From positions 1-32,147 of IMG/VR virus record IMGVR_UViG_3300037489_000088: 32,147 bases of DNA; one strand, written 5' to 3'. The position numbers were made by a program, and so were the translations under genes. The stretch is from a virus. Positions within the stretch are counted from its first letter, which is position 1, and each line of letters opens with the position of its first letter. The notes beneath the pieces are model-generated. The model saw nothing but the letters and a program-made list of their open reading frames with translations, made no database searches and was not told the DNA's origin. Positions 1 through 32,147 of this stretch are shown piece after piece.

Positions 1-97
1 TTAGTTTGCATTTTACATACATGTACATTAAATGTTTGTTCATTCGTGTTATTGGTTCTTCTTTCGCCAATAGTACTAATAAGTGTAGTGTTTTCAT
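1..97 (-). CDS. Partial small ORF running off the left edge
   Basis: An ATG lies four bases downstream of the stop of the preceding minus-strand gene (stop codon 102-104), and the frame stays open to the window edge. The first 32 residues begin MKTLHLLVLL and are not recognisable. The hydrophobic start could be a membrane segment or signal. Tight spacing behind a real gene is the only support, so this is a weak call. It could instead be non-coding sequence that happens to be open. Confidence 0.3.
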   Translation of the reverse strand, partial: MKTLHLLVLLAKEEPITRMNKHLMYMYVKCKL

Positions 98-101
98 AAG
101 G

Positions 102-521
102 TCAGTCGTGTATTGATAAATCAGGTTTATCTGTGAATTTAAAATACTTACATCCTTTGCAAGCATAAACAGTATTAATTTCTTGAGTTTTACATCCTAA
201 GCATCCTCCATGGAATACTATAATATTATTATCTCCTCTAAGCACATTTTTATTTGGTAAATGATTATAGTGAAGCTTCCAAAAGTATTGGTCTTCCCAA
301 ATTTTATAATCAATATAGTCATCATCATTTAAGCTATATTTAGCCATCTTTAAATGTTTTACATTCTGATTAATCCATAACTCTTCAAATAAATCTGCTT
401 TAATGAATGATCCATCAAGGTTTATTGATGGTACAAATACATCATCAAGTATTTCATCATCTTGCTGAGGTGTCTTTTTATTTTGGGGTTTAATTCTAAA
501 TAGTTTCAATATCCATTTCAT
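102..521 (-). CDS. Hypothetical protein with C-terminal CxxC-CxxC cluster
   Basis: A 139-aa protein of unknown function. The C-terminal part has four cysteines in two pairs (C107, C110, C121, C124) with a histidine at 104, which looks like a small zinc-binding ribbon. The N-terminal third is charged (K/Q/D-rich) and probably flexible. No catalytic motif is visible. It is the last complete gene of the minus-strand early-type cluster and follows a tRNA-like element (550-614). A nucleic-acid-binding or adaptor role would fit a small phage zinc protein, but that is inference only. Confidence 0.75.
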   Translation of the reverse strand: MKWILKLFRIKPQNKKTPQQDDEILDDVFVPSINLDGSFIKADLFEELWINQNVKHLKMAKYSLNDDDYIDYKIWEDQYFWKLHYNHLPNKNVLRGDNNIIVFHGGCLGCKTQEINTVYACKGCKYFKFTDKPDLSIHD

Positions 522-549
522 AAGCTTTTAGTTTTAATTAGTAATTGTG

Positions 550-614
550 TCCCAAATAACGGAATCGAACCGTATCAACCTATTATTTGAGTTGATTGAC
601 CACTTTAAATTGGG
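550..614 (-). tRNA. Aberrant tRNA-like element (possible degenerate tRNA)
   Basis: On the minus strand the sequence has a near-perfect T arm: stem ACGG/CCGT enclosing the 7-nt loop TTCGATT, giving the classic internal motif GGTTCGATTCC. The 5' CCCAATT and 3' ATTTGGG pair as a 7-bp acceptor stem with one T-T mismatch, followed by A as discriminator. Between them ATCAAC/GTTGAT forms a stem that encloses an 11-nt loop instead of 7. There is little room for a D arm: about 65 nt in total against a usual 72-76. CCA is not encoded. The 5' ten bases overlap the last codons of the neighbouring CDS (605-922). It is either a decayed tRNA, a reduced tRNA or a tRNA mimic; no anticodon can be assigned safely. 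Confidence 0.4.
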
Positions 615-922
615 AGTATTTTTAAGGAAAGGTCATCATCCGCCTCAGCAGGTTCACCTTTATAGGTTGTTGATTCCTCTTCAAAGTATTCTGGATTTAA
701 TTCTCTTGCTCTATCAAAGTCTCCTCTGTTTATTGCTCCCCAGAATTCAGATGTTACTTTTGGATACATTTGACTCCAATCAAATGCTGCTATTAAGTGG
801 TCCTCTCTTAATCTCTCTTCCACTTTCGATATTGTATCTTTCTTCTTTGCAGCTATACTTCTTTGCTTTACTGCTTCAGCATATATCTTTGGGTGTGTGT
901 GTTCTAATTCTGATATTAGCAT
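605..922 (-). CDS. Small hypothetical phage protein
   Basis: A 105-aa protein with no recognised domain. It is charged and mostly helical, with an E/K-rich N-terminal half and a D/E-rich tail (EAEADDD type). The centre has FDW and EFW motifs that resemble short conserved blocks in small phage proteins, but no family can be named. The 3' end overlaps the 5' end of the tRNA-like element by ten bases. It sits five bases downstream of the gene ending at 928, so it is probably co-transcribed with it. Confidence 0.7.
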   Translation of the reverse strand: MLISELEHTHPKIYAEAVKQRSIAAKKKDTISKVEERLREDHLIAAFDWSQMYPKVTSEFWGAINRGDFDRARELNPEYFEEESTTYKGEPAEADDDLSLKILPI

Positions 923-927
923 AAGGC

Positions 928-1155
928 TTAATGTGTTAAATAATATTTATGTCCTGTCTTTGTCACAATTACCCTCGTTCTAGTCGTTGGGTGTACAAAG
1001 AGTCTTGATTCTTTCAAATCAAATTGAGTGTTCTCTTGATATATAAACATGTTGGGTTTAGAATAAGCTTCAGTTAAGTAGCTAAATCTAAACCCTTCTT
1101 GTCTCAGTTCTTTCTCAGCATTTTGCATTGCCTTTGTCCTTGTTAGTTTAGCCAT
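928..1155 (-). CDS. Small hypothetical protein
   Basis: A 75-aa basic protein beginning MAKLTRTKAM. The frame is open further upstream to an ATG at 1218. The internal ATG at 1155 is preferred because it has an AAGGA ribosome-binding site seven to eight bases upstream and removes an overlap with the neighbouring gene ending at 1209. The protein ends in a short region likely to form beta strands (RVIVTKTGHKYYL). Function unknown; small basic early proteins of phages often bind host factors or nucleic acid, but nothing here shows that. Confidence 0.65.
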   Translation of the reverse strand: MAKLTRTKAMQNAEKELRQEGFRFSYLTEAYSKPNMFIYQENTQFDLKESRLFVHPTTRTRVIVTKTGHKYYLTH

Positions 1156-1208
1156 GTTATCCTTTTTAATTAAGATATTAAGTTTACCTAATGTAAATGG
1201 GTTAATGA

Positions 1209-1604
1209 TTAAATCCAATCTTGTTGGATGTCACAGTATATTCCTTTCTTATTAAAGGCTTTAACAACTGCTTCAAGCTTAAGTCTGCCTCCAACTAACA
1301 TGTTGCCGTAGCTTACTTTTACTTTAGCTGATTGGCTAACAAAGTTTCTAATCTCTTTATTATAGAATGATAACTCAAAGTATCTACATTTGTTCCATAG
1401 TATATGAACTCTACCTTGACAGTCATCAACAGTTTGCTCTCTTTTAATTTGATTTACTTTGTCTCTAATGTCATTGTGAATAGGTCTAACATACTTGTCA
1501 TAATGGATAGAGTGTTGTTGTGACCAAGTTAATTCACTTGATTCATCTACATTAAACTCAATACATGCGTTAGGGATGTCTATTGTGGATGTATAATTTT
1601 TCAT
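1209..1604 (-). CDS. Hypothetical protein
   Basis: A 131-aa soluble protein of unknown function with mixed helix and strand character. It has scattered cysteines (near residues 14, 62, 73 and 124) but no clear metal-binding spacing. No signal peptide or membrane segment is visible. It lies 28 bases downstream of the membrane-protein gene 1633-1842 on the same strand, so it is probably part of the same transcript. Confidence 0.7.
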   Translation of the reverse strand: MKNYTSTIDIPNACIEFNVDESSELTWSQQHSIHYDKYVRPIHNDIRDKVNQIKREQTVDDCQGRVHILWNKCRYFELSFYNKEIRNFVSQSAKVKVSYGNMLVGGRLKLEAVVKAFNKKGIYCDIQQDWI

Positions 1605-1632
1605 AGTTGTGGTGGTATTAATAGGTTAATAA

Positions 1633-1842
1633 TTATAGCCATTTAGGTGGCTTTGGTATTTTAATAGGATTAGCTTCAAAGTAATCTATTAGTATGTGTA
1701 TTATTATTCCAAGCCAAGAAAATACTGCTAGGAATAAAGCAAGGAAAACCCTAAACCATACTCTATCATTATTTTGTCTCTTTAGTCTTGAATAGGATAT
1801 TATAAATCCTGCTAGGTAGATACTCCAATATAGATATATCAT
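1633..1842 (-). CDS. Small two-TM membrane protein
   Basis: A 69-aa protein with two hydrophobic stretches (about residues 2-18 and 29-53) separated by a basic, asparagine-rich turn. It ends in a proline- and lysine-rich tail. The pattern predicts a hairpin in the inner membrane. It lies 12 bases after a second tiny membrane protein gene (1855-1989). Two small membrane proteins side by side in a phage early cluster suggest a role at the host envelope, such as superinfection exclusion or membrane remodelling; this is inference from topology alone. Confidence 0.65.
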   Translation of the reverse strand: MIYLYWSIYLAGFIISYSRLKRQNNDRVWFRVFLALFLAVFSWLGIIIHILIDYFEANPIKIPKPPKWL

Positions 1843-1854
1843 AATAGTTATTTA

Positions 1855-1989
1855 TTAAAGGGTTAATAGATGTTTTAATATGTGCATTAATAAAATGGCT
1901 AATGTTAGACAGCTTAATATTAAGGCTAAAAAGAATAACTGTATTATTATGTCTTTTATTAGTTCTAAGAGTAGTTTAAAATAATGCAT
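1855..1989 (-). CDS. Tiny single-TM membrane protein (44 aa)
   Basis: A complete 44-codon ORF starting MHYFKLLLEL, with one long hydrophobic segment from about residue 16 to 40 and a short basic C-terminus. Its stop is 12 bases before the start of the next gene (1633-1842) on the same strand. The regular spacing and the clean membrane-helix composition argue for a real gene. Function unknown. It is the first gene of this sub-cluster, so a promoter should lie between 1990 and about 2190; no TAnnTTTG box was found there on the minus strand. Confidence 0.55.
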   Translation of the reverse strand: MHYFKLLLELIKDIIIQLFFLALILSCLTLAILLMHILKHLLTL

Positions 1990-2037
1990 GGTGTTTGTGT
2001 TAGGGTGTTAATAAAAAGCTATAAGATGAGCTATAAA

Positions 2038-2155
2038 TAGGTTTGTATCGGTTTCTTTGGTATGGGTAAAATGGGTCTATGGTGACAGGTCCACACCAAG
2101 ATGCACTCTGCATCCCTTACTACCATTGATTTGTAAGAATTTCACCGATAACCTT
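2038..2155. ncRNA. Highly foldable non-coding region (candidate structured RNA)
   Basis: This gap between two minus-strand genes can fold into nested helices. A closing stem pairs TATCGGT (2046-2052) with ACCGATA (2144-2150), a middle stem pairs ATGGT (2079-2083) with ACCAT (2122-2126), and a hairpin pairs GATGCA (2100-2105) with TGCATC (2109-2114) around a 3-nt loop. GGTG (2081-2084) with CACC (2094-2097) is a competing stem. The base composition is more GC-rich than the flanks. A match to the -7 box TAGGTTTG (2038-2045) lies on the plus strand. The strand cannot be decided; it may be a leader RNA, a free RNA or a DNA-level structure. Confidence 0.35.
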
Positions 2156-2185
2156 GTCAACCCTGCTAACCTAGTAAGTCAACCC

Positions 2186-2227
2186 AAAAAAAAGAAGACA
2201 AGTATAGGAATTAACCCATACTTGTCT
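2186..2227 (-). terminator. Rho-independent terminator
   Basis: Read on the minus strand, a 13-bp stem (2196-2208 with 2215-2227; loop of six, AATT-rich) is followed by TTCTTTTTTTT. One pair is G-U only in the minus-strand RNA and A-C in the plus-strand RNA, which supports use on the minus strand. It lies eight bases after the stop of the gene at 2235-2582 and ends that transcript. Confidence 0.9.
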
Positions 2228-2234
2228 ATTACTT

Positions 2235-2582
2235 TTACTGTGCTTGTTCAGCAGCAGCTAATAAAGCAGCAATATCGCTTGCAGATGCAGCTTCTACTTT
2301 CTCGAATTCTACAGAATCCTTTTCTACTTCAAAGAAGTATGCTGGTTTTCCAGTTGTAGAATCTTCTGCAGATAAAGCAGTCATGTGAAGTGTTACTTCA
2401 TCACCTTCTGCACATGAAGATTTAGCATCTCCATCTTTATTAACAGTAGTTCTGTTAGCCAAAACAACTTGACCTTTTAATGGTCCATCAGCAATAGTTG
2501 CTCTGTGTAATTCACTTTTCCCCCCATTAGACTTGTTAGTCGTTTTTAAGTTTGGTGTATCAATTTTAGCTCGCATTTTCAT
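2235..2582 (-). CDS. Small acidic hypothetical protein
   Basis: A 115-aa protein of unknown function. The first 80 residues look like beta strands with turns (ADGPLKGQVVLANRT and EGDEVTLHMTA), compatible with a small beta-barrel. The C-terminus is helical, alanine-rich and acidic (from about residue 90). A beta domain with an acidic tail recalls single-stranded-DNA-binding proteins, but no binding motif can be pointed to, so this is only a suggestion. It stands alone: a hairpin precedes it (about 2657-2692) and a strong terminator follows it. Confidence 0.7.
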   Translation of the reverse strand: MKMRAKIDTPNLKTTNKSNGGKSELHRATIADGPLKGQVVLANRTTVNKDGDAKSSCAEGDEVTLHMTALSAEDSTTGKPAYFFEVEKDSVEFEKVEAASASDIAALLAAAEQAQ

Positions 2583-2656
2583 AATAATAATATGTTTTAT
2601 AAGTATATGACATTATTGTCAAGAATTAGTAAGGGTATTGAGCTAACTGAAATCAG

Positions 2657-2692
2657 TAATTAAACAACCCCAGCCTTGAAACAGAGGTTGCT
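2657..2692 (-). terminator. Possible weak terminator hairpin
   Basis: On the minus strand GCAACC pairs with GGTTGT across a loop of about 16 nt, followed by a T/A-rich run (TTTAATTA). It directly follows the gene ending at 2698. The stem is short and the T run poor, so it could equally be an RNA processing or stability element. Confidence 0.4.
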
Positions 2693-2697
2693 ATTTA

Positions 2698-2904
2698 TTA
2701 CCCTTTTGGTTTGTATTCATTTCTAGGTTTTGCATCAGGCTCTTTACTTCCTAATCTACTTACTCCTAGTATCAACAATATCCCTACTATTACTTCTGCT
2801 AACAAATCTGTTGGCATCATATACAATAGATATACTATCAAATTGAATACTGCAATGATTACTACCACTGCTGTTACTATTGTTATTACTTTATACTGTT
2901 TCAT
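2698..2904 (-). CDS. Small two-TM membrane protein
   Basis: A 68-aa protein with two hydrophobic helices (about residues 6-28 and 33-48) joined by a short PTD turn, then a basic, proline-rich cytoplasmic-type tail (KEPDAKPRNEYKPKG). Topology predicts an inner-membrane hairpin with both ends inside. It is the last of three small genes (3167 to 2698), 34 bases after the preceding tiny ORF. Function unknown; an envelope-directed early function is plausible but not shown. Confidence 0.65.
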   Translation of the reverse strand: MKQYKVITIVTAVVVIIAVFNLIVYLLYMMPTDLLAEVIVGILLILGVSRLGSKEPDAKPRNEYKPKG

Positions 2905-2938
2905 AAGATTGTGTATTAAAAGGGTTGTTACACCCTTA

Positions 2939-3052
2939 TTAGTTACTTAGCACAGTAGCTTCTATGAGCCACCCTGCAATGATGGATGCCTTCATCTCTT
3001 TAGAGATAGCTTTATCCTTAAGCTGTTTAACATGTGCCATAAACGTTTCCAT
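2939..3052 (-). CDS. Micro-protein (37 aa)
   Basis: A 37-codon ORF starting METFMAHVKQ. It is predicted to be a single amphipathic helix with lysines on one side, ending AGWLIEATVLSN. Its start codon follows the stop codon of the neighbouring micro-ORF (3054-3167) after a single base, the arrangement expected for translational coupling. It is too short for family recognition. The tight tandem placement upstream of the membrane gene at 2698-2904 is the main evidence that it is translated. Confidence 0.5.
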   Translation of the reverse strand: METFMAHVKQLKDKAISKEMKASIIAGWLIEATVLSN

Positions 3053-3053
3053 A

Positions 3054-3167
3054 CTATGAGTATTGTGCGGTTAAGGCGTTATGTTGAATTGCAAGCTGGT
3101 TTAATACAAACTTGTCAAATTCTTCTGAGTTCTCAGATGCTGAGAGTATCAATGCATTCTTTTTCAT
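3054..3167 (-). CDS. Micro-protein (37 aa), first gene of the leftward cluster
   Basis: A 37-codon ORF starting MKKNALILSA, then an acidic stretch (ENSEEFDKF) and a short helix. It is the first minus-strand ORF after the control region, and it ends one base before the next micro-ORF starts. A short inverted repeat (GATAGT/ACTATC, 3184-3201) lies just upstream in what would be its leader. Function unknown. Confidence 0.45.
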   Translation of the reverse strand: MKKNALILSASENSEEFDKFVLNQLAIQHNALTAQYS

Positions 3168-3410
3168 ATTGTGTAGTATTAGATGATAGTTGAATTACTA
3201 TCAACAATTAGTTAGGGTTTTGAGTTGAACAAAGGTGAAGAATAAACATATTATATTTTGTCGCCAGAAATTTCATCTCTTATATCAACCCGGGGGGTAG
3301 GTTTTTGTTCCGGAATTTGTGGGGGTATTTGTGCATACTAGTTTATATATCCGCTATTTTTTAAAAATTTCCGCCTCCCTTTTTAGAAACCTGATCCAAA
3401 AAATTTTTCA

Positions 3411-3451
3411 AAAAAAAAATTGAGCCGATTAAAGAAATTATTTGGCTCAAT
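3411..3451 (-). terminator. Minus-strand terminator (distal of a tandem pair)
   Basis: On the minus strand ATTGAGCC pairs with GGCTCAAT (8 bp, loop of 17) and is followed by a run of about ten T. The run lies only on the minus-strand 3' side, so it should stop leftward transcription. Confidence 0.7.
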
Positions 3452-3480
3452 AAAAAACCTCATATACATACAATATGAGG
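3452..3480 (-). terminator. Minus-strand terminator (proximal of a tandem pair)
   Basis: A perfect 8-bp stem (CCTCATAT at 3458-3465 with ATATGAGG at 3473-3480, loop of seven) is followed on the minus strand by TTTTTT. It directly precedes a second terminator, giving a double stop for leftward transcription. Confidence 0.75.
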
Positions 3481-3570
3481 CTACAGGAATATCTCCAAAA
3501 GAAAAAAAGAACCAAAAAAAGAAAACGTTGCTACTCAACGAGTCAAAGGTTCTGCATTAATAAATAATAC
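3452..3570 (-). ncRNA. Predicted small RNA between promoter and tandem terminators
   Basis: A minus-strand promoter with a full TAnnTTTG box (3575-3582) would start transcription near 3570. The first of two strong minus-strand terminators ends near 3452, defining a transcript of roughly 115-120 nt. It contains only a nine-codon ORF, so it is probably non-coding. An internal 5-bp hairpin (CGTTG/CAACG, 3525-3539) and U-rich single-stranded stretches are visible. No known RNA family is recognised. It could be a regulatory RNA or the attenuated leader of the leftward cluster. Confidence 0.45.
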
Positions 3571-3574
3571 ATCA

Positions 3575-3606
3575 CAAAGATACAGGGTAAAAATGACAAA
3601 TGCAAA
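3575..3606 (-). promoter_or_regulatory. Minus-strand Bacteroidota-type promoter
   Basis: Read leftward, TTTG (3606-3603) and the -7 box TATCTTTG (3582-3575) are 20 bases apart. This matches the TTTG / TAnnTTTG arrangement of the primary sigma factor of Bacteroidota. It is the best two-part match seen on the minus strand. Confidence 0.6.
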
Positions 3607-3733
3607 TGAAAAAGGGAATTAGGGCTAGTTTATAATTATTCTAAATAGTGAAACTCTTATCTGTAATCATTCTAAATAAGAAACTAATTTCAAATAAACA
3701 GCTATAGAATGTTATATATTTCAATTAATTATG

Positions 3734-3741
3734 TAACTTTG
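3734..3741 (+). promoter_or_regulatory. Promoter -7 box opening the rightward block
   Basis: TAACTTTG matches TAnnTTTG exactly and lies 41 bases before the first rightward ORF (3783), predicting a leader of about 35 nt. No clear TTG element is seen 17-23 bases upstream. Confidence 0.55.
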
Positions 3742-3782
3742 TTCAGAAATAAATGAATAAGTAAATTCAAAACAGAAAGAAT

Positions 3783-3935
3783 ATGAAGACACCAAGCAAG
3801 AAGTCTAGGTACAAGAAAACCAAGCATGGGCACAAGCTCACATTCAGGTCAATTAGACAAGGAGAATCCAAAAAGAAGTTCTTAAAGGAAGCCAAGAGAT
3901 TTATTAATGTAAATCTAAAGTCATGCTCCAGATAG
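3783..3935 (+). CDS. Small, very basic protein (50 aa)
   Basis: A 50-codon ORF beginning MKTPSKKSRY with about twenty Lys/Arg residues, so strongly positively charged and likely to bind nucleic acid or an acidic partner. It lies just after the first rightward promoter and its 3' end overlaps the next gene (3923) by 13 bases, which suggests translational coupling. No family is recognised. Confidence 0.6.
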   Translation: MKTPSKKSRYKKTKHGHKLTFRSIRQGESKKKFLKEAKRFINVNLKSCSR

Positions 3936-4201
3936 AAGAGATAATAGATTATATCCAATACCTCAGAAGAGAAATTCCAAAAGAACCTCAATGTGCAGGA
4001 GTATTTATGTTACTTGCAATGAGATTTAGAGATGCTGAATGTTACTATAACAGTGACCACATCATTACAAAGATTGGAGTACATTGTTACGACTGGAATG
4101 GACTAGTGATAGACAAGAAGGGATATACCCCAATGGAAAGAGATTATGGTGATCCATGGATGGTTGCCCATTACAATATACTAAGTAAAAACGAAAAATA
4201 G
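3923..4201 (+). CDS. Small hypothetical protein
   Basis: A 92-aa protein of unknown function. The first half is helical (EEIIDYIQYLRREI), and the second half is rich in aromatic residues and ends in a strand-and-turn region (GDPWMVAHYNIL). No motif or membrane segment is visible. Its start overlaps the end of the preceding basic protein gene and it lies at the head of the packaging operon, where crAss-like phages typically carry several uncharacterised small genes. Confidence 0.65.
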   Translation: MLQIEEIIDYIQYLRREIPKEPQCAGVFMLLAMRFRDAECYYNSDHIITKIGVHCYDWNGLVIDKKGYTPMERDYGDPWMVAHYNILSKNEK

Positions 4202-4247
4202 AATGATTGCCTCATTATTACCATGGGGTATTTAACAAACCAAAGAA

Positions 4248-4598
4248 ATGGAAATTATACAAAAAGGAATAAAAGCAGAGGGGAATTATCATATCCTACA
4301 TCTGACTATTATAAATCCCTTTTTACCTAAGCCATTAACGACAAAGGAAATTGCATTCCTTGCAGCATTTCTTGAAATAGAAGGAGAGTTAGTTGAAGAT
4401 GACAGATTTAACACTGTAGTTAGGAAGAAGGTGATGGAGAAGCTGGGATTAAGTCCTGGAGGGATGAGTAACTACTTGAAAGCTCTTATTAATAAATCTA
4501 TTATAAGTAAGAATGAATACAGTGGTAGATTATCAGTACATAATGCTTTACTTCCAGGGGATAAAGCTCAAGGTTATCAATTTAAACTGATAAGATGA
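4248..4598 (+). CDS. Winged-helix-like DNA-binding protein (candidate)
   Basis: A 116-aa protein. Residues 32-92 read like a winged helix: a helix (TKEIAFLAAFLEI), then VVRKKVMEKLGLSPGGMSNYLKALINKS, where the segment after SPGG fits a recognition helix, followed by a short wing (ISKNEYSGRL). This resembles phage proteins with a replication-initiator or transcription-regulator fold. The gene overlaps its downstream neighbour by ATGA, so the two are coupled. A regulator of the late block or a packaging-associated DNA binder both fit; no direct evidence separates them. Confidence 0.6.
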   Translation: MEIIQKGIKAEGNYHILHLTIINPFLPKPLTTKEIAFLAAFLEIEGELVEDDRFNTVVRKKVMEKLGLSPGGMSNYLKALINKSIISKNEYSGRLSVHNALLPGDKAQGYQFKLIR

Positions 4599-4933
4599 GA
4601 CTTACAACTAAAGACTTAACGAAAGAGTTTTATGATATGGTAAAAGAACATTACCCTGACATTGACTTGCAAGAGATGCGAGATATTGTAACAGCCCCAT
4701 GGAAGTATGCTAGAGAGCAGATTGAGAAAGGTGAGTTACCTGTATCAGTAAGGTTTAAGTATTTTGGTAAATTTTATACTTCAAAAAGATTTGTACAATC
4801 TGGATTAAATTCTATAAAGAAAAGATTTGATAAAGGGTATATGGATCATGATGAGTATTTTAGAATGAAGAAAAAATTTGATTTATTTTTAGAGCAAGAT
4901 GAGAATACTAAAGAACAAAAATTTGACACTTAA
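4595..4933 (+). CDS. Conserved-type small phage protein
   Basis: A 112-aa helical protein with the block VRFKYFGKFY near residues 52-61, which resembles small proteins found near packaging genes in many phages, followed by two charged helices. The function of that type is not known to me. The start overlaps the previous stop (ATGA) and the end overlaps the next gene by 35 bases, so it belongs to a tightly coupled run. Confidence 0.65.
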   Translation: MRLTTKDLTKEFYDMVKEHYPDIDLQEMRDIVTAPWKYAREQIEKGELPVSVRFKYFGKFYTSKRFVQSGLNSIKKRFDKGYMDHDEYFRMKKKFDLFLEQDENTKEQKFDT

Positions 4934-5273
4934 AAATGCTTGGTATTATAATCAAGGTAATTTTAGGTACTGGGCATACTACAATGCCAGTTGGTTATTA
5001 AGGAAGCATATTTGTGAACAGATAGCCTATAGAATAAATTCTATGAATAAAGAGTGCTATGATACTGGAGCTTGCATAAAATGTGGATGTGCCACTATAC
5101 AATTACAGATGTGTGACAAGCCTTGTGAAGGATTATGCTACCCAAGAATGGCTTCCAAATTTGAATGGGAGCTAATGCAAAATCCAAAATACCAAGGTGT
5201 AGCATGGAAAGTAGATAATAAATTATGCAGGTGGAGAATAAATAGAGACAAAGAAAAATTTGAAAGAAGATGA
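4899..5273 (+). CDS. Zinc-cluster hypothetical protein
   Basis: A 124-aa protein with a dense cysteine cluster in the middle: C59xxCxC64, then C72xxxC76xxxC80. This is a plausible site for one or two zinc ions. Flanking regions are aromatic and basic (WxYYN and WRINRDKEKFERR). The ATG at 4899 lies inside the preceding gene; a TTG at 4923 is the only obvious later alternative. The role is unknown; position suggests an accessory packaging or virion assembly function. Confidence 0.65.
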   Translation: MRILKNKNLTLKNAWYYNQGNFRYWAYYNASWLLRKHICEQIAYRINSMNKECYDTGACIKCGCATIQLQMCDKPCEGLCYPRMASKFEWELMQNPKYQGVAWKVDNKLCRWRINRDKEKFERR

Positions 5274-5575
5274 GTTATTTTGAAAAACAATCATATAAAG
5301 CTACTACGGTAGTAGGAACTAAAGCTAAAGCGGTATTTAAGGCTAAAGATGATATACCAAAGATTATGGCGTTGCAATCAAGTTGTGGATGCACTACACC
5401 AGTATATAATCCTGGAACAAAAGAGTTAACAGTTATATACACACCAAAAGCTATACCAAGACATCTAATGCCAGTGCCAGGGTTCACAAAAGTAAGACAA
5501 ACTGTATCAGTGATTTACAGTAACACCCATAGTGAAATATTACAATTTGAAATAGAAACACATAAAAAGAAATGA
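5270..5575 (+). CDS. DUF1573-like protein
   Basis: A 101-aa single-domain protein with the hallmark S-S-C-G-C-T-T-P block at residues 37-44, followed by a strand pattern ending in a YTP segment, as in the Ig-like DUF1573 family common in Bacteroidota. Cellular members are usually exported. This one has no signal peptide, so it should stay in the cytoplasm or in the virion. It is joined to both neighbours by ATGA overlaps. The two cysteines could bind metal or form a disulfide. It may be a beta-sandwich virion or adhesion module; the role is not established. Confidence 0.7.
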   Translation: MSYFEKQSYKATTVVGTKAKAVFKAKDDIPKIMALQSSCGCTTPVYNPGTKELTVIYTPKAIPRHLMPVPGFTKVRQTVSVIYSNTHSEILQFEIETHKKK

Positions 5576-6183
5576 GTAAACATACAAAAGTAAGAAATTA
5601 CACAGACAGTGAGTTAATTGAGCAGATGATGAGTTTGCCAAGTTATTTATGCATACCGGAAGGATATCATATAATTGCAGTAAGGAGTTCAGAAGATGAT
5701 CCAGATAAATTTGATGACAAGATGTACCTGTTTAAAGGGACAGAATGTATATCAGTGTTTACTTGTACTACAAACACAGGTACTTATGGATTATTGAATT
5801 TTAGAAAATGGTCTAAGCTTGGAGCCGCAGTTATTAAATCAAATGAGATATATTATTTTGCATTTGAAAAATCAGATGGTAAAAGAGTAAGACACCACAA
5901 AGGGAAAATGCCTTGTTTAAGACAAACAGGAGATATGCTATACTACAGAGACAGAAACCTTGATAATAAGGTTGATGAAGAAGGTAGAGTTTATAAAGGA
6001 AACTATTCTACAAATATCCATACAAACTCTTATAAATCTAAAACAGGAATTAAAAGTTGGTCAATTAAGATGTGGTCTGTAGGATGTATTGTTTTAAATA
6101 ACATAGGGGATTACTATTCAAAATTATTAAAAAGAATACCATTAAAAAGAAAAGTTACCTTTACGTTACTAAAAGAATTTTAA
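5572..6183 (+). CDS. Candidate cysteine murein peptidase / L,D-transpeptidase-like enzyme
   Basis: A 203-aa protein. The C-terminal half has NIH (H150), then WSVGC (C172) 22 residues later and a hydrophobic strand. This resembles the catalytic His and S-x-G-C motifs of YkuD-type L,D-transpeptidases and of the related phage family with 'NIH ... WSxGC'. Such enzymes act on peptide crosslinks of peptidoglycan, so this could be the endolysin or a virion-associated lysin. There is no signal peptide; the N-terminal 100 residues are unassigned. The match rests on a few residues, so the enzyme call is tentative. Confidence 0.5.
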   Translation: MSKHTKVRNYTDSELIEQMMSLPSYLCIPEGYHIIAVRSSEDDPDKFDDKMYLFKGTECISVFTCTTNTGTYGLLNFRKWSKLGAAVIKSNEIYYFAFEKSDGKRVRHHKGKMPCLRQTGDMLYYRDRNLDNKVDEEGRVYKGNYSTNIHTNSYKSKTGIKSWSIKMWSVGCIVLNNIGDYYSKLLKRIPLKRKVTFTLLKEF

Positions 6184-6184
6184 T

Positions 6185-6760
6185 ATGTCAATGTTATTTA
6201 TAGTAGAAGGGAGTAGAGTGATGCCTCATCCAGAGACATTACTCGTATCTCCTTTTAATAAAATATGGGAAAGAGATAAGTCTAAGGATAAAAAGAAAGC
6301 TCTTGCTGAATTTGCTTACATAGAATTTTGTACCTCTATGTTAGAGTCAAATCCTTATAAGCAATATACAGAAATAAAGAAACCTGTAGTAGTACAGGAA
6401 GCTGTAATTTTCATGAAAGGTTGGAAGCCAGATGCTCAGATATTTGCGGCAATGAAAGTTGTTCAAGTGTTTATGACTGAAGCTTCAACTACTTATACTT
6501 ACTATATGGCCGCAAAGAGAGCTGCTGAAAAAATGCAAGCTTTCTTTAGGGAAGTAGATGTTAATGAGAGAGATCTAAAAACTGGTAAACCAATATGGAA
6601 ACCAAGGGATATTACCTCAGCATTGAATGATACTGGTAAGACTTTGGCCACTCTAAAAGACCTGGAGAAAAAGGTACATGAAGAGATTTATGAGACTATG
6701 AAGACTAAAGCTGACAAAAAAATTAGTATATTTGCTAACCCAGAGAGTCTGGACCAATAA
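6185..6760 (+). CDS. Conserved packaging-region protein (small terminase candidate)
   Basis: A 191-aa, mostly helical protein with the N-terminal block MPHPETLLVSPFNKIWERDK, a type of sequence I associate with proteins upstream of terL in crAss-like phages. Long helices (residues 85-125 and 145-180) would suit an oligomeric ring, and its place three genes before terL makes it the best candidate for the DNA-recognition (small) terminase subunit. No helix-turn-helix is obvious, so this is inference from position and length. A promoter-like box (6727-6734) for the next gene lies in its 3' end. Confidence 0.6.
   Translation: MSMLFIVEGSRVMPHPETLLVSPFNKIWERDKSKDKKKALAEFAYIEFCTSMLESNPYKQYTEIKKPVVVQEAVIFMKGWKPDAQIFAAMKVVQVFMTEASTTYTYYMAAKRAAEKMQAFFREVDVNERDLKTGKPIWKPRDITSALNDTGKTLATLKDLEKKVHEEIYETMKTKADKKISIFANPESLDQ
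6727..6734 (+). promoter_or_regulatory. Intragenic promoter -7 box before the GIY-YIG gene
   Basis: TATATTTG, an exact TAnnTTTG match followed by C as in two intergenic boxes of this window (15700 and 19458), lies inside the end of the preceding gene. Transcription would begin near 6740, about 28 bases before the ATG at 6768 and downstream of the alternative ATG at 6732. No -33 TTG is evident. Confidence 0.4.
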
Positions 6761-6767
6761 TAGAAAA

Positions 6768-7187
6768 ATGAATTGGAACTATAAAGGAAGAGAAATTACA
6801 GAAGTTAATATGCTACCTGAGAATGCTGTAGGATTTATATATCTCATAGAATTTTCAAATGGTAGAAAATATATAGGCAAGAAAGCATTATTCCATAAAA
6901 GAACTAGAAAACCTCTCAAGGGATACAAACGTAAGCGTGTTGATTATGTAGAGAGTGATTGGAAAAAATACAATGGTTCAATTAAAAATGAGCAATTTCA
7001 TGAGGATTTTAACTCAAACAGAATCCTTATCATAAACAAAACAATCTTAAAAGTGTGTATGGACAAATGGGGCATGACATATTATGAAACTAAATACCAG
7101 TTTGAAACAGATTGTCTTGTAGACCAATGTTACTACAATCAAAATATTCTAGGAAAATTTTACAGAAAGAAAATTAAAACTGAATAA
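6768..7187 (+). CDS. GIY-YIG-type endonuclease
   Basis: A 139-aa protein. Residues 22-37 give G-F-I-Y ... Y-I-G, the two signature strands of the GIY-YIG nuclease domain. Basic residues follow, including a candidate catalytic arginine in KRTRK, then a W..YNGS block, a late acidic residue (YQFETD) and YYNQNILGKF at the end. Phages carry stand-alone enzymes of this type that nick DNA or act as homing endonucleases. An upstream in-frame ATG at 6732 exists, but 6768 is preferred because it avoids overlap with the previous gene and fits the intragenic promoter. Mobility or a role in packaging are both possible. Confidence 0.75.
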   Translation: MNWNYKGREITEVNMLPENAVGFIYLIEFSNGRKYIGKKALFHKRTRKPLKGYKRKRVDYVESDWKKYNGSIKNEQFHEDFNSNRILIINKTILKVCMDKWGMTYYETKYQFETDCLVDQCYYNQNILGKFYRKKIKTE

Positions 7188-7188
7188 T

Positions 7189-8355
7189 ATGAATAAATGG
7201 TCACCGTATAAAGAAGAAATCAAAACTTTTTTTGCCACAGGTAAAATGAAACATAATATTCCTGAATTTTTAGGAAAACATGGATTTGATATAACAGCAA
7301 ATAATAAAGATGTACTGAGGAGATATGTAAAAAAACTTCTTGGTGACCAAACCACCATAGAAAAAACATTAGAAGATAATAATTTAAACAGTGGGGATTG
7401 GAAAATCGCCTGGTTAAAAGATGATAATATTAGTATGCTTGTTAGAAATAATGAGCATTCTGATTTTAAATCCCTTGACCAAATAAGAAAAGAGTTCAAA
7501 AAAGACTTATTGGCCTACAAGCCAACTTTTCAAAAATTTGACAGAACACCTTTTGCTGACCCACACTTATTTGTAATTGATATTGCAGATTTACATGTTG
7601 GAAAATTAGCTACTGAAGATGGTACTGGAGAAAAATCTAATACAGAACTTGCAAAGCAAAGAGCTTTTGAGGGTGTAGAAGGGTTACTTAAAAAAGCCTC
7701 TGGGTTTGACATTGAACAAATACTATTTGTAATAGGTAATGATGTTTTGCATACTGAAGCAGGTAAAGGTACTACGTCAGGGACCCCACAAGATTCAGAT
7801 GGAATGTGGTATGATAACTTTAAGATTGCCAGAGAAATCTATGTCACAATAATAGAATCCTTACTTACAGTAGCTCCAGTGCATATTGTACACAATCCAA
7901 GTAACCACGATTTTGTAAGTGGGTTTATGTTGGCAGATACAATATATAGTTGGTTTCACAGTTGCCCGGATATAACATTTGATGTGAATATGAGGCATAG
8001 AAAATATTATAAATATGGATTATCATTAATTGGGACATCCCATGGTGATGGTGCCAAAATGGATCAGCTACCATTATTGATGGCTGAGGAAGCTAAACTT
8101 GATTGGGCAACAACAGAATACAGATACATATACCTACACCACCTGCACAGTAAACACAAATACAAGTATCACGTATCTGAAGAATACATTGGGGTAACAG
8201 TAGAATATATGAGGAGTCCTTCAGTGACAGATTACTGGCATCATAAAGCTGGATATCAACATGCAGTTGGTGCTATTGAAGGGTTCATACATGATAAGAG
8301 AGGGGGGCAAGTTGCTCAACTATCTCATCTATTTAGAAGAACATACAAAAGATAA
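7189..8355 (+). CDS. Calcineurin-like metallophosphoesterase (SbcD/Mre11-type)
   Basis: A 388-aa protein with the ordered metal-binding motifs of the superfamily: D134-x-H136, G183-N-D185, N239-H-D241, H285 and H318-x-H320. The first 120 residues are a separate N-terminal region, perhaps for DNA binding. Family members are two-metal phosphoesterases; the SbcD/Mre11 branch cuts DNA ends, and phage copies usually process DNA. It is placed between the GIY-YIG gene and terL, with its stop directly abutting the terL start, suggesting a role in DNA end processing before packaging. A nucleotide or protein phosphatase cannot be excluded. Confidence 0.8.
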   Translation: MNKWSPYKEEIKTFFATGKMKHNIPEFLGKHGFDITANNKDVLRRYVKKLLGDQTTIEKTLEDNNLNSGDWKIAWLKDDNISMLVRNNEHSDFKSLDQIRKEFKKDLLAYKPTFQKFDRTPFADPHLFVIDIADLHVGKLATEDGTGEKSNTELAKQRAFEGVEGLLKKASGFDIEQILFVIGNDVLHTEAGKGTTSGTPQDSDGMWYDNFKIAREIYVTIIESLLTVAPVHIVHNPSNHDFVSGFMLADTIYSWFHSCPDITFDVNMRHRKYYKYGLSLIGTSHGDGAKMDQLPLLMAEEAKLDWATTEYRYIYLHHLHSKHKYKYHVSEEYIGVTVEYMRSPSVTDYWHHKAGYQHAVGAIEGFIHDKRGGQVAQLSHLFRRTYKR

Positions 8356-10479
8356 ATGAACACAGTAAGAGATGAAAACGGAAAATGGTTAAACCCTGAT
8401 GCATTTAGGGAACCAGCTCTGGCCTTTAAAGAAAAAGGATATTACTGCCCAGACCCATGGGGTTCACCTGCATGGGCAGATTATTGGCATGAGCAAAGAA
8501 GAAGATGTATAAAAGGATATTCTGTAGAGGGTATCCGTATTCCTGGTGAATTTTATTTTTATCTAAATTTTTGTCCAATTCAAAAAGTAGAAGATCCACA
8601 TTCCAAAATTACAAAGAAAGTAAATACTTTTGGTGACTTCTGGGATGGCGACTTTATTTATTTTTGGTGTCGTAGTATTGCCAGATATGGTATTATAGAA
8701 TCTCTTGATGAAGAAGTAAAAGAACAAATTCTAAAGCTTCCTGAAGAAGAGCAAAAGCTTAGGGCTAGAGAAGAATTCGATAATCTAAACCTTGGTGTTG
8801 AAATTGAAGATGAATACTTACATGGTAACCAAAACTTCATTGTAGGTAAATCCAGACGTAAGGGTTATTCATATAAAGCAGCAAGTATTGCTGCTTGTAA
8901 TTATTACACTAAACCAAATTCACTAACCATTTTTGGTGCTTATGAAAAGAAGTTCTTATACCCAAGAGGTATTTTTACTATGGCAAATAATTACATCAAC
9001 TTTATAAATGAGCATACTGGATGGGGAATGCCTTCAGATGTTATTGAGAAACAAGACCACAGAAAAGGTTCTTATATCATAAAGCTTAATGGTATTAATA
9101 TTGAGAAAGGCTTCAAATCTGAAATAGTAGCACTTACATTTAAAGATAATGCAGATGCTGCCAGGGGAAAGGATGCTGTTGATATATTCTTTGAGGAATC
9201 AGGTGCGTTTGGTACCCCAGGATTATTGAAGGATTCTTATGCTGCATCACAGGATTGTGTTATGGCCGGAGTATTTAAAACTGGGATGATTACCGTATTC
9301 GGAACCTCTGGAGATATGGAAGGTGGTACTGCTGATTATGCGGATATGTTCAGTAGACCTGCAGCTTTTGACTTTTTACCATTCAAGAATAAATGGGATG
9401 ATGGTATGGAGTCTACAGATTGTGGTTTCTTCCACCCTATTAATTGGAACATGGAGGGGCAATATGATAGGCAAGGTAACTCATTCAGGGAGGAAGCAAA
9501 GAAAACTGAAATTGACTATAGAGATTTTTTAGTAAAGAATGGAGCAACATCTTCTGAGATTCAAAAAAGAATGCAGGAAAAACCTTTAGGACCTGCAGAA
9601 GCATTTGCTGCTGTGTCTGTTAATAATTTTCCTGTAGTAGAACTAAAAGCCCAATTAAACTTAGTTAAAGCTAAAGGTTGGCAACAAACGCATGGGACTC
9701 CAGTTCATATATTATACAAAGAAGGAAAAGCTTATGCTAAACCTATTCTGGATGGAAGTGACAGGTGTGTAACTTCATATCATATGCCACCAGCAGACAA
9801 GCGTGGTAACATAATGATTTATGAACAACCAGTAGAGAATGCAGCAAAAGGTTTATATAAGATAGGTTATGATCCAATTAGACAAGATGAAGGTACATCC
9901 TTGGCAGCAATTATAGTTTATAAAGGTGTGCATACCGGTTCACAACACCACAGTATTATAGTGGCAGAATACATTGGGAGAATGGAATCAGCCGCAGATA
10001 TAGATAGAATTGCAGAACAATTAGCAGATTTATACAATACTCAAATAATGTATGAGAATGAAGTACCTGGAGTAAAAAATTATTTTAGAAGAATTAAAAG
10101 ATTACATTTACTGGCATTGCAGCCAGATGCTGTAATTAGCAAGAATGTGAAGCGTTCACGAACTGCAAGGGTATATGGATGTCATATGAATCTTCAACTG
10201 AAAGATGCTGGAGAAAGGTATGTAAAAGATTGGCTATTGGAAGTTCTCGATTATGATGAGGATGGTAATCCGATAAGAACTATTGATAAAATCTACTCTA
10301 TAAGATTATTAGAGGAATTAATTTCATATAGCAGAAAAGGAAATTTTGATTTAGTTTCATCACTATTTATGTGCATGTTCCAAGTACAAGAGGAGTCACT
10401 TGATATGGAATATGGGGAGAAGAAAGAAAATAAAAATGTAAAAGATTTGCTTAAAATGATGAAAGATATGTATAAATAA
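8356..10479 (+). CDS. terL: Terminase large subunit
   Basis: A 707-aa packaging motor with ATPase and nuclease domains. The Walker A-like loop is GKSRRKGYS (164-172), the Walker B with catalytic glutamates is VDIFFEES (about 275-282), and TVFGTSGD (313-320) is the coupling motif. The C-terminal RNase H-like nuclease shows D506 in GYDP, E567 near MYEN and a late D665 in FDLVSS. It cuts concatemeric DNA and drives it through the portal. Length and the direct junction with the phosphoesterase and portal genes fit crAss-like phages. Confidence 0.93.
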   Translation: MNTVRDENGKWLNPDAFREPALAFKEKGYYCPDPWGSPAWADYWHEQRRRCIKGYSVEGIRIPGEFYFYLNFCPIQKVEDPHSKITKKVNTFGDFWDGDFIYFWCRSIARYGIIESLDEEVKEQILKLPEEEQKLRAREEFDNLNLGVEIEDEYLHGNQNFIVGKSRRKGYSYKAASIAACNYYTKPNSLTIFGAYEKKFLYPRGIFTMANNYINFINEHTGWGMPSDVIEKQDHRKGSYIIKLNGINIEKGFKSEIVALTFKDNADAARGKDAVDIFFEESGAFGTPGLLKDSYAASQDCVMAGVFKTGMITVFGTSGDMEGGTADYADMFSRPAAFDFLPFKNKWDDGMESTDCGFFHPINWNMEGQYDRQGNSFREEAKKTEIDYRDFLVKNGATSSEIQKRMQEKPLGPAEAFAAVSVNNFPVVELKAQLNLVKAKGWQQTHGTPVHILYKEGKAYAKPILDGSDRCVTSYHMPPADKRGNIMIYEQPVENAAKGLYKIGYDPIRQDEGTSLAAIIVYKGVHTGSQHHSIIVAEYIGRMESAADIDRIAEQLADLYNTQIMYENEVPGVKNYFRRIKRLHLLALQPDAVISKNVKRSRTARVYGCHMNLQLKDAGERYVKDWLLEVLDYDEDGNPIRTIDKIYSIRLLEELISYSRKGNFDLVSSLFMCMFQVQEESLDMEYGEKKENKNVKDLLKMMKDMYK

Positions 10480-10481
10480 TG

Positions 10482-10489
10482 TATTTTTG
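10482..10489 (+). promoter_or_regulatory. Possible -7 box before the portal gene
   Basis: TATTTTTG matches TAnnTTTG in the 31-base gap between terL and the portal gene, with about 15-17 bases from the predicted start to the ATG. There is no -33 TTG, and in AT-rich DNA a chance match is likely. Confidence 0.3.
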
Positions 10490-10510
10490 TAAGAATATAC
10501 GTATAGTATT

Positions 10511-12931
10511 ATGGGAGATAATAGAGTAACTAAGAACCAAAGGTTATCTTTAAGTGCGAAAAATGCTAAGGATAAACAGTGGTATAAAGACCAGGCTGAT
10601 GCCTTAGATAATGAACATGGTAACCTATCTAGGTCAACCACTGGTAACATATCAGATTATAAAAGGATGAAAGTCAATTATGACTTGTTTAACAATGTTC
10701 TTAACTTAGAAGATTTTTCTTATGTATGTCAACCTTTTGGTTCTGAAGCTGGAGAGCTTCAAGCAAAAATGGTAAACAGAGATATTGTTTCTGGTAAGAT
10801 TAAGGCTCTATTAGGTATGGAAATGAAAAGACCATTTCCTTGGAAAGCTTTAGCTACAAACTCTGAAGCAACAACTCGTAAAGAGCAAAAGAAGTTGGAG
10901 ATGCTTAAAGAATATGTTCAATCTGCAATAATGACTCCCATAAAACAGCAGATTGAAATGAAGTACCAAGAGCAAGCTCAAGGTAAACCTTTATCTCCAG
11001 ACCAACAAGAAAAAATTCAAAAACAAATTGCTGAGGAAACAAAAGCAATGACACCTCCAGAAGTTTTAAGGTACATGGAAAGGGAACACCAAGACCCTGC
11101 TGAAGTACTATCAAATCAACTGCTTAATTACCTTATCCAAAAAACAGATGCCAAAAGAAAATTCAATACTGGATTTAAACACATGCATCTATCTGCTAAG
11201 GAGATTTTTTACGTTGGGGTACTAAATGGAGAACCTGAAATGTGGAATGTAAATTCTATGAGGTTTAATACTAAAAGTACTGCAGATAATGAACTTATTG
11301 AAGATGGTGAGTCAGCTAGTTGTGAGTATAGAATGACTCCTTCAGATGTAGTGAAATATTTTGGTGATGAATTATCAGATAAAGAAATTGATGAGGTGTA
11401 TGAAAGACATCATTCTTATGGTGACAACAGAATACGAGATGGATTATTCACACAATCCTCAGACTATAAGCATTTAGATGCAGATGATGGTACTGTAAGA
11501 GTATTACACTGCGTTTGGAAATCTTTGCGAAAAATTGGCTTTTTAACTTACCTTGATGAGGATGGTGATGAGCAACAAACTATTGTCTTTGAAGGATATA
11601 AAAGGGATGTAGAAAATGGTGACATAAGAATTGAATGGGAATGGATTCCAGAAGTTTATGAAACATGGAAAATCGGATATGATAAATATGCGAAAATGCA
11701 ACCTATACCAGGACAGTTTAAAGACCTTGATAACTTATATCATTGTAAGTTACCTTATTATGGAGCATATTGTGATAACATGAATGCCTCTCCTAAATCT
11801 ATTATGGATAGGTTAAAAGTGTACCAATATTATTATAACATTGTTATGTATCGTATTGAGCTTTTAATTGCTTCAGACAAAGGTAAGAAGGTAATGATGA
11901 ATATAAAAAACATACCAGACTCTGCAGGGATGGATATGAAGAAGTGGCAATACTTCTTTGAGAGTTCTCCTTTCATGTGGTATGATGATTCTGAGGAAGG
12001 AAATTCTATTGGAGACCAAACATTAGGTAAAACAATAGATCTATCTTTAGCTTCTGATATTGGAAGATATGTAGACCTTGCTAATTACTTAAAACAACAA
12101 GCAGGGCAATCTGTTGGTATTACAGAACAAGTAGAGGGACAAATTGACTCTAATGATGCTGTAAGTAATACAAGACAAAATTTAGTACAGACTTCAAACA
12201 TACTTGAACCATTCTTTGATTTACATAATGTTGTAAAACGAAATGTTCTACAAGCATTACTAGAAACTGCCAAAGTAGCTTATTCAGAATCAGCTCCAGA
12301 GAAATTATCTTACTTCCTTGATGATATGTCCTTGCAAATGTTTGATATGGACATGGAATTATTAGATAATTCTACATTAGGAATATTTATGTCTAATACT
12401 ACTGAGACCGGTAAGATTATGGAGAATATTGAGCAACTTACTCATGCTGCTATGCAGAATGGTAAAGCTGAATTATCTGATGTATTATCAGTTCTTAGAC
12501 AAGATGGAATTGTGGAAGCTGAGGAAGTTCTTAAAGCTGCTGAAACTAAACGTAGACAACAAGAACAAGCTGAGGCTCAACAAAGAATACAAGCTGAAAA
12601 AGAAGCTGCTGAAAAAGCTAGACAACATCAAGAAAAACAATGGCAGCATGATAAAGACCTTATCATACTTAAAGAAGAGGAAAGAAGAAAAACTGAAATT
12701 CAGAAATCAGCAATTGTTGCTGCAGGATTTAATCCTGACACAGATGCAGATAATGATGGTATTAATGACTTCCTTGAGATTGCCAGAGATGGATTACATG
12801 CCGATATTAAGCGTGAAGAAATCGCACTTAATAGAGAAAAACTAAATCATGATAAAATCATAGATACAAAAAAACTTGAATTAGAAGAGAAAAAAATAAA
12901 TAAAGAATCTAACAAAGCTAAAAAACAATAA
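10511..12931 (+). CDS. Portal protein
   Basis: An 806-aa protein directly after terL, the size and position of crAss-like portals, which form the dodecameric DNA gate at the capsid vertex. The middle has typical portal segments (residues 405-480: helices around a DRLKVYQYYYNIV region). Residues about 640-720 are a long charged helix rich in E, Q and K, followed by a 12-residue EF-hand-like loop DADNDGINDFLE (745-756) and a final charged helix. The start ATG is 31 bases after the terL stop. The assignment rests on context, length and architecture. Confidence 0.88.
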   Translation: MGDNRVTKNQRLSLSAKNAKDKQWYKDQADALDNEHGNLSRSTTGNISDYKRMKVNYDLFNNVLNLEDFSYVCQPFGSEAGELQAKMVNRDIVSGKIKALLGMEMKRPFPWKALATNSEATTRKEQKKLEMLKEYVQSAIMTPIKQQIEMKYQEQAQGKPLSPDQQEKIQKQIAEETKAMTPPEVLRYMEREHQDPAEVLSNQLLNYLIQKTDAKRKFNTGFKHMHLSAKEIFYVGVLNGEPEMWNVNSMRFNTKSTADNELIEDGESASCEYRMTPSDVVKYFGDELSDKEIDEVYERHHSYGDNRIRDGLFTQSSDYKHLDADDGTVRVLHCVWKSLRKIGFLTYLDEDGDEQQTIVFEGYKRDVENGDIRIEWEWIPEVYETWKIGYDKYAKMQPIPGQFKDLDNLYHCKLPYYGAYCDNMNASPKSIMDRLKVYQYYYNIVMYRIELLIASDKGKKVMMNIKNIPDSAGMDMKKWQYFFESSPFMWYDDSEEGNSIGDQTLGKTIDLSLASDIGRYVDLANYLKQQAGQSVGITEQVEGQIDSNDAVSNTRQNLVQTSNILEPFFDLHNVVKRNVLQALLETAKVAYSESAPEKLSYFLDDMSLQMFDMDMELLDNSTLGIFMSNTTETGKIMENIEQLTHAAMQNGKAELSDVLSVLRQDGIVEAEEVLKAAETKRRQQEQAEAQQRIQAEKEAAEKARQHQEKQWQHDKDLIILKEEERRKTEIQKSAIVAAGFNPDTDADNDGINDFLEIARDGLHADIKREEIALNREKLNHDKIIDTKKLELEEKKINKESNKAKKQ

Positions 12932-13016
12932 AAGATAAAAAAGAGCTATTACAGATAACATTTATTTTTTTCATTTTTAATTGAAATATTTTAAATAAAT
13001 TAATTAACTTTGAACC
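12932..13016 (+). promoter_or_regulatory. Promoter of the scaffold/capsid genes
   Basis: The gap between portal and scaffold has TTG (12981-12983), 21 bases, then TAACTTTG (13005-13012): a full two-part Bacteroidota promoter. The predicted start site falls at or within a base or two of the ATG at 13017, so the mRNA would be leaderless. T-rich runs precede it. This is the best plus-strand promoter in the window. Confidence 0.7.
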
Positions 13017-14201
13017 ATGAGTAAAGAATCAGAAGAATTCGGTTGGGAAAAAACCACAGAAGATTTTAAATTTTTCTCAGATGAGGAATTAGGAATCAAA
13101 AAAGATGACAATACAGGAGATGATGATCCAAAAAAGGATGATGATGACTTAGAGATTGTTAAAGAAGGGGATGATGTAGTAACACCTGAAGAACAAGCTG
13201 TAATAGATAGCTTATTTAATGAAGGAGATGATACACCACCTGCAAAAGGAGATGATAATGATGATGAGCCAGAGGGTAAAAATACCCCAGCATCTAAAGA
13301 AGGCAAGAAAAAAGAGAAGTCGACTCAAGAGATGATTTCTGATATTAGACTTGTCAATTCTTTAAAAGAGAGAGGCTTATTAGATTTTGAATTAGAGGAT
13401 GGAGCTGAGATGACTGCAGAGTTAGCTGAGGAAATTCTTGAAGATGATTACGATAATAGAATTGCCAATCAAGTAGAAGACCTGTTTAAGGATTTACCTG
13501 ATGAAGTTAAGAACATGAATAAGTTCATTATGCAAGGTGGTACAATGGCTGAATACATTCAGACCTTACAAAGTCAAAAGCCAGTAGGTGTGACAAGAGG
13601 TATGGATTTAACAGTTGAAGCTAACCAAGAAGCTATTGTAAGTAATCAGTTAAGGCAAGATGGCTTTGATGATGAGTATGTAAAAAGTCAACTTCAGTAT
13701 TTAAAAGATTCTGGAATGCTTGAAAAAACTGCAAATACTCATTATGGCAAATGGGAAATTAAGGATAAAGCTGCACAGAAAGCTTTACTTGAATCTCAAG
13801 AAGCTCAAAGAAGAGCTGCAAAGGAACAAAAAAAGCAAGAAAAAAGAAATGTTTCAGATTATGTTAAAGGTACTGATAGTATCAAAGGCTTTAAGATATC
13901 TCGAAATGATAAAAAAGAATTACCAGGTTACATGACTGAGAAATCAGTAAAACTTGATAATGGGGCAGAGATGACACCAATGCATAGAGATTTATATGCT
14001 GCAATGTCAGACCCAGAAAATTCAGTACTATTGGCAAAACTATTAAGAAATGGTCTTGACTTTAAAAAGCTAAAGCAGGCGGCAGTTACTGAGAAAACTA
14101 CAGACATTAAGAAAAATGTTAGAAGAAGTAATAATAGCACACCATCGGCATCTACTGGAGTTAGTTCACGCAAGACTTTAGCAGAATTATTAGCTGAATA
14201 A
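13017..14201 (+). CDS. Head scaffolding protein (candidate)
   Basis: A 394-aa protein just before the major capsid gene. The first 110 residues are low-complexity and highly acidic (many D/E with K), the middle is helical, and residues about 250-290 form a charged coiled-coil-like region (QEAQRRAAKEQKKQEKRN). The C-terminus is basic and serine-rich. This charge layout and position are typical of internal scaffolds that guide capsid assembly and then leave. A protease domain is not visible. The start sits directly at the predicted transcription start. Confidence 0.7.
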   Translation: MSKESEEFGWEKTTEDFKFFSDEELGIKKDDNTGDDDPKKDDDDLEIVKEGDDVVTPEEQAVIDSLFNEGDDTPPAKGDDNDDEPEGKNTPASKEGKKKEKSTQEMISDIRLVNSLKERGLLDFELEDGAEMTAELAEEILEDDYDNRIANQVEDLFKDLPDEVKNMNKFIMQGGTMAEYIQTLQSQKPVGVTRGMDLTVEANQEAIVSNQLRQDGFDDEYVKSQLQYLKDSGMLEKTANTHYGKWEIKDKAAQKALLESQEAQRRAAKEQKKQEKRNVSDYVKGTDSIKGFKISRNDKKELPGYMTEKSVKLDNGAEMTPMHRDLYAAMSDPENSVLLAKLLRNGLDFKKLKQAAVTEKTTDIKKNVRRSNNSTPSASTGVSSRKTLAELLAE

Positions 14202-14220
14202 ATAAAAACAAATAAAAATT

Positions 14221-15681
14221 ATGGCATCATTAGGAAGTAAGTTAATTACTAAAGAAATGAGCTGGAATGCAAATATGACAGAGTTAAACCACTTAGGTGC
14301 AGCTCTTATTGCAGAACCAGCAAAATTGATGGGCAAAATGGATCAACTATTTACGTCCCAGAATTATTACTCTGACAACCCTTTATCATCTATGTTGATG
14401 GGGTCAAAAGTTGGAGAGGAGACAATTACCAGTACTGAATGGGAATGGGAATTGAAAGGAGCTAATACGAGACCTCTTGTAATTATAGAGAACGTATTGG
14501 ATACTTCAATTACTAAACCAGGACAATACAATACTACATTCAAAATTAAATTGGATGAGAATTGGTATGTACCAGGTGATGTGTTAACTCCAGGAACATC
14601 TAACAAAAGATATCAAGTACGTGTTACTGATGAAGTTAGACGTAGTGGTGATGGTTACATCTACACTGTACAGTTAATGACTGATAACCCACAAGAATTC
14701 TTACCGTTAGCTTATTTAGCGGCAGGTACTCAATGGGCTAAGTTATTCTCTCAATATGAAGAAGCTGCTGAACAATCTGGTTCTACTCAGTTCTCTTTAC
14801 CTATTGCGTTGAAAAACAAAATGTCTAAGTACAGAAAGAAGTACAAGATTACTGATTACGCTAACCAAGAAGTATTGTCTATGGCAATTCCTGATTCAAA
14901 AGGAAATTACCATGAGTCTTGGATGAAATATGCTGAGGTTGAATACTGGATGCAGTGGTACAGAGAATTAGAAAGAGGTTTCTGGTACTCAAGATCTACT
15001 GATAGAGTTATGGGTGCTACAGGAAGACCTGTAAAATCTGGACCAGGGTTACAAGAGCAATTAGAGGATTCTCATGTACACCACTATACTCACTTAACTG
15101 CAAAGTTAATTGAAGAGTATTTAATGGATATTTTCTATTCAAGAGTTAAACCAGGTGCTGGAAGACGTATCAAAGGTTATACTGGAGAATACGGGATGAT
15201 GATGTTCCACAGAGCTATCCAAGATTGGATGAATAAATCAGGATTCATTAAGAATGTTGAGGTATTTACTAACAAAGTTTCTTCTGATATTCATGAGAAT
15301 TCATTAGGAGCTGGTTACCAATTCACTAGATACTCAATGGCTAATGGTGCTGTACTTGAATTAGTACACAACCCATTATATGATGATAGACAAATTAACT
15401 TTGAGATTGACCCAGTTTCAGGATACCCTGTAGAGTCACAAAGAATTACATTCTTAGACTTCTCTGGAGAGAACTCAAATTCTTCTAACATCAAATTAAT
15501 GAATAAGAAAGATTCTGAATCTTTTGGTTACATTGAAGGTTTAGTAGGTCCTTATGGTCCTAAAAAAGGAGGAACAATGGCACACTCTGGTTCTTATTAT
15601 GAAATGCACGTAGAGAAATCTTGTGGTGTTCATGTTAAGGATATTACTAAGTGTGGAGAATTAATCTTGTCAAGAGGTTAA
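14221..15681 (+). CDS. Major capsid protein
   Basis: A 486-aa protein after the scaffold gene, with the size and position of crAss-like major capsid proteins (HK97 fold expected). It has an N-terminal helical arm (residues 1-60), alternating strand-rich regions (VIIENVLDTSITKPGQYNT) and a glycine-rich C-terminus ending SCGVHVKDITKCGELILSRG. It is followed within 30 bases by a terminator, consistent with high, separately controlled expression. The fold itself cannot be proven from sequence reading, but the neighbourhood leaves little doubt. Confidence 0.88.
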   Translation: MASLGSKLITKEMSWNANMTELNHLGAALIAEPAKLMGKMDQLFTSQNYYSDNPLSSMLMGSKVGEETITSTEWEWELKGANTRPLVIIENVLDTSITKPGQYNTTFKIKLDENWYVPGDVLTPGTSNKRYQVRVTDEVRRSGDGYIYTVQLMTDNPQEFLPLAYLAAGTQWAKLFSQYEEAAEQSGSTQFSLPIALKNKMSKYRKKYKITDYANQEVLSMAIPDSKGNYHESWMKYAEVEYWMQWYRELERGFWYSRSTDRVMGATGRPVKSGPGLQEQLEDSHVHHYTHLTAKLIEEYLMDIFYSRVKPGAGRRIKGYTGEYGMMMFHRAIQDWMNKSGFIKNVEVFTNKVSSDIHENSLGAGYQFTRYSMANGAVLELVHNPLYDDRQINFEIDPVSGYPVESQRITFLDFSGENSNSSNIKLMNKKDSESFGYIEGLVGPYGPKKGGTMAHSGSYYEMHVEKSCGVHVKDITKCGELILSRG

Positions 15682-15699
15682 TCCTAATACAAAATATAG

Positions 15700-15707
15700 T
15701 ATATTTG
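15700..15707 (+). promoter_or_regulatory. Promoter -7 box embedded in a terminator
   Basis: TATATTTG matches TAnnTTTG and its last two bases are part of the left arm of the terminator that follows the capsid gene. The predicted start (about 15713) lies inside that arm. A transcript from here would lack the complete hairpin and escape the terminator to express the gene at 15769. Confidence 0.5.
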
Positions 15708-15738
15708 CATGGGGAGTAAATGCCCCATGCATTTTTTT
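15706..15738 (+). terminator. Rho-independent terminator after the capsid gene
   Basis: TGCATGGGG pairs with CCCCATGCA (15706-15714 with 15723-15731, loop of eight) and is followed by seven T. It should end the scaffold-capsid transcript about 50 bases after the capsid stop codon. Confidence 0.9.
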
Positions 15739-15768
15739 AAAAATTAGAAATAAATACAACAGAAGAGT

Positions 15769-16566
15769 ATGAGCAAAATAGAAGTAAGGCCAATTGATAG
15801 ACATAAGTGGCATGGTAAAACTGGAGAAGATAGCTTCACTAGAGATAAGAAAATTCAAGCCCTTGTAGGTGAGGATATGAAATACCAAACTGGGTTGACT
15901 GAAGAGGACATAGCTTTTTTAACTAAAAGTGGATTTAAAGGGGACTTATCAGACAACTATAATCCGGATGAACCACACCCATATTGGGATAGTAAATCTG
16001 GAGTAGTAAATTTAAAAAATGCAACTGCAATATATGATACTTCAAAACCACTTGACTTAATTAAAGTGGCAATTATGAGAGGATCTAAATTTGTAGCTAA
16101 TTCAACAAAAGAATATGAAGCAGGGGAATTCCCAAATGCCACTCATGTTATTTTTAATGAAGCAGAAGAGGTTGAGATTAAAGCTTCAAGAGTAGCAACT
16201 AGAAATAATGCTATTATTAAAGCGAGTCAAATTTCAACTCAAAGAAAGAAACAAATTATTAACATACTTGCAGGTAAAGACTGTACAGGTAAATCTGATA
16301 AGTATGTAGAAGTAGAGTTATCAAAATTAACTGAAGACAAAGCAAAAGAAGTTTTAAGAATGCTTGAGATTCCAGTTGAGACAACAGAGGCTCATGACTT
16401 TATATTAAAATGTTTGAAGGCAAATATCTTCAAAAAGAAAGGGCACAAGTATTGGTACTATGAGTCTATGCTAGGAGAAGATATGGAAGCTGTGATTAGA
16501 TATGTAAATGATGATGAAAACAATGAGTGGAGACTCAAGTTGGAAGCAAAATTGAACAAAGATTAA
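15769..16566 (+). CDS. Head-associated structural protein (unassigned)
   Basis: A 265-aa protein immediately after the capsid gene and its terminator. The N-terminal 130 residues are mixed. Residues about 140-265 are helical and charged, including a KKQIINILAGKDCTGKSDKY segment that could form a small helical domain. No known motif is seen. In crAss-like phages small head or connector proteins follow the capsid gene, so a head-completion or internal role is likely but not shown. Confidence 0.65.
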   Translation: MSKIEVRPIDRHKWHGKTGEDSFTRDKKIQALVGEDMKYQTGLTEEDIAFLTKSGFKGDLSDNYNPDEPHPYWDSKSGVVNLKNATAIYDTSKPLDLIKVAIMRGSKFVANSTKEYEAGEFPNATHVIFNEAEEVEIKASRVATRNNAIIKASQISTQRKKQIINILAGKDCTGKSDKYVEVELSKLTEDKAKEVLRMLEIPVETTEAHDFILKCLKANIFKKKGHKYWYYESMLGEDMEAVIRYVNDDENNEWRLKLEAKLNKD

Positions 16567-16577
16567 ATTAGATTATT

Positions 16578-17279
16578 ATGACTATTGCGGATATGCATTA
16601 TGATTTTAAACAGAAAATCAACAAAATTGATTCTCAACAATACAGGAATTTAAAGATTCCTGAAATTGATTGGAAATTAAATGAAGGTTATAGACTGTTT
16701 ATAAAGATGGTAGCAGAGCCTCGAATCAAAAACCATATGGGATTTGAAGTTAGTCAAAGAAATATAGATGATATTCGCACACTGGTTGTAAACAGCAACT
16801 GTGTGGCTATCACTAACAATATTGCAACTTTACCAGATAACTATATGCACTTTGTAGGTGCTGAGGTTGTCATGGAAAAAGGCAACTGTACTGAGGTTAG
16901 AGGAAAATTTCATGTTAAACAACATGATGATGAATTTGAACTTAGTCCTTTTGACAAGTCTTCATTTGAATGGAGAACTGTTAATGGGGTATTTTTTGAA
17001 GATGGTGTGAAATTTTCAACAGATGGCACGTTTACCTTAAGCCAGTTTTGCTTAAGCTACATTAGAATTCCGGCATATATCCACAATGCTATAGGGTTTA
17101 ATGCTGCTGGGTATAATATGCCAAATGGAACTTTATTGACAGGTACTCAGGATTGTGAACTCCCTGAGCATACTCATAGAGAAATTGTGGACTTAGCTGT
17201 GTTGATAGCAACAGGTGACTTACAGATTGCGGATTATCAAGTGAAAGCAGCAAAATTAAACATGAATAAATTAAGTTAA
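16578..17279 (+). CDS. Head-tail connector/ring protein (candidate)
   Basis: A 233-aa protein with an N-terminal helical block (KIDSQQYRNLKIPEIDWKLN, then EGYRLFI), a beta-rich middle (residues 70-180) and a C-terminal helix. The pattern of 'IPEIDWKLNEG' followed by a strand-rich insert resembles adaptor proteins that bind beneath the portal in crAss-like phages. It lies 11 bases after the preceding gene and just before a large structural protein. The adaptor role is inferred from pattern and gene order. Confidence 0.6.
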   Translation: MTIADMHYDFKQKINKIDSQQYRNLKIPEIDWKLNEGYRLFIKMVAEPRIKNHMGFEVSQRNIDDIRTLVVNSNCVAITNNIATLPDNYMHFVGAEVVMEKGNCTEVRGKFHVKQHDDEFELSPFDKSSFEWRTVNGVFFEDGVKFSTDGTFTLSQFCLSYIRIPAYIHNAIGFNAAGYNMPNGTLLTGTQDCELPEHTHREIVDLAVLIATGDLQIADYQVKAAKLNMNKLS

Positions 17280-17292
17280 AAAAATCAAAATT

Positions 17293-18510
17293 ATGAGTAT
17301 TAACAATGATGTGAATCAAGTCTTAGTAACTAAAGATAACCAAGAATTGGTTGCTTCAGGTGGGACTTTAGATTCAATTTTACCAGGTCAATTAGGAGTT
17401 TTTGATGCTGACACAAATTTAGCAATCAATGCTACAAACAACTCAAGAAACATTTACTTAGCGGTAGGTGTTAATAGAGCAGGAGGAGCTGTTTCAGATG
17501 ACATTAATAAGTCTGCTGGACAATTGATCCAATTAAGCAAATTACGTTTCTTAAACTTCAGACCTCACACACCAGGAGCTGCAATGGTTATAGAAATCGC
17601 AGGGTACACAGGTGCTTCTGATACTGATTATGCTATTCGCCTAGAATTCAGAAATCAAGAGATTTATAGACGAATTGGTTACAACCAGTTCACACATACT
17701 TACTCTATTAAATTACCTTGTCAAGAATGTGTGTCTTGTGGAGAAGTAGATGCAAATCTTATTACTTCATTAATGGTTGAGGCTATGAATGCAGATGATA
17801 AAGGTTTAATTGTTGCAGAGGCAATTGCTAAAGAGGCTATTACAGCAGCTACGCATGGAACTTCTGTTGATTATGCTATTGGAGATGTAATTTCTGAAGC
17901 TGATTTAGCAGCGATTTCTGTATTTAATGCAGCACAACCAGATTCAAGTACACACTTAGCAACTGGAATTAGAGTTACAACTAATCCAACAGCAGTGAAT
18001 AGCTATTGTGCTATTAACTTGAAATACTACTGGCCTAGACAAACAAATGTACTTGCTTCTTTAGTTGAGGGATTTGATTGTTCTGGAACTGTTACTGTTG
18101 TAAATGAGACAGTATTTGAAGAAGGTAGTGGTTATGACTTGAAAGAGTTAGAATACAAAGCTGGTGGTTGGAATGGAAAATCTGGACCATACAGAAAAAG
18201 TTCTGTTTATGGGTTAGCTTCAAACGATATCGAGTACTTTGCAGATGCTGCAGTTAAGTATGATAAGTTTGCATTAACTTATGACCAAGAATCTGTTGCT
18301 GGATGGGCTGATAACAGAAATCATTTAGCTACTATTGTAGGTATTCCTGCTGTTGATACAGTGACAAGAGATGCTTTTGCACTAGTGTTAGATAGTGTTA
18401 TGCCAGGAGGTTTTGACCCAATTGCGGATGATGTTGCTTTAGCAAATGTTGATCCAACTGTTGAAGAGCCAATTAACGCATTAACTCCAGAAACGGATGG
18501 TGATGCCTAA
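17293..18510 (+). CDS. Virion structural protein (auxiliary capsid or decoration candidate)
   Basis: A 405-aa protein rich in G, A, T, N and short beta strands, with few charged helices. It contains a CQECVSCGE pair of CxxC-like cysteines near residues 139-145. The composition is that of a surface-exposed virion protein. Its place a few genes after the major capsid gene matches the auxiliary capsid or decoration proteins of crAss-like phages. Without structure or comparison it could also be a tail protein. Confidence 0.6.
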   Translation: MSINNDVNQVLVTKDNQELVASGGTLDSILPGQLGVFDADTNLAINATNNSRNIYLAVGVNRAGGAVSDDINKSAGQLIQLSKLRFLNFRPHTPGAAMVIEIAGYTGASDTDYAIRLEFRNQEIYRRIGYNQFTHTYSIKLPCQECVSCGEVDANLITSLMVEAMNADDKGLIVAEAIAKEAITAATHGTSVDYAIGDVISEADLAAISVFNAAQPDSSTHLATGIRVTTNPTAVNSYCAINLKYYWPRQTNVLASLVEGFDCSGTVTVVNETVFEEGSGYDLKELEYKAGGWNGKSGPYRKSSVYGLASNDIEYFADAAVKYDKFALTYDQESVAGWADNRNHLATIVGIPAVDTVTRDAFALVLDSVMPGGFDPIADDVALANVDPTVEEPINALTPETDGDA

Positions 18511-18538
18511 TAATTAATAGACAAAATAACTTTACAAT

Positions 18539-19147
18539 ATGGTTTTAATTAACAAGTTATGTATAAGTGAATTGTCTGATAAAATTGAGGTGGAGGTGAC
18601 TGCTGAAGTAGGTAGCACCTTCACTAAAGTTTTACTTTGGAACAGTTCAACTTATCAAGACCCGGCTCAAGCTATTGATGTAAGCCATTTGCTTACAGCA
18701 ACTTCAGAGGTGGAGACCTTTGATATCCCAGCTTCTGACCTTGGGGTTATTAACATTTTAGGTTTATGGTTTGTAGAATTTACTACTAATGAAGTAGTGG
18801 AGGAAACTGATTGTTGCCAAGATAATGTTAGATTAGGTATGGTTTCTAATTTTACAAATTATTTAGAATGTATTTTAAATGGGTTGCTAAGAATGGAAAT
18901 TGAAGGTTGTGGTCCAAAATTAAAATACTGTGATGAATGCAGTAATTATGATCCAGTGTTAGCTTCTACTTTATTACAAACTCTTTTCTCTTTAATAAAC
19001 TTTGGTTATATTGAAGATGCTTTAAGTGTTATAGAGAAATTAGATGAGATGTGTGAGATATGTAATACTTGCCCTGATTATGGAACTTCTGTATTATTAA
19101 GTGGTGGAGGGCATGGTGTATTTAATAATGTATTAAAACAATATTAA
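18539..19147 (+). CDS. Cysteine-rich virion protein (unassigned)
   Basis: A 202-aa protein. The first 90 residues are beta-rich (EVEVTAEVGSTFTKVLLW). The second half is helical with cysteines in groups: CC near 94-95, C near 112 and 125, CDEC near 131-134 and CEICNTC near 172-178. The last part is glycine-rich (LSGGGHGVFNN). The pattern suggests metal binding or disulfides. A 7-of-8 match to the -7 box (TAACTTTA, 18527-18534) lies just upstream. Its place between a capsid-type protein and the fibres points to a head or tail accessory role. Confidence 0.6.
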   Translation: MVLINKLCISELSDKIEVEVTAEVGSTFTKVLLWNSSTYQDPAQAIDVSHLLTATSEVETFDIPASDLGVINILGLWFVEFTTNEVVEETDCCQDNVRLGMVSNFTNYLECILNGLLRMEIEGCGPKLKYCDECSNYDPVLASTLLQTLFSLINFGYIEDALSVIEKLDEMCEICNTCPDYGTSVLLSGGGHGVFNNVLKQY

Positions 19148-19148
19148 T

Positions 19149-19442
19149 ATGGCTCAATTAACCACAGACAAAAAAATATTATTTGGTAGTACAATAGCAC
19201 TGCTAGATAAAATAAAAATATTAGGTGATACTGCAAATAGTTCACCATTAGCTTTATTAAATACTTTATTACTAGCTCAAAACTATGCTATAGCACAATA
19301 TGAGAATGGTAATGATGATTATTATAATAAAGTAATAAAATTAAAAAAATTAATAAAAGACTTGAAGAGTCAATGTGTTGAAATCTGCAATTTTAAAGAG
19401 AGATATGTGGCACCAGAAATTTGTACAGTAGATACACCATAA
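19149..19442 (+). CDS. Small helical protein
   Basis: A 97-aa protein, mostly helical and leucine-rich (residues 10-50), with a basic middle (KVIKLKKLIKDLKSQ) and two cysteines near the C-terminus. It starts one base after the preceding stop and is followed by a promoter. No family is recognised; it may be a chaperone or assembly partner for the neighbouring virion proteins. Confidence 0.6.
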   Translation: MAQLTTDKKILFGSTIALLDKIKILGDTANSSPLALLNTLLLAQNYAIAQYENGNDDYYNKVIKLKKLIKDLKSQCVEICNFKERYVAPEICTVDTP

Positions 19443-19457
19443 AGAAAATTTTAATTG

Positions 19458-19465
19458 TATATTTG
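19458..19465 (+). promoter_or_regulatory. Promoter -7 box before the fibre genes
   Basis: TATATTTG (followed by CAT, as in the box after the capsid gene) lies 33 bases before the ATG at 19498, giving a leader of about 25-28 nt. No TTG element is seen at the usual distance. It would start a fibre-specific transcript. Confidence 0.55.
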
Positions 19466-19497
19466 CATAATAACTATTTAAGTTAAAAAATAAGTTT

Positions 19498-20601
19498 ATG
19501 AGTGTACATGATTTAACAATTATACAACAAAATATAACTGACTTGTATCAACAAGTTAATTGTATAAAAAATGGAGACTGCTGTGGAGGTGGTGATGATA
19601 CTACTTTATATGATAGAGATGGTATTATTGAAACAACACGTATTGCACAAATAACAGATACTTTTGAGTATGCAGATTTAAACACAACCAATATTATACA
19701 TACTTTTGATAACAATGGTAATATTTGGTTTTCACAAAATCAATATAGTGTTGGTGTAGGTATAGATAAAACTGACCCCTTACTAGCTAAGTTTCATATT
19801 AAATCTGTAGGAGCTACGATAGCTACCAAAGCGATTCATATCCAAAATAGTAGTGATAGTGTAATACTTACTCAAAATGATGCAGGAGAGTTTTCTGTTA
19901 CTTCTAACAGTTCAGGAAGCTTTGGTCATAGGTTATACTCTTTTGGGAGTACCGTAATTGGATCTTATGTACTAAATTCTACAGATGTAGCTCAAAATAC
20001 ATACGCTTTCCTTGCAAGTAATAATTCACCTAATGCACCTTATAGTGCAAGTATTGTTGCAGAAATAGGAAATGCTCTTGTGGGGAGTGTAGGAGTTTTT
20101 GGAGGAGTGCCTACTGGACTTAATGATGGTTATTATGGAAATTTAGGAGAGTCTTACCAAGCTGGTGTAAAAGGTAATAGTTATCCTAGTGGCCTTTTAA
20201 CATTAGATAACTATTTTGGAGGATATTTCACAGCAGGTAAATTAGGGTCTTTCAATGACAATGATATTACTAGGTTGGTAGGTACTTATGGAGAAGCTTC
20301 AAGTAGAGCAAATGCTACTACAGTTATAACTGCTATTGGAGGATTATTCAGAACAATAGATAATACTCCAGCAGGGCCAGGTAACAATATCCACATGGCT
20401 ATCAATGTACCAGTAACAGAAAATGAAGGTAATGTAGTTTTTGGATCAGATACACCTACAGTAAATAAATCAATGCTTGAAGTTACAGGATTTATTGAAG
20501 CAGTTGGTGCAGGAAGTACTTTTGTATTAGAAAACGCTTCTGGAACAAGAGTTAAATTTGTAGTAGATGCTTCAAATAATATAACAGCAGTAAACGTTTA
20601 A
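19498..20601 (+). CDS. Fibre/appendage protein
   Basis: A 367-aa protein. The first 35 residues form a helix likely to join a trimer (LTIIQQNITDLYQQVN) followed by CIKNGDCCGGGDD. The bulk is beta-rich with N, T, G and S, as in trimeric phage fibres. The last about 45 residues (MLEVTGFIEAVG through a GTRVKFVVD segment) share a pattern with the end of the fibre at 22014-23531, pointing to a common C-terminal module. It probably attaches to the head or tail and contacts the host surface. Confidence 0.7.
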   Translation: MSVHDLTIIQQNITDLYQQVNCIKNGDCCGGGDDTTLYDRDGIIETTRIAQITDTFEYADLNTTNIIHTFDNNGNIWFSQNQYSVGVGIDKTDPLLAKFHIKSVGATIATKAIHIQNSSDSVILTQNDAGEFSVTSNSSGSFGHRLYSFGSTVIGSYVLNSTDVAQNTYAFLASNNSPNAPYSASIVAEIGNALVGSVGVFGGVPTGLNDGYYGNLGESYQAGVKGNSYPSGLLTLDNYFGGYFTAGKLGSFNDNDITRLVGTYGEASSRANATTVITAIGGLFRTIDNTPAGPGNNIHMAINVPVTENEGNVVFGSDTPTVNKSMLEVTGFIEAVGAGSTFVLENASGTRVKFVVDASNNITAVNV

Positions 20602-20611
20602 AAAAATTAAT

Positions 20612-22012
20612 ATGACAGATATAAGAAAAGATGTAAGTAAGCTATCATCACAAATGAAAAACATATGCTGTACGTTAGCAGATTTGGCAGGTAGTGGATC
20701 TACAGCTAATTTAGCTACAGAGGCAACATTAGTATCAGTGCTTGCCGCTATTAATAATAGTAACCAAGATTTAGAGATTATCTTGGTAAGAGATGGTAAT
20801 GGAAACATTATTCAACAAATTACAGAGTTAGTTACCGGCACAGTAACGTATAAAGATGTTAATGGAGTAGTTATTGCTACACCAACAGCTCCTTTAGAAT
20901 ATCAAGATGCTTCTGCAGTACTTAATTTAATATTAGCTGAGATGCTAACATTAAATACTACAGACTTTGCAACGGAGACTACTCTTTCTTCTTTACTACT
21001 TAGCAGTAATTTAGGTGCAACAGAAGTTACTTTAGCAGCATTACTTACAGCTTTTAATGCTGAGGATTTTGCAACTGAGACAACTTTAGCATTATTAGAA
21101 GGTAAAGACTTTGCAACAGAGAGTACACTATCAGCATTAGCAGCAACTGATTTTGCTACAGAAACTACATTAGCTAGTCTCTTAGCAATAGACTTCGCAA
21201 CAGAGACTACGTTAGCATTAGCTAATTCTAATATAGTATTAGGTAATATCACTTTAAATAGTTTACTTACAGCCTTCAACAATGAAGACTTTGCAACTGA
21301 GACTACTTTAGCGGATCTAAACACTAAGCTTAATACACTAGGTCAGAAAGCTTCAGCAGCTTCAGCACCTGTAGTTTTATCTACAGAACAAGAGGTTATA
21401 CTGAATGCAATTAAAACAGCTGTAGAAGCTATTGATTTAGATGCAGATGGATTAGCTCAAGAAGCTACACTAACAGCTACTAATGTTCTTTTAACAGCAA
21501 TTGATTCAGTATTAGATACAATAAAAGTTGATACATCAAACTTAGATGTGGCTTTATCGACTAGAGCAACAGAAGCAACTCTTTTACTATCTAAAGGAGT
21601 ATTAGATAATATTAAACTAGATACTGCAAACTTAGATGTAGCATTAAGCACAAGAGCTACTGAAGCTACTGTACTTGCAACAAATGTGTTACTTACTACA
21701 ATTGATGGTGTACTAGATAATATTTTATTAGGCACTACAGCCATAGCAGTTGATACAAGTACACTAGCAACACCAGTTACAGGGTTAGCTACAAGTTTAA
21801 CTAGGGTGACAGTAGCTGGAGCAGCAACAGTAGCTGCAGGTAAGAGAAGAGCTTCTTTCTTTAATGCAGGTAATTCAGATTCAACAGTTGCAGGAGGAAC
21901 TTTAGAAAGAGGTGAGACAATTACATTCAGTGCTGATGGATTAAGAGACACTTTAGCTGCTATAGCATACAATTCTTTAACAAGTGAACTAGTAATAACA
22001 ACAGTAGGATAA
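20612..22012 (+). CDS. Repeat-containing fibre protein
   Basis: A 466-aa protein with an N-terminal helix (KDVSKLSSQMKNIC), a short beta region and then a long repeat shaft. Six copies of D-F-A-T-E-(T/S)-T-L begin at residues 118, 152, 166, 180, 194 and 226, several exactly 14 apart, i.e. two heptads, as in trimeric coiled coils. A second repeat (NLDVALSTRATEAT) occurs twice about 30 residues apart near 305-350. The C-terminal about 75 residues form a compact beta domain (FFNAGNSDSTVAGGTLERGE) seen as a tip in phage virion fibres. Likely a thin trimeric fibre of head or tail. Confidence 0.75.
   Translation: MTDIRKDVSKLSSQMKNICCTLADLAGSGSTANLATEATLVSVLAAINNSNQDLEIILVRDGNGNIIQQITELVTGTVTYKDVNGVVIATPTAPLEYQDASAVLNLILAEMLTLNTTDFATETTLSSLLLSSNLGATEVTLAALLTAFNAEDFATETTLALLEGKDFATESTLSALAATDFATETTLASLLAIDFATETTLALANSNIVLGNITLNSLLTAFNNEDFATETTLADLNTKLNTLGQKASAASAPVVLSTEQEVILNAIKTAVEAIDLDADGLAQEATLTATNVLLTAIDSVLDTIKVDTSNLDVALSTRATEATLLLSKGVLDNIKLDTANLDVALSTRATEATVLATNVLLTTIDGVLDNILLGTTAIAVDTSTLATPVTGLATSLTRVTVAGAATVAAGKRRASFFNAGNSDSTVAGGTLERGETITFSADGLRDTLAAIAYNSLTSELVITTVG
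20963..21310 (+). repeat. Six imperfect copies encoding DFATETTL
   Basis: The unit is about 24 bases (GACTTTGCAACnGAGACTAC type) with a 42-base period in the central four copies (starting at 21065, 21107, 21149 and 21191) and wider spacing at the ends (20963, 21287). Most differences are silent third-base changes, so the protein repeat is kept under selection. It lies wholly inside the fibre gene. Confidence 0.85.
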
Positions 22013-22013
22013 T

Positions 22014-23531
22014 ATGGATATTTCAAGACTTTTACCCAAAGATCAATATGATGCAGCTATTGGAGCCGCATCACCAACTTTAGTAAACCCATTTGCTACT
22101 ATAGCAGATTTACCTACTCCAACTGGGGATGGAATTTATACTGGAAATGGCTTAGTGCCTAATAATACAGTAGCTTCTTTAGCTAATGTTTTTAGTATTG
22201 GTACAAGTTTATTCAAACTTACAGATAGTACTAATAGAGTTGATTTAGCAACTCTTGGAGGTATTACAAGGATGGGTACTGCTAACAACTACCTAGAACA
22301 GAATACACAAATAACAACTCAATTTTCAAGTACAGCAAGTTACACAGGTTTTCATGCTAATAGAAATGGGAATGGTATTAGAATGGTGTCTGGTTCTACA
22401 AATAGATCACACATAGAGTCTACTGGGAGTATGTTTTTTCATACTGGATGGGGTAATAACCCAACAACAAGTCCTACAGCTGCTCCAGTAATGGTTATTG
22501 GAGTGTCCAAAGGAGTAGGTATTGGCTTAGGTTATGGAGGAGCAAATGAGAATCCTGTAGAAAGTTTAAAAGTTAGAGGTAAAGGTAACACTACTGCGAC
22601 TACTCTAATGAGGTTAGAAAGCGTAAGTGCTGTAACAAGGTTGGTTGTTTTAGATAACGGAGATACTGCTATAGGTTACACAACACCTTCTGCCAATACA
22701 AAATTTTCTGTAAGATCATCTGATGATATTATTACAGACTTCCAAAATTCAACTGGGGGGAGTGTAATGAAAACTAGAGACAGTGGTTTAGTACAAATTG
22801 GTACTAATGCAACAGCAAGTGTTTATAATTTAGTTTCAGAAAGAAGCACTTCTGACAACACTATTCATCAACATGCTAGATTTTTGCACAGATTTACTCC
22901 TACAGTAAATGGTACAGGTAGGACAACAACTCTAAATACGACAGCATATAAGCAAGGGAATTTCAACTCTTTTTATAATGTAGGTATATATGCTACTGCT
23001 AGAGCATGGAGTGGAAATGGTAACGTTACTAATCAATATGCAGGAGAATTTGCAAATACTCAAAATAGTACAGGTACAATAAGCAGAAACTTTTCAATTA
23101 ATTCTTTAATGACTGCTACTAGTGGTACTGTAACTCACCATGGGGGATTACAAATTCAGACAAATGCTTTAAATGGTACTGCTGTTGTAACTAACATGTA
23201 TGGTATTTGGTTAAATGCTCCTTCTAATACAGGAGGTACGGTAGGAACAACTTATGGTATTAAGCTAGAGGCTAATGATTTAGGTACAAATAATTGGGGG
23301 ATTTATCAAAATTCAACTGTAGCCAATAACTACTTTGGAGGTATCACCTCAATAGGAAGTTCTAGTATTAGTGGAACAGCTAAATTACAAGTTACTGGAG
23401 ATATAGAAGTCTTTGGAGTAAATAATGGAATCATATTAGAGGATAGTTTAGGTTCTGGAAATAGATGTATTGTCTATGTAAAAGAATTAACTCCTGGATT
23501 ATTCACATTGCATACAAATCCATTACCTTAA
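22014..23531 (+). CDS. Tail-fibre-like protein
   Basis: A 505-aa protein one base after the previous stop. The start (LLPKDQYDAAIGAASPTLVN then PFATIADL) is a type of N-terminal anchor often seen in phage appendages, followed by a beta-helix-like shaft rich in G, N, T and S (residues 60-440) and a C-terminal module (LQVTGDIEVFGVNNGIILED) that parallels the end of the 19498 fibre. Host-receptor contact is the expected role. No enzyme motif is visible. Confidence 0.7.
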   Translation: MDISRLLPKDQYDAAIGAASPTLVNPFATIADLPTPTGDGIYTGNGLVPNNTVASLANVFSIGTSLFKLTDSTNRVDLATLGGITRMGTANNYLEQNTQITTQFSSTASYTGFHANRNGNGIRMVSGSTNRSHIESTGSMFFHTGWGNNPTTSPTAAPVMVIGVSKGVGIGLGYGGANENPVESLKVRGKGNTTATTLMRLESVSAVTRLVVLDNGDTAIGYTTPSANTKFSVRSSDDIITDFQNSTGGSVMKTRDSGLVQIGTNATASVYNLVSERSTSDNTIHQHARFLHRFTPTVNGTGRTTTLNTTAYKQGNFNSFYNVGIYATARAWSGNGNVTNQYAGEFANTQNSTGTISRNFSINSLMTATSGTVTHHGGLQIQTNALNGTAVVTNMYGIWLNAPSNTGGTVGTTYGIKLEANDLGTNNWGIYQNSTVANNYFGGITSIGSSSISGTAKLQVTGDIEVFGVNNGIILEDSLGSGNRCIVYVKELTPGLFTLHTNPLP

Positions 23532-23540
23532 AATAAATAA

Positions 23541-23561
23541 TTAAAAATTAAAAATTAAAAA
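23541..23561. repeat. TTAAAAA heptamer repeated three times
   Basis: Three exact tandem copies lie in the 65-base gap between fibre genes, followed by a small hairpin (TCAGTA/TACTGA, 23566-23581, loop of four) without a T run. It may be spacer DNA, an UP-like element or a slippage tract; no promoter box is present. Confidence 0.6.
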
Positions 23562-23596
23562 TAAATCAGTACTTTTACTGAATAATAAATAATAAA

Positions 23597-23980
23597 ATGG
23601 CAACAAAAATTAACGTAGTAACAAATAAAAGTGGGATTTCAATTCCTGCAGGTGTAGTAGTAGTAGCTTCTATACATTTCCCAACTGGGAATTTAATTGC
23701 AAATGAAGAAGGTGTGTTTGATGGTAATATAGATAATGTGGTAACAGCAGATCTAACTCCTTTTGCAAATAAAGGAGTTTACCAAGAAAGTTTAGGAGAA
23801 AACTCTTTAGGTTCAATAGATGAAATGCCAAGTGCTTTTTATAGGACTTTAACTGAAGGAGATTATACAGCTTTAGCTGGAGCAAATGCTTTAGGTGTAG
23901 TAAGAGGTTGGATTAAAGATTTCATTGAAGAAAAAGTAGGTGGGACTTGTGAGATAGTAGATTTATCAATTATTGACTAA
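23597..23980 (+). CDS. Small virion-type protein
   Basis: A 127-aa protein with a beta-rich N-terminus (NKSGISIPAGVVVVASIHFP), an acidic middle and a C-terminal helix (RGWIKDFIEEKVG). The start resembles short beta domains attached to phage appendages. It sits between two fibre-like genes, so it may cap or adapt a fibre. No specific family is recognised. Confidence 0.6.
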   Translation: MATKINVVTNKSGISIPAGVVVVASIHFPTGNLIANEEGVFDGNIDNVVTADLTPFANKGVYQESLGENSLGSIDEMPSAFYRTLTEGDYTALAGANALGVVRGWIKDFIEEKVGGTCEIVDLSIID

Positions 23981-23990
23981 TAAATAAAGT

Positions 23991-24794
23991 ATGTCAGAAT
24001 TAAAACATTTAACAACAGGAGATATAGGTGTCATAGTGGCACCTTTAGGGGAAGGAGGTAAGTCTGGTGTAGCAACAGGTACAAATACTTATGCATTAAC
24101 ATTAAGCCCCTCTATTACAGCTTACGCTATAGGGCAGGTAATTGATGTAATATTTACTAATGCTAATACAATAACATCTACTATTAATATAGATACTCTT
24201 GGGGCTAAGGCTATCAAAAAAAATGGAGACAAGTCTATTAAAGAAGGAGATATTAGAGCAGGTCAAGCGTATAGTTTAGTCTATGATGGTACAGATTTCC
24301 AAATAATAGGTAGGGTCACTACAGATTGGTCACCTACAGCTATTTCTTTGGGGTCAGCCGTATTAAGTGGTGCAACTCGGGGTAATAATATTGGTGCAGG
24401 TAACTATGTCACATTTGATAATACCTCAGATGATGAAATATTATTTAATATAGCATTGGCTAGAAATAATCAACCATACTCAGGTGTAGATTTAATTGTG
24501 ACATTAGATTGGATGAAGTATGGTGCATCAGGAGGCATTGTTTTATGGGAGCTTGATTATGCTTTTATTGAAATTGGTAATGATGCTTATTCTAAGTTGG
24601 ATGGTACTATTACAGAAAGTGTGAATGTTACAGCAGTAACAGATCAGTCTATAGTTTTAAGTACTTTAACAATACCAGGTGGTAGTGTAGATGCAAGGAT
24701 ATTACAATTAACACTAAGAAGAAACGCAATAGGTGTAGGTTCAGATACTTACAGTGGAGATGCAGAATTATACGGATTTAATTTAGGAGTTTAA
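23991..24794 (+). CDS. Appendage/tail-fibre domain protein
   Basis: A 267-aa protein. Residues 20-115 (GTNTYALTLSPSITAYAIGQ, then VIDVIFTNANT, INIDTLGAKAIKKNG, GDIRAGQ and YSLVYDGTDFQII) match the pattern of a repeated beta domain found in many tail fibres and baseplate-attached proteins. Residues 120-267 form a second beta-rich domain (YVTFDNTSDDEILFNI) that looks like a lectin- or jelly-roll-type head. This suggests host-surface binding, with the second domain as the possible receptor-binding part. Confidence 0.7.
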   Translation: MSELKHLTTGDIGVIVAPLGEGGKSGVATGTNTYALTLSPSITAYAIGQVIDVIFTNANTITSTINIDTLGAKAIKKNGDKSIKEGDIRAGQAYSLVYDGTDFQIIGRVTTDWSPTAISLGSAVLSGATRGNNIGAGNYVTFDNTSDDEILFNIALARNNQPYSGVDLIVTLDWMKYGASGGIVLWELDYAFIEIGNDAYSKLDGTITESVNVTAVTDQSIVLSTLTIPGGSVDARILQLTLRRNAIGVGSDTYSGDAELYGFNLGV

Positions 24795-24795
24795 A

Positions 24796-25398
24796 ATGGA
24801 GACAATAGAAAAATTATACAGAAAACATGGCACTTACAAAATTGCTGTAGATTACCTTAAAGCTAGAAGTTTGGCTATTGAAATAATGGTAACAAAAGGA
24901 GGGTGGAATTCACTTACAACCCCAGAAAAGAATTATATCATAGCTTTTTATGCTGAAGACCCAGCAATGGATTTAGCAACTAATAACCAAGTCAAAGGGC
25001 AATTCTTAGTAATGAATGGTGTTGACCCAGCATCTATTGCTAAGTATTTAAGGAACGCTTATTCTAAGCATCACATTAAAGAAAATGAAGCTTGTAAAAA
25101 AAGAGCTGATTCAATAGCCGCTACAGATGTAGTAGCTAAATATCTTACCTTAGTAGATGCTAGAGACTTTATAGAACTTACAAAAACTTTATACGATTTG
25201 TTTAAAGACCAAGGGATTAAAGGCTTAAATTATGGTTCAGTAGGTGAAGCCTTAATGGACTTCATTAACTCTACAGTAGGTACTTCATTTGAGACTACAG
25301 GTTTAGAACAACAAGGGTACACTCTTAATACAGGTACTTGGGTTGGCTTTAGGGAAGAACTTATTGATATATTAATTAATGGTAATTATAAAAGATAA
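24796..25398 (+). CDS. Helical phage protein (unassigned)
   Basis: A 200-aa helical protein starting METIEKLYRKHGTY with K/E-rich helices, a tryptophan in GGWNSLTTPEK and a C-terminal part with GTWVGFREELIDIL. No signal peptide or membrane helix. Its stop overlaps the next start by one base, so it is coupled to the genes at 25398 and 25643. The function is unknown; the position after fibres and before membrane genes could mean a chaperone or tail accessory role. Confidence 0.6.
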   Translation: METIEKLYRKHGTYKIAVDYLKARSLAIEIMVTKGGWNSLTTPEKNYIIAFYAEDPAMDLATNNQVKGQFLVMNGVDPASIAKYLRNAYSKHHIKENEACKKRADSIAATDVVAKYLTLVDARDFIELTKTLYDLFKDQGIKGLNYGSVGEALMDFINSTVGTSFETTGLEQQGYTLNTGTWVGFREELIDILINGNYKR

Positions 25399-25646
25399 TG
25401 GGACTGTTTACGCCAGATGAGGTTGTTTACAATTTTGGACCTTTACCAAATCAAAAGATAAAAATAGAAGATGTAACTTACACCATTACTTATGCTAAAC
25501 CTGAAAAAGCTACTAGACAGTTATCTGTAGAAACTTCAGATGGAGAAGTTATACCTTTAAATCAAGATAAGGTATATGAGTTTCCTCAGTTAACACACAG
25601 AAATTTTAAAACACCTACTAAGAGGAAACAAAAAGGAAAGAGATGA
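25398..25646 (+). CDS. Small basic protein
   Basis: An 82-aa protein: beta-rich first 60 residues (QKIKIEDVTYTITYAKPEKA) and a strongly basic tail (TPTKRKQKGKR). Overlaps of one base upstream and four bases (ATGA) downstream, with AAGGAAAGAG before the next start, show a coupled trio. It is unrecognised; it could be a small structural or nucleic-acid-binding protein. Confidence 0.6.
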   Translation: MGLFTPDEVVYNFGPLPNQKIKIEDVTYTITYAKPEKATRQLSVETSDGEVIPLNQDKVYEFPQLTHRNFKTPTKRKQKGKR

Positions 25647-26032
25647 GAAATTTAAAAGATAAGAGTTATATATTTAGATTAATGATTGGTATAGACCAAC
25701 TAGGCAATACCTTAGCTGGAGGTAATCCTGATAATACAATATCAGGAAGAGTAGGATATTTTGCAGAAAAAGCACATATAAGTGTTAGATGGTATTGGGT
25801 AATCTTAGAAAAAATAATTAATTTTACTTTTTATCCTTTAGATGGGCCAGATCACTGCAAGCAATCTTACAATAATGATGAATTAGAGGACTACTATGCT
25901 TTAAAAGGTATTACCTTTTTTATAATCAGTGTGTTAGTAATAAATTCTTGTGTATTATTAATTCCCATTTTTTATTTTATATGTTTTATTAAGTATATTA
26001 ATAAAAAATTACGTAGTTTTGTAGTTAAATAA
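25643..26032 (+). CDS. Small membrane protein of a lysis-linked phage type
   Basis: A 129-aa protein with a soluble N-terminal region carrying DQLGNTLAGGNPDNTIS (18-34) and a C-terminal hydrophobic stretch (about residues 88-117) ending in a basic tail. The motif and the TFYPLDGPDHC block (62-72) resemble small proteins often found near phage lysis or tail genes; the exact function is not known to me. A ribosome-binding site (AAGGAAAGAG) lies just upstream. Confidence 0.6.
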   Translation: MRNLKDKSYIFRLMIGIDQLGNTLAGGNPDNTISGRVGYFAEKAHISVRWYWVILEKIINFTFYPLDGPDHCKQSYNNDELEDYYALKGITFFIISVLVINSCVLLIPIFYFICFIKYINKKLRSFVVK

Positions 26033-26043
26033 AAAAGTATACA

Positions 26044-26337
26044 ATGAAAAAGTTTGAATGTAAAAAAACAGAATTACCAGCAGAAGAAGGAAATGTATTA
26101 AGTTATTCGGATTTAGCTCTTTTATCTATAAATGCCCCTGTAAAAGAAGGGTTCACAGTTGAAGATATTAGAGGAAGAATTAAAGTTCTGGACAAATTAA
26201 CAGATGCAAATGCTGAAGATGTAGTAGAATTAGAGGATGCAGAATCTAATGTACTTAAGATGGCTGTAGCTGCTATGAAATGGAACTTAATACACAAAGA
26301 TATTATAAGTTTTTGTGATTATGTAAAAGAAATGTAA
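26044..26337 (+). CDS. Small acidic hypothetical protein
   Basis: A 97-aa acidic, helical protein with the block DIRGRIKVLDKL ... VVELEDAESNVLKMAVAAMKW, a pattern I associate with small phage proteins located near tail or lysis genes. No catalytic residues are visible. It is the last gene before a strong terminator (26344), so it closes a transcription unit. Confidence 0.6.
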   Translation: MKKFECKKTELPAEEGNVLSYSDLALLSINAPVKEGFTVEDIRGRIKVLDKLTDANAEDVVELEDAESNVLKMAVAAMKWNLIHKDIISFCDYVKEM

Positions 26338-26343
26338 CAACAT

Positions 26344-26375
26344 AATAGGAGGGTGAGAACCCTCCTATTCTTATA
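26344..26375 (+). terminator. Hairpin terminator with GAGA tetraloop
   Basis: AATAGGAGGGT pairs perfectly with ACCCTCCTATT (11 bp) across a GAGA (GNRA) loop, followed by CTTATAATTT. The T run is poor, so it may also act as an RNA-stability or processing hairpin. It separates the fibre/accessory unit from the membrane pair. Confidence 0.75.
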
Positions 26376-26393
26376 ATTTGAAATTAAAACACT

Positions 26394-26786
26394 ATGCCAG
26401 AAAGATTCAAACACTTAGGACACAATGTACTTACAGAAGTATTTACAGCAGCCCCTTTTGCAATATTGTTAGTAATACTTTTATTACTTGGTAATAAAAT
26501 AAAATTCAAATTATATGAGATAGCTTTATACTTTTGTGGTGCTATTGTAACTGGTACTTACTTCTCTAGGTGGACTATACAATTACTTAAAAGTAAATGG
26601 GACATATCTCCAGAGGGTGAAACAGTTATCACCGCAGGGGTAACTATTTTTGGTTTCCTAGCTTTAGTTTATATCGTCAAGAATGATTTAGTAAACAGCT
26701 TGATAAATTCTTATTTTAAAAAGTATTCTAAAAAAATAAACACAGATGAAACAGAGAATGGAAGCCGGGATGGAGATCCTAAGTAA
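26394..26786 (+). CDS. Three-TM membrane protein (holin candidate)
   Basis: A 130-aa protein with three hydrophobic helices (about 18-33, 40-58 and 77-95) and a charged, hydrophilic C-terminal tail. This size and topology match class I holins, which form membrane holes at the end of infection. The gene follows a terminator and overlaps the next membrane protein gene by 41 bases. A holin call is inferred from topology and from late-gene position only; the candidate endolysin lies far upstream at 5572. Confidence 0.5.
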   Translation: MPERFKHLGHNVLTEVFTAAPFAILLVILLLLGNKIKFKLYEIALYFCGAIVTGTYFSRWTIQLLKSKWDISPEGETVITAGVTIFGFLALVYIVKNDLVNSLINSYFKKYSKKINTDETENGSRDGDPK

Positions 26787-27156
26787 TTTTACAGTAGGCT
26801 CTTCAAGCTTAGTTGTAGTAGTAGGTATTTTATTAACCTTAATGGGGATATCTGAAATAAAAAGTCTTAATAAAGATTTTAATTTCTCAGAGCACCATAA
26901 GAAATTTCACATCATATTAATAATATTATTAATTGCATTCCCATCTTTTCTCACATTACAGTTAATAAGGTCCGGAGATTTTTTTGAACTCCTTGCTAAA
27001 GGATTCTGGATAAACTATGTTTTGTATGATGCTTTAGCCTTTTATGTTTTGATACATCTAAGAGAAGAAAGGAAAGGAGAAGTTACAGATAACTTGACTT
27101 TCAAAGCAGGGGTTCTCGTTATGTGGAAAAAAATTATAGATTTATTCAAATTTTAG
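26746..27156 (+). CDS. Three-TM membrane protein (antiholin or partner candidate)
   Basis: A 136-aa protein with three hydrophobic segments (about 17-36, 54-74 and 86-104). The start region has three in-frame ATGs (26746, 26758, 26770), all inside the previous gene, so dual starts are possible. Overlapping membrane gene pairs of this kind are typical of holin/antiholin arrangements, but an unrelated envelope function is equally open. No spanin lipobox is seen. Confidence 0.5.
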   Translation: MKQRMEAGMEILSNFTVGSSSLVVVVGILLTLMGISEIKSLNKDFNFSEHHKKFHIILIILLIAFPSFLTLQLIRSGDFFELLAKGFWINYVLYDALAFYVLIHLREERKGEVTDNLTFKAGVLVMWKKIIDLFKF

Positions 27157-27159
27157 TAT

Positions 27160-27167
27160 TATATTTG
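27160..27167 (+). promoter_or_regulatory. Promoter -7 box of the nuclease gene
   Basis: TATATTTG ends six bases before the GTG at 27173. The expected start of transcription (five to seven bases after the box) falls at the start codon itself, so the mRNA would be leaderless. No TTG element upstream. Confidence 0.55.
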
Positions 27168-27172
27168 CTATT

Positions 27173-27889
27173 GTGAACTCAAAAATAGCAAAAATAAAAA
27201 ATCTTTTTAAGGATCTTCGTTTTGATGAAGGGCCTCATTCCTATTTTGTAAAAGGTGAAAAATTAAAACTTTCTGTATCAGGGGTAATAAAAGCCTTTGT
27301 ACAAGAAGTAAAATTTGAAAATATTGCCAAGGCCACTGATATAAAAAACAGTATGCCCACTGGAGCAACACAAAAACTTTGGGATTTAAAAAAAGAAGCT
27401 GCTTGCTCTAAAGGAGACAGAGCACATTATTGGGGGGAGTTGTACGCTTTTCACAGGCACTTAGAACCTGATTCAGGTCTTGAATTAGCCATAAAAAATT
27501 TTTGGGATAGTTTACCGGAACACATTGTACCAGCTTTCACAGAGTTAGAGATGTATCATTTTAAAAAGATGTTTGGTGGTACTGCTGATATTATTTTATA
27601 CAATAAGAAAACAGGTAAATTTATAATTGCTGATTACAAAACAAATGAGGATATTTGGAAAAATTTCAAAAAGAAAACTTTAACTGGTTGTTTTGATTTT
27701 TTACTAGATAATCCATTTAATAAATACCAAATACAATTTAGTTTATACCAAGTTCTTTTTGAACAAACAGGTTATGAAGTTGAAAAACGAATACTGATAT
27801 GGGTTAAACCAGATGGGTCTCGTGAAGAAATCCTAACTACTGATTACACTGATATTGTAAAAGAATACTTAGAAACTGCAGAGATATGA
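27173..27889 (+). CDS. PD-(D/E)XK nuclease (Cas4/RecB/exonuclease-like)
   Basis: A 238-aa protein with the ordered motifs of the superfamily: a conserved start FDEGPHSYF (17-25), H85 in GDRAHYWG, E126, GTAD (D139), D154-Y-K156-T, and a late Q..Y motif (Q186/Q188, Y192). Such enzymes are metal-dependent DNA nucleases used in phage recombination or replication. It begins with GTG and follows a promoter box directly. It stands out as a DNA enzyme in the middle of virion genes, although nuclease and structural genes do mix in crAss-like phages. Confidence 0.8.
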   Translation: MNSKIAKIKNLFKDLRFDEGPHSYFVKGEKLKLSVSGVIKAFVQEVKFENIAKATDIKNSMPTGATQKLWDLKKEAACSKGDRAHYWGELYAFHRHLEPDSGLELAIKNFWDSLPEHIVPAFTELEMYHFKKMFGGTADIILYNKKTGKFIIADYKTNEDIWKNFKKKTLTGCFDFLLDNPFNKYQIQFSLYQVLFEQTGYEVEKRILIWVKPDGSREEILTTDYTDIVKEYLETAEI

Positions 27890-28599
27890 TAACGAATCTT
27901 ATAATACAGAGAGTACAAAGTTTGTATTCAAGAGGGGTACAATCTGATGATAGTAGATTAACTTCTAGACACATCTATAATAAGATGACAACAGTTAGAA
28001 GTAAACTATTGTCTCAAAAGGCTGAACAAAAGAAGTTCATAAGTCAGTGGAACTACCAACTTTTACCTTGTGTAGAAATGGCACTAGCCCCGGTTCATGA
28101 ATGTCCTTGTTTACCTGCTCCAGGGTGTAAAATTTTAAAATCAGTTCATCCTTTACCAGAGGTGATGACTGATAAAAATAAACACCTAATTAATTATGTA
28201 ACTAATCTTAATGGAGATATAGTTTATGATTATATGACTTGGAAAGAGAAAAAACATAAGAAGGGGAATAAGTATACCGGAGGAGATCCAGATTATTGGA
28301 TTAGGAATGGATATTTATATTCAACTTACAGAACTGGACCAAAAATTTTAGTTATGGAAATATTAGCTGAAGACCCTTTAGTGGCTGAAGCATTTCCTTC
28401 TTTTTGTCCTGGGGTAGAAGATACCTCTTGCTCAAGTCCTTTGGATAAAGACTTTCCTATTGACACTGATTTAATTGATACATTAGTAGAGTTATGTGTA
28501 CAGGAACTAATTGGTATCTTTAAACAAAATACTGAGGATTTAACTAATACTACAACTGATACTCATGCAAATGCAGCAAACAACCAAGAAAGCAAATAA
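27886..28599 (+). CDS. Connector/ring protein (candidate)
   Basis: A 237-aa protein. The start (SRLTSRHIYNKMTTVRSKLL, then QWNYQLLPCVEM) and the central CPCLPAPGCK (near 74-83) are blocks I associate with ring proteins of the crAss-like tail connector. The rest is mixed, with YTGGDPDYWIRNGYLYST and an acidic C-terminal tail. The start overlaps the nuclease stop by four bases (ATGA). Together with the next two genes and the muzzle-like gene it forms the expected tail-assembly order. Confidence 0.65.
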   Translation: MITNLIIQRVQSLYSRGVQSDDSRLTSRHIYNKMTTVRSKLLSQKAEQKKFISQWNYQLLPCVEMALAPVHECPCLPAPGCKILKSVHPLPEVMTDKNKHLINYVTNLNGDIVYDYMTWKEKKHKKGNKYTGGDPDYWIRNGYLYSTYRTGPKILVMEILAEDPLVAEAFPSFCPGVEDTSCSSPLDKDFPIDTDLIDTLVELCVQELIGIFKQNTEDLTNTTTDTHANAANNQESK

Positions 28600-29059
28600 T
28601 GCTTTAACTATAGCTTCTAGTTTTCCTGCTTATAGAGAGCAGTTTGAAAATTCTATTGATAAAAAAAGATTTTTACAATTAACAGCATTGTATAATAAAT
28701 TTTTAATGGCTAAGGTTTTTGATGGGGAACATATTTCATTACCTTCAAGGTTTGGTTCATTGTATATTGAAAGTCATAAACAGAAGCTAAGAGTAGATGA
28801 GCATGGTAGAACTGTAGGAGCTGGTGTAGATTGGCCTAAAACAAAAGCTCTTTGGGAAAGAAGTGAAAAAGCTAGGTTGAATAAACAATTAGTGTACTAT
28901 AGGAATTCACACACTGATGGTAGAAGATTCAAATTTTTATGGTCAAAGCAAACGGCCATGTTCACAAATAAATTTTTATATGCACTTAGACCTACTAGGG
29001 CTAACAAAAGAGAATTGAGTGCGTTACTATTCTCTGGCAAAGAATACGCAAAACGATAA
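28565..29059 (+). CDS. Connector/ring protein (candidate)
   Basis: A 164-aa basic protein with a helical N-terminus and a beta-rich centre (SLPSRFGSLYIESHKQKLRV). The gene starts 35 bases before the end of the previous one; ATG 28565 and 28571 are both possible. It resembles small conserved proteins between ring proteins of crAss-like phages. The virion role is inferred from its neighbours. Confidence 0.6.
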   Translation: MQMQQTTKKANNALTIASSFPAYREQFENSIDKKRFLQLTALYNKFLMAKVFDGEHISLPSRFGSLYIESHKQKLRVDEHGRTVGAGVDWPKTKALWERSEKARLNKQLVYYRNSHTDGRRFKFLWSKQTAMFTNKFLYALRPTRANKRELSALLFSGKEYAKR

Positions 29060-29063
29060 GATT

Positions 29064-30047
29064 ATGGAAATGCAATTTACAACTATAGATAGAATATTTT
29101 CTAAAGTACACAGAGACTTAAAAGGCACTGATGTAGAAGAGGGAGATGTTGTAGAATGGATTGGGGAAGCTTTAGAGTTTCTGAAAGTTCATGGAATTCA
29201 AGAAGAGTCTGTAGCTTTTATGGAAGTTAAAGATTTTCATGCAAATATACCTTGTGGTTTCCAGATGGTACTACAAGTTGCAAAAAATAATAATTACGTA
29301 GAAGACCAATGTGAAACTACTTGTTGTAATATAGCTGAAGTTGTAGAAGAAATCGAGACTCCTTTAGCCCCTTGTAACATAGAGTCTCCAGAATTAACTG
29401 GATGTCCTGTACCTTTAGATTGTAATGGTGCTCCTCTTACGGATGTAGAGGTAGCTTACTACAGACCTTTCTTTGATTTAAAATGGGAGTATCAACCTTT
29501 TATTAATAGTTCATTATACCAGGAAAAGTTTACTCCGGTTAGGTTGGCTTCTAATACATTTTTTAACTCTTTAGTTTGTAAAGAGACTGACCAAACACCA
29601 TATCAATCTTGTACAGATGAATATACTATTGTAGGCCATACAGAAAAAAGATTACGTTTTAGCTTTAAGACAGGGCAAGTTGCTTTATCTTATTTGAAAT
29701 CAGTCACAGATGCTACTACTGGATACCCATTAGTGCCTGACCATATATCATATACCTCAGCAATAGTTTACTATATTAAGTGGAAACTTGCAGAACAAAT
29801 GGAATGGGCTAAAAGAGAAGGTTACGCTGGTCTTGCAGAAAAAGCTGAAAGAAGATGGTTAAAATATTGTAGGCAAGCTAAGAACTATTCTAAAATGCCT
29901 AAGAGTTTAGATGATTACCAAGACTTACTAGAGCAATCTCATAAATTAATTCCAAATCATAGAAGATACTATGGATTTTTTGGTAAAATAAACAGAGAAG
30001 AAGATAGAGGATTTAATAACCCAGATACAGTATACTATGGCAGATAA
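29064..30047 (+). CDS. Connector/tail ring protein (candidate)
   Basis: A 327-aa protein when started at the ATG at 29064, which follows the previous stop by four bases; an in-frame ATG at 29019 would overlap it by 41 bases. The start (FTTIDRIFSKVHRDLKGTDV) and NIPCGFQMVLQVAKN (residues about 59-73) are a signature I associate with crAss-like connector proteins. Cysteines occur in groups (CETTCC near 83-88, CPVPLDC near 114-120). The C-terminal helical part (KWKLAEQMEWAKREG) would pack in a ring. It overlaps the muzzle-like gene by 11 bases. Confidence 0.65.
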   Translation: MEMQFTTIDRIFSKVHRDLKGTDVEEGDVVEWIGEALEFLKVHGIQEESVAFMEVKDFHANIPCGFQMVLQVAKNNNYVEDQCETTCCNIAEVVEEIETPLAPCNIESPELTGCPVPLDCNGAPLTDVEVAYYRPFFDLKWEYQPFINSSLYQEKFTPVRLASNTFFNSLVCKETDQTPYQSCTDEYTIVGHTEKRLRFSFKTGQVALSYLKSVTDATTGYPLVPDHISYTSAIVYYIKWKLAEQMEWAKREGYAGLAEKAERRWLKYCRQAKNYSKMPKSLDDYQDLLEQSHKLIPNHRRYYGFFGKINREEDRGFNNPDTVYYGR

Positions 30048-32147
30048 TATAACACAAACTGGAGGAGGTCTAAATACAGATTCTTCACCACAAAATCAAC
30101 CAAAAGGTTCATATAGATTTGCTTTGAACACTGTTGAAGAAACGGAGTTAGGTGATTCTGGATTTAGAAGTAATGAAGAAAGTAATGAAAGCTGTCATGA
30201 ATTACCCCAAGGTTATATTCCTATAGGTAAAGTTTATATAGGAGATGAAGAAACAGCCGTATTTTTAGCTCATGAAAGTAATGGAGACTCTATTATTGGT
30301 ATTGCTAGACAAGACTGTACATTTGACACAATAGTGGATGATGCCACTCAAGTTGATAAGTTTAATTTTGAGGTCATAAATCAAATTGATGCAGTTTACA
30401 GATTAAGAAGAGGTTGTGAAAAAGTGATTTATTTCACAAGTAAAGGAAACAAACCTAGACAATTAAATTTCTCTAAACTAGATGATTATAAAACTACTGG
30501 AGGAGATTGGGATGTGGACCAATTCAGTTTGCACAGAACTGTGGATACATTACCAGACATTAGTAACATAGACTTAAGCAATAATGGTAATCTATTACCT
30601 GGTTCTTACAATGTAGGTATTGCATTATTAGATGATGATTTAAACTCTACAGAGGTTCTAGTAACTTCAGACACTATTATTGTTTATAATGATAGTGTAA
30701 GTGCTAGTTACCCATCTATTAGTGGGTCTACTACTGAAACAAATGATTATTTTTCTTATTCAAATACTAATAAATCTATAATTGTAACACCTGAAAATTT
30801 AGATCCTAGTTACACTTACTATAGATTATTCCTTATTGAAGCTAATACCTCTGGAGGTCAAATTACTAGAGTTACCTATACTAATGATATTCCTCTTAGC
30901 CAGAAGTCTTTTGAACTTACTGGTGATAATACTTTATTTCCTTCTACTGTTGAAGAAGTTCAACAAGTTAAATTAGCAATAGAAGAGGCAGAGCATATTG
31001 AACAAATTGAAAACAGGTTAATACTGTCAAATGTAAAAGGCCCACAAGTTGACTTGTGTGAAATGCAAAAATTAGCCTCTGGAGTAGTTTCTCAACTTGC
31101 AGTTAAGACAATACCTTTAAATGATATAACTCAAATAGGGAACCCTAAAAGGGGAACCGTACATTTAGAAAATTCTATGGGTTATATGCCTGGAGAAATA
31201 TATGCTTTTGGTATTGTGTATGAATTCCCGGACTATCAAAGTCCTGTTTTTCACTTACCGGGGAAAGCTCCTGGGGACACAATATCAAATATGAGTAGTG
31301 ATAATCAATTGCAAAACACTACTTATACAGGTAATGATTGTAATGGAGCACCTTACTGGGGGGAAGATTATAATGGGAATACTTTGGATGGCCAATTTGT
31401 TAGACATCATAGATTTCCTTTAAGAACAGAAGTTGATGAAGCTTTGATTAGTTCTTCTTCTACAATATTACCTACTTCATTATACAAGCACTCTGCATGG
31501 ATTAGAGTTCAAGGTTTGTTAAATTTTAGTTACACTACTACTAGTGATTTTGATGGGTATATTTATGTTAAAGTAGAGTACTTAGATGATTTAGGAGTTA
31601 ATCAGGAATTTATATATGCTCATCCTCTAGTAACTCCTTACTGGGAAGATTACGAAATAGATATTTATTTTGAATTACCTACTGTAACTAATAATAATCC
31701 TACTTACTATCAAGATATTGGAGGGGGCACTTACATAGATGATTCTTATGTTAACCTAGTAAAAGCAGATGGGACTACTGATCTTTCAAATGATGCATTA
31801 AAAGGAGGTAAGAATGGGATTTTTGGTTGGTCTGTAGATTCTGAATTTATAGATGAGGAAATACCAGATAAGATTACTGACTATACAGCTAGAATATTTG
31901 GAATTACTTTTAGTAGTATTGTTTACCCTGCCGGAGCTATTGGATTTCATATAGTGAGAATGGAAAGAGATGAGGCTAATAAGACTATTTTAGACTCTGG
32001 GGTAACAGCACCTATGATGGATGATGGGGATTCTAATTATATTGCTCATGCCCAATTAAATCCTAACATTGCTACTGCAGATTTAAGTGATGATTATGTA
32101 GCAATTATAAATCCTGAGTTTAAATTTGAAGGTAAAGAATATCAGAA
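30037..32147 (+). CDS. Tail muzzle/stabilisation protein, partial
   Basis: An open frame from ATG 30037 to the window edge, at least 703 aa. It starts MADNITQTGGGLNTDSSPQN followed by QPKGSYRFALN, the signature of the very large tail (muzzle or stabilisation) protein of crAss-like phages that closes the tail barrel. The body is beta-rich, with repeated strand-turn units and many T, S and N residues. The 3' end lies outside the window, so its full length is unknown. It is probably the largest tail protein of the phage and is coupled to the preceding gene. Confidence 0.8.
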   Translation, partial: MADNITQTGGGLNTDSSPQNQPKGSYRFALNTVEETELGDSGFRSNEESNESCHELPQGYIPIGKVYIGDEETAVFLAHESNGDSIIGIARQDCTFDTIVDDATQVDKFNFEVINQIDAVYRLRRGCEKVIYFTSKGNKPRQLNFSKLDDYKTTGGDWDVDQFSLHRTVDTLPDISNIDLSNNGNLLPGSYNVGIALLDDDLNSTEVLVTSDTIIVYNDSVSASYPSISGSTTETNDYFSYSNTNKSIIVTPENLDPSYTYYRLFLIEANTSGGQITRVTYTNDIPLSQKSFELTGDNTLFPSTVEEVQQVKLAIEEAEHIEQIENRLILSNVKGPQVDLCEMQKLASGVVSQLAVKTIPLNDITQIGNPKRGTVHLENSMGYMPGEIYAFGIVYEFPDYQSPVFHLPGKAPGDTISNMSSDNQLQNTTYTGNDCNGAPYWGEDYNGNTLDGQFVRHHRFPLRTEVDEALISSSSTILPTSLYKHSAWIRVQGLLNFSYTTTSDFDGYIYVKVEYLDDLGVNQEFIYAHPLVTPYWEDYEIDIYFELPTVTNNNPTYYQDIGGGTYIDDSYVNLVKADGTTDLSNDALKGGKNGIFGWSVDSEFIDEEIPDKITDYTARIFGITFSSIVYPAGAIGFHIVRMERDEANKTILDSGVTAPMMDDGDSNYIAHAQLNPNIATADLSDDYVAIINPEFKFEGKEYQ

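Follow-up and report, generated by a model that had tools for sequence, protein, structure and literature searches.

A conserved RNA gene with a homopyrimidine mirror repeat in phages related to the crAss-like Flavobacterium phages

The stretch of viral DNA analysed here (the window, 32,147 nucleotides, IMG/VR record IMGVR_UViG_3300037489_000088) very probably carries on its minus strand a real, conserved and apparently undescribed phage RNA gene. The unit of promoter, leader and homopyrimidine mirror repeat is common to 24 distinct loci, the cultured phage FpV4 among them, and the pattern matches Fpv1 and Fpv20 too. By comparison of these sequences the RNA gene is kept across a whole group of Bacteroidota viruses, and the same comparison supports its promoter, the first hairpin of its leader and the two arms of its mirror, which change together. 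A conserved RNA gene is thereby added to the crAss-like relatives, and since the three cultured phages carry it, the gene is open to direct test.

Phage context and promoter of the RNA gene

The IMG/VR entry behind the window is a fragment. Its terminase is nearest to the terminases of Flavobacterium psychrophilum phages (~60% identical), with crAss-like phages next, and the window comes from a crAss-like phage, kin of the Flavobacterium phages FpV4 and Fpv1; Fpv3 is counted as a crAss-like phage (PMC10136315). To the left of ~3,200 the longer minus-strand ORFs look like early genes and to the right of ~3,900 the late genes lie on the plus strand, and the RNA locus sits between the two, in the switch region where the first-pass annotation had placed it. 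In crAss-like phages a virion polymerase serves the early genes, and the late genes probably depend on the host polymerase (PMC10136315).

Leftward genes of the window are preceded by the motif ACCC--ACT-ATT--TG (2620–2636, 3202–3218 and 3310–3326, minus strand), which recurs upstream of the early genes of relatives and possibly represents early (virion RNA polymerase) promoters; within the window alone it is no more frequent than expected by chance. Upstream of the first late gene, at ~3730–3742 (plus strand), lies TAACTTTG, with TTCTTAACTTTG at the equivalent site in relatives, and this is a probable host-type late promoter divergent from that of the RNA gene. Between these two promoters one relative (L010, ~7115–7145) has TAAATAG units in tandem, and the window has two copies of ATTCTAAATA, near 3637 and 3671; both are possible operator repeats.

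The two-part minus-strand promoter of the first-pass annotation is present as described, with a −33 box TTTG at 3606–3603 and a −7 box TATCTTTG at 3582–3575 separated by a 20-nt spacer, and we infer transcription starting near 3570 on that strand. The pattern TTTG-N19-21-TANNTTTG has one match in the window and 1.17 are expected by chance, so the match alone is no evidence and the case for the RNA gene rests on comparison with relatives. The position of the −7 box is conserved in the 24 loci, the −33 equivalent in many relatives is TTGAC or TTGA, and the family consensus, TTG-N20-TA[AC]CTTTG, is of host type. In FpV4 the −7 box reads TAACTTTG and occupies 86,199–86,206.

Conservation, leader and terminators

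The relatives first compared were taken from the equivalent divergent intergenic region of terminase-bearing phages, and pattern and protein scans enlarged the set. On the same strand these first relatives have hairpins and a stretch like TTTTCTTTTTGGTTCTTTTTCTTTT behind a promoter whose last letters are TAACTTTG or TACCTTTG. In all loci the pyrimidine strand is the sense strand and the mirror begins 83–104 nt past the start of the −7 box (57 nt in the window), with one mirror in each phage piece examined. The pattern was not found in crAss001, phi14:2, phi38:1 or six further crAss-like records, and it is absent from the genomes of some relatives (L015, L029). Among 395 Bacteroidota cellular genomes the promoter-plus-mirror pattern occurs in 17, fewer than for a reversed-pattern control; this is background level, and membership of host chromosomes was excluded. 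A nucleotide search of the segment against annotated phages gave a best match of only E ~4, nothing in Rfam reached the gathering score, the best chance matches being far lower, and no description of the gene was found in the literature searched, including a 2023 review of Crassvirales in which the words 'non-coding' and 'promoter' are both absent.

The leader of the relatives begins with a hairpin of the form NNNAG-TTTT-CTNNN (hairpin 1), which is kept through compensating changes in 19 of 21 loci and in none of 20,000 shuffles; its stems include GTAG/CTAC, CATAG/CTATG, CGAAG/CTTCG and CAGAG/CTCTG. An anchored permutation was used for this test in place of a covariance model, as sequence aligners cannot cope with so variable a leader. 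After hairpin 1 further hairpins can be seen by eye, their stems differing between members, and the fold of the leader has a mean z of −2.2 across members (range −5.9 to +0.3). Hairpin 1 opens with the same letters as the mirror arm (AGTTTTC or AAGTTTCTTTC), and both switch type together. There is no conserved small ORF, the longest closed small ORF varying freely from 6 to 48 aa, and the locus thus combines a conserved promoter and a structured predicted transcript with no conserved ORF, as is required of a non-coding RNA gene.

In the window the leader is 57 nt long against 83–104 nt in the relatives and is without the typical hairpin 1, so that the window represents a reduced member of the family. 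Its first leader hairpin in the fold is GTATTA-TTTAT-TAATGC (3554–3570, minus strand as for all features that follow). Immediately 5' of the mirror, both the terminator scan and the fold give a terminator-like hairpin CGTTG-AGTAG-CAACG (3526–3540); with CGTTGAGTAGCAACG followed by TTTTCTTTTTTT it spans 3540–3514, and TTTTCTTTTTTT doubles as a mirror arm. Downstream lie two intrinsic-terminator-like hairpins, AGCCTCATAT..ATATGAGGTT with a T-run at 3451–3482 (scan and fold) and TTGAGCC..GGCTCAA with ten T at 3410–3450 (fold), the stem TGAGCC/GGCTCA of the latter being present too in the nearest relative, L003. The scan, which gave five terminator-like sites within 2000–6000 against 1.8 expected (sd 1.5), lists 3540–3514 and 3482–3451 and misses 3450–3410, where the loop is above its limit. 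The segment 3571–3409 folds with −37.1 kcal/mol (z −4.6), a value equalled by none of 200 shuffles.

Other claims of the first-pass annotation for this interval fared variously. The stretch 3452–3606 is indeed free of genes, with no ORF of at least 60 aa. Both hairpins and T-runs of the proposed double terminator exist, but the last hairpin and T-run lie beyond 3452–3606 and there is an extra terminator-like hairpin inside it. The double terminator is not what the family conserves: a strict stem rule applied to ≤110 nt downstream finds a clear intrinsic terminator in only 6 of 21 loci. A pairing of the mirror loop with the leader GAACC was seen by eye in the window; it is not conserved and was dropped as a family feature.

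The pyrimidine mirror and paired change of its arms

The most conserved part of the RNA gene, which is absent from the first-pass description, is a homopyrimidine mirror repeat TTTTCTTTTTTT-GGTTC-TTTTTTTCTTTT at 3497–3525, with arms at 3525–3514 and 3508–3497 and the loop at 3513–3509. The mirror is perfect in the window (12+12), arms in the relatives being 7–13 nt, and has the homopyrimidine mirror symmetry and short loop expected of an H-DNA-forming repeat. It is the only mirror with arms ≥9 in the window, against 0.03 expected, and no mirror with arms ≥10 arose across 60 shuffles of the window. The loops vary (GGTTC, GGTAC, GGTCC, GGTTAC, GGGTAC, GTGTTAC) and start with GG or GT.

Read outward from the loop, the arms are T7CT4 in the window and T5CT4, T6CT4, T4CT5, T5CT3CT3, T4CT3CT3, T3CT3CT3, T4CT3CT4 and others elsewhere. 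The inner T-runs (n = 3 to 7) are equal between the two arms in 20 of 20 loci tested, and the C positions are mirrored as well (T5CT4, T4CT5, T5CT3CT3, T4CT3CT4); the outermost run is off by one T in a few loci. Inner runs are equal in all 11 distinct arm types, which one of 100,000 permutations matched and none matched with equal mirror length, figures that overstate the significance because the sequences are related. For the same reason the repeated paired changes carry more weight: both arms have changed together between sister or near relatives, as placed by the terminase tree (window 7/7 vs L003 5/5; L004 6/6 vs L005 5/5; L011 5/5 vs L017 4/4 vs L022 3/3; L031 6/6 vs FpV4 5/5). Such paired changes in close relatives constitute comparative evidence of selection for mirror symmetry.

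GGTTC mirrors also occur in unrelated viral and bacterial contigs, with equal inner runs in 97/105 and 99/119, and low-complexity DNA abounds in generic T/C mirror pairs whose loops are different; for this latter reason a special status of the GGTTC loop everywhere was dropped and the claim is confined to the phage family. Many environmental viral contigs (L083, L085, L095, L111, L117, L181 and others) have in common an AT-rich sequence with TTCTTTTTCTTTTGGTTCTTTTCTTTTTCTT and CCATTCAT repeats, which a copy in a Prochlorococcus contig (L222) resembles. In another set (L206, L225, L228, L254, L255, L263, L264, L268, L271) one flank of the GGTTC mirror is TAG-rich and the other has TGTGGAT/GTTGATAAC. 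An oriC reading, prompted by cellular-contig copies with TAG repeats and TGTGGATAA-like sequence at their flanks, was rejected since there is no dnaA, dnaN or mnmG nearby. Some cellular GGTTC mirrors adjoin integrase-like ORFs (by eye) or contig ends and thus suggest insertion sequences, of which those of the L206–L271 set are possibly the ends. In Clostridia loci (L239, L241, L276, L304 and others) an intergenic GGTTC mirror is followed by a purine arm AAAAGAAAAGAAC and repeated within the genome, and mirror and arm together would supply the three strands that an intrastrand triplex of the pyrimidine motif requires.

A possible triplex, other readings and known systems

Inverted repeats are read by protein dimers, and complements are what antisense pairing requires; a mirror whose C positions match instead fits one purine strand placed between two pyrimidine strands by Watson-Crick and Hoogsteen bonds. 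Pyrimidine-motif triplexes need a perfect mirror, C positions included (PMC4666352), and RNA is the preferred third strand (PMC4783943). We judge it an even matter whether the gene gives a discrete non-coding RNA whose pyrimidine mirror joins the purine DNA strand of its own locus in a triple helix. Host RNA polymerase with the primary sigma factor would start at the Bacteroidota-type promoter, and the leader, ~85–95 nt in general and shorter in the window, would fold into successive hairpins, followed by the homopyrimidine mirror with its short loop. One RNA arm would pair with the template purine strand by Watson-Crick bonds and the other would fold back over the loop and be Hoogsteen-bonded to the same strand, leaving the nascent RNA clamped to its DNA as a triplex-stabilised R-loop; alternatively the DNA alone would form H-DNA. 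We favour the RNA clamp since the predicted transcript is in every case the pyrimidine strand. Its likely use would be to stall or end transcription at this point, or else to provide replication, near the early/late boundary, with an RNA end or an opened stretch of DNA. The RNA should follow the host polymerase, because its promoter is host-type and the late genes are probably served by that polymerase (PMC10136315). Counting against a triplex are arms of 7–13 nt, short for H-DNA, leader folding that ranges from strong to almost nil among members, the variable loop, the reduced leader of the window and the relatives without the pattern.

In most loci the RNA gene points to the early genes, usually at the early/late divergent junction, and terminators follow it in several, as would suit a leftward early operon with a leader or attenuator whose terminators gate host RNA polymerase. 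We consider this improbable. In FpV4 the gene lies between gp72 and gp73, the latter oppositely oriented and with its stop codon 15 nt beyond the end of the mirror, and on the L031 contig the RNA gene opposes its neighbours; in both it is elsewhere in the genome, in late-gene orientation and with no early gene behind it, so that a co-oriented downstream gene is not found in all members, and neither a downstream ORF nor a terminator is conserved. These differences in place and orientation argue against a leader of the leftward micro-ORFs and, with the unit kept in 24 loci, favour the discrete RNA preferred in the first-pass annotation. The same two copies lie away from the divergent junction, which counts against a reading in which the DNA alone opens as H-DNA under negative supercoiling between divergent units, as an origin or supercoil sink, the transcript being incidental. 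The perfect homopyrimidine mirror and the junction at most loci agree with that reading, but in every locus it is the pyrimidine strand that is sense, its distance from a conserved promoter hardly varies, and compensating changes preserve hairpin 1; we regard the reading as rather unlikely.

An ordinary base-pairing sRNA seems unlikely to a similar degree. Its U-rich, single-stranded 25-nt seed would pair with A-rich leaders, those of early phage mRNAs or of the host's, and the mirror would be a by-product; the gene's own promoter, its hairpins, the U-rich single-stranded stretch toward the 3' part and the adjoining early genes are all in keeping with this. Antisense action needs complementarity and not a mirror, however, and the arms co-change including their C positions. 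Where the arms are more complex, the 11-mer TTTCTTTCTTT, a candidate purine target in trans, has 0–5 copies outside the element per whole record. That the locus is low-complexity sequence in which promoter and terminators match by accident is hardly credible. Viral contigs do often contain generic T/C mirror pairs in their low-complexity sequence, and the promoter match is at chance level, but the whole unit is kept in 24 loci with paired arm changes and the window mirror far exceeds expectation, and the comparison with relatives already contradicts this reading.

Returning to the RNA held on its own gene, we suggest tentatively, and with some doubt, that it represents a new RNA class in which a pyrimidine clamp (an RNA.DNA:RNA triplex) holds a stable R-loop, by which transcription is arrested or phage replication primed; both the triplex and this role of the gene are what we infer. 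Selection for triplexes in living cells is still debated. If true, compensatory mirror changes would allow a natural triplex element to be recognised, much as covariation reveals helices.

Among known systems, H-DNA shares the perfect homopyrimidine mirror and short loop with the phage element, but the phage mirror is a candidate triplex in a putatively transcribed gene, at a near-fixed promoter distance, with the pyrimidine strand always sense and paired arm changes. TMECO, PIT and boxC (Holder et al. 2015, PMC4666352) are likewise conserved triplex-capable motifs in prokaryotic DNA; they have three strands within one DNA strand, are G/C-rich and are dispersed in chromosomes, whereas the phage element has two pyrimidine arms only, an RNA promoter and a single copy per piece examined. 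The main text of that paper has no mention of a GGTTC loop. No purine arm lies beside the mirror in the phage loci, where the longest purine run of the leader is 4–12 nt, and they thus fall outside that class. Like ColE1 RNA II and other R-loop primers, the phage RNA would be host-transcribed and structured and could stay on its template. ColE1 RNA II uses a G-rich hybrid, whereas the pyrimidine-rich phage RNA would depend on the triplex clamp, its origin function being hypothetical. ENE elements (U-A.U triple-helix RNAs) resemble the phage RNA in having two U-rich segments able to clamp a purine strand. Their target is poly(A) RNA; the target strand of the phage RNA, unlike theirs, should carry G because the C positions are mirrored, and its own purine strand does carry G.
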